NCBI RefSeq assembly: GCF_900474185.1
Contig: NZ_UCNW01000004.1
Span: 1-64,000 of the forward strand
Reading direction: 5' to 3'
Length of the DNA stretch: 64,000 nucleotides
Source of the DNA: Synechococcus sp. UW69
Lineage (GTDB): Bacteria > Cyanobacteriota > Cyanobacteriia > PCC-6307 > Cyanobiaceae
A program made the translations under genes and the position numbers. Positions 1 to 64,000 of the stretch are shown one piece after another (the stretch's first letter is position 1; every line of letters starts with the position of its first letter). Below the pieces are notes generated by a model. The model saw only the letters and a list, made by a program, of their open reading frames with translations. It was not told where the DNA came from and ran no database searches.

Positions 1-71
1 CACCGGCTGACCAGCCGCACGAAAACTTCGTCTTCCCTGAAGAGGTTCTGCCCCGTGGTAACGCTCTCTAA
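1..71 (+). CDS. psbD: Photosystem II D2 protein, 3' end only
   Basis: The first bases encode the C-terminal tail of PsbD, ending in residues [19 protein letters not shown] and a TAA at 69-71. Reading frame starts at base 3. D2 is one of the two core reaction-centre subunits of photosystem II and sits in the thylakoid membrane. The gene runs in from outside the window. Its last 17 bases overlap the start of psbC, the usual psbD-psbC arrangement in cyanobacteria and plastids, which implies co-transcription. Confidence 0.96.
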
Positions 72-1443
72 TCCCGGTCTTGGCGCCACTGGCGGCAAAG
101 ACCTCTCCTCCACCGGGTATGCCTGGTGGTCTGGAAACGCCCGTCTGATCAACCTGTCAGGCCGTCTGCTTGGTGCCCACGTGGCCCACGCTGGTCTGAT
201 GGTGTTCTGGGCCGGCGCAATGATGCTGTTCGAGGTGAGTCACTTCACCTTCGACAAGCCCATGTACGAGCAGGGCTTCATCTGCATGCCCCACGTCGCC
301 ACCCTTGGCTATGGCGTGGGACCAGGCGGTGAGGTCACTGATCTCTTCCCCTTCTTCGTGGTCGGTGTTCTGCACCTGATCAGCTCCGCCGTGCTCGGTC
401 TCGGCGGCCTCTATCACGCCCTGCGCGGTCCGGAGATTCTGGAGAACTACTCCTCCTTCTTCTCCCAGGACTGGCGTGACAAGAACCAGATGACCAACAT
501 CATTGGTTATCACCTGATCCTTCTGGGCGTCGGCTGCCTGCTGCTGGTCTTCAAGGCCATGTTCTTCGGTGGCGTCTACGACACCTGGGCCCCCGGCGGT
601 GGTGATGTGCGCCTGATCACCAACCCGACTCTCGATCCGGGTGTGATCTTCGGCTACCTGTTCCGTGCCCCCTTCGGAGGCGAAGGCTGGATCATCGGTG
701 TGAACTCCATGGAGGACATCATCGGTGGACACATCTGGCTGGGCCTGACTCTGATCTTCGGTGGTATCTGGCACGCCATCACCAAGCCCTTCGGTTGGGT
801 GCGTCGTGCCTTCATCTGGAACGGTGAGGCCTACCTGAGCTACAGCCTCGGCGCTTTGAGCTTCATGAGCTTCATCGCCTCGGCTTACATCTGGTTCAAC
901 AACACCGCCTATCCCTCCGAGTTCTGGGGCCCCACAAACGCTGAGGCTTCCCAAGCTCAGAGTTTCACCTTCCTGGTGCGTGACCAGCGCCTCGGCGCCA
1001 ACATCGGTTCCGCCATGGGCCCCACCGGCCTTGGTAAGTACCTGATGCGCTCACCAACGGGTGAAATCATCTTCGGTGGTGAAACCATGCGCTTCTGGGA
1101 CTTCCGTGGTCCCTGGCTGGAGCCCCTGCGTGGCCCCAACGGTCTCAGCCTCGACAAGCTGCAGAACGACATTCAGCCCTGGCAGGTGCGCCGTGCCGCT
1201 GAATACATGACGCACGCCCCCAACGCCTCCCTGAACTCCGTGGGCGGCATCATCACCGAGCCCAACTCGGTGAACTACGTGAACCTCCGCCAGTGGCTGG
1301 GTGCAGCGCAGTTCGTGCTCGCCTTCTTCTTCCTGGTTGGTCACCTCTGGCACGCAGGCCGCGCTCGCGCTGCTGCTGCTGGCTTCGAGAAAGGTATCGA
1401 CCGCAAGGCTGAGCCTGTCCTGGGCATGCCCGATCTCGACTGA
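55..1443 (+). CDS. psbC: Photosystem II CP43 chlorophyll-binding protein
   Basis: Encodes the 462-residue CP43 inner antenna of photosystem II, a six-helix thylakoid membrane protein binding chlorophyll a. The large lumenal loop contains [20 protein letters not shown]; its Glu343 and Arg346 correspond to the Glu354/Arg357 of other CP43 numbering, where the Glu ligates the manganese cluster and the Arg lies beside it. Many His residues in hydrophobic segments fit chlorophyll ligation. The start is GTG at 55, inside the psbD reading frame, a 17-base overlap typical of this pair. A strong hairpin terminator follows at 1475. Length and sequence are normal for the family. Confidence 0.99.
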
Positions 1444-1474
1444 TCCACCGGTTCAATCCAAACGATCGTCAAAT

Positions 1475-1503
1475 AACCCCCGCCTCACGGTGGGGGTTTT
1501 TTA
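1475..1503 (+). terminator. Rho-independent terminator after psbDC
   Basis: A GC-rich hairpin with arms at 1477-1484 and 1489-1496 (CCCCC on the left, GGGGG on the right, one G-T wobble, loop TCAC) is followed by a run of T. It lies 32 bases after the psbC stop and should end the psbDC transcript. Confidence 0.9.
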
Positions 1504-1553
1504 TTGGGCGGGGCGAGGCGATTTCTTAGCCTGTTCGGATCGACGGATCGTCC

Positions 1554-2696
1554 GTGAACACAGGTCTGAACACCCGCGTGATCCACCACGGCGACAGCTA
1601 CGCGGACGACACCGGCACGGTGATGCCGCCAATCTTTCCCACCAGCACCTTCGCCCATGGCAACCCCGGTGGGTTTGATTACACCCGTTCCGGCAACCCC
1701 AACTTCCGCATCCTCGATGGCGTGCTCGCCTCGGTCGAGGGCTGCGCCCACGCCACCGTCTTCGCTTCCGGCGTCAGCGCTATTACCGCTGTGGTCTCCC
1801 AGCTGAAACAGGGCGATCTGGTGCTGTGCGAAGAGAACCTCTACGGCTGCACCGTGCGTCTGTTCGAACAGGTCTTCGCCAAGTTCGGGCTGAAAACCGC
1901 ATGGGTGGACTTCACCCAGCCGGAAGCGCTGGAGGAGATCCAATCCCGCAAGCCCGCAATGGTGTGGCTAGAGAGTCCCACCAACCCGCTGCTCAAGGTG
2001 ATCGACCTGGAGGCGGTCTGCGCCATCACCCAAACCCTTGGGATCCCCGTGGTGGTGGACAACACCTTTGCCACCGCCCTCGTTCAGCGCCCGCTGGATC
2101 TGGGCGCCACCCTCTCGCTCACCAGCACCACCAAATACATCAACGGCCACTCCGATGCCCTCGGCGGAGCCGTGTGCACCAACGACCCCGACTGGCACCA
2201 GAAGATGGTGTTCTCCCAGAAGGCTCTGGGCCTGCAACCCTCCCCCTTCGACTGCTGGCTGATCACCCGCGGCATCAAGACCCTGCCGCTGCGGCTCAAG
2301 CAGCAGATGGCCAATGCCGCTGCTCTCGCCGATCAACTGGCCCAGCACCCAGCGGTGAACTGGGTGCGCTACCCCCACCGCAGTGATCACCCTCAACATC
2401 AGGTGGCGACCCGTCAGATGACAGCCGGCGGCGCAATCGTCACCGCGAGCTTCAATGCCAGCCAGGAGCAGACCTATGCCCTCTGCAAGCAGCTGCGCTG
2501 GTTCACGATGGCAGAAAGTCTGGGCGGCATCGAAAGCCTGATTTGCCACCCTGCCACCATGACCCACGCCGCCGTGTCGGCTGAGATGAAAGCAAAGCTG
2601 GGCATTGACGATGGCCTGGTGCGCTTCTCGGTGGGCTGTGAAGACCTCGCCGATCTGCAGGCTGACCTGCAACAGGCCCTGGAGCTGCTGGCGTGA
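1554..2696 (+). CDS. metB: Cystathionine gamma-synthase-type PLP enzyme
   Basis: A 380-residue PLP enzyme of the Cys/Met metabolism family. The PLP lysine lies in LTSTTKYINGHSD (Lys194), and the FASGVSAI and VVVDNTFAT segments are typical of the fold. The family includes cystathionine gamma-synthase, gamma-lyase and beta-lyase, and exact specificity cannot be read from sequence alone. Gamma-synthase, joining activated homoserine and cysteine on the way to methionine, is the most likely call given the context. The start is GTG at 1554. The stop overlaps the GTG start of the next, paralogous gene, and cysK follows, giving a sulfur amino-acid operon. Confidence 0.85.
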   Translation: MNTGLNTRVIHHGDSYADDTGTVMPPIFPTSTFAHGNPGGFDYTRSGNPNFRILDGVLASVEGCAHATVFASGVSAITAVVSQLKQGDLVLCEENLYGCTVRLFEQVFAKFGLKTAWVDFTQPEALEEIQSRKPAMVWLESPTNPLLKVIDLEAVCAITQTLGIPVVVDNTFATALVQRPLDLGATLSLTSTTKYINGHSDALGGAVCTNDPDWHQKMVFSQKALGLQPSPFDCWLITRGIKTLPLRLKQQMANAAALADQLAQHPAVNWVRYPHRSDHPQHQVATRQMTAGGAIVTASFNASQEQTYALCKQLRWFTMAESLGGIESLICHPATMTHAAVSAEMKAKLGIDDGLVRFSVGCEDLADLQADLQQALELLA

Positions 2697-4147
2697 GTGC
2701 CCGCAACCTGCTCAGCGATCCGGCCTGGCAGGGCTGCGATCTTGGCCATCCTCTGCCGGACTCACCCCATGCGGTGTCCGTCGCGCTGCCGCGCTGGCGT
2801 GATGTGGTTGCCTACGAAGAGAACGATCCGGCCTGCCGCGATGCACTGAAGACCGTCTATCCCCGCTTCGGGCTGCATCCACTGATCCGACAACTCACTC
2901 AACCGTCCGAGATTGCGGGCAGCACGATCTGGCCCTACCCCACGGCGGCAGCAGCCCAGGCGGCCCTGGCCCACTGCCGCCGCAAGGCACCAGACAGCCA
3001 TTCGGAGCTGATTGCTATCGCGAGCGTCTCCTGCCTGCGCAGCGATGCATCGGCCACTCCCCACGCCAAAGCGTTCTGGCAGCACACCGGCCTTGGGCTG
3101 TCGTCCCGCCAGGCCGCGATCGCCCTGGATCAGGAAGCGCCTCCCACAAGCGAAGACGGCGAAGCGGCACGGCGTGCCATTCGACAACGCCTAGCCGACA
3201 TCCACGACGTAGGGCCTGACCACATCAGCCTTCATCCCTCCGGCATGGCGGGGCTCCATGCAGCCCTCACTGCGGTGCAAAACCTGCGGCCAGGACGCAG
3301 CACACTGCAACTGGGCTTTCCTTACGTGGATGTGTTGAAGCAACCGCGGGTGGTCTTCCACGGCGGAGACCTGCTTCAACCGCAAGACCTGGCGGACGTT
3401 GAAGCAGCGCTGGATCAACTGGAGCCTGCCGCCGTGATTGTGGAGCTTCCCAGCAACCCGCTCCTGCGCTGTGTTGATCTGCGTGCCATATCGGCCTTGG
3501 CCCGCGTCCGCGGCATCCCTGTGATCGCCGACGACACGATTGGCACCGGAATCAACCTCAATGCCTTGCCCTATGCGGATCTGATCTTCACCTCCTTAAC
3601 CAAAAGCTTTGCTGGGCGTGGTGATGTGATGGCTGGCAGCTTGTTGGTGAGTCCCCAGTCACCCTGGGCCAGAACATTGCTCAGCGCCTGCACGACGGTG
3701 GCTGGTCTCGGCGATGCCGATGCCATTGCCTTGGAGGAAGCCAGCCGAGACGTAAAGGAACGGGCACCAAAGCTGGATGCCCACGCGCTCCTTCTCGCCG
3801 AACGGCTGGAAACCCATCCAGCCGTCGAACGGGTGCTTCATCCCAAAGACTGCCCCAATTTTCGAGCTCTGATGCGCAGCGGAGCGGGCTATGGCTGCCT
3901 GCTCTCGTTCGAACTGAAGCAAGGTCGTCAGCAAGCGCAGGTGGTGTACGACGCTCTAAGCGTCAGTAAAGGGCCCAGTCTTGGCACCAATTTCACCTTG
4001 GCTTGCCCCTACACCCAGCTTGCCCACTACGACGAACTGGCCTGGGCCGAGCGCTGTGGCGTCGCCGCTGATTTACTCAGGGTGTCGGTGGGTTTAGAAG
4101 ACCCTGACGAACTTTGGATGCGCTTTCAGCGAGCCTTGGATAGCTAA
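2693..4147 (+). CDS. Second, divergent cystathionine gamma-synthase-like PLP enzyme
   Basis: A 484-residue member of the same Cys/Met PLP family as the preceding gene, but longer. An N-terminal region of about 160 residues precedes the first family-like motif (HPSGMAGLHAAL). The PLP lysine is in FTSLTKSFAGRGD (Lys304), and the C-terminal LRVSVGLEDPDEL is the normal family ending. The GTG start at 2693 overlaps the stop of the upstream gene by 4 bases, indicating translational coupling. The extension and sequence divergence suggest a different substrate or a partner role to the shorter enzyme. The precise reaction is not known from the sequence. Confidence 0.8.
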   Translation: MSARNLLSDPAWQGCDLGHPLPDSPHAVSVALPRWRDVVAYEENDPACRDALKTVYPRFGLHPLIRQLTQPSEIAGSTIWPYPTAAAAQAALAHCRRKAPDSHSELIAIASVSCLRSDASATPHAKAFWQHTGLGLSSRQAAIALDQEAPPTSEDGEAARRAIRQRLADIHDVGPDHISLHPSGMAGLHAALTAVQNLRPGRSTLQLGFPYVDVLKQPRVVFHGGDLLQPQDLADVEAALDQLEPAAVIVELPSNPLLRCVDLRAISALARVRGIPVIADDTIGTGINLNALPYADLIFTSLTKSFAGRGDVMAGSLLVSPQSPWARTLLSACTTVAGLGDADAIALEEASRDVKERAPKLDAHALLLAERLETHPAVERVLHPKDCPNFRALMRSGAGYGCLLSFELKQGRQQAQVVYDALSVSKGPSLGTNFTLACPYTQLAHYDELAWAERCGVAADLLRVSVGLEDPDELWMRFQRALDS

Positions 4148-4247
4148 GAGTCCGGTGAGACTCTGAAAAAGCCCTTAACAACGGAGGGGGGAGCCGCTCA
4201 ACATCATTAGTTTGTTTTCTTCGGGCCCCTCCTACAGCAGCAGCTCA

Positions 4248-5234
4248 ATGTCCCGCATTTACGACGACAACAGCCAGGCCATCGGCAACACCCCGCTGGT
4301 GAAGCTGAACAACGTCACCAAGAATTGCAAGGCCACCGTGCTGGCCAAAATCGAGGGGCGCAACCCCGCGTACAGCGTCAAGTGCCGGATCGGCGCCAAC
4401 ATGATCTGGGACGCTGAAAAAAGCGGAAAGCTCACCAAAGGCAAGGTGATTGTTGAACCCACCTCCGGCAACACCGGCATCGCTCTGGCCTTCACTGCGG
4501 CTGCCCGGGGTTACAAGCTGATCCTGACGATGCCTGAATCGATGTCGATCGAGCGTCGTCGGGTCATGGCGGTTCTCGGTGCCGAACTGATCCTCACGGA
4601 AGCCGCCAAGGGCATGCCTGGCGCCATCGCCAAGGCCAAAGAAATCGCCGATAGCGACCCGGCCAAATACTTCATGCCTGGTCAATTCGACAATCCCGCC
4701 AACCCTGAAATCCACTTCAAGACCACTGGTCCGGAGATCTGGAACGATTGCGATGGCGCCATCGATGTTCTGGTGGCAGGTGTCGGCACGGGCGGCACAA
4801 TCACCGGCGTCTCCCGCTACATCAAAAATGAAGCCGGAAAAGCCATCGAATCTGTGGCCGTCGAACCGACCAACAGTCCGGTGATCACCCAGACCATGAA
4901 CGGTGAGGACGTCAAGCCCGGTCCCCACAAGATTCAAGGCATCGGCGCCGGCTTCATCCCCAAAAACCTCGATCTTTCCGTGGTCGACAAGGTGGAGCAG
5001 GTGACCAACGAGGAATCCGTCGCGATGGCCCTGCGCTTAGCCCAAGAGGAAGGGCTGCTGGTCGGCATCTCCTGCGGTGCTGCCGCCGCTGCAGCGATTC
5101 GTCTGGCCGAGAAAGATGAGTATGCCGGCAAAACCATCGTGGTGGTGCTGCCTGACCTGGCTGAGCGTTACCTCTCGTCTGTGATGTTCGCTGAGGTGCC
5201 GACCGGCATCATCGAGCAACCGGTGTCTGTCTGA
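4248..5234 (+). CDS. cysK: Cysteine synthase A (O-acetylserine sulfhydrylase)
   Basis: A 328-residue fold-type II PLP enzyme making cysteine from O-acetylserine and sulfide. The PLP lysine is Lys45 in [11 protein letters not shown], the substrate loop is [11 protein letters not shown], the phosphate-binding glycines are in [12 protein letters not shown], and SCGAAAAAA lies near the C-terminus. The frame is open back to 4212, but the ATG at 4248 gives the standard N-terminus ([18 protein letters not shown]), so that start is chosen. About 100 bases separate it from the upstream PLP gene. A perfect 8-bp stem terminator follows at 5258. Confidence 0.96.
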
Positions 5235-5257
5235 GTTCACTCCGCAACACAAGCACC

Positions 5258-5283
5258 AGCCCCGTCAAGGACGGGGCTTTTTT
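5258..5283 (+). terminator. Rho-independent terminator after cysK
   Basis: Perfect 8-bp stem AGCCCCGT/ACGGGGCT with loop CAAGG, followed directly by six T. It overlaps the last bases of the convergent queA gene, so it sits exactly between two converging transcripts. Confidence 0.93.
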
Positions 5284-6391
5284 ATTGGGTTGCCAAGCCA
5301 GTGGGCGCTGCATGGGGCTGCACCGCTGCAGCATCAATCCACATGGCATCGCCATAGGAGAAAAAGCGATAGTTCCTCTCAATCGCTTCCGCATACAGCT
5401 TCAACAAGGTTTCCCGGCCGATGAGGGCACTCACCAACAGAAGCAAAGAGCTTTTGGGCAGATGAAAGTTGGTGAGCAAGGCTTGAATCACCTTGAACTG
5501 ATAGCCGGGCTGAATCACCAGATCAACCGGCCCCGTATACGGCATCAGAACGCCGCCATGGGCCTGAGCGGCTCCCTCCAGAGCACGAACACTCGTGGTG
5601 CCCACGGCAATCACGCGACCTCGACAAGCCTGCACCGCTTTCACCACAGCGGGGCTGACATCGACCCATTCGCTGTGAAGCTCCAACGCGGTGAGATCTT
5701 CCGTTTCGACGGGACGAAAGGTGCCAAGGCCCACATGAAGGGTGATCCGGGCCAGGTCAACCCCTTTCTGCTGCAAGGCCTCCAAGAGCTCATCGCTGAA
5801 GTGCAGTCCAGCCGTCGGCGCAGCCACAGCCCCGGGACGATCGGCATAGCGAGTCTGATAACGCTGGCTGTCACTGGGATCCTGCCATTCGATATAAGGC
5901 GGTAGAGGCACTTCGCCCACTTCATTCAGCAAACCCTCAATCGTTTCGGCATCCCTGCAATCACTTGGGAACTGAACCACCCGTCCACCGCTCGCTGGAT
6001 CTTCAGCGAGCACCTTCAGACAGATCGAGGTTCCCTCAATCGTGAGGCTGTCGCCTGGCCGCATGCGCTTGGCGGGGCGCGCCAGACACAGCCAGCGTCC
6101 CTCCCCACGCGGCTCAAGCACCAGCAATTCAGACAGCCCACCCCCTGAACGACGCACCGCCAGTCGCGCCTTCAGCACCCGGGTGTCATTCACCACCAGC
6201 AGATCTCCGGGCCGCAGCTGCTCGAGCAGATCCCACACCGTGCCGTGAGTTGCTTCCGTTGATGGCTCACCCTGGGGGGGAACCATCAACAACCGAGCGC
6301 TGTGACGGGGCTCGACCGGTGCCTGGGCGATGCGCTCTGGCGGTAGCGGGTAGTCGTAGCTGCTGAGTTGATGGTCCCTGGGGTCAGGCAC
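5282..6391 (-). CDS. queA: S-adenosylmethionine:tRNA ribosyltransferase-isomerase
   Basis: A 369-residue QueA, which transfers and isomerises the ribosyl moiety of SAM onto 7-aminomethyl-7-deazaguanine in tRNA to give epoxyqueuosine. Family features visible include an N-terminal [12 protein letters not shown], the [13 protein letters not shown] block, the [12 protein letters not shown] motif, the GTFRPV motif and the C-terminal [21 protein letters not shown]. Length is usual for the family. The gene lies 12 bases downstream of pdhC on the same strand and converges on cysK. Confidence 0.96.
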
Positions 6392-6403
6392 GCGAACGAC
6401 CGA

Positions 6404-7729
6404 TCAGAGCGCCAAGCTCTCCGGGCGGGTCTCGATCAGTTCAGCGAGATCCTTCAGGAATGCAGCGCCATCGGCGCCGTAAATCACCCGGTGATCCGCC
6501 GTCAGGTTGACCTGCATCTGACGCTTGACGGCGATGGACCCGTCTTTGCCCGCCACCACCGTGGGCCGTGAGGCTGCAACAGCAAGGATGGCTCCCGTGC
6601 CTGGGGGAAGGATCGCGTCGAAGCGATCAACCCCGAACATGCCGAGATTGGAGAGGGTGAAGGTTCCCGTGGAATATTCCTCGGGCTGCAACTGCTTACT
6701 GCGTGAGCGCTTGACCAGATCGCCCCACTGACGCGACATCTCATAGAGGTCGGTGCGATCAGCGTTGCGCAGCACAGGTGTGATCAAGCCACCATCTTCC
6801 ATCGCGACAGCCACGGCGACGTTGACCTCAGCGGGATAGGCCATTCCAGCCGCGGTCGTGGCGGCATTCACCTGAGGGTGACGCGCCAAGGTGACGGCCA
6901 CCGCCTTGGCAAGCAACGCCGTCATCGTGACGCCCTTCGGCTTCACCTGTTTGTAAAAGGCATCCAGCTTGTCGGTGGTGATGGCGTAGCCGACGCGGAA
7001 GCAGGGAACCGCCAGGCTCGCCTCCATGTTTTTGTTCACCGCACCCTGCAGGGTGTTGAAGGCCACGGTCTCGCCGGGCCGACCAAAGCTGTTTCCAGCG
7101 GACGCAGCAGGGGCCGAGGGTGCAGCCGCAGGCTGACCCGTAGCCGCAGGAGCGGAACCCTCCGCCACACGCGGGACAGAGATGGGCTGTCCAGAGGCTT
7201 GTTCGACGTCTTCGGCCTGAATCCGGCCATGGGGCCCGCTGCCACGCACCGTGGCCAAATCCACACCCATCTGGGACGCGAGCTTTTTGGCCCGGGGGCT
7301 CGCCACGATGCGGCCATCGTTCACAACCGGCGCCGACGGAGCAGGGGCGGCGATAGGTGCTGGAGCTGGAGCAGGAGTCGGAGCTGAAGCCTGAACCGCA
7401 GCTGGTGTGGGAGCCGGTGCCGGTGCAGGGGCTGGTGCAGCCGCAGGGGCGCTGGGAGCCTTGGCCTGCGCTTCAGCAATCTCTGCTTCGGTTTCGACAA
7501 TCAGACCGATGGTTTCGCCTACCGGTGCCGTGCTGCCGGCCGGCATCAAGACGGCGGCGAGATAACCGTCCTGAAACGACTCAACGTCCATATCTGCTTT
7601 GTCGGACTCAACGACAAGGACGGACTCACCCCGAGCCACCTTGTCGCCGGGCTGTTTCAGCCATTCCACGATCTTCCCCTCCGTCATGGTGGAGCTGAGG
7701 GCAGGCATGAAGATGTCTGTGGTTGCCAT
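6404..7729 (-). CDS. pdhC: Dihydrolipoamide acetyltransferase, E2 of pyruvate dehydrogenase
   Basis: A 441-residue E2 that transfers acetyl groups from E1 to CoA. Residues 1-78 form one lipoyl domain with the lipoylated lysine at Lys44 in VESDKADMDVES. A long Ala/Pro linker (about 85-135) precedes the E3/E1-binding domain (ASPRAKKLASQMGVDL to GRIQAEDVE, about 140-178). The catalytic domain ends with LTADHRVIYGADGA, carrying the active-site His. The ATG at 7729 has AGGA six bases upstream. Its first 16 bases are the attL copy of an integrative element, so its leader and the A of its ATG come from foreign DNA. Confidence 0.96.
   Translation of the reverse strand: MATTDIFMPALSSTMTEGKIVEWLKQPGDKVARGESVLVVESDKADMDVESFQDGYLAAVLMPAGSTAPVGETIGLIVETEAEIAEAQAKAPSAPAAAPAPAPAPAPTPAAVQASAPTPAPAPAPIAAPAPSAPVVNDGRIVASPRAKKLASQMGVDLATVRGSGPHGRIQAEDVEQASGQPISVPRVAEGSAPAATGQPAAAPSAPAASAGNSFGRPGETVAFNTLQGAVNKNMEASLAVPCFRVGYAITTDKLDAFYKQVKPKGVTMTALLAKAVAVTLARHPQVNAATTAAGMAYPAEVNVAVAVAMEDGGLITPVLRNADRTDLYEMSRQWGDLVKRSRSKQLQPEEYSTGTFTLSNLGMFGVDRFDAILPPGTGAILAVAASRPTVVAGKDGSIAVKRQMQVNLTADHRVIYGADGAAFLKDLAELIETRPESLAL
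7713..7728. repeat. attL core, direct repeat within pdhC start
   Basis: ATGTCTGTGGTTGCCA, identical to 13689-13704. On the minus strand it encodes pdhC codons 2-6 and the last two bases of the start codon. It is the junction between native pdhC and the integrative element. Confidence 0.85.
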
Positions 7730-7760
7730 TCAGTCCTAATTGCAGGGGATCTGGGGGTGC

Positions 7761-7791
7761 TGTCCAACTGTTTGTCCAACAGTTGTCCAAC
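7761..7791. promoter_or_regulatory. Left-end TGTCCAAC boxes (probable integrase arm sites)
   Basis: Three copies of TGTCCAAC start at 7761, 7773 and 7784, spaced 12 and 11 bases, about one helical turn. The first two begin 32 and 44 bases from the attL core. The same word occurs at matching distances inside the right end. Regular phasing on one face of the helix fits arm-type binding sites for the tyrosine integrase. This is inferred from position and repetition. Confidence 0.6.
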
Positions 7792-7848
7792 TCATTCGAC
7801 GACTCTAAGGCGCGAAAGACCCCCATCCTGCAGTAATGACAGGCGGAT

Positions 7849-7902
7849 TCAGGTCTTTCCTCGTATGACCTCAAACACGATGCAAAGTGGATTGATCAAC
7901 AC
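7849..7902 (-). pseudogene. Remnant 3' end of a DUF4338 gene
   Basis: Read on the minus strand this gives VLINPLCIVFEVIRGKT and a TGA stop. It aligns without gaps to the C-terminus of the intact DUF4338 protein (MLSDPLDIVLDVIRGGS, stop) encoded 970 bases to the right. Over 45 bases the DNA copies match at about three positions in four. Only the tail remains; upstream sequence is replaced by the sulfotransferase region. The element therefore once had another DUF4338 copy at its left end, or duplicated this segment when cargo was acquired. Confidence 0.7.
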
Positions 7903-7944
7903 CAAGTTTCTTCTCTGGCAGAGATCTTTTGATAGAAAACAAGA

Positions 7945-8709
7945 TTACTCCGCAGAATTTCGCACGAAACGCAAGACTTTCCTCCTCAACTTTTCAAAAG
8001 GTGATTGTCGATTCTCTTCATAGTATTTATCCCTTACTTCATCAGGAGAAACAGAAGCAAGTTGATGAATTTCAAATTCACGTTTAAGGCAAATTTTGAG
8101 TCTTTGCATTAATTCATCGCTTATTTTTTTAGGGTCACCACTCAAAGGGATTGATTTGTTTAGCGTTTCCAAACAAATTTGCTTGCCACATCTTTCCGAC
8201 AGAAACTCCTCCGCCTCATTGATTTTTTCTATTGCAAACACTTTTTCGCAAATTAACTCTCGGTCGTTATATATGTAACCAACTTGAGATCTGACAAATG
8301 CATGAGGCTTCATAGACAAACCCTCACGGAGTTCAATAACATCTTGAACGTAATTTTCAAAAGAGATACCTATAGTACTTTGTGGTGTTCCCTTTGCTTT
8401 CTCACCCTGTTTATACTTCCAGTGCGAATAAAGACGATCAAAAGGGTCTCTAACTATGCAGAAAACAGTAAAGTCAAGATCTGGGTAAGTTGAATTTACA
8501 ATAGGCATTACCCCCTCCTTCAAGAACTTTGCATCGATATGTTTCGGAAGACCAAAAGGTGGCGAAGGGAAATTCTTGGGACTCATTATTGGTTCGCATT
8601 GGCGCAGAAAACTTTCAAGAGAACTGCTTCCGCATTTAGGATTAGCAAGAAAGATGGTTTGCAGAGATGGGTTTACAAACATATCTCTAAATAATTGCAA
8701 TTGTATCAC
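7945..8709 (-). CDS. Sulfotransferase family protein (cargo)
   Basis: A 254-residue cytoplasmic-type sulfotransferase of the carbohydrate/family 2 group. LANPKCGSSSLE at about residues 21-32 is the 5'-phosphosulfate loop of the PAPS site, and CIVRDPFDRLYSHW at about 84-97 is the 3'-phosphate site. Substrate is unknown; in this family it is often a sugar on a surface glycan. The DNA is clearly AT-richer than the chromosome, as expected for transferred cargo. It lies between the DUF4338 remnant and the intact DUF4338 gene. An alternative start is the ATG at codon 10, which gives a more usual N-terminus. Confidence 0.85.
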   Translation of the reverse strand: MIQLQLFRDMFVNPSLQTIFLANPKCGSSSLESFLRQCEPIMSPKNFPSPPFGLPKHIDAKFLKEGVMPIVNSTYPDLDFTVFCIVRDPFDRLYSHWKYKQGEKAKGTPQSTIGISFENYVQDVIELREGLSMKPHAFVRSQVGYIYNDRELICEKVFAIEKINEAEEFLSERCGKQICLETLNKSIPLSGDPKKISDELMQRLKICLKREFEIHQLASVSPDEVRDKYYEENRQSPFEKLRRKVLRFVRNSAE

Positions 8710-8820
8710 ACACCAGATTCCGAGGAAAAACTCACAAGAATCGACAAAATATTTCCTTAATAATACTATTCCGCTTTCGATAAAATGATTGACTAATTAT
8801 TTTATCGCAATAATCATCTG

Positions 8821-9561
8821 TCAAGAACCTCCTCGTATGACATCAAGCACGATGTCCAACGGATCACTCAACATCTGATCTCGTCTCTTGCATAAATCTC
8901 TTTTGAGATCAAGATCGTTCCACGCAGCTGCATAGGAATCACAGAGTTCTCTCCCTTTGATCCGAAGGCAGTAGACCAACTTTTTGGACCGAAGAGTTTT
9001 GTCTTTGATCTCACGACCACGAGCATTGGTTTTTCCATATCCACGGGTGATACCAACCATTTCCCAGTTATCAGCGCGATAACAAACACCATTTCTGGTC
9101 TTTCCATTCCATAAACGTTCTTCGACGACAAAGGTCTCGAACCCTGCTATCGGAACTCCATATAGTGTTTCCCAGTCCTCCATTATCCGTTTTCTCCAGA
9201 TAGAAAGAACAATCGTTGCTAGATTTGGTGCGGGATACTCAAGACGAAAAACATTGTTGTTGACGATGCTATTGAGTTGTTGTGTTTTGACTTCCGTCTC
9301 CTCCGCAAGACCAAAGAACTCGTCCCGTGCCTGATTGGCAAAGACTGCGGAAGCACCACCAATGATTCCAACGACCTCAGATCCGTAGAAGATCAGGTAC
9401 TGGAGTTGTTGTCCCATCGTCCCTCTGTCAGGGATGTAGTGGCTGCGACGGAACTTTTGATAGAGGGGGTTACTGCTCTTGACTAGTTCCAACCTCACAA
9501 GGTCTCTCTGGGCGACGGGAAGGGGGTCTGGAGGCGAACTAGGTGTCAGTAACACCCTCAA
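8821..9561 (-). CDS. DUF4338 (DruA-like) protein
   Basis: A 246-residue protein with the conserved DUF4338 pattern: HYIPDRGTMGQQLQYLIFY near the start, RDEFFGLA, a LNSIVNNNVFRLE block, PNLATIVLSIWRKRIMEDW, GFETFVVEE, then CYRADNWEMVGITRGYGK. DUF4338 is the domain of DruA from the Druantia anti-phage system and is also widespread alone near mobile elements. No other Druantia genes (large helicase DruE and partners) are present, so a defence role cannot be assumed. The nominal TTG start at 9561 overlaps the upstream ribbon-helix-helix gene by 23 bases; a GTG at 9555 is an alternative. Coupled translation is likely. Confidence 0.75.
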   Translation of the reverse strand: MRVLLTPSSPPDPLPVAQRDLVRLELVKSSNPLYQKFRRSHYIPDRGTMGQQLQYLIFYGSEVVGIIGGASAVFANQARDEFFGLAEETEVKTQQLNSIVNNNVFRLEYPAPNLATIVLSIWRKRIMEDWETLYGVPIAGFETFVVEERLWNGKTRNGVCYRADNWEMVGITRGYGKTNARGREIKDKTLRSKKLVYCLRIKGRELCDSYAAAWNDLDLKRDLCKRRDQMLSDPLDIVLDVIRGGS

Positions 9562-9733
9562 GCAATTTCACGATGCTTCTGCCGCGTCCTGTGCCGTGTT
9601 CTCGTCCATACGCATCGAGTGCCTCTATGAACGGTTCAGGCAGAGAGACTTGAATTTGTCTTGCAGGTGGATGTGAACTCTCAACAAACTTCCCGCCTTT
9701 GCCACGGTTCTGATGGTCCTTCGAGAGTGGCAC
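9539..9733 (-). CDS. Small ribbon-helix-helix-like protein
   Basis: A 64-residue basic protein. After a polar N-terminus, PARQIQVSLPEPFIEALDAY followed by a Gly/Arg turn and RGRSIVKLLEG fits the strand-helix-helix of CopG/Arc-type DNA-binding proteins. It starts with GTG at 9733 and its end overlaps the DUF4338 gene, suggesting they form one operon. A 21-base imperfect palindrome related to a perfect one at 11830 sits just upstream of the start, a natural place for an autoregulatory operator. Function is inferred from fold-like pattern only. Confidence 0.55.
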   Translation of the reverse strand: MPLSKDHQNRGKGGKFVESSHPPARQIQVSLPEPFIEALDAYGREHGTGRGRSIVKLLEGVTDT

Positions 9734-9737
9734 GTTA

Positions 9738-9758
9738 CGGACTCATACCAGTCGGTAT
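9738..9758. promoter_or_regulatory. Operator-like imperfect palindrome
   Basis: CGGACTCATACCAGTCGGTAT lies immediately upstream of the small DNA-binding protein gene. It matches 17 of 21 positions of the right-shifted perfect palindrome at 11830-11851. Two related copies near two recombination/regulatory genes suggest a shared protein-binding site. Confidence 0.4.
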
Positions 9759-9831
9759 CCAAACCTATCGTCCAAGTACTCCAGGTGCCATCATCAGTTA
9801 TCTATTGAAGCAACAATCTTGACACTTATAC

Positions 9832-9860
9832 TTGACAAATATCATTAACCTGAATATAAT
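9832..9860 (+). promoter_or_regulatory. Perfect consensus sigma-70 promoter with no gene behind it
   Basis: TTGACA at 9832-9837, a 17-base spacer and TATAAT at 9855-9860 match the bacterial housekeeping consensus exactly. Another TTGACA lies 13 bases upstream. The nearest + strand gene of useful length starts at 10754; only a five-codon frame (MCFEH) at 9895 follows directly. Transcription would run antisense into the small-gene operon at 10010-10495. The 276 bases at 9734-10009 hold no other gene that I can support. Confidence 0.65.
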
Positions 9861-10009
9861 AAATCTGTAAGGATTCAAGAGAACAATGTGCTTTGAACAC
9901 TAGAGACTGGATTGATACCAGGAATTTTTTTGAAAATGATGTATTGAGTTGTTCCGATCGTCCGTAACACTTTGTAGGTTGACAGTATCTTTGATTTTAG
10001 TTTTACCTG

Positions 10010-10141
10010 TTACGTCTTATCGAACTTATCTTTGATCAGTTGTTCAATGAGTCTTTCGTAGTTCTGACTAGGCAAACTCATCTTTTTAATCAGTTCTCTC
10101 GCTAGCACTTCTGATTTATCTGAAAGTCTAACTGTTTTCAT
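10010..10141 (-). CDS. 43-residue ribbon-helix-helix-like peptide
   Basis: Short frame starting with ATG at 10141: MKTVRLSDKSEVLARELIKK, followed by a Ser/Leu/Pro turn and YERLIEQLIKDKF. One strand plus two helices is the layout of minimal ribbon-helix-helix antitoxin or repressor proteins. Its start overlaps the end of the preceding 65-residue gene by 14 bases. It is the last of three small, overlapping genes on this strand. There is no identifiable toxin motif beside it, so a toxin-antitoxin role is only a possibility. Confidence 0.55.
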   Translation of the reverse strand: MKTVRLSDKSEVLARELIKKMSLPSQNYERLIEQLIKDKFDKT

Positions 10142-10325
10142 CTTCGATCTCCCTGTAAACCTGTTTTAGTTCTGCTTCAAGTAGTTTCATTCTTTGTTTG
10201 TCGATCTCTTTCATCAGAAACGACACTTGATTATTCTTCTCTTCAAAATCACCATGACAGATTTCATCTAGTTTGTTGTAGAGGTAATCAATCTTTTTTC
10301 TTGTAGCGGTAGTTTCGTCTTTCAC
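10128..10325 (-). CDS. 65-residue charged helical protein, unknown function
   Basis: GTG-started frame whose product is almost entirely Lys/Glu/Leu-rich (IDYLYNKLDEICHGDFEE, then FLMKEIDKQRMKLLEAELKQ), predicting a helical hairpin or coiled coil. It overlaps the upstream 57-residue gene by 4 bases (GTGA) and the downstream 43-residue gene by 14 bases. That coupling is better evidence for a real gene than the sequence itself. I do not recognise a family. Confidence 0.5.
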   Translation of the reverse strand: MKDETTATRKKIDYLYNKLDEICHGDFEEKNNQVSFLMKEIDKQRMKLLEAELKQVYREIEDENS

Positions 10326-10495
10326 AGTGCCGCTTTCAATGCGTAATACTTCTCTCTGACTAGATTCTTGTGCAGTTGAGAATAGTTGTACCCGTAATGA
10401 TCCATCAGGGAACCTTCCATCAATGACAGTCTTTCAATCTCCTGTTCCTGATAAGAAACCATTTTTTTATTGGGTTGCTGCTTTGTTGGTGTCAT
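10322..10495 (-). CDS. 57-residue polar protein, first gene of small operon
   Basis: ATG-started frame (MTPTKQQPNKKMVSYQEQEI to the end KYYALKAAL) with an AGAAAG Shine-Dalgarno-like stretch about nine bases upstream. It is polar, Tyr-rich and has no recognisable domain. Its TGA overlaps the GTG of the next gene. The 258-base gap upstream (10496-10753) separates it from the divergent zinc-finger gene and holds two inverted repeats, so promoters for both directions are probably there. Confidence 0.45.
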   Translation of the reverse strand: MTPTKQQPNKKMVSYQEQEIERLSLMEGSLMDHYGYNYSQLHKNLVREKYYALKAAL

Positions 10496-10567
10496 GTTGA
10501 TTCTTTCTAGATGATTGATGTAGATAAGTTTTTAGGAAAAACATAAGTGGCGATAACAAATCACCTA

Positions 10568-10638
10568 AGACAACAAGAGGAGTCATATTAAAATCACCCT
10601 TTTGTTGTCTACTAGTTATACGATTGAAGTGACTTCAA
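10568..10638. promoter_or_regulatory. Inverted repeats in divergent intergenic region
   Basis: Two structures lie between the small operon and the zinc-finger gene. The first is a perfect 9-bp inverted repeat, AGACAACAA at 10568-10576 and TTGTTGTCT at 10612-10620, with a 35-base interior. The second is a 15-base palindrome TTGAAGTGACTTCAA at 10624-10638. Position between diverging genes fits operator sites. A TATAAT at 10694-10699 could be the -10 box for the + strand gene, though I see no good -35 box. Confidence 0.4.
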
Positions 10639-10753
10639 CGTTTTGGCGGTAACTCTAAGCAGGACTCTTAATAAATTTCTGAACAATACTATCTATAATA
10701 ATTCTATCTTCCAGATATAAATACGTCAGAGAACAATCACAAAAGGGATTGAA

Positions 10754-11143
10754 ATGAGTTGGAACTTTTACACGAATGAATCAATAGAAGAACCCTTTGT
10801 TCATGATGTTGGTCGTTTCATGAATGCCATAGAGAATCCCAGGAAATTCAATGGCAGAGTCGTTTACCAAAAAGGTGAGTGTCCAGTCTGCAAAAGGAAG
10901 ACAGCAGTGTTGGAATTCTCACCTCGAACAAACACCTGGATGATGGCGTGTCCTGTTCAGGTCTGTGGTCTCCGAACAATGACGTTGCACAAGGCAATCA
11001 AGAGTTACTTTCCGACCCTCCAGGAGGACTGGAGACGTGCGAGATGGACTCCAACGTATTCAGGAGACTGGTTACCGATCAGGAACAGAAAGAGGTCAGT
11101 GCCAGAGGGTGATCAAGAAACAGAGACAGGTTCATGTGTTTGA
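10754..11143 (+). CDS. Zinc-finger protein of the integrative element
   Basis: A 129-residue protein. Residues about 37-63 hold GECPVCKRKTA and then ACPVQVCGL, a C-x2-C...C-x4-C zinc-binding pattern on a short beta-rich core, reminiscent of primase-type zinc ribbons. The C-terminus is basic with Trp-rich segments. No catalytic primase motifs follow, so it may be a stand-alone DNA-binding protein. The ATG at 10754 has AAGGGA about five bases upstream. Its last 31 bases overlap the convergent serine recombinase gene. Function is not known. Confidence 0.6.
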   Translation: MSWNFYTNESIEEPFVHDVGRFMNAIENPRKFNGRVVYQKGECPVCKRKTAVLEFSPRTNTWMMACPVQVCGLRTMTLHKAIKSYFPTLQEDWRRARWTPTYSGDWLPIRNRKRSVPEGDQETETGSCV

Positions 11144-11721
11144 ACGATGCGTTGCACCATCGATCGACTCATACCCATTGATCTAGCGATCGTTCCATAT
11201 CCCTCACCAGCAGTACGTTTTTTCATCACCTCTGCTGCTTGATGTTCGGTATAGGTCTTTTTCCGACCGAATTTCACCCCACGGGACTTAGCGACTTCCC
11301 TGCCTTCAGCGGTTCTGGATTTGATCTGATCCAGTTCCTGAGATGCCGCATACCCCAGGACCGACACGATGAGCATCGTGATTTCCTTTGGCATCGCAGT
11401 GGTATCAAGACGTTTGTCGAGAGTCCTGATATGGATCCCACGTTCTAACAGGTTGCTTACCTCGTTCACCATCCCCAGGAAAGAACGAGATAAACGGGAG
11501 AGTTCAGAGATCACCAGTGTGTCTCCCTCGACCATCTCGTCTAAGCAACGACGTAGTTCAGGACGGGTGTTCCAGTCACTAGTCCCTGTGATCTTGTCTC
11601 CATAGATCCGTTCGCAACCTGCACGTTCTAAGGCGAGCACCTGTCTCTCCTGATCTTGTAGGTCGGTGCTACACCTCCACACTCCAAAAACAGTCATTGC
11701 ATGGGTGTCTGTATCGGACAT
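11113..11721 (-). CDS. Serine recombinase / resolvase-invertase
   Basis: A small serine recombinase. GVWRCSTDLQDQERQ carries the catalytic Ser of the family's (Y)xRxSTxxQ motif; the middle has DTLVISELSRLSRS and a SRTAEGREVAKSRGVKFGRK segment, and a C-terminal helix-turn-helix is seen in GYGTIARSMGMSRSMVQRIV. It cuts and rejoins DNA at paired sites, as resolvases or invertases do. The frame is open to a GTG at 11748, but a strong inverted repeat spans that start, so the ATG at 11721 (203 residues) is preferred; the ATG at 11697 is another option. Confidence 0.88.
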   Translation of the reverse strand: MSDTDTHAMTVFGVWRCSTDLQDQERQVLALERAGCERIYGDKITGTSDWNTRPELRRCLDEMVEGDTLVISELSRLSRSFLGMVNEVSNLLERGIHIRTLDKRLDTTAMPKEITMLIVSVLGYAASQELDQIKSRTAEGREVAKSRGVKFGRKKTYTEHQAAEVMKKRTAGEGYGTIARSMGMSRSMVQRIVQTHEPVSVS

Positions 11722-11744
11722 TTTAATACTGCATTCCGATACAG
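11709..11744. promoter_or_regulatory. res-like inverted repeat at serine recombinase gene
   Basis: Perfect 10-bp inverted repeat CTGTATCGGA (11709-11718) and TCCGATACAG (11735-11744) with 16 bases between. A third CGATACAG lies at 11798-11805. Resolvases commonly bind inverted 12-bp subsites placed at their own promoter, so this is a good candidate site for the adjacent recombinase. Assignment rests on position and symmetry. Confidence 0.55.
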
Positions 11745-11748
11745 TCAC

Positions 11749-12098
11749 TTCTCTGTTGGCACGGTTAACAAGGTGGTGTATTGGAAATCAAAAAAATCGA
11801 TACAGGATCCCAATGGTTTGAACGTTCCCAACCGACTCATATGAGTCGGTTTCAAGACGACTCGGATGACCACTCTTTTGTCCACACCAGAGAGGCGACT
11901 AGAAGACCCCCAGATAGGAATTCCAGATAGGAATTCCAGCCGCGTCCAAGACCTATGGGTTTTGTCCTCCTACTGCCTTCTCTGTCCCTCCTCTGTCTCC
12001 TCCTGAGGCGATATCCCCCTACTGATCGATGGAGTGATGACCTCATTGATCTGTGTCAGAGAAACACTCCCTGAAAAGAGGATCAGGAAGAACAAAGA
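11749..12098. other. Non-coding stretch between recombinase and integrase genes
   Basis: About 350 bases without a supportable gene. It holds a perfect 22-bp palindrome at 11830-11851 (half-site AACCGACTCAT), a CGATACAG copy at 11798, a 13-bp tandem duplication (CAGATAGGAATTC at 11911-11923 and 11924-11936) and a pyrimidine-rich tract around 11960-12010. A 64-codon frame here on the minus strand is low-complexity Arg/Gly-rich and not credible. The region probably combines the recombinase control/crossover sites with the end of the integrase transcript. Confidence 0.5.
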
Positions 12099-13556
12099 CT
12101 ATTCTTCAGTTTGTAGTTGGTCTTCTGGTTTCAAAGTCTTCTTGTGCATTCCAAGTTCATCAATATTCAATAAATTATTGATCCGATAGTAGGTACTCTC
12201 AATTTCCGACTCGGAAGTACCACAATTGTCAGCAATAACTCTTATGCGAGTGTCATTCAAAAGATTGTGTGTGATATGTGTTGAACGCAATGAGTACAAA
12301 GTGAATCGACTGTGATCAGTAGGTTTTGTTTGTCCTTTGTAGAAATCCGTCAAAGCAGTACGAACAAGTTCCTCGTACTTTTTTCTGATCGTCTCTGAAC
12401 TATAAACTCCGACTTCCCATCGGACTTCATCCAACTTTCCTTCTACCTCGAACTTCTTGATGCTTCTCTTGTCTTCCTTATTCATGGTATGGAAAAGGGG
12501 ATTCAAGAATAGACATGTGTCTTTATTCGATTGTGGTAGTAATGGAATTTCCCCTTGAAATCTCCAACGATAATTTGTGATCTCTCCGCTAGCAACAATC
12601 AAGTTATGTTCTTCGATTTGTTTGTTTCTCAATTTGATGCCTTTATTCAAATGCGATTTCACAGAGTTCAACCAATGACCATTCATCACAACAGTTCTCT
12701 TACCTCTTTTCGTCAGAGGACTTACGCGGACTAAACCCTTTAACTTGCCGTCAGGCATCTTTCTAGTTTCGAGATCACCCAAACGCAACGTCATCGCTTC
12801 GTGAGGACGACCACCAAAGTGATACATAAAAAATATCCAGTTGTAGATCCAACGTCTCCTCCACTTCTTCAGTTCATCATCACCCTCTTTAATTTTCACC
12901 CATTCATTAAGAGCAGACTTCAGTGCTTCCCACTCTTCTGGCATGAAAGCAGGATTGGCATCCTCACGGAACTCTTTTCTATTCCGAAGTTTTTTAATGA
13001 AGGAGAATTCATTAGCATCAAGAATACTCTTCTTGACCATCCAACCCAAGAGTTCATTCAATGTCGAGAGATCGGAATTAATCGTGGAGACAGATAAACC
13101 TGCTGTAGCAGAATTCCATTTCCCCTTTGTCTCAACTTTTCTGTAGTAAAGACCATACTCTTCAAAACTTTCACGTTTAATATCGCCAATATTCAAAACA
13201 CCAACCTTTGTGGCGTAAGGAATTATCCTTTGGCGAATACGTTGAGAATATGATTTAACAGCACTCTCTTTAATCTCACCGATATCCGCTTGTTCCAGTT
13301 TCCATTTCAAAAACTCTTCACAGACAGTGGCGAAACGATACTTTTTATTTTTGGAACGAAGTGGTTGATTGATTGTCGTTGCATAAACATCAAGTGCTTT
13401 GTCGTGAGCAATCTTGAGATCTGTTGTACCTAATGAAATGTTGCTGTACTTCTTGTTCCCTCTTGGAATGCGAAGCGTCAAATACTCACGATCGGCATAA
13501 GCGACGATGTGTGCCCGTCCGTTCAACGTTTCCTCTTTGAACTGGATCTTGGGCAT
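12099..13556 (-). CDS. int: Tyrosine site-specific integrase
   Basis: A 485-residue phage-type integrase. The N-terminal half has a core-binding SAM-like region. In the catalytic half FGGRPHEAMTLRLGD supplies the first Arg, a Lys-rich beta hairpin follows, FTLYSLRSTHITHNLL supplies the second Arg box (Tyr where His is most common before x-x-Arg), and ESTYYRI carries the nucleophilic Tyr. The ATG at 13556 gives a standard N-terminus; a TTG nine codons upstream is also open. It lies about 130 bases from attR, the usual location, and should catalyse integration into pdhC. AT-richer than chromosome genes. Confidence 0.92.
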   Translation of the reverse strand: MPKIQFKEETLNGRAHIVAYADREYLTLRIPRGNKKYSNISLGTTDLKIAHDKALDVYATTINQPLRSKNKKYRFATVCEEFLKWKLEQADIGEIKESAVKSYSQRIRQRIIPYATKVGVLNIGDIKRESFEEYGLYYRKVETKGKWNSATAGLSVSTINSDLSTLNELLGWMVKKSILDANEFSFIKKLRNRKEFREDANPAFMPEEWEALKSALNEWVKIKEGDDELKKWRRRWIYNWIFFMYHFGGRPHEAMTLRLGDLETRKMPDGKLKGLVRVSPLTKRGKRTVVMNGHWLNSVKSHLNKGIKLRNKQIEEHNLIVASGEITNYRWRFQGEIPLLPQSNKDTCLFLNPLFHTMNKEDKRSIKKFEVEGKLDEVRWEVGVYSSETIRKKYEELVRTALTDFYKGQTKPTDHSRFTLYSLRSTHITHNLLNDTRIRVIADNCGTSESEIESTYYRINNLLNIDELGMHKKTLKPEDQLQTEE

Positions 13557-13565
13557 CAGGGGAAG

Positions 13566-13655
13566 TGTCCAACTTCCTGCCAAACCACTCAGCAGAAAGC
13601 ACCGCAGGCACTAAGTGTACCCACGGTGCGTTTCAATGTCCAACCACTGTCCAAC
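13566..13655. promoter_or_regulatory. Right-end TGTCCAAC boxes (probable integrase arm sites)
   Basis: TGTCCAAC occurs at 13566-13573, 13637-13644 and 13648-13655. The two nearest attR end 44 and 33 bases from the core, mirroring the 44 and 32 of the left end. The far copy overlaps the integrase leader and might also regulate it. Confidence 0.6.
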
Positions 13656-13688
13656 TGCATAAACCCTTGCGAACACTGACACTAGGAA

Positions 13689-13704
13689 ATGTCTGTGGTT
13701 GCCA
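13689..13704. repeat. attR core, direct repeat
   Basis: Second copy of ATGTCTGTGGTTGCCA, 57 bases from the YlqD gene stop. Beyond it lies native chromosome. Joining this flank to pdhC across the repeat recreates a continuous ylqD-pdhC junction. Confidence 0.85.
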
Positions 13705-13761
13705 AAACCGTCTCCGAAGGGGCAGATCAGGGGAGTTTACGAGTCAGCAGAAGGAAGCCGA

Positions 13762-14205
13762 TCAGGCCTCCTCGATCGACTGAACAACGCCGTCCTTCAC
13801 AACGATGGCCACCTGCATCTTCTGAACCAGGTTGTCGCCGACCTTGAGCTCACACGTGCTCTCCAGCTGCCCCTGCTCAACGATCTGATCCATGTCCAGT
13901 TCACGGACCTGGGCCTGCTGCTGAAGCAAGTTGCGCTTCTGCTCCTCCAGTTCGGCACGCTTGGCCGCCACCTGCTGTTGAATCTGCGCAACCTGGTCCT
14001 GCACACGGGGATCCAGCGGATTGGCGCTCTGACGACGCACCTGATCCACGACGTCCTGACCCTCCTGTTCCAGCTGCGCCAGCTGCTGGTCGGCAGTCGC
14101 AATACCGCTGCTGAGCTCGCGCTCTGCTTCCTCTTTCCAGGTGGGCGTCACCACGGCTCGGACGGTGATCGGACGCTTGATCGTCAAGGAGGTGCCGTCG
14201 GACAT
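13762..14205 (-). CDS. YlqD-family coiled-coil protein
   Basis: A 147-residue protein with a basic N-terminus (SLTIKRPITVRAVVTPTWKEE), a central Gln/Glu-rich coiled coil (about 30-100) and a C-terminal beta-like tail (LKVGDNLVQKMQVAIVVKDG). This layout matches the YlqD family, whose function is unsettled. The ATG at 14205 is preferred over an in-frame start seven codons upstream. On the minus strand pdhC should have been the next gene, but the integrative element now lies between. Confidence 0.7.
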   Translation of the reverse strand: MSDGTSLTIKRPITVRAVVTPTWKEEAERELSSGIATADQQLAQLEQEGQDVVDQVRRQSANPLDPRVQDQVAQIQQQVAAKRAELEEQKRNLLQQQAQVRELDMDQIVEQGQLESTCELKVGDNLVQKMQVAIVVKDGVVQSIEEA

Positions 14206-14297
14206 GGATTCTTGGGAGACGGCCAAAGCGTGTCAGCACTTCCGCGTGTGGTCAATCACCGGTAAACCGACCGCCTCACAAGCGTCTTAAGCCGCGT

Positions 14298-16211
14298 TCA
14301 ACGTCCGTAGAGAGCATCGATCAAGTGCTGATCGCGGCTGGTGATGCGATCACGACGCTGCTTCAGGGTCTGGGTCAAAAGTCCGTTCTCGATGCTGAAG
14401 AGACTCACCAGCACCACCCCGGTCAAGCGCTCATCTCCCCGAGATCCAGCCCTCTGCTTCAGCAACCTGTTGCATTCGCGCATCAAGAGTTTGAGCAGGG
14501 CCGGTTCTCCAGGCTGGCCGCCCAGATCTTGAGCAACGGTCACTCCGGCTTCTGCCGCCCAGGCAAGGATCGCCTCCTCACGAGGCACGATCAAAGCACC
14601 GAGCTGGCGTTCGTCCTGACCCACCAACATCACCTGCTCGATGAGGGGGCTGGCCATCAAGGCCTCTTCCAACGGGCCTGGCTCGATGTTCTCGCCACTG
14701 CTCAACACGATGGTGTCCTTGGCCCTACCGGTGAGTGCTACGGAACCATCCGGCAGGAGCATGCCCAGATCACCGGTGTCGAACCAACCCTCTGCATCAA
14801 GAACTTTGGCACTGGCCTCAGGCTTCCCGAGATAACCCGCCATCACCTGGGGACCCCGCACCATCACCCGACCCCGTTGCCGGAAGCCCAAAGGCTGACC
14901 GTTGTCGGGATCCACAATTCGGAATTCGGTCTGTGGCATGGGTAGCCCCGAACTGCCACGAATGTTGCGCCAAGGCCTCCTACAACTCACCACAGGGCTG
15001 GTTTCCGTAAGGCCGTAACCCACCAACAGTTCAATCCCCACGGCTTCAAAGAACGCATCGATGTGAGGAGCGATGGCACCGCCACCGCTGATCGGATAGG
15101 CAAGCTGACCACCACTGAGCTGGCGCCGCAGCTTGGGCCAGATCAGGGCCGAAGCCAGAGCATGCATGGGCCAGCGCAGCGCAGCAGAACCGAAGGCACG
15201 CAACCGTCCGGAGGCTGAAACCGGATCGAGCAGGAGGTTGCGAGCCGTTCGCATGGCGTTGCGCTGGGCAGCACTGTTGGCCAACGCCGCCCGAAGCAAG
15301 CGCTGTCGAGACGGAGGGAAGGTCTTGAGCACATCCTCAAATCCGGCTTGAACTGCCTCCCACAGCCGGGGGACGGTGGCCATCGCAATCGGCCGGACCC
15401 GCGGCAGATCCTTCTTCAGTTGCTTGATGGTTGTGTAGGTCTGCGTACAACCGCAGGAGAGAAAGTAGTAGCTGGCGCTGCGCTCGTAGGCATGCCAGAT
15501 GGGCAGCACACTCAGCACCGGAGCACCGGGCTCGGGATAGGCCACGCAAGCCAGTGAGCTCATCTGATGCAGCAGGTTGGCGTGGGTCAATGGGACCCCC
15601 TTGGGCTGCCCGGTCGTCCCGGAGGTGTACAAAACAGTTGCGACGGCCTCTCGCCCCCCAGCCGGGCGAACGGGATCACATCCAGCACCCGACGACAGGA
15701 ACATTTCCCAGCCGATAGTCCCCTCGGCTGGCTCCCCTTCCAGCTGAAGCACAAAGCGCAACAGAGCCCGTTGGTCTGGGGGAAGGTCCAGACGACCCCA
15801 CACGTCTGCGTTTTGAACAACCAGGGCTGTCGCCTGGCAATCCAGAAGGATGTAACGCAGCTCCTCCACTGGGGCAGAGGCCCCGCGCACAGCATCAGCG
15901 GCGCCGGCACGCATCAAGCCTTGATCGGCCACAAGCCAGCGGGGGCTGTTCTCAGCAAAAAGAGCCACCACATCGCCATCGTTCACGCCATGGCGCCGAA
16001 ATGCAGCGGCAGCGGTGGCGATGCGCGCAGCCAGTTCGCCGAAATTAAAGCTTTCGGGATGAGCCGCATGGGGCGCATCCACGGCAGCAATGCCCCCAAA
16101 GCGGTCAGCGAGCCAGGGCCAAACCGCATCAACCCTTGGCAACGTCTGAACATGGGCGTGACGTTGCAGAGCATCCGTCTCGCGGGCTATCGGGCTCCAG
16201 CTGGCCGTCAT
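14298..16211 (-). CDS. Long-chain acyl-CoA / acyl-ACP synthetase
   Basis: A 637-residue adenylate-forming enzyme. The AMP-binding P-loop is VLYTSGTTGQPKGVPLTH at about residue 195-212, followed by LPIWHAYERS, GYGLTETSPV and GWFDTGDLGMLLPDG. These are the standard motifs for activating fatty acids with ATP. In cyanobacteria the single such enzyme usually charges free fatty acids onto acyl carrier protein, recycling membrane lipids; that substrate choice is from family knowledge. The ATG at 16211 is 28 bases downstream of the lipB stop on the same strand. Confidence 0.9.
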   Translation of the reverse strand: MTASWSPIARETDALQRHAHVQTLPRVDAVWPWLADRFGGIAAVDAPHAAHPESFNFGELAARIATAAAAFRRHGVNDGDVVALFAENSPRWLVADQGLMRAGAADAVRGASAPVEELRYILLDCQATALVVQNADVWGRLDLPPDQRALLRFVLQLEGEPAEGTIGWEMFLSSGAGCDPVRPAGGREAVATVLYTSGTTGQPKGVPLTHANLLHQMSSLACVAYPEPGAPVLSVLPIWHAYERSASYYFLSCGCTQTYTTIKQLKKDLPRVRPIAMATVPRLWEAVQAGFEDVLKTFPPSRQRLLRAALANSAAQRNAMRTARNLLLDPVSASGRLRAFGSAALRWPMHALASALIWPKLRRQLSGGQLAYPISGGGAIAPHIDAFFEAVGIELLVGYGLTETSPVVSCRRPWRNIRGSSGLPMPQTEFRIVDPDNGQPLGFRQRGRVMVRGPQVMAGYLGKPEASAKVLDAEGWFDTGDLGMLLPDGSVALTGRAKDTIVLSSGENIEPGPLEEALMASPLIEQVMLVGQDERQLGALIVPREEAILAWAAEAGVTVAQDLGGQPGEPALLKLLMRECNRLLKQRAGSRGDERLTGVVLVSLFSIENGLLTQTLKQRRDRITSRDQHLIDALYGR

Positions 16212-16239
16212 CCGATGCAGGGGTTCAAACAGCTCAGGT

Positions 16240-16938
16240 CTATCTCGCTTCGTCCTCCCAGACCAGACCGAAGCGATGGGCCAGGGCCTGCCGCAGCAGC
16301 GGCTGCACCTCAGCCATCGTTAGTCCCGGCAACCAGTCCGCCAGCCTTCCCACAGCACGACCGGTGAGACCACAGGGGGTGACCTGCTCAAACCCCTGCA
16401 TCGCGCAATCCACGTTTAGGGCCAGGCCGTGCTGGGTGATCCAGCGGCGACAGCCAACACCGATGGCGGCGACTTTGCGGTTGTCTAACCAGAGGCCTGT
16501 CAATCCCGGCAAACGCTGACCCTCCAAGCCCAACTCCAACAGAACATCCAGCACGACCTGCTCCAGCTGACGCAAATACCAGTGCAAGTCGGGAGTGCGC
16601 CGCCGAAGGTCCAATACCGGATAAGCCACCAACTGACCGGGGAGGTGATGGGTGACCTCACCGCCCCGATCAATCCGGTAAAGGGGTGCGGGTGGATCGA
16701 CAGGGTCAAAATGCAGGTGCTCCTCACTCGCGCCGCGGCCGAGGGTGTAGCAGGGCTCATGCTGAAGAATCCAGACCGCCTCGGGCGCCAACGAGTCAGC
16801 CAAAAGACTGCTCTGCCAGCGCTGTTGCGCTGACCAAGCCGCATCGAACCGAACCGGATGATCGGGCTCGAAAAGAAATGCACGCTGGGGGTGGGCCGAA
16901 TCGTGCGCCGTATCTAGCTTGCCGATGACAACCGGCAC
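16240..16938 (-). CDS. lipB: Octanoyltransferase (lipoate biosynthesis)
   Basis: A 232-residue LipB, which moves octanoate from acyl carrier protein to lipoyl domains before sulfur insertion. [20 protein letters not shown], the lysine motif NRKVAAIGV and the acyl-Cys motif [10 protein letters not shown] (Cys about 188) are present. It would act on the pdhC E2 lipoyl domain encoded nearby. The GTG at 16938 lies only 11 bases from the divergent ribosome hibernation gene, so the real start may be further inside. Confidence in function is high, in start moderate. Confidence 0.94.
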
Positions 16939-16949
16939 AGGAGCGAGGC

Positions 16950-17537
16950 ATGAAGTTGCTGATCCATGGTCGCAACCTCGAGATCACGCCTGCATTGCGG
17001 GACTACACCCAAACCAAACTGGAGCGGGCCACAGCGCACTTCGATGGTGCTGTGCGGGAAGCGGACGTCCATCTCTCGGTAGCCCGCAACCCCCGCGTCC
17101 CGCAGCAGACTGCCGAAGTGACGGTCTTCGCCAACGGAACCGTGATCCGAGCCCAGGAACGGAGTGAAAACCTCTACGCCAGCATCGATCTGGCCGCTGG
17201 CAAACTCGCCCGCCAGCTGCGCCGCTGGAAGGAACGCCACAGCGATCACCACCACAGCCATGGCCACAGCGCCAGCCACACCCCCAGCACGGATGTCGTC
17301 AACGACGACATCCCGGTTGAGGACTCCCTGTTGCAGGGGCGACAGCCGGAACTGCCGGATCCGGGTGTCCGACGGAAATATTTCGCCATGCCACCGATGA
17401 GCCTGGACGACGCTCGTCGCCAGTTGGATCTCATCGACCACGACTTCTATCTTTTCCGCGAGAAGGACAGTGACCAACTGCAGGTGATCTATCGACGCAA
17501 CCATGGGGGATATGGCGTGATTCAGGCTCGTGACTGA
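16950..17537 (+). CDS. hpf: Long-form ribosome hibernation promoting factor
   Basis: A 195-residue factor (LrtA/long HPF type). Residues 1-95 form the ribosome-binding YfiA domain ([20 protein letters not shown]). A His/Ser-rich linker (about 96-130) joins a C-terminal dimerisation domain ([20 protein letters not shown] to GYGVIQARD). It dimerises and stores idle 70S ribosomes as 100S; the cyanobacterial member is known as light-repressed. Starts with ATG 11 bases from the divergent lipB. Confidence 0.94.
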
Positions 17538-17551
17538 CCGCTTGGCCCGCC

Positions 17552-18232
17552 ATGGCTGATCCAGCCCAAGAGCTCCCCGACCTACCGCCAAGGCTTGATC
17601 AGGCGATCCTGGACCCGTTGCTGACCCGAGACCAACTCCAAACCCTTTCTGACTCCGGGGTGCAGGAGGGCGTGCGTGCCATCTGCACCACTCCGCGGCA
17701 GTTGCCGCTGCTGCGTGAGCGACTCGGTGGCACCGACTCGGGCCCTCGCCTGGTGGCTGCCATTGGCTTCCCGTTCGGTGCTATTCCCGCCAATCTCAAG
17801 CTGGCGGAAGCGGAGTGGTGTGCCGCCCATGGAGCCCAGGAGCTCGATGTCGTTCCAGACTTCCTTGCCTTGGCAAACGGCGATTCAGGAGCATTTGCCG
17901 AAGAGCTCTCTGCTCTCTGCGACCTGGGGCTTCCTGTGCGGACCATCCTCGACATGGCACGTCTTGAAACGGAACAACTGGAGCTGGCCGTGGAGGCCGC
18001 CATTGATGCAGGCGCTGCTGGTCTGCAGACCGGAAACGGCTTTGGTCCGGCGTGTCATCCCGATCAGATCCGTCAGTTGAAGCAGCTGAGCCGCAAACGC
18101 TGCGCGATCAAAGCAGCCGGTGGTATCCACAGCCTCAGCCATGTGAGTGAACTGTTGTTGGCGGGGGCCGATCTACTGGGCACCAGTAGCGCCCCTGCTC
18201 TGCTTCAGGCCCAACGCCGCCCCGCTGCCTGA
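17552..18232 (+). CDS. deoC: Deoxyribose-phosphate aldolase
   Basis: A 226-residue class I aldolase cleaving 2-deoxyribose 5-phosphate to glyceraldehyde 3-phosphate and acetaldehyde. IGFPFGA, GAQELDVVPDF and the Schiff-base motif RCAIKAAGGIHS with its Lys are visible, as is the GNGFGP segment. Follows the hibernation factor by 14 bases and its TGA directly abuts the recO ATG. Confidence 0.93.
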   Translation: MADPAQELPDLPPRLDQAILDPLLTRDQLQTLSDSGVQEGVRAICTTPRQLPLLRERLGGTDSGPRLVAAIGFPFGAIPANLKLAEAEWCAAHGAQELDVVPDFLALANGDSGAFAEELSALCDLGLPVRTILDMARLETEQLELAVEAAIDAGAAGLQTGNGFGPACHPDQIRQLKQLSRKRCAIKAAGGIHSLSHVSELLLAGADLLGTSSAPALLQAQRRPAA

Positions 18233-19006
18233 ATGGCAGAACGACGCCTCACAGGACTCGCCCTCAAGGTGGGGCCCCTGGGCGAGCACGACCGCCTGCT
18301 GAGCCTGCTCAGTGATGCGGAAGGTGTCAGCCGCTTCGCCGTTCCCGGAGCGCGCCGGCCAAAGAGCAGTCTCGCTGCCGCGGCACCCCTCACCCTTTTG
18401 GAACTCCAAGTAGGAGGACGCAGTGGCCTGGCACGAGTGCGTCAACTGCGGGTTCTGCGGAGTTTCTCCGGTCTCGGACAAAAGCTTGAAACCCTGGCTG
18501 CGGCGCAGGCTCTGTGTGATTTGTGCCTTCAGCTGGCGGCGCAGGACCCCGTGGAAGGCTTGCTCGCCACGATGCAACTGCACCTGGAACGTCTCGAGAG
18601 CCACCGAGCCGAGCCTGAGCTGGTGCTGGCCGGCACGGTCCAGGCCTGCATCCATCTGCTCACCCTCGGCGGTTATGGATTGCCACTGCAAACGTGCTGC
18701 ATAACGGGCAATCCCCTGGCACCTCCACTGGGTCAGTGGGACTGGCGCTGCAGCCTGCTGCCGCAGGACGGCTTTGCCATCGACGAGCAGCCTGGGGCGG
18801 CTATCCAGCTGAATCCCTCCGAACTAGCGCTGCTGCAGCGGCTGACCCGTGCCGATCTGCCCCGACGCCGTGACGGCAACCTGATGGGTCCCCCGGCCGT
18901 GTGGCGTCGCCTGCTGAGCGTGGTCGACATCTGGAGCCGGACGCATCTCAACCGCCCGAGCAAAGCCCTGGCCATGCTGCGGGAGACGCTGCTGGCAGGT
19001 GCGTGA
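18233..19006 (+). CDS. recO: DNA repair protein RecO
   Basis: A 257-residue RecO with the N-terminal OB-fold (LTGLALKVGPLGEHDRLLSLL and FAVPGARRPKSSLAAA) and a helical C-terminal domain. It anneals ssDNA and helps load RecA in the RecFOR pathway. The zinc-binding Cys cluster of many RecO proteins is reduced here to TCCITGNPL and a lone later Cys. Starts immediately at the deoC stop. Confidence 0.9.
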   Translation: MAERRLTGLALKVGPLGEHDRLLSLLSDAEGVSRFAVPGARRPKSSLAAAAPLTLLELQVGGRSGLARVRQLRVLRSFSGLGQKLETLAAAQALCDLCLQLAAQDPVEGLLATMQLHLERLESHRAEPELVLAGTVQACIHLLTLGGYGLPLQTCCITGNPLAPPLGQWDWRCSLLPQDGFAIDEQPGAAIQLNPSELALLQRLTRADLPRRRDGNLMGPPAVWRRLLSVVDIWSRTHLNRPSKALAMLRETLLAGA

Positions 19007-20414
19007 GCCATCATGGCCGCGATGCAGTTACCCCTTGAGCGGACCCAGCCTGTCCACGCCTGAACCCGCTCTGCCCACCGGCAGCAATCCCGAAGGGAAA
19101 CGCGGGTTGGAAGCCGTGCTTCGACTGAACGATTTCCGCAAGCTGTGGCTGGGCCAGATCTTTTCCCAACTTGCGGACAAGTTCTACATCGTGTTGATGG
19201 TCTTTCTGATCGATCAACACCTGCTGCTGAAGGGGCAGGGCAATGGCGTGCTGGTGGAGATGGCGTCGGATTACGGCCTGGACATCAGCACACGCACTCA
19301 GGTGATCACCCTGCTTGCAACAGGCATCTTTGTTGCCAACACCATCCCCGCCATGGTGCTTGGGACGGTGGCTGGGGTCTGGGCTGACCGCTGGCCCAAG
19401 CGTCGGGTCATGGTGGCCAGCAATGCCCTGAGAGCCCTTCTCGTGGTGTTCGCACCGATTTGTCTCCTCTCAGGCCCGATTTGGCTCGGGCTTCCCTGGG
19501 GCTACTGGGGGCTGGTGGGAATGACCTTCCTTGAGTCGATCCTGACCCAGTTTTTCGCCCCCTCTGAACAGGCCACCATTCCCGTTGTGGTGCCTGGGGA
19601 ACACCTCTTGGCCGCCAACTCCCTCTATCAAGCCACCAGCATGGGAGCCACGATCCTGGGCTTCGCCCTGGGGGAACCAATCCTTCGAACGCTGCACAGC
19701 AGCTTGGCGTCCCTTGGCATCGATGGCGGCGAGTTTCTGTTGCTTCCTCTTTGTTACGGCCTCGCCGCCCTCAGCCTGTCGCGCCTGAAACTTCAAGAAG
19801 CCCCCAAGCCCGCCTCCAATACCTCGGTGTGGACAGAGATCGGTGAAGGGCTGCAGGTGCTGCGACGGGTTCCCTCCGTACGGGGCGCCATGATTCATCT
19901 GGTGCTGCTCTACAGCCTGTTGGCGGCGCTCTACGTGCTCGCGCTTCAGCTCGCTGCCCTGATCGACAACCTGGGCCCCTCGGGGTTTGGCGCACTCCTG
20001 GCCATGAGTGGGCTGGGAATGGCGATCGGAGCCGTCGTGATCGCCCAACTGGGACATCGGTTCAGCCGACGTCGACTCACAGCGACAGGCCTGGGAACCA
20101 TCACCTGGACGTTGGTGCTGCTCAGCCAACTTCAGGGCTCCCTGATCTTCACCCTGAGCCTTTGCGGCATTCTCGGAATTGGAGCAGCTCTAGTAGCGAT
20201 TCCCGCTCAGACCACCATTCAGGAGGAAACCCCCGAAACAGAGCGGGGAAGAGTGTTCGGACTCCAGAACAACTTGATCAACATTGCCCTGAGTCTGCCG
20301 CTCGTTCTGGCAGGGACCCTGGTGAGCAGCATTGGCCTGCAACCAGTGCTGTGGATGCTGGCTGGATTGGCACTGGTTGCGGCTTTGATCGAACGACCGT
20401 GGCAACGCTGCTAA
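18999..20414 (+). CDS. Major facilitator superfamily transporter
   Basis: A 471-residue membrane protein with about 12 hydrophobic segments. RLNDFRKLWLGQIFSQLADK begins the first helix, and GVWADRWPKRRVMVASN is the typical MFS loop 2-3 motif. It resembles the exporter subgroup related to EntS-like permeases, but the substrate is unknown. The GTG at 18999 overlaps recO by 8 bases; an in-frame TTG at 19035 may be the real start since the first 25 residues are not membrane-like. Confidence 0.85.
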   Translation: MREPSWPRCSYPLSGPSLSTPEPALPTGSNPEGKRGLEAVLRLNDFRKLWLGQIFSQLADKFYIVLMVFLIDQHLLLKGQGNGVLVEMASDYGLDISTRTQVITLLATGIFVANTIPAMVLGTVAGVWADRWPKRRVMVASNALRALLVVFAPICLLSGPIWLGLPWGYWGLVGMTFLESILTQFFAPSEQATIPVVVPGEHLLAANSLYQATSMGATILGFALGEPILRTLHSSLASLGIDGGEFLLLPLCYGLAALSLSRLKLQEAPKPASNTSVWTEIGEGLQVLRRVPSVRGAMIHLVLLYSLLAALYVLALQLAALIDNLGPSGFGALLAMSGLGMAIGAVVIAQLGHRFSRRRLTATGLGTITWTLVLLSQLQGSLIFTLSLCGILGIGAALVAIPAQTTIQEETPETERGRVFGLQNNLINIALSLPLVLAGTLVSSIGLQPVLWMLAGLALVAALIERPWQRC

Positions 20415-20445
20415 CTTGCCGTTCGCATGAAGAGGCCTAACCCGC

Positions 20446-21615
20446 TTGGCGCAGATTGCCTGGCTCGGCAAGAAGTCTCCCTTCTGCGGGAATGTGTCCT
20501 ACGGGATCAGCACCACCGACGCGCTGCGGCGTCGCGGGCATCAGGTGCACTTCATCCATTTCGACAACCCGCGCAGCCCTGAGCGCGACAACACGTCACT
20601 GCTGGCCAACGACCCTGACGTCAGCCTGCCCTATCTGGTCAAATCGCAGGTTTATACGATTCCCTCTCCTGGAGCACAAAGGGAGCTGAGGGAATCACTC
20701 GAACGGCTGCAGCCTGACCTGGTTCACGCCAGCCTCACCCTTTCGCCTCTGGATTTCCGTCTGCCGGAGCTCTGTCAGCAGCTAGGCGTCCCCCTCGTCG
20801 CCACCTTTCATCCCCCCTTTGATGCGGGCCTACGCAATCTGACGGCGGGAACCCAACAGCTCACCTACCAGCTGTATGCACCGGCTCTGGCCCGCTACGA
20901 CAGGGTCATCGTGTTCTCGCAGCTTCAGGCGGATTTCCTGGAGCGCCTCGGCGTTCCTGCAGATCGTCTGACAGTGATCCCGAATGGTGTTGACACCGAC
21001 CGCTGGTGTCCAACAGCCCCAGGGACCCTTTCGCTGATGCATCAACAGGTTCGGCAGCGGCTGGGCCGAGAACGAATCGTGCTTTATATGGGGCGATTGG
21101 CGACGGAGAAGAACGTCGAGGCCCTGCTGCGTGCCTGGCGTCTTGTCTCCCCAGAGGGGTGTCGACTGGTGATCGTGGGCGACGGACCGCTTCGCAACAG
21201 CTTGATGAACCAGTTCAACGACGACCGGATTCTCTGGTGGGGCCATGAGCCGGACCAGGACACCCGGGTTGCCCTGCTCCAGTGCGCTGAGGTCTTCATC
21301 CTCCCGAGCCTTGTCGAAGGCCTGTCGCTGGCCCTGCTAGAGGCGATGGCCACCGGAACAGCCTGCGTTGCCACCGATGCGGGTGCCGATGGCGAGGTCT
21401 TGGAGCAAGGAGCGGGGATCGTGTTGAGCACGCAAGGAGTCACCACCCAGTTGCGCACCCTGCTCCCAGTGATCAGAGACCAGCCGGTGCTGACAGCAGA
21501 ACTGGGCCGGCAAGCCCGCATCCGCGCGCTGGAGAGGTACACGATTTCACGCAACATCGACGCCCTCGAACAGCTTTATTCAGATCTGATGCTGCGCAGC
21601 AGGGTCGCCGCCTGA
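20446..21615 (+). CDS. GT4-family glycosyltransferase
   Basis: A 389-residue glycosyltransferase with two Rossmann domains. The N-terminus is AQIAWLGKKSPFCGNVSYGI, with VIPNGVDTDRW at the domain hinge, MGRLATEKNVEALLRAW, and the EGLSLALLE E-x7-E motif that binds the nucleotide sugar. Acceptor and sugar are unknown. It starts with TTG at 20446 preceded by AAGAGG about ten bases upstream, so an unusual start codon is supported. Runs 31 bases after the MFS gene. Confidence 0.88.
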   Translation: MAQIAWLGKKSPFCGNVSYGISTTDALRRRGHQVHFIHFDNPRSPERDNTSLLANDPDVSLPYLVKSQVYTIPSPGAQRELRESLERLQPDLVHASLTLSPLDFRLPELCQQLGVPLVATFHPPFDAGLRNLTAGTQQLTYQLYAPALARYDRVIVFSQLQADFLERLGVPADRLTVIPNGVDTDRWCPTAPGTLSLMHQQVRQRLGRERIVLYMGRLATEKNVEALLRAWRLVSPEGCRLVIVGDGPLRNSLMNQFNDDRILWWGHEPDQDTRVALLQCAEVFILPSLVEGLSLALLEAMATGTACVATDAGADGEVLEQGAGIVLSTQGVTTQLRTLLPVIRDQPVLTAELGRQARIRALERYTISRNIDALEQLYSDLMLRSRVAA

Positions 21616-21624
21616 ACTTGTCGA

Positions 21625-22143
21625 TTAGCGCCAGTCGAGACCAGGCATCCAGCCGACAATCGCCGGAGTAACCGCGGCGTATTGGGTGTAATTCGGATGC
21701 ACCGCCCTTAACCCCTCCTCCTCAAAGCGGGCTTTCCCCCGCAGCACCACCGCCAGACTGAACAAGAGCAACAGATGCAGCAAGCTGCCGGTGGCCAGCA
21801 CAACACCTGCTGAACAAAGCAACAGGGCCCGGTACAGAGGATGCCGACAGATGGTGTAAGCCCCAGTAGCGATCAGTTGATTCGACAGCTTGGGCGCCGG
21901 CAGCGGCGAGAGGCTGGCCCCAAGCGAGCGCAGGGCCCCGATGGCCCGAAACAGACCCAAAGCCAGCAACAGCAAGCCAAGCCCAAACAAGGGCAAGGGC
22001 CAGATCAACAGACCGAAGCTGGCCGGGGAAGGCCAGACAGGGAGCAGATGGGCCGTGATCAGCAGCAGCTGAGCCAGAAGCCACCACTCACCGCGGCGGT
22101 TGTCCAACCAGCCACCCCAACTGAAGCCCCAATCCGAGAACAT
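21625..22143 (-). CDS. ICMT/phospholipid-type membrane methyltransferase
   Basis: A 172-residue integral membrane protein with about four or five hydrophobic segments and the GAYTICRHPLYRALLLC motif followed by ARFEEEGLRAVHPNYTQYAA. This is the isoprenylcysteine carboxyl methyltransferase-like pattern that binds SAM at the membrane. The acceptor in bacteria is generally unknown. Converges with the glycosyltransferase; its start abuts the stop of the upstream L,D-transpeptidase-like gene. Confidence 0.8.
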   Translation of the reverse strand: MFSDWGFSWGGWLDNRRGEWWLLAQLLLITAHLLPVWPSPASFGLLIWPLPLFGLGLLLLALGLFRAIGALRSLGASLSPLPAPKLSNQLIATGAYTICRHPLYRALLLCSAGVVLATGSLLHLLLLFSLAVVLRGKARFEEEGLRAVHPNYTQYAAVTPAIVGWMPGLDWR

Positions 22144-22698
22144 TTACTCATTCACCACCAATGTTCGGACGTTACGGCGCTGCACAAGGCCCGCCAGGGC
22201 CTGCATGTCCTCCCAGCGAATCAACCCCACACAGCCGAGCGTGCCGCTGTTGGCATTGCGGTTGGCGCTGGGATCGAGATGAATGCCCAAATGTCCTCGC
22301 CCTGTTGGAAACTCCGGTTCAATCCCGATCCAGATCGGCCCGAGCTCGCTCGGATCAGCGGGACCCAGGGCTTCCACCGGCCCGAGGCTGTAACGACCAG
22401 CAGGAAGCGGCGCACGGGTGCCGGACCGATGACGATCGGCGTTCTGACGGTGGGCTCGACCGCTGACGGCATCAAAGTGCTGCACAGGCTCGCCAGGAGT
22501 TTCCAGACGAAGACTCCAGATGGGATCTCGAGTGTGTGTGAGCGATCGCATGGTGCGGTTCAGCACCAGAACCGACTCACCAGTGGATGGGGGAGTGGAT
22601 GGGGAAGTGGATGCAGAGGCCAGATCCATCTCAGCCGCAGAACAGGGCACCGATAACAGCGCCAGCAGATTCAAGGCGAGACAAGACCGAACGACCAC
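22144..22698 (-). CDS. Exported L,D-transpeptidase-like protein with altered motif
   Basis: A 184-residue protein with a signal peptide (MVVRSCLALNLLALLSVPC, cleavage near SAA). The C-terminal half has the YkuD-type pattern: GHLGIHLDPSANRNA followed by SGTLGCVGLIRWED. The nucleophilic Cys and upstream His are kept, but the usual SHGC His is Leu. It would act in the periplasm on peptidoglycan cross-links, if active. A second, canonical member is encoded at 29415. Confidence 0.75.
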   Translation of the reverse strand: MVVRSCLALNLLALLSVPCSAAEMDLASASTSPSTPPSTGESVLVLNRTMRSLTHTRDPIWSLRLETPGEPVQHFDAVSGRAHRQNADRHRSGTRAPLPAGRYSLGPVEALGPADPSELGPIWIGIEPEFPTGRGHLGIHLDPSANRNANSGTLGCVGLIRWEDMQALAGLVQRRNVRTLVVNE

Positions 22699-22804
22699 AG
22701 CAACCAGGCAAGGAGGCCGGAACCCTATGGGCGGTTTTTATTCGCTGAGGAAATAAAAGCCAGCCGTCTCACCGTCCCTTTCTGAGACCCGCCGCGAGAA
22801 GGGC

Positions 22805-23206
22805 TCAGAGTTCGTTTCCAGCGAGCTGCAGCGCTTCAGCCTCCCTCTTTGGATCCAAGGCACAGCTGTCATCCAGCAAGAGCTGAAGACGTGGGCTCAC
22901 GGCCTCCACCAGAGGGTTGGTCAGCACAACCCGGCTGATGCCCAGCTCCTCCAGCGTGTTGACCAGCGCTTGGTTGGCTTGGCTGCGCCGAAGACGTCCC
23001 TTCTCCACGAGGCAGTCGCTGCTGGCCTTGGCCATGGCGGCATAACTTCGAATTCTGCGGGCCAGCACCACCACGGCGACCCGCCGTTGAACCTCGGGTG
23101 CCAGGGGAGCATCCTCTGCGGCAACAGCCATCACTCCGGCAACAGCCATCCCTGACGCCAGGGGCAGAACCAAGAGCAGCCCAGCGAGAGATCGGGGGAA
23201 GTGCAT
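22805..23206 (-). CDS. Exported protein of unknown function
   Basis: A 133-residue protein starting at the ATG at 23206, which gives a clear signal peptide (hydrophobic residues 8-29 ending AVAAEDA). The mature part has two Cys (SSDCLVEKG and DDSCALDP) that could pair, and is mostly helical. The frame is open seven codons further upstream. I recognise no family. It lies downstream of the acireductone dioxygenase gene on the same strand. Confidence 0.6.
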   Translation of the reverse strand: MHFPRSLAGLLLVLPLASGMAVAGVMAVAAEDAPLAPEVQRRVAVVVLARRIRSYAAMAKASSDCLVEKGRLRRSQANQALVNTLEELGISRVVLTNPLVEAVSPRLQLLLDDSCALDPKREAEALQLAGNEL

Positions 23207-23227
23207 CAACCTGCCTGGAAAGCTCAC

Positions 23228-23788
23228 TCAGTCAAGCCTGGGAAAACGCTGGGCGATGGTGCTGCCGCTGTACTGAGCCACCCATCCCTCAGGATTATTG
23301 AACCAACGCACGGCACAGAACCGGGGGCGCTGGCCCATATCAAACCAATGACGGGTCCCTGCCGGAACACGAATCAAATCGCCCTGTTCACAGAGCACGC
23401 TGAGCACCTCAGAACCGATGTGCAACACAAACAAGCCGCACCCTTCCACAAAAAAGCGCACCTCGTCTTCAGCATGGGTGTGCTCCTCAAGAAACTTGCA
23501 ACGCAGGGTTTCGCGATCGGGGTGATCTGGGGTCATCCGAATCGCATCGACCGTGGCGTAGCCGCCATCGCGCTGAACCCGGGCAATGGCTGCGGCATAA
23601 ACCTCAAGGATGGAGGCTTGATCAGCACCCTCAGGAAGGGGCTGATCGGCGGGCCATTGCTCAAAACCGATGCCCCGGCGCTGAAGTTCCGCCTGAATCA
23701 CCGCTGGATCACCGCTCTCCAGCTCGGGTAGAAGCCCATTCGGGGCATCTTGCGCTGTTTCGTCTGGAAAGATGCTGAGACGACTCAT
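23228..23788 (-). CDS. mtnD: Acireductone dioxygenase
   Basis: A 186-residue cupin enzyme of the methionine salvage pathway. The metal ligands are in EEHTHAEDEVRFF (His, His, Glu) and PAGTRHWFDMG (His). With iron it makes the 2-keto acid precursor of methionine; with nickel it makes an off-pathway product. Length and motifs are standard. No other salvage genes are in the window. Confidence 0.93.
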   Translation of the reverse strand: MSRLSIFPDETAQDAPNGLLPELESGDPAVIQAELQRRGIGFEQWPADQPLPEGADQASILEVYAAAIARVQRDGGYATVDAIRMTPDHPDRETLRCKFLEEHTHAEDEVRFFVEGCGLFVLHIGSEVLSVLCEQGDLIRVPAGTRHWFDMGQRPRFCAVRWFNNPEGWVAQYSGSTIAQRFPRLD

Positions 23789-23835
23789 CGTCTGGACCCC
23801 GGGCGCATCGACTGCTGACCATCATCGATCCCACC

Positions 23836-24567
23836 ATGACTGGGGGTCTCACGCTGGTGGGAGTCGGCCCGGGCGATCCATCTCTGCTGACCCTCGCCGC
23901 CGTTGAGGCCATCCGCCAAGCGCAGGTGGTGGCCTACCCGGTCGGACGACCGGGAGCCGACAGCATGGCCGCCCGCATCGCCACCGATTGGATCCGCAGC
24001 GACCATCAGTGCCTGCCGCTGTTATTCCCGATGGTGGAGGCCGCCGAGCCACGTCGAGCCGCGTGGGAGACGGCGGCGCAACAGCTGCAAAACATCGTCC
24101 GTTCTGGCCAGCGAGTTGCGCTGCTGTGTGAAGGCGATGCGTCTCTGTTTGCGAGCTGCAGCTATGTCCTGCTGGCCATTCTCCAGGAGTGGCCCGACTG
24201 TCCCGTCACGGTGATTCCCGGTATCACCTCGTGCTCCGCCGCGGCCGCTGCCGGCCTCTGGCCCCTCGCCCTGCAGCAGGATCAATTGCTGGTGCGCCCC
24301 TGCCCCGACACCCCTGAAGAGCTGGGGGTGGTTCTGGACACCGCCGCCACCACAGGGCAGGTGCTCGCCCTGCTGAAACTGGGGCGACGCTGGAGTTGGG
24401 TGCAACCCCTGCTGAGGCAACGCTCGCTGCTGGATCAAGCACTGTTCGCCGAGCGAGTCGGTTGGCCGGAACAACGCATCTGTTCAGCGGATGCCGTTGA
24501 TGCCGAACCGCGCCCCTACTTCTCACTACTGCTCATTCGTCAGGGATGGCCTGATGTGTTGCCCTAA
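23836..24567 (+). CDS. cobI: Precorrin-2 C20-methyltransferase
   Basis: A 243-residue SAM-dependent methyltransferase of the tetrapyrrole family. LTLVGVGPGDPSLLTLAA binds SAM, ALLCEGDASLFASCSYV and VIPGITSCSAAAA are the other family motifs. It methylates C20 of precorrin-2 (or the cobalt form) in cobalamin synthesis. Divergent from mtnD and convergent with proC, overlapping the proC stop by 4 bases. Confidence 0.9.
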   Translation: MTGGLTLVGVGPGDPSLLTLAAVEAIRQAQVVAYPVGRPGADSMAARIATDWIRSDHQCLPLLFPMVEAAEPRRAAWETAAQQLQNIVRSGQRVALLCEGDASLFASCSYVLLAILQEWPDCPVTVIPGITSCSAAAAAGLWPLALQQDQLLVRPCPDTPEELGVVLDTAATTGQVLALLKLGRRWSWVQPLLRQRSLLDQALFAERVGWPEQRICSADAVDAEPRPYFSLLLIRQGWPDVLP

Positions 24568-25406
24568 GCCAGCTCCCGACTGCGTTCCGCGGCTGCGATG
24601 ACAGCTTCGATCAAGGCGGAGCGCAGACCGATACGTTCCAAGGCACGAACGCCAGCAATCGTCGTTCCCGCCGGTGAAGTGACCATGTCCTTGAGCTGGG
24701 CAGGGTGCAAATCGCGACGATCCAGCAGTTCAGCCGTTCCAGCCAGGGTTCGGTGGCTCAGCCGCAACGCCAGATCCCTTGGCAGACCAGCAGCCACCGC
24801 TCCATCAGCCATGGCCTCAGCCACCAAAGCCACAAAGGCTGGACCCGAGGAAGTCAACGCCAAGAAGGCATCAAGCTTGGCTTCAGCCAGCTCAAGCACT
24901 TCGCCCACATCGGCGAATAGCTGCTGCACCTGATCCCGTTGCGCTGGAGCGATCCCTTCACCCCAGGCCAAAGCCGTCAAACCGGCTCCCACCAGCGCAG
25001 GGGTATTGGGCACCGCCCTCACACAGCAGTGGCCAGGAAACAGATGCTGCAAGCGAGCCAGAGACACTCCCGCCAAAACAGAAATGAGCAGCGGCCGATC
25101 CGTGACGGGTGGAGCTGCTGCTGCAACGGAATCCAATTGCTGCGGCTTCACCGCAAGCAACTGGACCGGTGCGGTCCAAACCTTGGGAGCTGAAGGATCG
25201 TCAGCAGCAACCAGTCCGATGCCAGCGGGCAACTCCAAGCGGCGTTTCTCCAAGGAGCCGCTCCCCCCAACAACGGCCAACAGCTGGTGAGCCGGAATCC
25301 GACCACTCTCCAGAAGTGGAAGCACAAGGGCCTGAGCCATGCGGCCCAGACCGATTACACCGAAAGCTGGCTGCACAGGAGAATTCAGAGAGCGGCGGCT
25401 CCCCAA
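24564..25406 (-). CDS. proC: Pyrroline-5-carboxylate reductase
   Basis: A 280-residue enzyme reducing pyrroline-5-carboxylate to proline with NAD(P)[14 protein letters not shown] is the dinucleotide-binding glycine loop; [15 protein letters not shown] and [16 protein letters not shown], and the C-terminal [17 protein letters not shown], are diagnostic. The start overlaps the end of sepF by 22 bases, indicating one operon with sepF and the pip genes. Confidence 0.95.
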
Positions 25407-25951
25407 GCGGGCGAAGGAGCGCTGGAGGATTCCCCAGCATCTGCCACATCGGCCTCACGGCTCACCACCGTGGGGGCCGAGGCCTCGTCCTGGCCCGTGT
25501 TGGTGACGGTGACGCAACTTGGGGCGAACAGGAAGATGCTCTCTCCGACGCGCTCCTGATGACCATCAATCGCGAAGGTGCCACCAGCAACGAAGTCAAC
25601 GGCACGCTGCGCCTGGTCGGGCTCCATCATCGTGAGGTTGAGAATGACCGTCTTGCGTTCTCGCAGGGCCTGGATGGCCCGAGGCATTTCATCGAAGCTG
25701 CGAGGTTCCATCACATTCACCTCAGCAGACGCAGTGCTGATGCCCGGCATCCCGATCACATTGGATCCAGGCAGGTCACTACCAAGATCAAATGGGTTGG
25801 TATCACCAATGGTTGCCAGTGCACCACCATCAGCCTGCATGGCGCGCTGGTCCTGGTCGTCTTGCTCGTCTTCGTAAGCGAAATCATCCAATTCGCCATC
25901 GAGATAGTCATCGCCAGCGACGACAGCACGGAGACGGGAGATCAGCGACAC
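25385..25951 (-). CDS. sepF: Cell division protein SepF
   Basis: A 188-residue protein with an N-terminal amphipathic segment ([16 protein letters not shown]), an acidic linker, and a C-terminal domain at about 78-150 ([19 protein letters not shown], then [20 protein letters not shown] and [11 protein letters not shown]). It polymerises on FtsZ and tethers the division ring to the membrane. A further acidic Ser/Ala-rich tail is longer than in many SepF proteins. Lies between pipY and proC as is common in cyanobacteria. Confidence 0.95.
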
Positions 25952-26026
25952 CTTGGGATTCCTCTCGGTCTGAATGTGGTTTGAAAACCATGTCCCTGGA
26001 TACCGTTTTCGCCGGTGCGGGGCAAG

Positions 26027-26689
26027 TCAATTCGCAGAGTCTGTTGACACCAATCTCGGGCCGAACAGTGCCGAGCCAACCCTGAGCCAGGTACTGCCCG
26101 CCTCCGCAGCCTCTTTCCAGTCGCTGCTCATCCCCATCGAACACTCCGCCAAGTCGAACCGATCCGCCAGGGAACGGCAGTCGGAAAACAACTCTTTGCG
26201 CTGCTTCGCGGCCATGTCGAATGGCGCCATGGTCATCAGGCCCGAGATCCGCAACCCCGGCAGAGCTTGCAGATCTGACCAGATAGCGCAGAGTTCATCG
26301 GCAGACAGCCCCCCTTTACTGGGATCTGGGCGCAGTTTGACCTGAAGCATCACATCGGGCTGCCGGGCCTCCTCCACAGCAATGCGCGACACCCGTTCAG
26401 CGAGCAGCAAAGAATCGACGGAGTGGATGAAATCGAAGGCCTTCACCACGGGCCGCACTTTGTTGCTCTGGAGGCGGCCGATGAAATGCCAGCGCAGCTG
26501 CAGATCGATCAGCTCCTTCTGCTTAGGCAGCGCCTCCTGAACACGACTTTCCCCGAAATCAAACTGACCGAGCTCTGCCACGGAACGGACGGCCGATGCC
26601 GGGTGGCCCTTGCTAACCGCCAGAAGCCTGGCGGAGGAGGGGCGGTCAACTTGGAGCGCCTGCCAACGCGCAGCGAATGAATCCGTCAA
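26027..26689 (-). CDS. pipY: PLP homeostasis protein PipY (YggS family)
   Basis: A 220-residue YggS/COG0325 protein that binds PLP and balances vitamin B6 and amino-acid pools. LLAVSKGHPASAVR carries the PLP lysine; the remaining motifs are FGESRVQEAL, WHFIGRLQSNKVR and LSMGMSSDW-like sequence near the end. It lies four bases downstream of pipX, the arrangement for which it is named in cyanobacteria. Confidence 0.92.
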   Translation of the reverse strand: MTDSFAARWQALQVDRPSSARLLAVSKGHPASAVRSVAELGQFDFGESRVQEALPKQKELIDLQLRWHFIGRLQSNKVRPVVKAFDFIHSVDSLLLAERVSRIAVEEARQPDVMLQVKLRPDPSKGGLSADELCAIWSDLQALPGLRISGLMTMAPFDMAAKQRKELFSDCRSLADRFDLAECSMGMSSDWKEAAEAGSTWLRVGSALFGPRLVSTDSAN

Positions 26690-26693
26690 GAGT

Positions 26694-26960
26694 TCAGATG
26701 AACGTCTGATCGAACAGCTGAGTCCAGGAGTTCAGGTCCTCTGACCGGTCCCGCCGGCACCGGCCCAGATGCACCTCAGCGTGGTGACGTGCGTCGCCGT
26801 AGGGGATCACTTCGAACTGGGCGCCACGGGGCTGCAAGGTGACCAGGAAGAACATTCTCTGGGCATACAACGTGGCGTAAACGTCACGCCCCTCACCAGC
26901 CGGAGCTACCCGATAGAGCATCCCGAAGGTGGGGTGATTCAGATATCGCTCGGACGCCAT
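26694..26960 (-). CDS. pipX: NtcA coactivator PipX
   Basis: An 88-residue protein with the PipX signature: ASERYLNHPTFGMLYRV, TLYAQRMFFLVT and C-terminal helices ending LFDQTFI. PipX swaps between the PII signalling protein and the nitrogen regulator NtcA, linking carbon/nitrogen status to transcription. Immediately upstream of pipY in the same orientation. Size and motifs match the family. Confidence 0.94.
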   Translation of the reverse strand: MASERYLNHPTFGMLYRVAPAGEGRDVYATLYAQRMFFLVTLQPRGAQFEVIPYGDARHHAEVHLGRCRRDRSEDLNSWTQLFDQTFI

Positions 26961-26984
26961 GCCGTGATCAGCCTTGATCAGAGG

Positions 26985-27893
26985 TCATAGAGCACCGTAC
27001 TGACCCCGGAGCCCGATCACCAACAAGAGCAATGTCATCGCCAGGCCATTCAGCAGGTGAGCAGGACGTTCAGGAGGCATGCGGAAATACGAAGGGCCAA
27101 GAATCCGACCCCCACGGGCCACCAGTGCATCCGCTCCCTGCTCAGCTCTTAGAAGGATGTTGGCCAACAGCCTCTCTCCCACGGCCAGCACCAAGCCGAA
27201 GCCGGCCTTGAAACCCAGCTGGCGCATATTGACGGCACGACTGGCAAGAGATCGCAGCAGATTCTGGAGCTCTTCCTGAACGAGAGGCAGAAAACGAAGG
27301 GCCAACAACAGTTGAAACCCCAGCCGCTCCACAGGACACCCCAGCCACTTCAAAGGAGTCAGACACCAACTGAGAGCCCAGACCAGATCCTCCGGAGGGG
27401 TTGTGATCAACATCAAATTGACGCTGTGAATCACCGTGAAGATCAAGGTCGACGTCCGCAGCCCCAGCACTGCAGAGGCGCGGTCCACCACCAGAGGACC
27501 CAGCTTGAGACCACCCAACTGCAGGGGGCCTAGGCGCAGCAGATCCCAGGAGGGTCCTTCCGTCTCGAGCCCAGGAAGCTCGGCCGGATTACGAAGGGGA
27601 AAAGCCGCAGGGGGATCAACAGCCGGCAACAGCATCGACAACAGGCCCACCACAAGCGCCAACGCCGTCAGCAGAAGAACGGACCGCCACCACAGCGACC
27701 GGGCCAGACCACTGGCCAGGGTGATCACCACCAGAGCAACCACAAGAGCGACGCGCCACAAGGGGCCGGCCAAAACAGGTGTGAGCAGAAAGACGAGGGA
27801 CCAGGCCAGCTTCAGTCGAGGGTCCAACCGCCTGAGCCAACCACTGGAGCCATCGACGTATTGGCCCATCGGGACCTGACGTAACCAGTCCAT
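26985..27893 (-). CDS. ecfT: ECF transporter transmembrane subunit
   Basis: A 302-residue EcfT/CbiQ-type integral membrane protein with about six hydrophobic segments. The coupling helices that touch the ATPases carry LASRAVNMRQLG and ALVARGGRI, variants of the family's Ala-Arg-Gly motifs. It forms the scaffold joining a vitamin-binding S component to ATPase subunits. No ATPase or S component is adjacent, so the transported vitamin cannot be named. Sits between der and pipX. Confidence 0.87.
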   Translation of the reverse strand: MDWLRQVPMGQYVDGSSGWLRRLDPRLKLAWSLVFLLTPVLAGPLWRVALVVALVVITLASGLARSLWWRSVLLLTALALVVGLLSMLLPAVDPPAAFPLRNPAELPGLETEGPSWDLLRLGPLQLGGLKLGPLVVDRASAVLGLRTSTLIFTVIHSVNLMLITTPPEDLVWALSWCLTPLKWLGCPVERLGFQLLLALRFLPLVQEELQNLLRSLASRAVNMRQLGFKAGFGLVLAVGERLLANILLRAEQGADALVARGGRILGPSYFRMPPERPAHLLNGLAMTLLLLVIGLRGQYGAL

Positions 27894-27896
27894 GAC

Positions 27897-29285
27897 TCAG
27901 CCTTTACGGCTCTGTTGACGGGCCAGATCGCGTTCAGCGTCGCGCTGTTGCTTGCCGCGCCAGAACAGACGCAACGGACTTCCATCGAAGCCGAGGCCCT
28001 CGCGGATCTGGCGCTCGACATAGCGCCGATAGGTCTCCCCGAAAAGTTTGGGGTCGTTGACGAACAGGGTGAAGCTGGGGGGTCGACTTGCGACCTGCGT
28101 GCCGTAATACAACTTGCCCTGACGCCCCCCTCGGGTGGTGGGCGGACTACGCCAGCTGAGTGCTTCCTTCAGCACCTCATTCACAACGGAGGTGCTAACA
28201 CGGCGACGATGCTGTTCAACCGCCAAGGCGGCCAGAGCGAAGATGCTGTCCACCCGTTGGCCGGTGAGTGCCGATGTGAACAACATCGGGGCCCAATCGA
28301 GGAAGTACAGCTTGGAGCGCAGCTCTTTTTCCATCGCCGTCATGGTGTGGCTGTCCTTCTCGACGGCGTCCCATTTGTTGACAACCACCACACAGGCTCG
28401 TCCGTCCTCTTCAATGCGGCCCGCCAGGCGCTGATCCTGCTCGGTCACGCCATCCAGGGCATCAATCACCAGAACGCAGACATCGCTGCGTTCGATCGCC
28501 TTGAAACTTCGGTTGATCCCGAAAAATTCCGGGCCATAGTTGACGCTGCGCCGCCGGCGGATGCCAGCTGTGTCCACCAGACGCCAGGGGCGTTGCTCCC
28601 GGATGATGCTGGTGTCGATCGTGTCGCGCGTTGTGCCGCGAATCGGACTGACGATGGCCCTCTGTTCTCCACAGATGGCATTGAGAAGACTGGATTTCCC
28701 GACATTCGGCCGGCCGATGATGGCCATCTGAATCGGTTCCTCCTCCTCCCCCTCTTGATCCTTTGGCGGGAGAAACGTGAGCACCTGATCAAGGAGTTCA
28801 CCGGTTCCGGCCCCGTGGATGGCCGAAATCGGATGGGGCTCACCAAGCCCAAGACTCCAAAATTCGCCGGCCATGGCCAGGCCCTGTTCAGGCGACTCAC
28901 ACTTGTTCACCGCGAGAAGCGTGGGACAGCGATGACTGCGCAGAAATTCAGCGATGGATTCGTCAGCGGCCGTCAGTCCCTGCTGACCGTCCACGATCAC
29001 CAAGGCCACACTGGCTTCCTCGAGAGCAAGAGCCGCCTGCTCCCGGATCTCAGGCAGAAATTCACTGTCGTCATCAAACACCAGTCCGCCGGTGTCGACG
29101 ACCTTGAATTCCCGATCACCCCAATAGCCGTCCTGATAGGTGCGATCACGCGTCACGCCGGGCTCATCGTGAACGATGGCTTCTCGGCTGCGGCACAACC
29201 GGTTGACAAGGGTCGACTTACCGACATTGGGGCGTCCGATGATTGCGACGACGGGACGCGCCAAGGGTCTGTTCAGGCCAATCAT
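27897..29285 (-). CDS. der: Ribosome-associated GTPase Der (EngA)
   Basis: A 462-residue protein with two tandem GTPase domains, each beginning GRPNVGKS (about residues 17-24 and 190-197), with NKCE and NKWD base-recognition motifs, and a C-terminal KH-like domain. It is needed for 50S subunit assembly. A start at the ATG at 29285 is used; the Leu at codon 8 (TTG, giving [10 protein letters not shown]) is an alternative that matches many orthologues. Confidence 0.96.
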
Positions 29286-29414
29286 TCACCCTACAGAGAC
29301 GCCTTAGTGCCGATGAGCCTGGTGCCCATCGCGAGCAGAACCGAAATTCTTTCCGGGCGAGACAAATGAGTCTCAGTTGAGACAGCTAGGGCGGGTGAAG
29401 TGTGTTCCCTCGCC

Positions 29415-29798
29415 ATGCTCGAGCTCGTCGCCAGCCTTGTGGTCGACCTCTCCGACCAGCGCCTGACGGTTTACAACAGCCAACAGGAAGTCGTCCGCGT
29501 GATCCCCGTCAGCACCGGCAAGGCCTCAACGCCAACACCGACCTTCAACAGCAAAGTCTTCACGAAGTACCGCTCCACCACGATGTACGGACGCACCTAC
29601 ACCGTTCCGGGCGTGCCTTACACGATGTGCGTCAGTGCCAACGAGGCCATCTGCCTCCATGCAGCGCCCTGGCAGGAGAACGCCGGGCAACCCTTCGGCG
29701 TCCCCCGCAGCCATGGCTGTGTGCGCATGCCCATGACCCACGCCCGCTGGTTGTTCCACAACACGCCGAAGGGCACGCCGATCACCATTCAGGCCTGA
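29415..29798 (+). CDS. L,D-transpeptidase (YkuD domain)
   Basis: A 127-residue stand-alone YkuD domain. ICLHAAPW and the catalytic RSHGCVRMPMTHARWL (His, Cys, Arg) are intact. It cross-links peptidoglycan or attaches proteins to it. The ATG at 29415 is used; a GTG five codons upstream also fits. No signal peptide is obvious although the first residues are somewhat hydrophobic, so export would need another route or a longer start. Convergent with the DUF1823 gene. Confidence 0.85.
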   Translation: MLELVASLVVDLSDQRLTVYNSQQEVVRVIPVSTGKASTPTPTFNSKVFTKYRSTTMYGRTYTVPGVPYTMCVSANEAICLHAAPWQENAGQPFGVPRSHGCVRMPMTHARWLFHNTPKGTPITIQA

Positions 29799-29799
29799 A

Positions 29800-30267
29800 T
29801 CACCCCACCGGCAGATCGCCGGGGTGCCCCTGCACCGGATCGGCTGGAGCCGGAAGCTCTGGCCCTAAAGGCCCCTGTTCCGGCAGGGGCTCCCCTTGCT
29901 GTGCCAGCCAGGCCAAAAGCCAGTTCACCGCCGTGGCACGACGGGTCCGTCGGGGGAAAAGCTCACCGATCCGGTAGCCCGCAAAGTTGAGCTGCTGCTT
30001 CAGCAGCTGCTTGTATTCCTTGGGAATCGATCGGGTCAAACGAACCGATGCCGGCCGCTCGGCGATCAACTCGGGAGCCAAGGGGAAGGCATCCGCCCAA
30101 TCCGTTGGCGTGTCTGGACCGGCGCACCATTGGAGTTCATTGGGCCGGTATCCCAAGCGTTCCCAAACCCTTTCGCAGACAAAGCGATCACTGCAGCGGT
30201 CCTCCAGGATCTGCAAGAGCAACGAACGACTCAGCGGCCAGGGCATGTCGATTGCGTTGTGCAGCAT
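29800..30267 (-). CDS. DUF1823 protein
   Basis: A 155-residue cyanobacterial/plastid-type protein: LSRSLLLQILEDRCSDRFVC, VWERLGY, a WCAGPDTPTDWADAFP block and the highly basic SIPKEYKQLLKQQLNFAGYR then PRRTRRATAVNWLLAWLA. This matches DUF1823, whose role is unknown. The Pro-rich tail differs from most members. Divergent from the dihydrouridine synthase gene. Confidence 0.85.
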   Translation of the reverse strand: MLHNAIDMPWPLSRSLLLQILEDRCSDRFVCERVWERLGYRPNELQWCAGPDTPTDWADAFPLAPELIAERPASVRLTRSIPKEYKQLLKQQLNFAGYRIGELFPRRTRRATAVNWLLAWLAQQGEPLPEQGPLGPELPAPADPVQGHPGDLPVG

Positions 30268-30273
30268 GGACCC

Positions 30274-31275
30274 ATGATTGCTTCATCCCCCCTGCAGCTT
30301 CCCGGCAATGGAATCGCACGTCAGCTGCGGTGCCGTGTTCTGCAATCGCCGCTTGCGGGGGTGAGCGACCGGGTGTTTCGTGGCCTGGTTCGACGATGGG
30401 CTCCTGACGCCCTGCTCTTCACCGAAATGGTGAATGCCACCAGCCTCGAAATGGGGCATGGGCGCTGCAAGGTGGAGTCACTGGCCGACGAGTCCGGACC
30501 CATCGGCGTGCAACTGTTCGACCATCGCCCCCAGGCCATGGCCGATGCGGCACGGCGGGCCGAAGCCAGTGGAGCCTTCCTGATCGACATCAACATGGGA
30601 TGTCCCGTTCGGAAGATCGCTCGCAAGGGGGGTGGTTCCGGATTGATCCGTGATCCCGAACTGGCGATCCGGATCGTGGAAGCGGTGGCGGATGCCGTGG
30701 CATTGCCCGTCACCGTGAAGACGCGCCTGGGATGGTGCGGAGGTGATGCTGATCCCGTGCGGTGGTGCCAGCAACTGGAACGTGCAGGAGCTCAACTGCT
30801 CACGCTGCATGGACGCACCCGCGAACAGGGCTTCAAAGGCCCTGCCGACTGGAGCGCCATCACCCAGGTCCGTGAGGCCCTCACGATCCCCCTGATCGCG
30901 AATGGCGACATCAACACTCCCGAGGATGCTCTGCGCTGCCTGAATCAAACCGGCGCAGCCGGCGTGATGGTGGGCCGAGGGACCATGGGGTCCCCCTGGC
31001 TGGTGGGACAGATCGATGCCGCGCTGACCGGTCGTGCCATCCCCTCTACGCCCAACCCGACGGCACGGCTTGCGCTGGCTCGGGATCAATTGGACGATCT
31101 TGTGAAGGATCGCGGCGACCATGGGCTGTTGATCGCGAGAAAACATATGGGCTGGACCTGCACGGGCTTCCCCGGGGCATCGCGACTGCGTCATGACCTG
31201 ATGCGGGCCCCCACACCCGCCCAGGCCAGGGACCTGCTCAATCAGCAGATCGACGCCCTTGCCGCGTCCGCTTGA
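30274..31275 (+). CDS. dus: tRNA-dihydrouridine synthase
   Basis: A 333-residue FMN enzyme reducing uridines in tRNA. LQSPLAGVSDRVFRGLVRRW binds FMN, FLIDINMGCPVRKIARKGGG holds the catalytic Cys, and VKTRLGW, LTLHGRTREQG and LIANGDINTPEDA complete the barrel motifs. The frame is open far upstream, but the ATG at 30274 gives the standard N-terminus. The stop overlaps the TTG start of the next gene by 4 bases. Which Dus subfamily it belongs to is not resolved. Confidence 0.92.
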   Translation: MIASSPLQLPGNGIARQLRCRVLQSPLAGVSDRVFRGLVRRWAPDALLFTEMVNATSLEMGHGRCKVESLADESGPIGVQLFDHRPQAMADAARRAEASGAFLIDINMGCPVRKIARKGGGSGLIRDPELAIRIVEAVADAVALPVTVKTRLGWCGGDADPVRWCQQLERAGAQLLTLHGRTREQGFKGPADWSAITQVREALTIPLIANGDINTPEDALRCLNQTGAAGVMVGRGTMGSPWLVGQIDAALTGRAIPSTPNPTARLALARDQLDDLVKDRGDHGLLIARKHMGWTCTGFPGASRLRHDLMRAPTPAQARDLLNQQIDALAASA

Positions 31276-34274
31276 CTGGACGCTCCGACGGTCAGGGCGT
31301 GGCGCCTTCAAGCGGCAAGGACAACACGCTTGATGCCAATGCCTGGCAGCGCTGGCGGTCTGGCCTCGCCAACGCCGAAGAGATCGAGCGTTGGCAGCAA
31401 CAGCTCCACCAGCAGCTGCCCCAGCTCCCGCAAGAGCTGCTGGATCCGTCTCTGCTGCCCATCGCCCTGTTGCGCGACCCGATCCATTGGTCCCCCAAAG
31501 ACAGCGGGCTGGATCCGGTCGATCTATTGGCATCCCACAGGGATCTCACGCACGCCAACCAACTGCTTTCCAGCGGCCGCCTGCGCGAAATCGCCCTCGG
31601 CCACCGCAGCCTGTTCACTGATCTGCCGCCGGTTCACCTCCAGGCCTACCGGGATGGGCTGAGACCAGTGGCATGTCAGGACGGCCTCAGCGCCCTGGAG
31701 CACCTGGGCGGCATCGGCCGTCAACGCTTCCAGCGAGGACTGCCCCTTGGCAAGGATCTCGATCGGTACCAGCCCCCCGCTCCAGACCCAGCACCAAGCG
31801 AGTTCATTCCCTCAGCGGCCTCGATGCTGGTGGTTCTCCACCAAACACAAGTGGAGGTCGAGGCCGACCACCTCCAGCCAGGGCAGGGGTGGGGCCAGAT
31901 CCGCCACGCCTCTCTGGAGGATCCTTCCGGTTGGATGAGCGAGCCAACCCTCGATGGCGAAACCCTGGTCAGCTTCTGCCATGCCAGTGATCAGCTGGAT
32001 CCCCAGGCGGCCCTACGCATGGCGCAGTGTGCGATGAAACACCCTGCAGCGGTCTTGCTGACCAGTGATGAAACGCTGCGCTGGAGCGACGACCCAGGCA
32101 TTCCGGCGGGGAACCGCCAGAACAGAACCGCAATTACACCGTTTCGTCTGCTCTGCAGGGGATGCCTAGGCGGCCTGGTGACGATCCGCTGGTCAACGCT
32201 GCAACAACTGACGCTGCCGGCGTCCACCGGCTCGCAGCACGCCCTGCTCCTGGATCTGGCGCTGCAGGTTTGCGAACGCGGAGACGCCGTCGCCCACTGT
32301 TCCGAGGTGTTGCTGCAGCGATCGATTCGGGCGAACCCGACCGTGCCCGACGTGGCCTCGCCGGCCGACCGCCATTGCTGGCCCCCTGAGCTCAGCGCTG
32401 AGATCCTGGCGATCACCCAGCGACACAGCCCAAGCTTTCTGGTGCCCGGTGGGCAGCTCACTCCCGTTGATTCGCTGAGCGCCTGCCATCAGCTGCAACT
32501 CCGCACCGAACCCACCGTTCTGGTGTCGGTTCTGATCCCGTTTCGCGACCGGGTCGACCTCACCCAAAGCTGCGTCGCCTCCCTGCGCCGCTGCGCCGGA
32601 GCTGTGGCCTATGAGCTGATCCTGATCGACAACGGCAGTGAGGAATCCGCCACCCAGGCCTGGCTGGACGAACAGGCGCAGCTCGACGACGTGTACGTGG
32701 TGCGAGTGGACGAACCGTTCAACTATTCGCGTCTCAACAACATCGGCCGACGCCATGCCCGTGGCAGCCATTTGTTGCTGCTGAACAACGACATCGAATT
32801 CCGATCAGCTGAGGTGCTTCAGGCCCTGCTGGACCCGTTCGCGTACCGCGGCACCACTGCCGTGGGGGCGAGGCTGCACTACCCCGACGGGAGCATCCAG
32901 CATCAAGGGGTCGCCGTGGTGAAGGGGGAACGGCGCTGTGTGGTTGAGCCCGGAAAACACCTGCACAGTGCCCCTGTGCTGGCCACGCTTACCCCCTTGC
33001 TGGTGCAGGAGGAGTTCACCGCAGCGACAGGGGCCTGCCTGATGCTCCGCTGCAGCGATTTCGATCGCATCCAAGGGTTCGATGAAGATCTCGCCGTGGT
33101 GTTTAACGATGTGGATCTCTGCCTGCGCCTCAGGCAGAGCGGTGGTTCGGTCGCCGTGACCCCCTTTGTGGAGATCGTTCATCACGAATCGATCAGTCGC
33201 GGCAAAGACCGCGAAGGCAACGCTCTGGCCCGGCATCAAAGGGAGTCCGGTCACCTGAGGGCCAAGCACGCCAGGTTGTTCGCCGAAGGTGATCCCCTCA
33301 CCAGTCAGGGCATTCACCCCCACAGCAATCGCTACCAACCCAGGGAGACAGCGCCGCGATCGAAAGGGCCGGTTGCTGATGCCGTGCTGATGCACTGGAG
33401 GAATTCAAACTTCCAGCCCAGCCGCCAACGACCAATCGTTCTGCTGGCGCATTTTTCAGGCAACAACCGGTTTCGGGACGACCTCTTCCCACTGATTGAC
33501 GAGTACCGACGCTTCGCCGATGTGATCGTTGTGTCGTCGGCCAGCGGGTTGCGGTGGCACCCGAGAACGCTGCATCGGCTGCGCCAACGCTGTGCAGCCA
33601 TCGTTATTCGACGCAACCAGGGGTATGACTTCGGCAGCTGGAAAACAGCACTGAACCTGCATCGGCAGGACATTGAGCAGTCAGCATTCCTGGTGCTCAC
33701 CAACGACAGCTTCTGGGGACCGGTTACTCCCCTCGACGACCTGTTCCAACGCCTGCATGCCAGTTCAGCGGACGTGATTGGGCTGACGGACGATCTGATG
33801 TACGAACCCCATCTGTCGTCAGCCTTCACGGCTTACAAACCCAAGGCACTGCAGTGCCCAGCCTTTGGCCGTTTCTGGGAGACGTTGCAGATCTGGCCCC
33901 GCAAACGTGACCTGGTCAAACATTGCGAAGTCGGCCTGCCGGTGCAGCTACAGGCAGCGGGGCTGAGGCTCGAGAGCCTCTACACCCACAACGCCAACGG
34001 CAATGTTCTGCACTACGACTGGAAGCCCTTGATTGAGCAACGCGCCTTCCCCTTCCTCAAGGTGAGCCTTCTGCGGGACAACCCGACGCGACAACCCGTC
34101 GACACCTGGCCCGAAGTGATCGGCCAACGCAACCCTCAGCTGGCGGCCAGCATCCAACGACAACTGCGGCCCAAACCAGGATTGCAGCGGCTGTTGGAAC
34201 GGCTTCGCCTTCGAGGGAACGGAAGTGATCGCAAGGGGTCTCGTGCTGTAATAGCGCCGACTTCACGCCGGTGA
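31272..34274 (+). CDS. Two-module glycosyltransferase: GT2 plus RgpF-like domain
   Basis: A 1000-residue protein. Residues 1 to about 410 are an unassigned module. From about 414 to 640 lies a GT2 domain ([40 protein letters not shown] as the DxD-like motif, [13 protein letters not shown]). From about 718 to 960 lies an RgpF/rhamnan-synthesis domain ([36 protein letters not shown]). Such proteins build rhamnose-containing surface glycans, and rmlACDB follow directly. The TTG start overlaps the dus stop by 4 bases, and the stop overlaps the GTG of rmlA. Confidence 0.85.
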
Positions 34275-35221
34275 GCCAGCTGATGAGCACCGCATCCAAG
34301 CGACGGGGAATCATCCTGGCTGGTGGAAGTGGCACGCGGCTGCATCCGATCACCCAGGCCGTCAGCAAACAGCTATTGCCGGTTTACGACAAGCCGATGA
34401 TTTATTACCCGCTCAGCACCTTGATGCTGGCGGGGATTCGCGATGTGCTGATCATCACCACCCCCCACGACAGGGAGTCTTTCCAGCGCTTGCTCGGCGA
34501 TGGCAGCCGCTGGGGCATGACGATCGAGTACGCCGTGCAACCAAGCCCGGACGGATTGGCCCAGGCGTTTCTGATTGGTGCCGACTTCCTGGCGGGCCAC
34601 CCCGCTGCTCTGGTGTTGGGGGACAACCTCTTCCATGGGCACGATCTGGTGCCCCAGCTGGTGAACAGCAACGCTCAAGCCCAAGGGGCGACGGTCTTTG
34701 CCTACCCCGTCAGTGATCCCGAGCGTTATGGCGTGGCCGAGTTCGATGCCGATGGCCGCGTGCTGAGCCTGGAGGAAAAACCTCAACAGCCCAAGAGCCG
34801 CTACGCCGTCACGGGGTTGTACTTCTACGACGACAGCGTCGTGGAACGAGCCCGCCAGGTGAAGCCTTCGGCGCGCGGCGAGCTGGAGATCACCGATCTC
34901 AATCAGATGTATCTGGACGAAGGGCTGCTTCGGGTGGAGCTGATGGGCCGTGGCATGGCCTGGCTCGACACCGGCACCTGCGACTCCCTCAACGATGCAG
35001 GCAGCTACATCCGCACCCTGGAACACCGTCAGGGGCTCAAGGTGGGGTGCCCAGAGGAGGTGGCTTGGCGCCAGGGCTGGATCACAGCAGAACAGCTGAA
35101 TCAGCTGGCGCAGCCCTTGAAGAAGAGTGGCTATGGCTCTTATCTCCTGCAGATGCTTGAGGAGAGCGTGAGCGATCACGCGGCCCTTCAAACCAGCCTG
35201 GAGGTAAGCCATGCAGCTTGA
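34271..35221 (+). CDS. rmlA: Glucose-1-phosphate thymidylyltransferase
   Basis: A 316-residue enzyme making dTDP-glucose, the first step to dTDP-L-rhamnose. [15 protein letters not shown] is the nucleotide-binding signature and [16 protein letters not shown] follows; [10 protein letters not shown] and WLDTGT are also present. A GTG at 34271 overlaps the preceding stop; the ATG at 34283 may be used instead. First gene of the rmlACD run. Confidence 0.97.
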
Positions 35222-35801
35222 ACAACTCACAACTCCTTCCGGCGCGTTGATGCAGGGGCCCCTGCTGATCACACCCCAGGCCTTCGGCGATGACCGTGGC
35301 TGGTTCTACGAAAGCTGGAACCAGCGCAAGTTTGATGAAGCCGTCGGCGAATCGGTGCTGTTCTCGCAAGACAACCACTCCCGCTCGGTCCGGGGTGTGC
35401 TTCGGGGACTGCACTATCAGCTCGCACCAGAACCCCAGGCCAAGCTGGTGCGTGCCACGGTCGGATCGATTTACGACGTCGCCGTCGACATCCGGCGAGG
35501 CTCGCCCACCTACGGCGATTGGGTCGGCGCCGAACTGAGTGCCGAAAACAAATGCCAACTTTGGATTCCCGAAGGCTTCGCCCACGGCTTTCTCACCCTC
35601 AGCAGCGTTACTGAAGTGCAGTACAAGGCACGCGGGTTCTGGAACAAAGCTTGTGAACGGGCAATCGTTTGGAACGACGCGGATCTGGCCATTGCCTGGC
35701 CGATCGATCGGCTGGAGGGCGGAGAGGTGAGCCTCTCTGGCAAAGATGCCGAAGCGCCGGGGTTCAAAGCCGCTGAAGCCGCGGGAGACGTTTTCCCATG
35801 A
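35211..35801 (+). CDS. rmlC: dTDP-4-dehydrorhamnose 3,5-epimerase
   Basis: A 196-residue cupin epimerase. [20 protein letters not shown] is a variant of the family's N-terminal motif, with [19 protein letters not shown] containing the catalytic His, [19 protein letters not shown], and [13 protein letters not shown]. Starts 11 bases inside rmlA and its stop overlaps rmlD by 4 bases, so the genes are translationally coupled. Confidence 0.96.
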
Positions 35802-36682
35802 AGGTTCTGCTCACCGGAGCTGGCGGACAGCTTGGCCAGGCCCTGATCGCCTCCGTGCCCGATGGACTCGAGCTGGTGGCCACCAGCCGTCAGGATCTCG
35901 ACCTGGCTGACCCTGAAGCCTGCCGTACGGCCGTTGAGCAGCATCAGCCTGACTGGGTCCTTAATGCAGGTGCATACACGGCCGTGGACAAAGCCGAATC
36001 GGAATCCGCCCTGGCCCATGCCGTGAATGCCGGGGCACCGGAAGCCTTCGCCCGCGCTCTGGATCAACAGGGGGGCCGCCTGCTTCAGATCAGCACCGAC
36101 TTTGTCTTCAATGGAACCCAAGGAAGGCCCTATCAACCCATGCAGGCCCGCGACCCTCTCGGGGTTTACGGCGCCAGCAAAGCAGCCGGAGAAGCAGCGG
36201 TGCAAAGCGTTTTCGGAACGAGCGGACGGGGCTTGATCCTGCGCACCAGCTGGGTGATCGGGCCCGTTGGCAAGAACTTCGCCCTCACCATGCTGCGCCT
36301 TCACCGCGAGCGGGATCAACTGGGCGTCGTGGCCGATCAGGTGGGCTGTCCCACCAGCACCCTGACCCTGGCTCAGGCCTGTTGGAGAACCCTCCAGATC
36401 GCTGGAGGGAGTGAGTTACCAGCTGTCATGCACTGGAGTGATGCCGGTGCTGCCAGCTGGTACGACGTTGCGGTGGCGGTGGGCCGGATCGGGGCTGAGT
36501 TAGGGCTGATCGACATGCCCGCAGAGGTTCAACCGATCACAACAGCGGACTATCCCACCCCAGCAGAGCGTCCGGCCTATTCGCTTCTGGACAGCACGAG
36601 CACCAGAACAGCCCTTCAACTCAGCGGACAGCACTGGCAGCACGCCCTCAAGGATGTATTGCAGCAGGCCAAAACCCCATGA
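35798..36682 (+). CDS. rmlD: dTDP-4-dehydrorhamnose reductase
   Basis: A 294-residue short-chain reductase. VLLTGAGGQLGQALI binds NADPH; NAGAYTAVDKAESE, QISTDFVFNG and the catalytic YGASKAAGE (Tyr, Lys) are intact. It performs the last step giving dTDP-L-rhamnose. Coupled to rmlC; about 60 bases separate it from rmlB. Confidence 0.96.
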   Translation: MKVLLTGAGGQLGQALIASVPDGLELVATSRQDLDLADPEACRTAVEQHQPDWVLNAGAYTAVDKAESESALAHAVNAGAPEAFARALDQQGGRLLQISTDFVFNGTQGRPYQPMQARDPLGVYGASKAAGEAAVQSVFGTSGRGLILRTSWVIGPVGKNFALTMLRLHRERDQLGVVADQVGCPTSTLTLAQACWRTLQIAGGSELPAVMHWSDAGAASWYDVAVAVGRIGAELGLIDMPAEVQPITTADYPTPAERPAYSLLDSTSTRTALQLSGQHWQHALKDVLQQAKTP

Positions 36683-36741
36683 AGCTGCACTGAGTTCAAC
36701 GTCCCCCACCTCCTCACAACGCCCCGCCCCCTCCCTGACCA

Positions 36742-37878
36742 ATGGTTTCGTCCATGCCTTCCGCCGCTGACCTGCTGGGAAATCGCCGCAGAGTTCTGGT
36801 GACGGGAGGTGCCGGCTTCATTGGAGGCGCCGTGGTCCGCAGGCTCCTGAGGGAGAGCACGGTCACCGTCTTCAATCTGGACAAGATGGGCTACGCCAGC
36901 GACCTGGCATCCATTGAGGAGGTGCTCAGCGAGCTGGGCGACGCTGCGAAAGATCGGCACAGACTTCAACAGGTGGATCTGACCGATGCAGCAGCCGTTG
37001 AGGCTGCGGTGCGCGAGGCGGACCCGGATTTGGTGATGCACCTGGCAGCCGAAAGCCACGTGGATCGCTCGATCTCCGGACCTGGCGTGTTCATTGAGAG
37101 CAATGTCACCGGGACCTACAACCTGCTGCAGGCAGTGAGGGAGCACTACGAAGGATTGAGTGGAGAGCGACGGGAGGCCTTCCGGATGCACCACATCAGC
37201 ACAGACGAGGTCTTCGGCTCACTTGGCGCTGAGGGACGCTTCTCAGAAACAACGCCCTACGACCCCCGCAGCCCCTACTCCGCCAGCAAGGCTGCGAGCG
37301 ATCACCTGGTTCAGGCCTGGTACCACACGTTCGGCCTGCCCGTGGTACTGACCAACTGCTCGAACAACTACGGGCCCTGGCAGTTCCCAGAAAAGCTCAT
37401 TCCTGTGGTCACCTTGAAGGCGGCCGGAGGAGAGTCGATTCCTCTCTATGGAGATGGACTGAATGTGCGGGATTGGTTGTACGTGGAAGACCACGTGGAC
37501 GCGCTACTTCTGGCCGCCTGCAAGGGTGAATCTGGCCGCAGTTACTGCGTGGGTGGTCACGGTGAACGCACCAACAAAGAAGTCGTTCACGCCATCTGCC
37601 AGCAGTTGGATCAGAGCTGCCCAGCATCAGCTCCCCATGCAGATTTAATTACGCCGGTGACGGACCGACCTGGCCACGACCGCCGCTACGCGATTGACCC
37701 AGGCCGCATCAGTTCGGAACTTGGCTGGAGCGCACGCCATAATGTTGAGCAAGGGTTAGTGGAGACAGTGAATTGGTACTTGTCTCATCAGGATTGGTGC
37801 AACGAAGTGCGAGAGCGAGCCGGATATGACGGCAGCAGATTAGGAATGAAACCAATTCAAAAAAAAGCAAGCGAATGA
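36742..37878 (+). CDS. rmlB: dTDP-glucose 4,6-dehydratase
   Basis: A 378-residue NAD-dependent dehydratase. VLVTGGAGFIGGAVV is the NAD loop, MHLAAESHVDRSI and STDEVFGSL are substrate motifs, and YSASKAASDHLVQAW has the catalytic Tyr and Lys. LTNCSNNYGPWQFPEKLIP is characteristic of RmlB. It converts dTDP-glucose to the 4-keto-6-deoxy sugar used by RmlC. The order A-C-D-B is unlike the common B-D-A-C order of enterobacteria. A second in-frame ATG lies at 36754. Confidence 0.97.
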   Translation: MVSSMPSAADLLGNRRRVLVTGGAGFIGGAVVRRLLRESTVTVFNLDKMGYASDLASIEEVLSELGDAAKDRHRLQQVDLTDAAAVEAAVREADPDLVMHLAAESHVDRSISGPGVFIESNVTGTYNLLQAVREHYEGLSGERREAFRMHHISTDEVFGSLGAEGRFSETTPYDPRSPYSASKAASDHLVQAWYHTFGLPVVLTNCSNNYGPWQFPEKLIPVVTLKAAGGESIPLYGDGLNVRDWLYVEDHVDALLLAACKGESGRSYCVGGHGERTNKEVVHAICQQLDQSCPASAPHADLITPVTDRPGHDRRYAIDPGRISSELGWSARHNVEQGLVETVNWYLSHQDWCNEVRERAGYDGSRLGMKPIQKKASE

Positions 37879-37899
37879 TAAGTTGCGACCTGCTTTTTT
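37861..37899 (+). terminator. Terminator-like hairpin after rmlB
   Basis: AAAAAAGCA at 37861-37869 can pair with TGCTTTTTT at 37891-37899, giving a 9-bp, A/U-rich stem that overlaps the rmlB stop. The T-run on one strand and A-run on the other would allow action in either direction. The stem is weak, so read-through into the next glycosyltransferase gene is likely. Confidence 0.5.
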
Positions 37900-37911
37900 T
37901 AAACATGACAG

Positions 37912-40900
37912 ATGAGCGGCATGCCTAAAAAACGTCATCCGCTTTCTGCTATTTCGCAAACGGCCCGACAACTGTTGAAGCGATCTGCTTTTGCGGCGGG
38001 AAGGCAGAAAATGCTTCCCAAGGCACTACGACAGCAGCTCAGTCGCCTGGGGGGAGCCAGACGGCCAAGCCCGCCCAACAACAGGCGCAAAAAAATTACG
38101 CCTGAACTGCAGGAGTACATCAAAGACCTACAAAGCAAAGAAACAAGCGAAAACATAATTCGCGACTTTCGCGAATTAGCCCATTATGCCTATGTCTTTG
38201 ACATTGAACACTATAAATCTCAATTAGATATTGAAGAAGCAGAAGGGCTCCAAAATATTGGCGACGTCATTCTTCATTACTGCAGATCAGGCAGCCTGAA
38301 GGGCATTGACCCGAGCAATTTATTCGACACAGAAAATTATTTCAGCAAATATCCCGACGTCAAAGAGAGTGGACTCAACCCGATGGTTCACTGCTTCAAG
38401 TTTGGGATGAACGAACGCCGCTATTCGATGGATAACATCCATTTCATGCGGAAGATGGCTGATATCAAAAAGCCTGAACCAAGCGCTCTAAACACGGCCA
38501 TAGAAGATCTAAAGACTAAAAAAGTTGGCGTTTTCCTACATATCTTTTACCCCGAACTAGGCGAAGAAATTGCCACCCGCCTAAAGAACATCCCGTGCAG
38601 CATCGACATCTTCATTTCCACAAAGGAAGATTCTGTCCAGTCGCTGCAAAATATTTTTGGCCAAATCGACAATGCCCAGAAAGTAGAAGTCAGACATTTC
38701 AGCAATATCGGACGAGACGTCGCTCCGTTCATCGTTGGCTTCAAGGATCAAATCCTCAACTACGACCTCATCCTTAAGCTCCACTCCAAAAAAAGCCCTC
38801 ACAGCAATGCACTCAGCGGCTGGTTCCTTCACTGCCTGGACAATCTGATTGGCAGCGAAGTGATTACAGCCACCAATCTCAAAGCTCTTCAATCACCAGA
38901 TACAGGCATTGTCTATCCGGTTGAGAACTACGCTCTCAGCCTCGGAATCAAACACGATTCCTGCTGGGGCCATGAAGATGGCAACTACACAAAGGCCAAT
39001 CCATTCCTAAAACGCTTCAATCTCGACCACATCACACGAGACAGCCAGTTCCGCTTCCCCACTGGGACAATGTTCTGGTGCAAGCCTGAGCTCCTCAAAC
39101 CTATCCTTGACTGGGATCTCGGCTGGAATGACTTTGATGAGGAAGGTGGGCAGATCGACGGGACCATCGCCCACAGCATCGAACGCCTCATCGGTCTTTC
39201 GACCACTGAAATATTCAATCAGACACTGCAAACAACGTACTGCGGATACTTCCTTTCGAAGCAATATCAAACAGACAAGTGCATCATTGAAGGCAGAAAT
39301 AAGCTAAAAATACAGGGCTTTGAAAAGGTGATTCAATTCAAACCCCAGCAACTCGATCCGAACTGGTCACTAAAAAACAATATCAACTCCAAATCTCTAC
39401 AAATCCATTGGGTTATCCCGAATTTCACACCTGGCCTCGGTGGCCACATGACCATTTTCAGAACCATTGATTACCTAGAGCGATGTGGTCACCAATGCAC
39501 AATCTGGGTTCATTCCGAACTCAAAGGGAATGACAAGCCAAGTCGAATCAGCAGTCTGCATAAACGTGTCATCGATCAATCCTTCATTTCACTGCAGACA
39601 GATCAGGTCTACATGCTGGGCAACAACCAGGAAGACCTTGATCGCGTGAGCGGCGACATTGTCATCGCCACAGATCGCATGAGCACCTATCCCGTGCTTG
39701 GTATGAAAAAATTTCAGAAAAGATTTTATTTTGTTCAGGATTATGAGCCCTATTTTTTCGCGCGCGGAAGCTCCAGCATCCTCACCGAACAATCGTATGC
39801 ATCTGAAAATAACTTTTCCTGCATTTGTGCCAGCCCTTGGCTTAAGCAGAAGATGGAAAGCTTTGGCAATTCAGCCATCTCTTTCCCACTAGCAGTCGAC
39901 CATATTGTTTACCACCCCAACAACGATCAGAAACGCAGCAGTCATGCCATTGCCTTCTATGTGAGACGCAGCACGCCAAGACGGCTCTATGAACTGGGGC
40001 TGCTTGCTTTAAGAGCTTTGTTTGATCTGGGCGACGACTTCGAGATCATCACCTTCGGCGAAAAAGATCTACCCGATCTTGGAATTCCTGTGAAAGTGAG
40101 GCACGCAGGGATTCTTGAGGCCCATGACTTAGCGAACCTGTATCGCCAATGCACGGTTGGATTCGTGCTTTCGGGAACCAATTACTCCTTGGTTCCCAAT
40201 GAAATGATGGCCTGTGGGCTGCCTGTGGTTGATATTGATGCAGAACACACGCGAGTCTCCTATCAACCGGAAACAGCGGTCTTGGCCGAAGCGACGCCAG
40301 TGGGCCTGGCCTCAGCATTAAGCCGCTTGTTGAATGATGCGTTGTTCAGGGAAAGCATCGCCAAAGATGGACTCGCCGCCACCGAACACCTCAACTGGGA
40401 TAACTCCAACAAACTAATTGAGGCTTTCATTCAGGAGTCGCTTCTTCCATGGGAGTCATCAACCTCGCAACATGCTCAGGCATCGTCTCCTTTGGTGACG
40501 GTGGTAATCCCCGTTTACAACGGGGGCACGATGCTCAAAGCCGTCGTTGAGTCCTGTCTTGCGCAGGATCTCGATCAGGCATTTGAAGTGTTGTTGATCG
40601 ATAGTGCGTCCAGCGATGGGTGCCTGGAGACACTGCCACAGGACGAACGACTCCGACTCCACAGGATTCGCAAGGAGGATTTCGGCCATGGGCGCACCCG
40701 CAACCTGGGAGTGGAGCTTGCCCGAGGAGAGTACGTCGCTTTCATCACGCAGGACGCCATACCAGCGAATCGCATGTGGCTCATGAACCTGATCGCCCCA
40801 CTGCAAAGCGATCCAAGTGTGGCCGGGGTCTTCGGCTGCCATATCGCCCATACCGATCATGGAGAACTCACCGCCCATGACCTTGACCAACACTTCAATC

Positions 40901-41403
40901 GTTGGATATTTAGAAGCCATCGCCAACCGATCGAGCTCGATGCTGATCGACAGACCTCCAACGGCGTTGTCTCAACCCATGAACGCTTTTACTCCGATAA
41001 CAATTCCTGCTTAAGGAAATCTATTTGGAAAACAGTTCCACTTCCCGATGTCGTATATGGCGAAGATCAATTGTGGGCACGCGAAATTCTTAGAAAGGGT
41101 TATAAAAAAGCCTATGCCTCAACAGCAGTGGTTCGCCATTCCCACGAATATGGCTTCCGGGAAACAGTCGTACGCGCCAACACGGAATGGCATTTCTATG
41201 ACCAAATGCTTGGAGAAAGATTGCCTGCGACCAAACAACAGGTTCTACAAATGGTTGAACGATCTTGTACAAACGATCGCGCAGCCCAGAAGTTGTACCC
41301 AAACATCAGCGAAAACGAACTTGTACGACGCCGACGGCTTCATTTTGCCAGGGCCTGTGGCTACTATTTAGCTGGCAAAGGACACGGTGCAATACGGCCT
41401 TGA
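37912..41403 (+). CDS. Giant three-domain glycosyltransferase (RgpF + GT4 + GT2)
   Basis: A 1163-residue protein. After a basic N-terminus and a segment like those preceding glycan-synthesis domains (about 85-175), an RgpF-type domain lies at about 203-465 (VGVFLHIFYPELGEEI, LILKLHSKKSPHS, FPTGTMFWCKPE). A WsaF-like GT4 domain follows at about 496-845 (IHWVIPNFTPGLGGHMTIFR, YFVQDYEPYFFA, SLVPNEMMACGLPVV). A GT2 domain ends it, about 860-1080 (VTVVIPVYNGGTMLKAVV, LLIDSASSDG, RTRNLGVELARGEYVAF). The combination suggests several consecutive rhamnose linkages made by one chain. The 5' third is AT-richer than the flanking rml genes. Confidence 0.85.
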   Translation: MSGMPKKRHPLSAISQTARQLLKRSAFAAGRQKMLPKALRQQLSRLGGARRPSPPNNRRKKITPELQEYIKDLQSKETSENIIRDFRELAHYAYVFDIEHYKSQLDIEEAEGLQNIGDVILHYCRSGSLKGIDPSNLFDTENYFSKYPDVKESGLNPMVHCFKFGMNERRYSMDNIHFMRKMADIKKPEPSALNTAIEDLKTKKVGVFLHIFYPELGEEIATRLKNIPCSIDIFISTKEDSVQSLQNIFGQIDNAQKVEVRHFSNIGRDVAPFIVGFKDQILNYDLILKLHSKKSPHSNALSGWFLHCLDNLIGSEVITATNLKALQSPDTGIVYPVENYALSLGIKHDSCWGHEDGNYTKANPFLKRFNLDHITRDSQFRFPTGTMFWCKPELLKPILDWDLGWNDFDEEGGQIDGTIAHSIERLIGLSTTEIFNQTLQTTYCGYFLSKQYQTDKCIIEGRNKLKIQGFEKVIQFKPQQLDPNWSLKNNINSKSLQIHWVIPNFTPGLGGHMTIFRTIDYLERCGHQCTIWVHSELKGNDKPSRISSLHKRVIDQSFISLQTDQVYMLGNNQEDLDRVSGDIVIATDRMSTYPVLGMKKFQKRFYFVQDYEPYFFARGSSSILTEQSYASENNFSCICASPWLKQKMESFGNSAISFPLAVDHIVYHPNNDQKRSSHAIAFYVRRSTPRRLYELGLLALRALFDLGDDFEIITFGEKDLPDLGIPVKVRHAGILEAHDLANLYRQCTVGFVLSGTNYSLVPNEMMACGLPVVDIDAEHTRVSYQPETAVLAEATPVGLASALSRLLNDALFRESIAKDGLAATEHLNWDNSNKLIEAFIQESLLPWESSTSQHAQASSPLVTVVIPVYNGGTMLKAVVESCLAQDLDQAFEVLLIDSASSDGCLETLPQDERLRLHRIRKEDFGHGRTRNLGVELARGEYVAFITQDAIPANRMWLMNLIAPLQSDPSVAGVFGCHIAHTDHGELTAHDLDQHFNRWIFRSHRQPIELDADRQTSNGVVSTHERFYSDNNSCLRKSIWKTVPLPDVVYGEDQLWAREILRKGYKKAYASTAVVRHSHEYGFRETVVRANTEWHFYDQMLGERLPATKQQVLQMVERSCTNDRAAQKLYPNISENELVRRRRLHFARACGYYLAGKGHGAIRP

Positions 41404-41430
41404 ATGAATTAATCGTCTGTGAACTAGATA

Positions 41431-42639
41431 TCAGCTCTTCCGCATCGCGTTGAGCAGGAAGCCACCAACGCCCCAAGCCACAATAATAATCCCGACAGAT
41501 GCAAGAAACGCCTGCCACCGCCAGTTGTGATTCGGTTTAACAGGCAATTGAGGTTGACTGAGAACAACCACAAATTTCAGCTGACGTTGACTCTCGCGAC
41601 GACTATTATCTGAAGCAAGGCGAGCTGATTGCAAGGTTTGAGTCGCAAACTCAACATCAGAAATCAAACCAGCTTCTTCAAGTGCAAGAGTATTCAAATC
41701 TCGTCCATTTTTACTTACAGCACGATCTCTCTCCTCACGAATCTGAAACTCAAGTTCACTCACCTGGTCTGCAATAAATGCGACTTCCGGTGCATTGGGG
41801 TCTCTGTATTGGCGACGCAACGCGGCTTCTTGAACTTTCAAATCAACCAGTTGAGATTCAAGCCCAGAGATATACGAACTGGCTGCTGATTGTTCAGTCA
41901 GCACACTTAGGTTTCCATGCTTTTCCTGGAAGAGCTCAAGACTTCTCTTTGCTCCCTTGAGATTAGTCTCGGCTAGTTCTACCTCCTTTCTCGCAAATTG
42001 ATTCTGGTCAGCATTAATGGATTGATTTACCTCATTCACAAAGCGACGAGACTGCTTCAGCAACTCGTTGTTGAGATTTAAAGCCTGCTGGGGTGAAAAT
42101 CCAGATGTCGTGAGAATAACTGAGCCACTCAAGGGCTGAGGGGCCACAGTCAATTGCTTTCTATAGAAGTTAAGCTGTGCTGGAGCAGTACTATTAGCGG
42201 GCAATCCAGTCCGAAGATCCGGAAGCTTGATGCGGTAATCCTGCTCAAGTTTTTTCCCGTCAGGGAACAAACGGGTCTTGACATCAGCCGATGCGAGATA
42301 GACTTGGAGGTACTGCCCGTCTACAAGAGAAGTCAATACCTGAGGCGCAGAGGCTGCTCCCGACAACACTGAAGCTGATGATGTCTCGAGAGGCAAGGCC
42401 TGTTGAATCACAAACTCGGAAACGGCCGTATAGCGATCCCGCCCGATTACAAAGCAATAGAAAGCCGAGGTTGCCAGAAAGACCGAGATCAGAACTCTGG
42501 GCTTTACAATCCTGTCCAAACGCTCTCGCCAGACCGATGTTGGCTGATCGGGGACCAGGGAATTAGAAACCCGAAACGATGATGTAATCTCCTTTTGGAG
42601 AGGAGTGGAGGAGCTGGAATGAGGGATTGATTCAGGCAT
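41431..42639 (-). CDS. Polysaccharide export inner-membrane protein (KpsE/Wzz type)
   Basis: A 402-residue protein with a cytoplasmic N-tail, one transmembrane helix at about 48-68 (VLISVFLATSAFYCFVIGRD), a long periplasmic region including a coiled coil at about 215-350, and a second helix near the C-terminus (FLASVGIIIVAWGVGGFLL). This is the architecture of KpsE/BexC/CtrB proteins that bridge an ABC exporter to the outer membrane. It lies directly downstream of a KpsM-like permease, on the strand opposite the glycosyltransferases. Confidence 0.85.
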   Translation of the reverse strand: MPESIPHSSSSTPLQKEITSSFRVSNSLVPDQPTSVWRERLDRIVKPRVLISVFLATSAFYCFVIGRDRYTAVSEFVIQQALPLETSSASVLSGAASAPQVLTSLVDGQYLQVYLASADVKTRLFPDGKKLEQDYRIKLPDLRTGLPANSTAPAQLNFYRKQLTVAPQPLSGSVILTTSGFSPQQALNLNNELLKQSRRFVNEVNQSINADQNQFARKEVELAETNLKGAKRSLELFQEKHGNLSVLTEQSAASSYISGLESQLVDLKVQEAALRRQYRDPNAPEVAFIADQVSELEFQIREERDRAVSKNGRDLNTLALEEAGLISDVEFATQTLQSARLASDNSRRESQRQLKFVVVLSQPQLPVKPNHNWRWQAFLASVGIIIVAWGVGGFLLNAMRKS

Positions 42640-42683
42640 AACTAAAATTAACCCAAGGCAAGCGACTGGACAAGGATCAGGTG

Positions 42684-43517
42684 CTAATCATCATTAGCCT
42701 CCAGGAGCACTGACTCGTTTGTTCGGTAAAGAATCAAAGAGAAGCCTAGAAGAATCATAGAGCACCAAATCAGATACGATAAAGAAATATCAGGTATCGG
42801 ATATTCGTTATTCATCGAGTACCTGAACAACTCAACAGCATGGAGGATTGGATTCCAAGTCACAAATGGCCGCGTGTACGAAGGGAGCTCAAAAGTCGCG
42901 AAGAATATTCCAGAAGTAAAAATAATCACTCGCTGTAAAAGTCGCTTAAGAATTCTCGTAACCCACTTATTCAATCTGCCAAGAAATACAAGACAAATAC
43001 CAAAACCAAGCGCCATGAATACCGTCAACAAGTAGACACTGATAGCTAATCCAGGACTATCAAGCTGAAAACTCCAAGTGAAGTACCAAACGAGTCCCAG
43101 GATTCCCAGAGAGATAGTAGATATAGCCCTCATATCATTGACCAATGTAGCCAAAAGAATATCCAATGGCTGAATTCTTTTATAATAAAGAGGAGCCCTC
43201 AACTTCAAGCCGGCAAGAGCCTTTATTGCGCCTTGCCTAAACAGAAATGCAATCGAAAATCCAGTAGCAATAAAAACAACAATATTGAAGTACATGTCCG
43301 TTGAGCCACCTGCCGCAAACCTATTACTACCCCTTAAATAACTAAATCCCACACGCATGGCGATAAAGAACAGCATAATCTGAAGAGGCGTAACAATGCT
43401 CTCCCAGGCGCCAATTGAAGTCCCCGTCGATTTTCTGTTGTTATCGTAAGTAGCGATCGCAAGAACAATTGCAATCTGACGCCAAATTGCGTTAAAAAGC
43501 CTTCGCAAAGAATTCAT
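42684..43517 (-). CDS. ABC-2 type polysaccharide permease (KpsM/Wzm type)
   Basis: A 277-residue membrane protein with about six hydrophobic helices and an N-terminal amphipathic segment. SIGAWESIVTPLQIMLFFIA and the GSTDMYFNIVVFIATGFSIA region, then YYKRIQPLDILLATLVNDMR, fit the ABC-2 permeases that move group 2 capsule or O-antigen chains. Its ATPase partner would normally be the adjacent KpsT, but the KpsT-like gene 15 bases upstream has no ATPase motifs. AT-rich composition like its two neighbours. Confidence 0.82.
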   Translation of the reverse strand: MNSLRRLFNAIWRQIAIVLAIATYDNNRKSTGTSIGAWESIVTPLQIMLFFIAMRVGFSYLRGSNRFAAGGSTDMYFNIVVFIATGFSIAFLFRQGAIKALAGLKLRAPLYYKRIQPLDILLATLVNDMRAISTISLGILGLVWYFTWSFQLDSPGLAISVYLLTVFMALGFGICLVFLGRLNKWVTRILKRLLQRVIIFTSGIFFATFELPSYTRPFVTWNPILHAVELFRYSMNNEYPIPDISLSYLIWCSMILLGFSLILYRTNESVLLEANDD

Positions 43518-43532
43518 GAAATCAAGGCCTCC

Positions 43533-44417
43533 TCACTCAAAACCATCATCAAATCCATCATCAGTAGATTCCAAATTAAGAAGATTTTGACCCGTCACAA
43601 GATGATCGTCATCTGATTCTGACACATCAGATGCATCAAGATATTGATCAGCCCATTCAATCGACTCTGAAAGCCCACCTGAAAAAAGAATCTGGCCTGA
43701 GGAGCCCAGAACAAGGCCCTCGGTACAAAATTCGCTTCGAAAGCGATTGTTGTTCGCAGTGGCAAAAAGGGTCTTTCCCTCAAGCTGCTTTAACAAAAGT
43801 GATCGTAGCGGCTTCGCAGGCCTAGTCATTAAAAACCTTGTATTTGATATTAAATAGCAGTCAAACGAGAAGAGAACAGATAACGCCAAAAAGAAGAAGT
43901 CTTTTTGGTCTTTCGAAAGCTCTTTGATGATTAAGCTGGGGTATATCTCCTTCCCTGACAACAGGCCCCAAAACTCATCCAAACCAACGCGAGATTTTTC
44001 AAGACAGTCGCTATAGACAGTAGAGAGAAAGCAGAGCGCGTGGGAGATCCGCAACTTGCTATCCAACCCGCCTTCCGCGCCAACAGGCCAGCCAATTACC
44101 CCATCACTAACGATTTCACCGGATACTGGAGGAACGAGACCAGCAAGAGCGGCAGTCAACTGGTATCGCAAAAATGAACTGTTTGTAATCACAGCAACTC
44201 TCTTTGCCTGCAGAAGCTCCCAATTCCAAGGAGTCTGAAACGTAATTTGAGGGTTCGATTTATCGCAGCGAAGTGAGAGGTTCCGGAACGTCAACACCGG
44301 CGTGGCTGAACCCGTCGCATCCACCACCACAACAGCCGAAGAACGTCCCAAGACCGTGACGATACCACCGTGAAATGAAGCAAATTCAGGAGTGGCTTGC
44401 AACCCAATCAAGAGCAC
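43533..44417 (-). CDS. Degenerate KpsT-like ABC ATPase lacking all catalytic motifs
   Basis: A frame of 294 residues. It keeps the KpsT-specific stretch GEIVSDGVIGWPVGAEGG and the fold around it, but Walker A (normally GRNGAGKST) reads TNSSFLRYQL, the signature (SSGM) reads SKDQ, Walker B plus Glu (YYIVDE) reads CYLISN, and the switch His region reads TANNN. ATP hydrolysis should be impossible. The frame has no internal stop and ends in an acidic tail. The GTG at 44417 overlaps the DUF1997 gene by 32 bases; GTGs near 44324 are likelier starts just before LTFRNLSL. It may be a structural partner for another ATPase. Confidence 0.75.
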   Translation of the reverse strand: MLLIGLQATPEFASFHGGIVTVLGRSSAVVVVDATGSATPVLTFRNLSLRCDKSNPQITFQTPWNWELLQAKRVAVITNSSFLRYQLTAALAGLVPPVSGEIVSDGVIGWPVGAEGGLDSKLRISHALCFLSTVYSDCLEKSRVGLDEFWGLLSGKEIYPSLIIKELSKDQKDFFFLALSVLFSFDCYLISNTRFLMTRPAKPLRSLLLKQLEGKTLFATANNNRFRSEFCTEGLVLGSSGQILFSGGLSESIEWADQYLDASDVSESDDDHLVTGQNLLNLESTDDGFDDGFE

Positions 44418-44901
44418 CTTTGATCAGTCCGGTACGACAACGCTTCTCCAAGCGATCCGTCACCAAATCCAGAGCGAGATACCCAGTGCGTCTCATCAGC
44501 GGCTGCGGCAAAAGTGCCGCGGCTCCACTCGGTGAGAGATCAAGACTGAGATCAGCCTTTGCCATCAGGCGTTCCGGCTCTGGACGGATCCATGCCTGGC
44601 ACTGGAACTGAACCAGATCCTGCAACCGGCCGAGCCCATGAATCGTGCAATATTCAAAGACGATCGAGAGTCGATCACCATCCCAACTAGAGCGAAACAT
44701 CACCTCGGGCTGCAGCTGGAAATTCAGCAGCTGATAGGGCCGAGACGCATAGAGGAAACGGCCGTTCTGCAGCCGCTCCACTCTTTTGCGGTTCAACAGT
44801 GCCTTCATCGGACGGCCAGGCTGCGAGAGGTATCCCTGCAGCTGGGCCAGGGATGCATCGGGCAGCTGAAGAGCGATGCCATGGGAACGGTGAACCTGCA
44901 C
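44386..44901 (-). CDS. DUF1997 protein
   Basis: A 171-residue cyanobacterial/plastid-type protein. It starts near the divergent fumC gene and shows LQGYLSQPGRPMKALLNRKR, YLSRPYQLLNFQ-like sequence and repeated beta-strand segments, ending with a helix (MRRTGYLALDLVTDRLEKR). Pattern and neighbourhood fit DUF1997. Function is unknown; relatives are predicted lipid- or START-like folds. The 3' end overlaps the nominal start of the KpsT-like gene. Confidence 0.72.
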   Translation of the reverse strand: MQVHRSHGIALQLPDASLAQLQGYLSQPGRPMKALLNRKRVERLQNGRFLYASRPYQLLNFQLQPEVMFRSSWDGDRLSIVFEYCTIHGLGRLQDLVQFQCQAWIRPEPERLMAKADLSLDLSPSGAAALLPQPLMRRTGYLALDLVTDRLEKRCRTGLIKGALDWVASHS

Positions 44902-44997
44902 CGGACAACAAGGAAACGGTTGATGCGGAACGATGGCACGTCTGACGGAAGGTGATCACGGATGATCGATTCAACGCTCGATCGCGCCGAGGCCCCG

Positions 44998-46395
44998 ATG
45001 ACGCAGCCGTTCAGGATTGAAACCGACAGCCTGGGTGGCATTGAGGTGGAATCTGAGGCGCTCTGGGGGGCCCAGACCCAGCGGTCGCTTCAGAACTTCG
45101 CCATCAGCAATGAACGGATCCCCCTCGAAATCATCCAGGCCCTGGCCTGGATCAAGCGCTCCTGCGCCACGGTGAACGGCCAGCATGAGCTTCTGAGCCT
45201 TCAACAGGTAGAGCTGATCTGCACGGCAGCGGATGCCATTGCCGCCGGCCAGCACAACGATCAGTTCCCACTTCGGGTCTGGCAGACCGGAAGTGGGACC
45301 CAGACGAACATGAACATCAACGAGGTAATCAGCAATCTGGCGTCCAAGGCGTCAGGCACCGCCCTCGGCAGTCACTGTCCGGTGCATCCCAATGACCACG
45401 TCAATCGATCGCAATCCACCAATGACGTGTTTCCCGCTGCCATCCATGTCGCCGCGGCCAAGCAGCTGAAAGATGGGCTGCTGCCAGCACTCGATGCCCT
45501 GGTGCATGCCTTCGATGCCAAAGCCCAGGCCTGGATGCCGATCGTCAAGATCGGCCGAACCCACCTGCAGGATGCGGTGCCCTTGCGCCTTGGCGATGAA
45601 GTCGCCGCATGGCGGGATCAACTCAAACAATCCCAGGGCTGGATTGAGGACTGCCTGGTCAGCCTTGGCGACCTCCCCCTTGGGGGCACCGCGGTTGGCA
45701 CGGGGTTAAACACCCCCCCGGGCTTCCGCCATGCCGTCGCGGACGAGCTAAACAGGGTCGCTGGAGTTGATGTCCGTCCTGCGGAAAATCTGTTCGCGGT
45801 CATGGCCGGCCATGACGCCCTCGTCCATGCGATGGGGCAGCTTCGCCTTCTATCCGTGGCCCTACTGCGCATCGCCAACGACATCCGTCTGCTCGGATGC
45901 GGCCCCAGGGCCGGTCTGGGCGAGCTGCAGCTCCCCGCCAATGAACCGGGCAGTTCAATCATGCCGGGAAAAATCAATCCCACCCAATGCGAGGCCATGG
46001 CGATGGTCTGCACCCAGGTGATCGGACTCGACGGCGCCGTAGCGGCCGCCGGCGCAGGTGGCCATCTGCAGATGAATGTCTACAAACCCTTGATCGGCTT
46101 CAACCTATTGCAGTCGATTCGGATGCTCAAAGACGCCATCACCAGCTTCCGCCAGAACCTGGTGGAGGGATTGGAGCCGGATCTGGAGCAGATTCAAAGG
46201 TTCGTCGATCGCTCCTTGATGCTGGTCACCGCTTTGACCCCCAGCATCGGTTATGAGAAGGCAAGCGCTATCGCTCAACATGCCCACCATCAAGGGCTGA
46301 CGCTGAAACAGGCGGCACTGGAGCTCGGTCACATCACGGAAGCGGACTTCGATCAACAGGTGGATCCCAGCGCCATGGCCGCTCCTGACGCCTGA
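44998..46395 (+). CDS. fumC: Fumarate hydratase class II
   Basis: A 465-residue fumarase interconverting fumarate and malate. The superfamily signature GSSIMPGKINPTQCEAM is intact, with GSGTQTNMNINEVI and VHPNDHVNRSQSTNDVFP. The frame is open to 44962, but the ATG at 44998 with GAGG eight bases upstream gives the standard N-terminus. Convergent with the helicase gene, two bases apart. Confidence 0.97.
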   Translation: MTQPFRIETDSLGGIEVESEALWGAQTQRSLQNFAISNERIPLEIIQALAWIKRSCATVNGQHELLSLQQVELICTAADAIAAGQHNDQFPLRVWQTGSGTQTNMNINEVISNLASKASGTALGSHCPVHPNDHVNRSQSTNDVFPAAIHVAAAKQLKDGLLPALDALVHAFDAKAQAWMPIVKIGRTHLQDAVPLRLGDEVAAWRDQLKQSQGWIEDCLVSLGDLPLGGTAVGTGLNTPPGFRHAVADELNRVAGVDVRPAENLFAVMAGHDALVHAMGQLRLLSVALLRIANDIRLLGCGPRAGLGELQLPANEPGSSIMPGKINPTQCEAMAMVCTQVIGLDGAVAAAGAGGHLQMNVYKPLIGFNLLQSIRMLKDAITSFRQNLVEGLEPDLEQIQRFVDRSLMLVTALTPSIGYEKASAIAQHAHHQGLTLKQAALELGHITEADFDQQVDPSAMAAPDA

Positions 46396-46397
46396 GC

Positions 46398-49172
46398 TCA
46401 GGCCGCCCGCTCTGTTGCCGGGTTGAGAGCAGCGGAGGATGGCACCAGATCCTCAGCCTCGGCCACCGGGAAGCGATTGATGGCTTTCAGAGCCTGCCGG
46501 GCATGGCTGCGTAGCTGCTCGCTGATGGCCTCGCAATAGGGAACCTGGGCAAGCAGATCCACGGTGCGGCGCATGATGCGCACCACATCGCCCTCGTCTA
46601 ACGACGTATTGGCAATCAAATCGCTCCAGGTTGTTCCCCTGGCCCAGGCATCCACCAAGCCCATCAACTCGGGCTCCCACCAAGCTGGCACCACCACTCC
46701 TGCGCGTTCCTGGGCCCTCAGCAGCTCGCGACGTAAGCCAGATAAATCCTGAAGGGCCTCCTCTGCCGCAGCAGGCGGCGGAAAGCCACTCCAAAGGTCA
46801 GGGCGATTGACCTCCGTGCTGATCGCCTCAAACACCGCCGCCAGGTCAGGGGGTGAGAGGTCATCGAGATGACCACTCATCAGAGCCAGCCCCAGCCACA
46901 GCTCGTTGTCGCCCCGCAACGCGGCAACGGTGCGGCCAATCTCCGTGGGATCCAGCTCGTCGAGACATCCAAACTGTTGAAGGATGTCCATCAAGGCCAG
47001 GAAGGTCTCCCAGTGACGGTTGGCCCGTTGATGCAGCACCCGCTGACGTTCAGCGATCTCGAATTCCAGATCCTCCATGCGGCGGCGGTGCTTCTTGAGC
47101 TGCTTGCGATCCCCCCAGCGATGGGCCGGATGCTGCTCCTGCTCCTGTTCGAGATCTCGGACCAGCCGGGCTTGGGTCAACACTTCCCCGGCCAAGTCGT
47201 ATTGCGGGGTGGTCATGTCGTGACGCCGGGCCATATGGGCTACCGCCAAGGCCAAACCACCACTGGCCTGATCGCCATGACGCAACTCTCCCGAGCGGGT
47301 CAACTCTGGTAACGCCAGCCCATCCACCTGAAGACAACTGAGCTCTGCATGGATGCTCACCACGGCCTGACAGGGAAGCAGGATCCAAACGTTGTCGTCG
47401 GTCAGACAGAGCAGCAGCGGAAACTGACCGGGACCCTTCACCTTCTCGACAATCACCGCTGGTGCGACGCGCCCTCGTAGCTGTGGCGACTTCAAGCTGA
47501 CCAAGGTGCCGGTGCTGGCGAACTGAAGGGCCATCGTCAGCTCGTTGGCCAGCGTTTCCTCAGCCTGTTGCTGGAGAATGCGAAGCAAGCGCCGCTCTTC
47601 TCGGAGCCGCCCACGCATTTTCTCGTAGTCCTCGAAGTCTTCCCAGGGGATATCGCCGGCAACTCCCTCAAGCTGGCTGAGTTGCAGCCGCAGTTGCGAG
47701 AGATTGTCTTCGTCCTCCACGAGGTCGAGCCCCGCCAGGTAGCGGCCAAAACTGCGTTCCACCAGCTCCCTGGCCTTGGCCAGGTCATGGCGCTGCAGCA
47801 GGTTGAGAACCATCCCGTAGCTGGGGGTGAACTGGCTCACCAAAGGGTCGGCAGGACTCGTCGCGAGTTGTCCGGCCTCACGCACGCCCTCAAAGCGGCT
47901 CTGAACCGTTACGACGTAACCCTGGGAATCGAGACCACGCCGTCCGGCACGACCGGCCATCTGCAGAAACTCACTGCCCATCAGTGGGCGATGCCCCCGT
48001 TCGGTTCGCTTGGACATCGCAGCGATCACCGTGCTGCGGGCGGGCATGTTGATGCCGGCGGCCAAGGTCTCCGTCGCGAAGACCACTTTCACCAGCCCTT
48101 GCTGAAACAGCTCCTCAATCAACTCCTTCCAGGCGGGAAGAACACCGGCGTGGTGTGCCGCGATGCCCCGTAACAGGGCATCGGCATGGATTCCATCTCG
48201 GACAGCCTCAGGGTTGTCGTCGCTGTAGGCCGTCAAGCGAGCCTTGATCCGCGCCTGCTCCTCCTTGGTGACCAGACACTGCGCACCAAGATCCCGAACC
48301 GCCTTGTCACATCCACGTCGACTGAAGATGAAATAGATCGCCGGGAGCATCTGCCGCTCGGCCATCTGGGCCACAACAAAACTGATTGGTGGTGGTTCCG
48401 GTTGAGGCGGTCTCTGGGAGCGTCCCTTGCGCTTTTGCCCCTTGGGCGCGCGCCAGACCTTGCAGTTGGGATGCAGTCCGGTTCCAGCATCATTCAGCAA
48501 TGGGTGCAAACCCTTGGCGCTGCAGAAACTGAACTGAAGAGGCACCGGTCGGTGATCACTCATCACCAAGGTGGTCGGACCATGAACCTTGTCGATCCAG
48601 TCGGTCAGCTGGCCTGCATTCGCCACAGTGGCGGAGAGCGCCACGAGTTGCACCGGCGGGGGGCAGTGAATGATCGACTCCTCCCAGACCGTGCCGCGCT
48701 GGGAGTCATTCATGTAGTGGCACTCATCCAGCACCACAGCTTCCACATCAGCCAGGGGATCATCGTGCTCATCCGCCTCGGCGTAGAGCATGTTGCGGAA
48801 GATCTCCGTGGTCATCACCACGATGGATGCCTCGCGATTCATGCTGAGGTCACCGGTCATCAGCCCCACGTTCTCAACGCCGAACTGAGCACGGAAATCT
48901 CTCAATTTCTGATTGGACAGGGCCTTCAGTGGTGTGGTGTAAAAGACCTTCTGGCCGTGGGCCAGGGCGCGATGGATGGCGTATTCCCCGATCAGCGTCT
49001 TGCCAGATCCTGTGGGGGCACTCACCACAACCGAGTGCCCCTGATTGAGGGCATCCATGGCCTCAAGCTGGAAATCATCCAGCGGGAATGGAAAGATTTC
49101 GGAGGGATTCAGTGCTGCACTGCGATCGACATCGGGCTCTGATGAAGGCGTGGCCGGTGTCGATTGGTTCAT
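46398..49172 (-). CDS. Ski2/Mtr4-like DExH-box RNA helicase
   Basis: A 924-residue superfamily 2 helicase. Motif I APTGSGKTLIGEY (about 54-66), motif II DECHYMND, motif III SATVAN and motif VI QMAGRAGRRGLDSQGY are intact. The C-terminal half, with long helices and PYCEAISEQLRSHARQALKA near the end, matches the DSHCT domain of Ski2/Mtr4 proteins. Cyanobacteria and plastids carry such proteins (ISE2 in plants) and they act in RNA processing; the exact targets here are unknown. Single-gene unit converging on fumC. Confidence 0.92.
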   Translation of the reverse strand: MNQSTPATPSSEPDVDRSAALNPSEIFPFPLDDFQLEAMDALNQGHSVVVSAPTGSGKTLIGEYAIHRALAHGQKVFYTTPLKALSNQKLRDFRAQFGVENVGLMTGDLSMNREASIVVMTTEIFRNMLYAEADEHDDPLADVEAVVLDECHYMNDSQRGTVWEESIIHCPPPVQLVALSATVANAGQLTDWIDKVHGPTTLVMSDHRPVPLQFSFCSAKGLHPLLNDAGTGLHPNCKVWRAPKGQKRKGRSQRPPQPEPPPISFVVAQMAERQMLPAIYFIFSRRGCDKAVRDLGAQCLVTKEEQARIKARLTAYSDDNPEAVRDGIHADALLRGIAAHHAGVLPAWKELIEELFQQGLVKVVFATETLAAGINMPARSTVIAAMSKRTERGHRPLMGSEFLQMAGRAGRRGLDSQGYVVTVQSRFEGVREAGQLATSPADPLVSQFTPSYGMVLNLLQRHDLAKARELVERSFGRYLAGLDLVEDEDNLSQLRLQLSQLEGVAGDIPWEDFEDYEKMRGRLREERRLLRILQQQAEETLANELTMALQFASTGTLVSLKSPQLRGRVAPAVIVEKVKGPGQFPLLLCLTDDNVWILLPCQAVVSIHAELSCLQVDGLALPELTRSGELRHGDQASGGLALAVAHMARRHDMTTPQYDLAGEVLTQARLVRDLEQEQEQHPAHRWGDRKQLKKHRRRMEDLEFEIAERQRVLHQRANRHWETFLALMDILQQFGCLDELDPTEIGRTVAALRGDNELWLGLALMSGHLDDLSPPDLAAVFEAISTEVNRPDLWSGFPPPAAAEEALQDLSGLRRELLRAQERAGVVVPAWWEPELMGLVDAWARGTTWSDLIANTSLDEGDVVRIMRRTVDLLAQVPYCEAISEQLRSHARQALKAINRFPVAEAEDLVPSSAALNPATERAA

Positions 49173-49307
49173 CGAACAATCCTAAGGAGGCCTGCTGAGC
49201 CTTCCCTTCAACTAAGCGATAAGCCAGGCCAATGCCATCAATTAGATGTGCCGACATCCTTTGACGGAAGAGACCTTGACCGTGAAAATGATAGGGAGAA
49301 TGCTTCG

Positions 49308-49337
49308 AGCCTTGGTGAGCCCACCGGGGCTTTTTTT
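49308..49337 (+). terminator. Stand-alone terminator, possible sRNA or leader attenuator
   Basis: A 10-bp stem with two G-T pairs (AGCCTTGGTG at 49308-49317, CACCGGGGCT at 49322-49331, loop AGCC) is followed by seven T. No + strand gene lies upstream: the preceding gene on that strand ends at 46395 and the helicase is on the other strand. It therefore ends either a short RNA from the 49173-49307 region or an attenuated leader of the small gene just downstream. I see no convincing promoter upstream. The 245 bases before 49418 hold nothing else. Confidence 0.75.
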
Positions 49338-49342
49338 GTGCC

Positions 49343-49648
49343 ATGAAACCCAGCTTCAAAAGGGTGACAGAGGCACACCGCCGGTGCCATGACAGAGGGA
49401 ATGAAACGCACCCTGCTGTGACCACCACCCAGCTCACCAAGCCGCGTCCGGCTGAAGACACCCTGATTGATGCACTGCGGGGCTGCCGCGACGTCAAGGA
49501 GCTGAAGGCCCTCGAACAGCGCCTGGCCTCCAGCACCGATGCCCCACCGCTGTTCACCTGGATCTGTGATCTGCTCGTGGCACGACGCATCTCCCGCGGG
49601 CTCGCCGCCCGTCTGCTGTTCGAACTCCACGGTGGGGGCTTGACTTAA
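49343..49648 (+). CDS. Small conserved-looking protein of unknown function
   Basis: A 101-residue frame; the well-ordered part begins near the in-frame GTG at 49418 (TTTQLTKPRPAEDTLIDALR) giving 76 residues. That part is helical: DVKELKALEQRLASS, then FTWICDLLVARRISRGLAAR. The first 25 residues are basic and low in order, so the GTG start is more likely. No family recognised. It follows the terminator at 49308 and overlaps the end of the convergent BASS transporter gene by 4 bases. Confidence 0.6.
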   Translation: MKPSFKRVTEAHRRCHDRGNETHPAVTTTQLTKPRPAEDTLIDALRGCRDVKELKALEQRLASSTDAPPLFTWICDLLVARRISRGLAARLLFELHGGGLT

Positions 49649-50586
49649 GACGACTGACGAAGCGAAGGAGTTGGCCGCCGCCTCCAGAGGGCGGCAAGAG
49701 CGCTGCCGATCAAACAGTGAATGACAGCGGAAATGGCGCCCGGTAACGCCGTGAGGGGACTAGCGAACCCTCCACTTCGAGCGAGCACGACTGCCAATCC
49801 CGAGTTCTGCATCCCCACCTCAATGCTGATGGTGCGCTGGGCCTGCACGGTTTGGCCCATCAGCCGCGGAATCAGCCAACCCAGCAAAAACCCGCCGCCA
49901 TGCAATAGGAGGCAAGCCAGGATCAACACGGGGCCCTGTTGACGCAGCACCGCTGTCTGACTGCCGACGATGCTGGAGACGATCATCACGATGGACATCA
50001 CTGCCAGAGGGGGCATCACCGGCTCAATCCGCTGGGCCACACCAGGAAGACCACGCTTGAGCACGACCCCGACGGTGACGGGCAGCAGCACCACCTGAAG
50101 CACAGTCAAGAACAGAGCCCAACCGTCGACCGGCACGTACTGACTGGCGAGAACCTGCGTGAGACGTGGAGTCAGCACAACAGCAGCCAGGGTGCTGATG
50201 GTTGTCATGACCACTGAAAGCGCCACATCACCGCGGCCGATCAGTGCCACCACATTGCTGGCGGTCCCCCCCGGGCAACAGCCGACAAGAATCAAACCCA
50301 CTGCCAGAGGTGCGGGCAGGTGCAGGGCCGCCGCAATGGCTGCTGCGAGGGCCGGCATCACCAGGAACTGCGCCAGCACCCCGAGCAGCATGGCGCGCGG
50401 CCTGCGACCAACGCGCAGGAAGTCTGCCGGCGTCAGCCCCACGCCCATGCCCAACATGATCACGCCCAGTCCAAGGGCAATCAGTGGCCCCCTGAACCAG
50501 ACAAAGAGGGGTGGATGCACCAGGGCCAGAACAGCTCCCAGCAACGTCCAAAGCGGAAAAAGCAGAGTAAAACGCTCCCAGGTCAT
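49645..50586 (-). CDS. Bile acid:sodium symporter family transporter
   Basis: A 313-residue membrane protein with about ten hydrophobic segments. LILVGCCPGGTASNVVALI is the diagnostic discontinuous-helix motif of the BASS family, and IEVGMQNSGLAVVLA is the second. These are sodium-coupled carriers of organic anions such as pyruvate or bicarbonate-like substrates in plants and bacteria; substrate here is unknown. The frame is open 100 codons upstream into bioF, but the ATG at 50586 gives the right N-terminus. Divergent from bioF. Confidence 0.9.
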   Translation of the reverse strand: MTWERFTLLFPLWTLLGAVLALVHPPLFVWFRGPLIALGLGVIMLGMGVGLTPADFLRVGRRPRAMLLGVLAQFLVMPALAAAIAAALHLPAPLAVGLILVGCCPGGTASNVVALIGRGDVALSVVMTTISTLAAVVLTPRLTQVLASQYVPVDGWALFLTVLQVVLLPVTVGVVLKRGLPGVAQRIEPVMPPLAVMSIVMIVSSIVGSQTAVLRQQGPVLILACLLLHGGGFLLGWLIPRLMGQTVQAQRTISIEVGMQNSGLAVVLARSGGFASPLTALPGAISAVIHCLIGSALAALWRRRPTPSLRQSS

Positions 50587-50640
50587 GACGATCAGAGGAC
50601 TGCGGCCATCCTTGATCAGGGCGGGTTCCAAACTGTTGTG

Positions 50641-51780
50641 ATGCGGGACCAGGCTTCTCCCATTCACCCGGCGCGCCGCCGTCGCCTGCGGAGCTGGGAC
50701 TCCGGCCAGGAACCCTGGCAACTGCGAGATCCGTCTGGAACGCGCCAACTTCTCGATCTGGCCAGCAACGACTACCTCGGCCTCAGCCGGCATCCCACTG
50801 TCGTCGCGGCGGCGATGGAAGCCATGGCCTCCGATGGGGTCGGGGCCGGTGGCTCTCGACTCATCACAGGCACCCGACCACGTCATCTGGAGCTGGAGTC
50901 GGCTCTCGCTACTTGGTTGGATCGGAAGCGGGTGCTGCTATTCCCCAGTGGATTTCAAGCCAATATCGCCGCCGTAACAGCCCTGAGTGAACGGCACACC
51001 ACCGTGTTGGTGGACCGGCTGATTCACCACTCGCTGCTGGCAGGCATCCGCACGAGTGGGGCACGGCTGCAACGATTTGCCCACAACGATCTTCAGGATC
51101 TCGACCAGCGTCTGCAGCGGCTGAAGCACGCAACGACAACACCTCTGGTGGTGACCGAAAGCCTCTTCAGCATGGAAGGCACCAGTCCCGACCTGAAAGG
51201 CATGGCCGACCTGTGTGCCCACCACGGTGCACATCTGCTGGTCGACGAAGCCCATGGCCTAGGCGTGCTGGGTCCAGAAGGCCGCGGGCTTTGCCATGGA
51301 CTCCGACAGCCAGTGGCTTTGGTCAGCGGCACCTTTGGGAAAGCTTTCGGCAGCGGAGGCGCCTTTCTCGCAGGGGATCACACCACGATGGAACGGCTGC
51401 TTCAGACCAGTGGCGCCTTCCGTTACACCACGGCCCTGGCGCCACCGCTGGTGGCTGGGGCCCAAGCCGCCCTGAACTTGATCCAGTCCAACCCGACCTG
51501 GGGATCCGAGCTGTGCCAACGCTCTGAATTCTGGAGAACAGCACTCATGAACCAGGGCTGGCCGCGCCCCCCAGGGAGCGGACCAGTTCTCCCCTTGCTG
51601 GTCGGTGGGGACCAAGACGCTCTCGACCTTCAGCAAGAGCTGGAGCAGGCCGGTCTGCTTTCGGTCGCGATCCGACCACCCACAGTGCCTGAGGGCACCT
51701 CCCGGTTGCGCCTGGTGCTGCGGCGGGACCTGCCGGAGGGCACATTGGAGCAACTGCTCGCAGCCCTCTGCGCACGATGA
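50641..51780 (+). CDS. bioF: 8-amino-7-oxononanoate synthase
   Basis: A 379-residue fold-type I PLP enzyme joining pimeloyl-ACP and alanine. LLDLASNDYLGLSRHP, GAGGSRLITG, LLVDEAHGLGVLG and the PLP-lysine motif SGTFGKAFGSGG are intact. The ATG at 50641 is chosen because upstream codons in the frame lie in the divergent transporter gene. First gene of the biotin operon; its stop overlaps the next start by 4 bases. Confidence 0.96.
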   Translation: MRDQASPIHPARRRRLRSWDSGQEPWQLRDPSGTRQLLDLASNDYLGLSRHPTVVAAAMEAMASDGVGAGGSRLITGTRPRHLELESALATWLDRKRVLLFPSGFQANIAAVTALSERHTTVLVDRLIHHSLLAGIRTSGARLQRFAHNDLQDLDQRLQRLKHATTTPLVVTESLFSMEGTSPDLKGMADLCAHHGAHLLVDEAHGLGVLGPEGRGLCHGLRQPVALVSGTFGKAFGSGGAFLAGDHTTMERLLQTSGAFRYTTALAPPLVAGAQAALNLIQSNPTWGSELCQRSEFWRTALMNQGWPRPPGSGPVLPLLVGGDQDALDLQQELEQAGLLSVAIRPPTVPEGTSRLRLVLRRDLPEGTLEQLLAALCAR

Positions 51781-52496
51781 TGCAGATCCTGGCAATGCAT
51801 GGTTGGGCAGGCCACGCCGGCGCTTGGTCCCACTGGCGAAAGCACTTCGAGCAGGGGGGGGCCACCTGGAACGTCGCCGAACGGGGCTATGGCATTAAGA
51901 AGCCCATTCCACCGGCATGGACCACCTCCCCAAAACGAAACGGCCCAAAACGAAACGGCCCGGAACGAAACGTGCTGATCGCCCACTCCCTGGGGCTCCA
52001 TCTGCTGCCAGCATCCGTCCTGGAGAAGGCATCGGCAGTGGTGCTGCTTGGCAGCTTCACCAGATTTGTACCGGATGGGCGAGCAGGGCGCTCTATCGGG
52101 GCCGCTCTACAGGGAATGCAGGCAGCCCTGGGCACTGACCAGGAACTGCCGATGCTGGAACGCTTCCTCGACAAAGCAGCTTCACCTCATGCCCTCAGCG
52201 CCCTGCCCCCCAACCCCCTGCTGCAGGGCCTGACGACCCTGGGGCGCCAGCGTCTCCAGCAGGATCTGGACCTGCTGGCGGACTGCCGGACTCTGCCGAC
52301 GGGGTGGCCAGACACCGTTCCTGTTCTGGTGGTGCAGGGCGAACGGGATGCAGTCGTGCCTGCAGAGTCAGCGCAACAGCTCATCGATGCACTGGGGCAT
52401 CAACCGCTGACCCTCCATCGCGACCCGACATGGGGTCACGCGCTGATCACACCAAGGGTCTTCGTGGTGGTACAGCGATGGCTGGAGGGCCTGTGA
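51777..52496 (+). CDS. bioK: Pimeloyl-ACP methyl ester esterase, BioK type
   Basis: A 239-residue alpha/beta hydrolase placed between bioF and bioC. LAMHGWAGHAGAWSHW, the nucleophile in IAHSLGLHLLP (Ala-His-Ser-Leu-Gly in place of GxSxG), the acid in QGERDAVVP and the His in WGHALITP complete the triad. It should free pimeloyl-ACP from its methyl ester, the job done by BioH in E. coli; BioK is the form known from picocyanobacteria. It has an in-frame 15-bp tandem repeat. The specific subfamily is inferred from context and lineage. Confidence 0.85.
   Translation: MMQILAMHGWAGHAGAWSHWRKHFEQGGATWNVAERGYGIKKPIPPAWTTSPKRNGPKRNGPERNVLIAHSLGLHLLPASVLEKASAVVLLGSFTRFVPDGRAGRSIGAALQGMQAALGTDQELPMLERFLDKAASPHALSALPPNPLLQGLTTLGRQRLQQDLDLLADCRTLPTGWPDTVPVLVVQGERDAVVPAESAQQLIDALGHQPLTLHRDPTWGHALITPRVFVVVQRWLEGL
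51930..51974 (+). repeat. Three in-frame 15-bp tandem repeats in bioK
   Basis: Units at 51930-51944 and 51945-51959 are identical (CCAAAACGAAACGGC); a third at 51960-51974 differs at four positions. They encode KRNGPKRNGPERN in the loop before the nucleophile motif. Copy number could change by slippage without shifting frame. Confidence 0.85.
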
Positions 52497-53242
52497 TTCG
52501 CTCCGACCAAGTTCTGGAGCGGTTCAGTCGCGCAGCACCGACCTACGCAACCGATGCCCTGCTGCAACGGGCAATGGCCTGGCGTCTCGCCCAACTCAGC
52601 CGACGCTGCGCGATCCCGCGCGGCCTTTGGGCTGATCTAGGCAGCGGTACCGGTCATCTCGCCGCGGCCCTGGAGGCCTCTCACCCCGGGCAGGAGGTGA
52701 TGCGAATCGATGGGAGTGCCGCCATGCTGAGAAGCCATCCCAGCGGGGTGCAGATCCTGCGGCATGACCTGAGCAGCGGACTGCCGGACTTGCCAGTGCC
52801 ACCTCAACTGCTGGCCTCCAGCTTTGTTCTTCATTGGTTGCCGGATCCGGCGCAGCAACTTCGGACCTGGGTGGATGCGCTAGCGGACGAAGGCTGGCTG
52901 GCCCTAGCGGTGCCAATTGATGGCAGTTTTCCGCAATGGCAGCAGGCCGCCCAAAAGGCCAGTCAGAACTGCACCGCCTTGACCATGCCAGTGCGGGATC
53001 AACTGATGGCGGCCCTCCCCGATGGCGTGGTGCAACTGGAACAGTGCCTGAGCTTCACCCAGCACGCCGCCAATCCGCTGAAACTGCTGCGACCCATGAG
53101 CAACGTTGGCGCTTCGGTAACCAACGCTGGTCAACTGTCCCCAGGTCAGTGGAAGGCCGTCTTCCGGGCTTGGCCCCAATCCGATCAGTCGCCACGGTTC
53201 GCCCTGACCTGGAAGATGTTGATCCTGATGGTGAAGCGATGA
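52493..53242 (+). CDS. bioC: Malonyl-ACP O-methyltransferase
   Basis: A 249-residue SAM methyltransferase that masks malonyl-ACP so fatty-acid synthesis can build the pimelate chain. RFSRAAPTYATDALLQRAMA is the BioC N-terminus; LWADLGSGTGHLAAAL binds SAM, and SSFVLHWLPDPAQQL follows. The GTG at 52493 overlaps the bioK stop by 4 bases and has GGAGG about six bases upstream; an ATG five codons earlier is possible. Confidence 0.93.
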   Translation: MIRSDQVLERFSRAAPTYATDALLQRAMAWRLAQLSRRCAIPRGLWADLGSGTGHLAAALEASHPGQEVMRIDGSAAMLRSHPSGVQILRHDLSSGLPDLPVPPQLLASSFVLHWLPDPAQQLRTWVDALADEGWLALAVPIDGSFPQWQQAAQKASQNCTALTMPVRDQLMAALPDGVVQLEQCLSFTQHAANPLKLLRPMSNVGASVTNAGQLSPGQWKAVFRAWPQSDQSPRFALTWKMLILMVKR

Positions 53243-53898
53243 ACAGCAGCTTCAGTCGACTGGTGGTTTGCGGAACGGACACGGACGTGGGCAAAACCGT
53301 GGTGAGTGCATGGCTGGTACAGGGACTTGAAGCCAGCTACTGGAAACCGGTACAGAGCGGTCTTGAAGGCGGTGGTGACCGGGAACGGGTGCGCCAGCTC
53401 TTGGACCTCCCTCCGGAACGGATGCTGCCCGAGGCCTATGCCTTCCAGGAGCCGGTCTCCCCCCACTGGGCCGCCGAACTGGACGCAACTGTTCTCGACC
53501 CGGCCCAACTCCAGATTCCTAACCATCGGGGGGCCCTGGTGGTAGAGACCGCTGGAGGTCTGATGGTCCCCCTCACCCGCAGCTGGCTCCAGATCGATCA
53601 ACTGGTGCAGTGGCAGTTGCCGATCGTGCTGGTCGCCCGGAGTGGGCTTGGAACCCTTAATCACACCCTGCTCAGCCTGGAAGCATTGCGAAAACGCAAT
53701 CTCAAGGTGCTGGGACTGATCCTGAACGGCCCTCTGCATCAGGACAACCCCGGCACCCTCGAACAGTTCGGTGATGTTCCGGTGCTAGCGCAACTCCCAC
53801 CGCAAGCCTCACTCTCAGCAACAGTTCTGGAGCGGCTTTGGCATGAGCAGGATCTCAGCACTAAATTTCAACAGGTGCTGAACCAAACTTCCCTGTGA
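53239..53898 (+). CDS. bioD: Dethiobiotin synthetase
   Basis: A 219-residue ATP-dependent carboxylase forming the ureido ring. The P-loop GTDTDVGKT, YWKPVQSG, and VVETAGGLMVPLTRS motifs are present. The ATG at 53239 overlaps the bioC stop by 4 bases; the frame is open further upstream inside bioC but those codons are not used. Its stop overlaps a tiny membrane-protein gene. Confidence 0.94.
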   Translation: MNSSFSRLVVCGTDTDVGKTVVSAWLVQGLEASYWKPVQSGLEGGGDRERVRQLLDLPPERMLPEAYAFQEPVSPHWAAELDATVLDPAQLQIPNHRGALVVETAGGLMVPLTRSWLQIDQLVQWQLPIVLVARSGLGTLNHTLLSLEALRKRNLKVLGLILNGPLHQDNPGTLEQFGDVPVLAQLPPQASLSATVLERLWHEQDLSTKFQQVLNQTSL

Positions 53899-54050
53899 CT
53901 TCACGTCAAACCCTGGCGACTCTGGCTGTTTCAGCACTCTGCGTGGGCATTCTGGTGCTGTTCACCGATATCGAAGTGCAGCTCGTGCGCTGGGTGAACT
54001 GCAGCGCCATCGCCACAGAGGCAGAAAAGAACAGTGACGTTTGCCGTTGA
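53895..54050 (+). CDS. 51-residue single-helix membrane protein in bio operon
   Basis: GTG-started frame overlapping the bioD stop by 4 bases. The product begins MTSRQTLATLAVSALCVGIL, with one hydrophobic helix at about residues 6-24, then a short polar tail holding two Cys (VNCSAIA and DVCR). The 4-base overlap continues the pattern of the bioF-K-C-D genes, which supports translation. No family recognised and no link to biotin is evident beyond position. Confidence 0.5.
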   Translation: MTSRQTLATLAVSALCVGILVLFTDIEVQLVRWVNCSAIATEAEKNSDVCR

Positions 54051-54054
54051 GGGA

Positions 54055-54339
54055 TCAGCCCAGGGATTTTGAACCCGTGGGGCAGGTACCTAACCGCATC
54101 GCTGCATGGCGTACTGCGATCCGCAGGGGCCAGCCCTGACGGAGTTCCGCCTGAATGACCTCCAGCTGGGAAGACGACCAGCCCCGCAGCTCAAGATCAC
54201 TGCGGATCGATTGCCAGTCGCCCTCCGGAAGGACAAGGCGTCGCGTCATAGGGGGACGCACTGCAGACCCCTCAGGCCTGCTTGGGACGGCAAAACGCTT
54301 GGACTGACGACGGGTGCGAGTGGCAGCCATCCAGGGCAT
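54055..54339 (-). CDS. Small basic protein of unknown function
   Basis: About 94 residues starting at MPWMAATRTRRQ; the frame is open another 29 codons upstream into the divergent bioA region, which look untranslated. The C-terminal part (LPEGDWQSIRSDLELRGWSS, then LEVIQAELRQGWPL) looks like a compact helical domain. No family recognised. It sits inside the biotin cluster on the opposite strand, divergent from bioA. Confidence 0.5.
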   Translation of the reverse strand: MPWMAATRTRRQSKRFAVPSRPEGSAVRPPMTRRLVLPEGDWQSIRSDLELRGWSSSQLEVIQAELRQGWPLRIAVRHAAMRLGTCPTGSKSLG

Positions 54340-54385
54340 CAGTAACAGCTCCAGATCCAATATGGCAAAAGCTGCAGTTGCTGCC

Positions 54386-55660
54386 ATGGGGCAAATACGA
54401 CATCCAAATCTTTGGCCCCCCTTCACGCAGATGGCTAAAGCAGCCAGCTCTCAACGGGTGGTCTCTGGGGACGGTGCCCTGCTGATCCGCGAGGAAGGAG
54501 AGCCCCTGATCGATGCCATCAGCAGCTGGTGGGTCACCCTGCATGGCCATGCCCATCCGGTGTTGGCCAAAGCGATCGCCGATCAGGCCGCCTGCCTCGA
54601 GCAGGTGATCTTTGCCGACTTCACCCACAAGCCCGCGGAGCAACTAGCGGTGCGACTGAGCGGAATCTGCGGTCTGCAACGCCTGTTTTTTTCCGACAAC
54701 GGGTCAACCGCGGTGGAAGTGGCCCTCAAGATCGCTTGCCAGTGGTGGGCCAACCGAGGACAACCTCGCCATCAAATCGTCGCCTTCGACGGGGCATACC
54801 ACGGAGACACCTTCGGAGCGATGGCCGTTGGTGAACGCAACCTGTTCAGCGCGCCCTTCGAAGACAAGCTCTTTCCCGTCGCCCGTGTTCCCTGGCCAGC
54901 CACCTGGTGGGACGACGACGACGTGGAGGCCAAGGAATCGGCGGCGCTGGAGGTGCTCGAACGCGTGCTGGAGACGCCGACAGCGGCAGTGATTCTCGAG
55001 CCTCTGCTTCAGGGAGCCGGCGGAATGGCCATGGTGCGGCCTGAATTTCTGCGGCAGGTGGAAGCACGAACCCGCCAGGCAGGATCGCTGCTGATTGCCG
55101 ACGAAGTGCTGACCGGCTTCGGACGCTGTGGCGACTGGTTCGCAAGCCGGCGGGCGGGCATCCGGCCAGATCTGATGGCCCTTTCCAAAGGGTTGACGGG
55201 TGGATGCCTGCCGATGGGCGTCACCATGGCCAGTGAAGAGGTGTTCGAAGCCTTCGTCGGTGAAGACCCCTGCTTGACCCTCTGGCACGGCCACAGCTTC
55301 ACCGCCAATCCACTGGGATGCGCCGCGGCCAACGCCAGCCTCGACCTGCTGGAGCGCAACCCCGCTGCATTTCAACAGTTCGAAGAACGGCATCGACCGC
55401 ACCTAGAGCAGCTGGCACGGCATCCGCGGGTGCAGCGCCCTCGATTGACGGGGACTGTCGCCGGCTTCGATCTTGTCGTGGATGGGACCTCCGGCTACCT
55501 CAACCCGGCGGGTCCGAAATTGAAGCGACTGGCCATGGAAAACGGAGTCTTCCTGAGACCCCTGGGCCAGGTGGTCTATCTGCTGCCACCGCTCTGCATC
55601 AGTGATGCCCAGCTGGAACGGTGCTACGCGGTCATCGCGATGGCCCTTGATCAGCTCTGA
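54386..55660 (+). CDS. bioA: Adenosylmethionine-8-amino-7-oxononanoate aminotransferase
   Basis: A 424-residue class III aminotransferase using SAM as amino donor to make 7,8-diaminopelargonate. HPNLWPPFTQMAKA is the classic BioA N-terminus, SSWWVTLHGHAHP, FFSDNGSTAVEVALKIA, AFDGAYHGDTFGAM and the PLP-lysine motif MALSKGLTGGCLPMG follow. The ATG at 54386 is preferred; in-frame ATG/other starts at 54362 and 54314 would add residues without family match. Separated from bioD by the tiny membrane protein and an opposite-strand gene. Confidence 0.95.
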   Translation: MGQIRHPNLWPPFTQMAKAASSQRVVSGDGALLIREEGEPLIDAISSWWVTLHGHAHPVLAKAIADQAACLEQVIFADFTHKPAEQLAVRLSGICGLQRLFFSDNGSTAVEVALKIACQWWANRGQPRHQIVAFDGAYHGDTFGAMAVGERNLFSAPFEDKLFPVARVPWPATWWDDDDVEAKESAALEVLERVLETPTAAVILEPLLQGAGGMAMVRPEFLRQVEARTRQAGSLLIADEVLTGFGRCGDWFASRRAGIRPDLMALSKGLTGGCLPMGVTMASEEVFEAFVGEDPCLTLWHGHSFTANPLGCAAANASLDLLERNPAAFQQFEERHRPHLEQLARHPRVQRPRLTGTVAGFDLVVDGTSGYLNPAGPKLKRLAMENGVFLRPLGQVVYLLPPLCISDAQLERCYAVIAMALDQL

Positions 55661-55672
55661 GCTCTTTTGGCC

Positions 55673-55945
55673 TCAAGGACCCGCCTGAATCGCCGCTTCG
55701 ACATCGGCTCGGGAGAGGCCGTAAGGCAGAGAACACTGCACCATCGCTTCCAGCGAACCGGGGTGCCAAATCACTTTGAGATCCTCCCGCTCAAGCAGCA
55801 GCAGGGCCCTCCATTCAGAACGCTCAAGCATCCACTGGCAGGGGTTGTCATCCATGCGAATCGCACCCATCTGCTGAAGCCAGGCCTCAAGCGCCCGGAG
55901 AGAGTGCTGATTCAGCGGGGTGCTCTCCGGGGGCAGGGCGGCCAT
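55673..55945 (-). CDS. DUF3143 protein
   Basis: A 90-residue protein: [40 protein letters not shown] and a C-terminal LPYGLSRADVEAAIQAGP. These match DUF3143, a family found in cyanobacteria with unknown function. The 5' 59 bases overlap the end of the J-domain gene in another frame, and both run on the minus strand. Confidence 0.8.
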   Translation of the reverse strand: MAALPPESTPLNQHSLRALEAWLQQMGAIRMDDNPCQWMLERSEWRALLLLEREDLKVIWHPGSLEAMVQCSLPYGLSRADVEAAIQAGP

Positions 55946-56426
55946 CAGTCAGCGAACGCACGGTTGTTCTTTGAGTCTGCTCATCCGCCAACCAGCTGGG
56001 TGACACCTGCCAGTCGCGCCCCTGTGCAAGAGCTACCCCCAACCCCAGCACCAGGCTGAGCAACAGCGCAATGCTCAACAACAACAAGGAAAACCATTCA
56101 CCGCCAGACAGAGGTCGACGTTGACCGATGCCCTGCCAGGCATCGGGGCGGGGTTGGTTCTCCAGAGGCGGTGCCGTTGGCACTGCTGATGAGTCCAGGT
56201 TGAGGGTTGATTGACTCTGGCGCAGCAACGCGTCGTAGGACTCCTTGAGCTGCTGGAACGCAATGCTGGCCTGATCTGGCGGCAGTTGCGTCGTGTCGGG
56301 ATGCAGGGCCTTGGATTGACGTCGAAAGGCCTGACGCAGGGTTTCAGCGTCGACCCCTGGGCGCACGCCAAGCCGTTCGTGATGGCTGAGGCGGGCTTCG
56401 GACACAGGGGACGGCCGGTCCTTCAT
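55887..56426 (-). CDS. Membrane-anchored J-domain protein
   Basis: A 179-residue protein. Residues about 16-75 are a J domain ([20 protein letters not shown], then [15 protein letters not shown] with the HPD triad). A Pro-rich linker leads to one transmembrane helix (about 115-137, [20 protein letters not shown]). It would recruit Hsp70 to a membrane. The ATG at 56426 is preferred to an upstream in-frame start inside the divergent rsmG region. It overlaps the DUF3143 gene by 59 bases, an unusually long overlap. Confidence 0.85.
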
Positions 56427-56451
56427 CCTAAGAAGAGTTGTTGCTCCAGCC

Positions 56452-57183
56452 ATGGCCGCCACCGCGCCTGAACCGGCGTACTGGGACGCACTGGGATGGC
56501 AGCCATCGCAAGCGCAGCGCGACCAGCTGGTCGCCCTTCAGGGCCAGCTACAGAGCTGGAATCAAAAGGTCAACCTCACGCGCCTGGTTGATGGTGATGA
56601 TTTCTGGGTGGGTCAGGTCTTTGACAGCCTCTGGCCGCTGAAGGGAGAACTGCAATCACCGGAACAGCCGTTGCACTGGATTGATGTGGGCACCGGGGGT
56701 GGATTCCCCGGGCTGGCCATCGCCATTGCCCTGCCCAAGGCACGGGTGACCCTTCTGGATTCAGTTGGGCGCAAGACAGCCGCCGTTGAAGCCATGGCCA
56801 ACACCCTGGGGCTGGCTGATCGAGTGCGCGTCCGCACCGAGCGGATCGAGACCACCGGTCGCGACGGCGCGTTCCGCGGCAGTTTCGATCGAGCCGTGGC
56901 CCGGGCCGTGGCGGCAGCCCCTGTGGTGGCCGAATACCTCGTGCCCCTGCTGAACACGGACGGGCAGGCCTTGCTCTATCGCGGCCAGTGGAATGACACC
57001 GATGCCGTGCCGTTCAACAAGGCCCTACGCCTGCTTCAGGCCCGTCTGGTGGAGGTTCAGCACCGGCAGCTCCCCAACGAACGCGGCACACGCCATCTGT
57101 TGCGGGTGCAACCGAACGGGCCCTGCCCCCGCAGCTACCCGAGGGCCGTGGGAACGCCGAGCCGTGAACCCCTTGGGACGTAA
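56452..57183 (+). CDS. rsmG: 16S rRNA m7G527 methyltransferase
   Basis: A 243-residue SAM methyltransferase. [20 protein letters not shown] and the SAM loop [16 protein letters not shown] are diagnostic of RsmG/GidB, which methylates G527 of 16S r[17 protein letters not shown] and [16 protein letters not shown] follow. Starts 25 bases from the divergent J-domain gene and converges with the aldo/keto reductase. Confidence 0.94.
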
Positions 57184-57192
57184 GTCGACCGT

Positions 57193-58395
57193 TCAGACGC
57201 TCGACAGTCGCATCTGGGATGCCCCTTTGAGCCGGTCCTTGAGGCTGAGCAGGATGTCGGGGATGCGCTCACGCCACGGACTCGCCTGCAGAACGGTTTG
57301 TAACTCCTGCGCACTGACCTCCCCATCAAAGGCATCGGCGTTGGCACCGGCGAACCAGTGCCCTCCCGAGCCCAGCAGCCGATAACGGGCCTTGGCATAA
57401 CTCTCGAGATCCCAGGCTTCAAGCAGGTTGTACAGCCAAAGCAACACCGGCAAATTGATGTCCCCCGGCGTCGCATGCCAAGGCGGCAGCCCGACGAACC
57501 AGGTGGTCATCCAGTCACGACCCAGCGCGTCATCGGCCGCACGCCGCAGCCGCTGGTCCACCGGGGCAATCAAAGCCGTCGCATCCGGCAGCAATTGCAG
57601 CGCCTCCAGGTGAAGGTCAAGATCCTCTGGCCGTGCGGCTCCGACACTGATGGTGTGCACCCGCGGATCCTGCAAACAAAACAGATCGTTGAACACGATG
57701 GGATGCAGTGGTGCACACAGCTCCAGTAGCCGTTGGGACGGCGTGTGCAGATGGCCGCCTTTGTCCGTGGGACTGATGATGAACACCCCCATGTCCTGAC
57801 GGCGGGCAGCATCCAGGGCTGGACCGTTGTCCTGACGGATGTAATACCAATGCAGGTTCACATAGTCGAAGGCACCTGAGGCGCAGGCATCAGCGATCAA
57901 CGCCGTGGGTCCATGGGTTGAAAAGCCCACATAGCCGATCCGTCCATCCGCCTGCCAGCGGCGCACCACCTCCATGCATCCCCCAGGCTGAAGGGTCTGG
58001 TCGAGATGCTCCGGCAGGTTGATGCCATGGATGGCCAGCAGATCCAGGCGATCACAACCCAGCCGCTCAAAGCTGAGCTCCAGTTCCGCTTCAAACGCGG
58101 CGGGATCTGGCCGGGGTGGCACTTTGCTCTGAAGCAGACGTGAAGGGTCGGGCGTACGCGGCAGGGCCCAACCAAGCTGACGCTCGGAACTGCCGTAGTG
58201 CCGCGCCGTTTCAACGTGATGAAAGCCCAGATCCACCGCTCGCTTCAGGGTCGTTTCGACCTGGGTCTGGGAGGCGGGAGTGATTTCGTCTGGGGGAAGG
58301 TCGGTCCAGCTCTGCTGAAACCGCATTCCACCAAGAGACAACAGGGGAATCTCGAGCTCCGTGCGGCCGAATCGACGGGTGGGCAGCGCCATCAA
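57193..58395 (-). CDS. Aldo/keto reductase whose C-terminal Fe-S cysteines are lost
   Basis: A 400-residue protein. The TIM-barrel part has the AKR catalytic set (RAVDLGFHHVETARHYGSSE with Asp/Tyr region, LLAIHGINLPEHL, IGYVGFSTHG). The C-terminal extension aligns with the ferredoxin-like tail of AKR/Fe-S proteins (PGDINLPVLLWLYNLLEAW, GHWFAGANADAFDGEVS), but the Cys-rich motifs have no Cys at all. The start overlaps the stop of a separate 4Fe-4S ferredoxin gene by 4 bases, which could supply the missing cluster in trans. Substrate is unknown. Confidence 0.85.
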   Translation of the reverse strand: MMALPTRRFGRTELEIPLLSLGGMRFQQSWTDLPPDEITPASQTQVETTLKRAVDLGFHHVETARHYGSSERQLGWALPRTPDPSRLLQSKVPPRPDPAAFEAELELSFERLGCDRLDLLAIHGINLPEHLDQTLQPGGCMEVVRRWQADGRIGYVGFSTHGPTALIADACASGAFDYVNLHWYYIRQDNGPALDAARRQDMGVFIISPTDKGGHLHTPSQRLLELCAPLHPIVFNDLFCLQDPRVHTISVGAARPEDLDLHLEALQLLPDATALIAPVDQRLRRAADDALGRDWMTTWFVGLPPWHATPGDINLPVLLWLYNLLEAWDLESYAKARYRLLGSGGHWFAGANADAFDGEVSAQELQTVLQASPWRERIPDILLSLKDRLKGASQMRLSSV

Positions 58396-58670
58396 CCCTG
58401 AGGACGAGGTTGAAGATTCTGGCGAATCAGGTTCTGCTTCAGCGTTTCAAGCGACTCGAAGGCAACCCAGTGAATGCAATCAACGGGACAGGTATCGATG
58501 GCCTCCTGGATGCATTCGGTGGAGTCACCGTCCTGTCGGATCGCTCTGGAGCGTCCTAGATGCGGCTCAACAACAAAAGTGTTGGAAGCCACGTGGGCGC
58601 AATAGCGACAGCCAATGCAGACGGCCTCGTCAACCCAGACGGCCTGGTCTCGCATATCTCCGCCGAGCAA
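58392..58670 (-). CDS. 4Fe-4S ferredoxin-like protein
   Basis: A 92-residue protein (TTG start; ATG at 58655 with GGAG upstream is another option). VDEAVCIGCRYCAHVA supplies three ligands and DTCPVDCIHWV the fourth, with a further Cys in TECIQEA. It lies between ycf35 and the aldo/keto reductase on the same strand and overlaps the latter by 4 bases. A role as electron carrier for that reductase is inferred from coupling. Confidence 0.88.
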   Translation of the reverse strand: MLGGDMRDQAVWVDEAVCIGCRYCAHVASNTFVVEPHLGRSRAIRQDGDSTECIQEAIDTCPVDCIHWVAFESLETLKQNLIRQNLQPRPQG

Positions 58671-58745
58671 GGGCTCACGCCCTGTTGGTTGCTCCTGCGG
58701 CCGAGCGGGGGCTGAAAAGGCGTAAGAAGAAGGATCAGCCAGGTT

Positions 58746-59138
58746 TCAAGCGTCCCAGCGGGTCACCACGAGTTCAATCGAACCATCCTGTGCCTGGATC
58801 TGTTCTGCGACCTGAAAACCTTCTTTTGAGGTGGCTGCCAAAACAGAGTTCAAGGCGTAGCGCTGGGTGAGCTTAGAAAGGAAGCGTTCCACAGGAATCT
58901 GTTGCTTCCAAAGATCTAGATCGGTCACCAGCTCATAGGACTCAGATGCGCTGTTCCAGCGGAAGCCGATGTCGCCTCCCTCTTGCACTGCGATAGCCAG
59001 ATCGGCCGTGACGGTCTGACCGCGATAGCCACGCACGGGGCGTTCCCCCTGATCAGGGGCATAGCCCATATCTTCGAGGGCTTTGACCAGAGGCTCGAGC
59101 TGACGCAGTTCGGTCTTTACGGTGCTGAAATGCGACAT
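58746..59138 (-). CDS. ycf35: Ycf35 / DUF1257 protein
   Basis: A 130-residue protein beginning SHFSTVKTELRQLEPLVKAL, with VRGYRGQTVTADLAI and IGFRWNSASESYELV, the DUF1257/Ycf35 pattern shared by cyanobacteria and red-algal plastids. Function is not established. Its start touches the stop of the DUF2997 gene (shared base at 59138), a pairing seen widely. Confidence 0.9.
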   Translation of the reverse strand: MSHFSTVKTELRQLEPLVKALEDMGYAPDQGERPVRGYRGQTVTADLAIAVQEGGDIGFRWNSASESYELVTDLDLWKQQIPVERFLSKLTQRYALNSVLAATSKEGFQVAEQIQAQDGSIELVVTRWDA

Positions 59139-59341
59139 CAGTTCGTATGAGCGGGAAGAATCTGGGACTGGACTTCAGGCTGCAGAAACGCTTCGGATGT
59201 GGACTCCTGACGTTCAACCGTTCCAAGTGCAGCTTCAACTTCTTCAGTGAGCTGCTGGCACGCCTCACCAGCAACCCCCTCGACCCGCTCTTCCACACGA
59301 CCATCGGGCCGAATGGTGAAACGAATGGTCTTCTGGGGCAT
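59138..59341 (-). CDS. DUF2997 protein
   Basis: A 67-residue protein starting PQKTIRFTIRPDGRVEERVE followed by GVAGEACQQLTEEVEAALG, the DUF2997 pattern. These small proteins are almost always next to DUF1257 and sometimes an AAA ATPase. Function unknown. Ends at the first base of ycf35. Confidence 0.88.
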   Translation of the reverse strand: MPQKTIRFTIRPDGRVEERVEGVAGEACQQLTEEVEAALGTVERQESTSEAFLQPEVQSQILPAHTN

Positions 59342-59415
59342 CGAAGCGGCGTGATTTGCGCAGCAATCTAGTGGGGGTCACCGCTGATTGTTGCCTTCCT
59401 CGTTACATAGCCCTG

Positions 59416-60228
59416 TTACAGGATGAATCCGTCGTTGATCAACGTCTGCAGACGTTCCAGCACCAGCGGATCCTCCAGTTGTTCGAGAGCGGTTCTGGCC
59501 TCATCACGCACGGAAATCTCACCGTCGTGGAGCAGGGCACTGACCAGAGCTTCAACAATCTCGGCTTGCCGCGGTTGCACCAGCTGATCGATCAAACGAC
59601 CCAAGGCCCAAATGCAGTTGCTGCGCACCACCGCTTCGCTGTCGATGCGCAGGCTTACAAGCAGTTGCCCCGCAGCGGGGTCTGCCTTCACCGGTGAACG
59701 GCTGCCGGCCTCAGCTAACGAGCCTGGACACCACAGGCGAACAGCAGCGACATCCGTCTGCAAGGCACGGATGAGCGGATTGAGCACCGGCGCATCCGGA
59801 AAATTGCCCAGACTCCAAGCCGCGGCCTTACGGACGTAGGCATTGGCATCCATCTGCAGCAGCTGCAGCAGCGGTTCAACGGCCGGAGGCGATGGATTAC
59901 GACCCAAGGCGTAGACCGCACTCATCCGTTCCACTGGACAGGAGTTCTGCAGCAGAGGCAGCAGCAAGGCGATCGCCCTGGGGTCGCGGTATTCGCAAAA
60001 CACTTGCAAACCCTGCAAACGTTCTCCGTGTTTGCCCCGCAACCAGATCAGAGCCTGGTCACAGGCCCTGGCAATCTCCAGGGAGGAATCCTGATCGGTG
60101 TTGTCGAGCTGGATCGCATCAAGCGGATCCACGTCCTCTTCGGCCGCCAGCTCGCGCGCCAGAAGTTCAGGATCCACGGAAAGGTTGGAGAGCCCCTGGT
60201 CCTTCTGTTGGCTGCGATCGTCAGTCAT
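59416..60228 (-). CDS. HEAT-repeat (PBS lyase-like) protein
   Basis: A 270-residue all-helical protein with about five HEAT-like repeats from residue 65 (LQGLQVFCEYRDPRAIALLL, PVERMSAVYALGRNPSPPAV, ANAYVRKAAAWSLGNFPDAP, VVRSNCIWALGRLID, SVRDEARTALEQLED). Such proteins in cyanobacteria are scaffolds or phycobilin lyases; no chromophore-lyase specificity can be read. The N-terminus is acidic. Lies upstream of the DUF2997-ycf35-ferredoxin run on the same strand. Confidence 0.85.
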   Translation of the reverse strand: MTDDRSQQKDQGLSNLSVDPELLARELAAEEDVDPLDAIQLDNTDQDSSLEIARACDQALIWLRGKHGERLQGLQVFCEYRDPRAIALLLPLLQNSCPVERMSAVYALGRNPSPPAVEPLLQLLQMDANAYVRKAAAWSLGNFPDAPVLNPLIRALQTDVAAVRLWCPGSLAEAGSRSPVKADPAAGQLLVSLRIDSEAVVRSNCIWALGRLIDQLVQPRQAEIVEALVSALLHDGEISVRDEARTALEQLEDPLVLERLQTLINDGFIL

Positions 60229-60258
60229 GGATCGATGCTACGGGAGGCATTCCAGGGC

Positions 60259-60384
60259 TCAACCCATCGGAGCTGGAGCCAGCATGTCACCGGGGAGCCA
60301 GATCCGCGCACTCACGGCCACCAACGCCAGAACGAACAGAAGAACAATCAGAGCCGGCAGAAGGGTGGAACGAAAAAACGACAC
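60259..60384 (-). CDS. 41-residue membrane peptide
   Basis: GTG-started frame encoding MSFFRSTLLPALIVLLFVLA, then LVAVSARIWLPGDM and a Pro/Ala tail. One clear transmembrane helix at about residues 8-26. It lies between the symporter gene and the HEAT-repeat gene, same strand, with no overlap. Credible for its position and hydrophobic core, but I recognise no family. Confidence 0.45.
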   Translation of the reverse strand: MSFFRSTLLPALIVLLFVLALVAVSARIWLPGDMLAPAPMG

Positions 60385-60414
60385 CGGAACACTGCAACCA
60401 AGGCGCCATTCTGC

Positions 60415-62169
60415 TCAAGACGACACGGTATCGACACGCCGCCGCAGTTGCCAGATCGAGAGGATCAGAACCGACAGACCAATCCAGCCAGTCCACTGCT
60501 GGTGCAACAGAAACCCACCCGTCCCGAGCAAGCCGCCGAACAGCACACCGCAAGCGAGAACGAAGCGACGCAACATCGCAGGTAGGGACTCCATGGGCAT
60601 GACGCCAAAGCGCTGGCGAAGACGTGCCCAACCAGGTCCCGGAGGGCGAACCGTCCGCACAAACTGCTCCAAGACAGCATCCGATTCCGGAGGCGTGGTC
60701 AGCATCACAGCCAACCAGACCACCGCTGAGAGGCCGGTGATCACCGCAATGCGAACCCCGTAATCCTCAATCCGAACCAGGGGAACCACAGACGTGAACA
60801 CACCCACAAAAAAGCCGCAAAGCATGGCCGACAGCTCAGCCGCTGCGTTGACCCGCCACCAGAACCAGCGCAGCACCAGGACCACACCCGGGCCTGAACC
60901 GATGGCGATCACCAGGCGGAACACCGCACCGATGCTGTCGCTGATCAGGGCTGTAATCACGCCCAGAACAAGCAGCAGAACAGTGGTGAGTTGCCCGATC
61001 AGCAACAGCTCCCGCGGAGTGGCGGAAGGACGAACAAACCGCTGATACAGGTCGTGGGTGAGGTAGCTGGCACCCCAATTCACCGATGTGCTCACGGTGC
61101 TCATGAACGCCGCCACCAGCGAGATCACCACCAGGCCGAGCGCCACGGGGGGCAACAGTTGCACCGCAAGGGCTGGATAGCCCAGCTCCAGATCAGCGCC
61201 GGCCGGCAACAGCACCAGAGCCGCCAGAGCAACGACGATCCAGAGCCAGCTGCGCACGAGGTAATTCACCACAAGGAACACCCACCCCGCCAACCGTGCC
61301 TGCTGCTCATCACGGGTGGCCAGCATCCGCTGGATGAACTCACCCCCCCCATCGCTGCGGCGGAAACTCCACCACTGCACAGCGATATAGGCCGTAAACA
61401 TCGGGATGCTGATGCCACTGCCCTGCAACCAACTGAAGCCAGACTCATCCCAGGTCCAAGGCACCAGAGACAGCAGCTCAGGCCTCTGCAAGGCCTGCAG
61501 TTGCTCCAGAAGAGCCGTCATTCCGCCTGCTGCATGCAGGGCAGCCACGGCCACGGCCAGGGCACCCGCCAACGCCAGCACAAGCTGGACCAGATCGGTG
61601 ACCACAACAGCCCAAAGGCCACCGGCAACGGTGTAGCTCATCACGAGCAGGGCCACGACCATCAACAACCAGACCGTGTCTGTGAGCCCCAGGGCAGCAG
61701 GTTGACCGGACACCAGGCCCAGGGCTTCCACCACCTTGCGAAGCGCGAGGAAGGCATAACCGATGCCGATGCAGTTGACCGGCACGGCCAGTAGGAAGGC
61801 TTTGATGCCTCGCAGCCATGCCGCCGCCGGACCGCCGTAACGCAACTCGGTGAAAGCCGCATCGGTCAGCACGCCACTACGCCGCCAGAGGGGCGCAAAC
61901 ACAACAGCCATCGCCACATGGGCCAAACCAAAACTCCACCACTCCCAGTTCCCCGCCAAGCCGCGTGCGCCCACGAGGCCAGCGACGTACAGCGGCGTGT
62001 CGATGGAGAAGGTGGTGGCGGCCATCGATGCACCAGCGAGCCAACCGTTGAGACGACGGCCGGCCACGAAATAATCCTCTTCGCCGCTGTTGCGGCGCGA
62101 GAGCCACAACCCCAGCATCAGGGTGAGGGCGAGGTAGGCACCAAGAAGCAGCCAGTCGATTGCTGTCAT
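60415..62169 (-). CDS. Sodium:solute symporter family protein
   Basis: A 584-residue membrane protein with about 13 hydrophobic segments. DYFVAGRRLNGWLAGASMAA at the start and the TTFSIDTPLYVAGLVG helix are typical of the SSS family, as is ALLVMSYTVAGGLWAVV. It uses the sodium gradient to import a solute that cannot be named; relatives carry proline, sugars, urea or small organic acids. Ends 31 bases before the 41-residue peptide gene. Confidence 0.9.
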   Translation of the reverse strand: MTAIDWLLLGAYLALTLMLGLWLSRRNSGEEDYFVAGRRLNGWLAGASMAATTFSIDTPLYVAGLVGARGLAGNWEWWSFGLAHVAMAVVFAPLWRRSGVLTDAAFTELRYGGPAAAWLRGIKAFLLAVPVNCIGIGYAFLALRKVVEALGLVSGQPAALGLTDTVWLLMVVALLVMSYTVAGGLWAVVVTDLVQLVLALAGALAVAVAALHAAGGMTALLEQLQALQRPELLSLVPWTWDESGFSWLQGSGISIPMFTAYIAVQWWSFRRSDGGGEFIQRMLATRDEQQARLAGWVFLVVNYLVRSWLWIVVALAALVLLPAGADLELGYPALAVQLLPPVALGLVVISLVAAFMSTVSTSVNWGASYLTHDLYQRFVRPSATPRELLLIGQLTTVLLLVLGVITALISDSIGAVFRLVIAIGSGPGVVLVLRWFWWRVNAAAELSAMLCGFFVGVFTSVVPLVRIEDYGVRIAVITGLSAVVWLAVMLTTPPESDAVLEQFVRTVRPPGPGWARLRQRFGVMPMESLPAMLRRFVLACGVLFGGLLGTGGFLLHQQWTGWIGLSVLILSIWQLRRRVDTVSS

Positions 62170-62235
62170 TCGAAGACCCTGTTCAGCAGCAGTCTGCTGA
62201 TGAACACGCCATCAGCCCACCGTTCGTCCCAACGT

Positions 62236-64000
<1,765 letters not shown>

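Follow-up and report, generated by a model that had tools for sequence, protein, structure and literature searches.

The window analysed here, 64,000 nucleotides of DNA from a marine cyanobacterium, contains a 6-kb element that sits exactly at the start of pdhC. The features of the locus are given below in order of position; the arm-like and other signals were read from the sequence, the two displaced native ones by comparison with empty sites.

6404-7729, minus strand: pdhC, pyruvate dehydrogenase E2 (Pfam 2-oxoacid_dh, Biotin_lipoyl, E3_binding)
7713-7728, minus strand: att repeat at the pdhC junction, running from the TG of the start codon through codons 2-5 into codon 6 (two bases)
7732-7737, minus strand: Shine-Dalgarno-like AGGACT, element-supplied, upstream of the new ATG
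7761-7790, minus strand: integrase arm-like sites, three direct copies of TTGGACA, at -38, -50 and -61 from the pdhC start
7802-7807, minus strand: -10-like box TAGAGT at -78, element-supplied
7945-8709, minus strand: sulfotransferase cargo gene (Pfam Sulfotransfer_2)
8821-9561, minus strand: DruA-family protein (PF14236), with a frameshift compared with the longer ORF of the sister element in G003
9539-9733, minus strand: small ORF corresponding to the N-terminal portion of the G003 DruA ORF
10754-11143, plus strand: small cysteine-rich (CPxC...C) protein with a weak primase match
11113-11748, minus strand: serine resolvase/invertase (Pfam Resolvase and HTH_7)
12099-13583, minus strand: intact tyrosine integrase, 494 aa, with R259, K292, R433 and Y465, presumably the catalytic residues, invariant in an alignment of 10
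13566-13572, minus strand: third arm-like site on the P' side, at the start of the integrase gene
13599-13629, minus strand: terminator-like hairpin of 13 pairs between the displaced pdhC start and the integrase
13637-13654, minus strand: two P'-side arm-like sites, +51 and +62 from the displaced start codon
13682-13705, minus strand: seven-codon stub on the native pdhC start (TTG GCA ACC ACA GAC ATT TCC TAG)
13689-13704, minus strand: att repeat at the ylqD junction
13712-13715, minus strand: displaced native pdhC Shine-Dalgarno-like GGAG
13734-13739, minus strand: displaced native pdhC -10-like box TAAACT
13762-14226, minus strand: ylqD, the upstream neighbor (Pfam YlqD)

The 16-bp repeat ATGTCTGTGGTTGCCA is identical at 7713-7728 and 13689-13704. 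The 2.37-Mb host genome contains these two copies and one further match with 2 mismatches elsewhere; by our own rough arithmetic, the chance of any second copy of a 16-mer in a genome of this size is ~1 in 1000. Measured in 500-base steps, the GC content was ~0.37-0.50 within the ~6-kb block vs ~0.57-0.68 outside. It was intermediate in the two steps straddling the element ends. No tRNA gene was detected in the window. A sequence-only reading of this DNA had described an AT-richer, repeat-bounded block with an integrase beside one end and no tRNA, and all of this was borne out, the integrase adjoining the ylqD end. The same reading had equated the left repeat with pdhC codons 2-6. The early codons were correctly recognized, but only two bases of codon 6 are included, and the repeat overlaps the start codon, since its first bases are the TG of that codon.

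Joined end to end, the flanks of the element align without gaps to the unoccupied ylqD-pdhC junctions of sister genomes; identity over 188 bp reaches 96% (93-96% for the best 8 compact sites listed). Such a compact junction is present in 23 of the 29 genomes of the host's genus in which the pdhC start was read. We then surveyed 400 genomes of the family, the host included, at an integrase match threshold of E<=1e-15. Seventeen had a match, and 16 of these integrases lie at the pdhC junction: 15 adjoin ylqD, and the G334 contig starts inside the integrase and ends at pdhC. The exception is G035, with a 31% integrase relative on a 6.9-kb contig where ylqD was not seen. Three further named records have the integrase flanked by ylqD and pdhC. 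Altogether, 18 of 19 placed integrases (16 family genomes including the host and the 3 named records) stand beside ylqD, a count that does not represent independent events, because the genomes are related. Integrase copies are broken in G010, G279 and G344.

Before this comparison, a single 16-bp repeat in one genome was modest evidence, and the island could have been an ordinary one, with a one-off insertion, a chance repeat and pdhC as a mere neighbor. The recurring site refutes a one-off insertion: diverged integrases (~37-99% identical to that of the host) share the junction across several genera, and the empty sites are gapless. We give the one-off explanation virtually no credence. The sequence-only reading had proposed that the integrase targets pdhC at its 5' end and had suggested looking for empty sites and for other elements at the same junction. 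This specificity is supported by both, and the repeat, with its two copies in the host genome, is not scattered over many unrelated places. The integrases of G000 and G031 are 51% identical vs 96% for ylqD, and those of G240 and G319, from the same genus, 45% vs 88%. We count this mismatch as suggestive evidence for horizontal movement of the elements.

The host pdhC starts with an ATG from the element, whereas the empty sites start with TTG. An ATG start was found in 22 of 23 genomes with the integrase or the -38 arm vs 3 of 81 compact sites (G087, G128 and G077); G138 is occupied yet retains TTG. Element leaders typically have arm-like sites at -38/-50/-61 and often a -10-like box. TTGGA was located exactly 33 nt before the pdhC start (the -38 place) in 20 of the 400 family genomes, and a reversed-pattern control gave zero. 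Start codon and arm spacing are a simple, imperfect signature of what appears to be present and past occupancy. By a motif definition of our own, 18 of the 28 element ends have the -10-like box and 10 lack it; 300 shuffles gave 4.5 on average and never more than 10.

Comparison with the empty sites shows a start region supplied by the element in place of pdhC's own, and the predicted first residues of PdhC are barely altered by integration. The earlier claim that integration rewrites pdhC expression stands as far as structure is concerned: the native -10-like box, Shine-Dalgarno sequence and TTG were displaced, and element sequence took their place. The expression change itself we infer; the new -10-like box would be an active promoter. 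Alternatively, the element could be neutral to pdhC, which would then be reached by read-through transcription from element genes, with the -10-like box and the ATG being incidental. Read-through is possible because the druA and sulfotransferase genes in the window are co-directional with pdhC, and a sigma-70 consensus scan detected no promoter on pdhC's strand in the window. However, the box is located at -78 (5 ends) or -101/-102 (8 ends) in 13 of the 28 element ends, some of them in integrase-less genomes, and 13 of the 14 occupied junctions read have an ATG. Moreover, only ~0.4 kb separates ylqD from pdhC in the integrase-less G194 and G251, leaving scant space for such genes. We consider neutrality unlikely.

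Candidate direct arm-type repeats are present on both sides of the core, and Int would bind these arm-like sites. Using a looser script of our own, terminator-like hairpins were found in 9 of 17 attR regions, compared with 2.3 expected from mononucleotide shuffles; none was found in the other 8. The possibility that the integrase simply borrows the pdhC promoter is weakened by the hairpin between them in the window. A -10-like TACACT (13614-13619) lies inside this hairpin.

Ten other genomes, belonging to 8 genera, have an element end with the -38 arm at pdhC and no integrase; near pdhC, no integrase match was obtained in any of them at 1e-3. Where the whole interval of an integrase-less genome was read, the second att copy was absent in 6 of 7 cases. 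Long ylqD-pdhC spacers with an ATG and without an integrase could also reflect ordinary intergenic growth instead of being relics. Several such genomes have no recognizable arm (e.g., G127, G086 and G059), and seven TTG genomes of genera g28 and g68 have arm-less long spacers (153-2449 bp). In contrast, the ten integrase-less genomes retain the arm at the exact element spacing, and codon 2 of the g28, g53 and g68 relics is GCA, as in the elements, vs GCC in most of the TTG sisters listed. Intergenic growth is quite improbable in our view. Loss of the element seems to make the substituted control region a permanent part of pdhC.

We regard it as very probable that this is a site-specific integrative element that recombines at an attB in pdhC, replaces the control region of the gene and leaves its end behind after loss. 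The position, the empty sites, the repeated use of the site, the replaced sequences and the retained ends are direct observations. Mechanistically, a tyrosine integrase with a lambda-like layout of arm-type sites would recombine attP with attB over the pdhC start and first codons. Insertion would push pdhC's own promoter and ribosome site upstream, along with the TTG, and leave a short stub cistron, which would be followed by the terminator-like hairpin (in this element) and then by the integrase. Because the opposite element end would provide a new ATG and leader as well as a substitute -10-like box, PdhC would still be made with a nearly unchanged N terminus. Later loss of the element body, by deletion and not by clean excision, would keep the end in place as the adjacent control region of pdhC. 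The elements may excise and move today. Tentatively, and with slightly less than even confidence, we propose that repeated invasion and decay permanently rewired pdhC: several picocyanobacterial lineages would express it only from a captured arm-bearing end, and in cells that carry the element, pyruvate dehydrogenase expression could also become tied to the element's state through Int binding.

The cargo varies, some family members carrying restriction-modification and sulfotransferase genes. The cysteine-rich protein has a 95% copy in G003, and 5 other elements have ORFs that resemble it loosely, at 17-22% identity. When 8 proteins of the element in the window were scanned with Pfam, no relaxase or conjugation gene was found. 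Of nine element proteins scanned against PHROGs (6 from the window and 3 from relatives), eight had matches, and no match fell under structure or packaging. No relatives of the integrase were found in phages or plasmids and none of the element DNA in phages; an integrase profile scan of viral contigs gave no relative, and two exact attP-like patterns found no attP form there. We rejected a phage, plasmid or viral origin on these grounds. With no structural or packaging match among the scanned proteins and no phage relative found, the element does not qualify as a prophage or phage satellite.

Tycheposons of Prochlorococcus are picocyanobacterial integrative elements with tyrosine recombinases and variable cargo, and they use tRNA genes. 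The pdhC element differs in its site, which is pdhC in a tRNA-free window. At 13 loci around distant integrases (~22-45% identity), no tRNA was present within the available flank of <=1.5 kb, a result that does not bear on a possible tRNA ancestry of the site. Neither pdhC as a target nor this element family was found in the literature searched, a search that most subscription papers fell outside, and the accessible main text of a paper on marine Synechococcus islands (PMC2441476) contains no "pdh" or "pyruvate dehydrogenase."

The pdhC element is not unprecedented, because 5' targeting with promoter replacement is known for SXT at prfC and for dusA islands (PMC8409611, PMC4482086). The SXT/R391 ICE also integrates into a housekeeping gene, prfC, at its 5' end, but SXT is large and conjugative (~100 kb) and alters the N terminus of its target, whereas the ylqD-pdhC stretch spans 4.6-21.7 kb in this family and the changes fall mostly on start codon and leader; host group and target also differ. 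The dusA islands (Farrugia 2015, PMC4482086; IMEVchUSA3, PMC8409611) show 5' targeting and a site fixed family-wide, as in the pdhC family, and a new promoter and reading frame, which the pdhC element would also provide; a dusA'-lacZ fusion gave reduced but real expression (PMC4482086 / PMC8409611). Their target and hosts are different, and at pdhC the junction amino acids stay nearly unchanged; integrase-less element ends are seen in the pdhC family. The likeness to SXT and dusA elements lies in site use and layout. SpyCIM1 at mutL (PMC4689407) is site-specific at a gene's 5' end and changes expression, as the pdhC element would; integrated SpyCIM1 blocks transcription, whereas the pdhC element has putative replacement signals. 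Our analysis adds a picocyanobacterial family, present in multiple genera, to the elements known to rebuild the control region of a host gene on insertion. Since start codon and arm spacing serve as an imperfect mark of occupancy, natural strains, end-only lineages among them, can be used to test how mobile elements affect the control of a central enzyme of acetyl-CoA supply.

The repeats at 7713-7728 and 13689-13704 are identical, with no mismatch, and exact copies occur in the 2.37-Mb host genome only twice, both at the element ends, rather than in many unrelated places. As the sequence-only reading had described, they bound an AT-richer block (GC approximately 0.37 to 0.50 inside versus 0.57 to 0.68 in the flanks), and a tRNA search of the 64-kb window returned none. 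That reading equated the left repeat with pdhC codons 2 to 6. On the pdhC strand, the repeat TGGCAACCACAGACAT comprises codons 2 to 5 as proposed, only two bases of codon 6, and also the final two start-codon bases.

An empty site with ylqD and pdhC adjoining, expected in related Synechococcus genomes, was found. ylqD was present in 32 of 34 host-genus genomes, and the pdhC start was read in 29: 23 had a compact junction and TTG, and six (the host G000, G003, G027, G030, G012, and G021) had ATG. The integrase was present in five of these six, the exception being G021. The window's joined flanks aligned gap-free, at 93 to 96% identity, with the best eight compact sites listed. A -10-like box was located at -60 to -30 in 68 of 74 compact TTG sites, and GGAG preceded TTG in many.

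Other elements with a related integrase at this junction were likewise sought and detected. At 1e-40, 7 of 34 host-genus genomes carried the integrase, and at 1e-15, 17 of 400 family genomes (8 of 59 genera) did, host counted in both. Fifteen of the 17 loci adjoin ylqD. The G334 locus is truncated by its contig, yet has pdhC at its end, and G035 (31% identity, sole representative of its genus) lies on a short contig lacking ylqD. Three further records (Prochlorococcus AG-355-P16 and AG-349-G15 and Synechococcaceae AG-426-L07) carry relatives (37 to 38%) between ylqD and pdhC; closer relatives include marine Synechococcus records, e.g., MU1642 and AG-683-C23. Occupied sites span 4.6 kb (G027) to approximately 21.7 kb (G116) from ylqD to pdhC, and integrase copies in G010, G279, and G344 contain stops or are split. 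Integrase identity was 51% versus 96% for ylqD between G000 and G031, and 45% versus 88% between G240 and G319; this mismatch in sequence divergence supports movement between lineages. The host genome has two further, distantly related integrases (24%; G000:C8:475630-476310 and G000:C2:143708-144259).

By Pfam, pdhC and ylqD are the two flanks of the window element, which contains a sulfotransferase, a DruA-family protein, and a serine resolvase. Its integrase scored below the Pfam cut-off and matched a PHROGs integrase family (6.5e-22). R259, K292, R433, and Y465, invariant among 10 aligned integrases, are presumably the tyrosine recombinase catalytic set. PADLOC gave no match for four window proteins tested, the DruA-family protein among them. 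In other elements, scanned for cargo through hand-picked ORFs only, we found different sulfotransferases (G003, G334), a ParB/methyltransferase protein (G240), and type I restriction-modification genes (G138, G116), with R, S, and M sets at two loci:
L099 7239-13601, type I restriction-modification set
L100 4167-10460, type I restriction-modification set

A small CPxC...C protein, chosen by visual inspection, is present in six elements besides the window's, with 95% identity to the window copy in G003 and 17 to 22% in the other five; three cysteines are invariant. The window and G003 elements are approximately 97% identical across most of their length, and their sulfotransferases differ and sit at different places. 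In the window, a 73-nt druA 3'-end stretch is duplicated (73%) next to pdhC (7858-7930 and 8830-8902), with the sulfotransferase between the copies; in G003, druA lies directly at the position of the window's pdhC-side repeat copy. Together, this suggests that the sulfotransferase was acquired together with, or next to, another copy of druA. In G003, a single 303-aa ORF covers what in the window (8821-9733) is the DruA ORF plus a small ORF upstream of it, the two window frames being split by a one-base difference.

Next, we compared the occupied junctions. Among 14 occupied genomes or records in which the pdhC start was read, 13 had ATG and one (G138) TTG; in G012 and G030, pdhC and integrase are on separate contigs. 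Direct TTGGACA-like sites, the putative integrase-binding arm sites, precede the start, typically at -38, -50, and -61, and at -41 and -53 instead in the three records named above. On the ylqD side (attR), the displaced native start opens a short stub, which ends inside its first 15 codons at 10 of the 12 loci read. Past the stub, arm-like sites lie mostly near +50/+62 and +121/+133, not every site in each locus, and 7 of 17 attR regions examined contain, at +85/+86, a -10-like box; in the window, a 13-pair terminator-like hairpin spans this box. Codon 2 of G100 and G116 differs between the two ends, reading GCC next to ylqD, like the majority of sister sites, and GCA next to pdhC; in G138, the two core copies diverge after codon 5. 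From these differences, strand exchange probably occurs within codons 3 to 5.

Of 28 element ends, including six suspected relics added by hand, 18 had a TA[AG][AG][ACG]T box (shuffles: mean 4.5, maximum 10, n=300); the count is descriptive, since the motif was picked after the sequences were seen. The box is at -78 in five ends and at -101/-102 in eight, integrase-less genomes among them. A sigma-70 consensus scan of the window's element end on the pdhC strand gave no promoter.

The pdhC start pattern was present in 285 of 400 family genomes, and arm site plus start in 20 (control, 0), always with a 33-nt gap and in 19 with ATG. Ten of these 20, from eight genera, had no integrase (G162, G067, G306, G194, G251, G231, G249, G394, G226, and G307). 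Five of the ten are <90% complete; re-searching them at 1e-3 gave only a 25% match in G251, half a megabase away. Where the full ylqD-pdhC interval was read, six of seven such genomes had no second core copy at <3 mismatches; in one of these six, G249, a -10 box resembling the native one still follows ylqD. In G394, a ylqD-side core with one mismatch and an ATG is still present, as would be expected had a later element inserted into an older scar. The ylqD-side copies at L171-L173 likewise start with ATG, like L179 (G394), as if elements had re-entered sites changed by an earlier one.

In a start table of 135 genomes or records, which deliberately includes all ATG genomes among the matches listed and just a subset of the TTG genomes, ATG occurred in 22 of 23 entries with integrase or a -38 arm versus 3 of 81 compact sites (Fisher p 2.6e-18, uncorrected for relatedness). 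The remaining 31 entries were mixed (15 ATG, 16 TTG) and include long arm-less TTG spacers, which the element reading leaves unexplained; such spacers of 0.15 to 2.4 kb occur at L195, L202, L204, L208, L209, L216, and L143. The median ylqD-pdhC spacer was 407 bp in integrase-less ATG genomes (n=23 measured) versus 58 bp in TTG genomes (n=87). G021 has an 11-kb insert between ylqD and pdhC with a 2394-aa ORF (L101 1985-9169), no integrase match, a pdhC ATG, and a degenerate arm-like TTGGCCA; it is probably an element relic that has taken up other genes.

Our literature search returned no description of pdhC as a target, of this host group, or of this integrase family. The kind of element is already known: SXT at prfC and IMEVchUSA3 at dusA supply new promoters and N-termini to their targets (PMC8409611), dusA islands replace the 5' end of the target gene (PMC4482086), and SpyCIM1 silences mutL (PMC4689407). 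The most unusual part may be that the element end is kept without the integrase.
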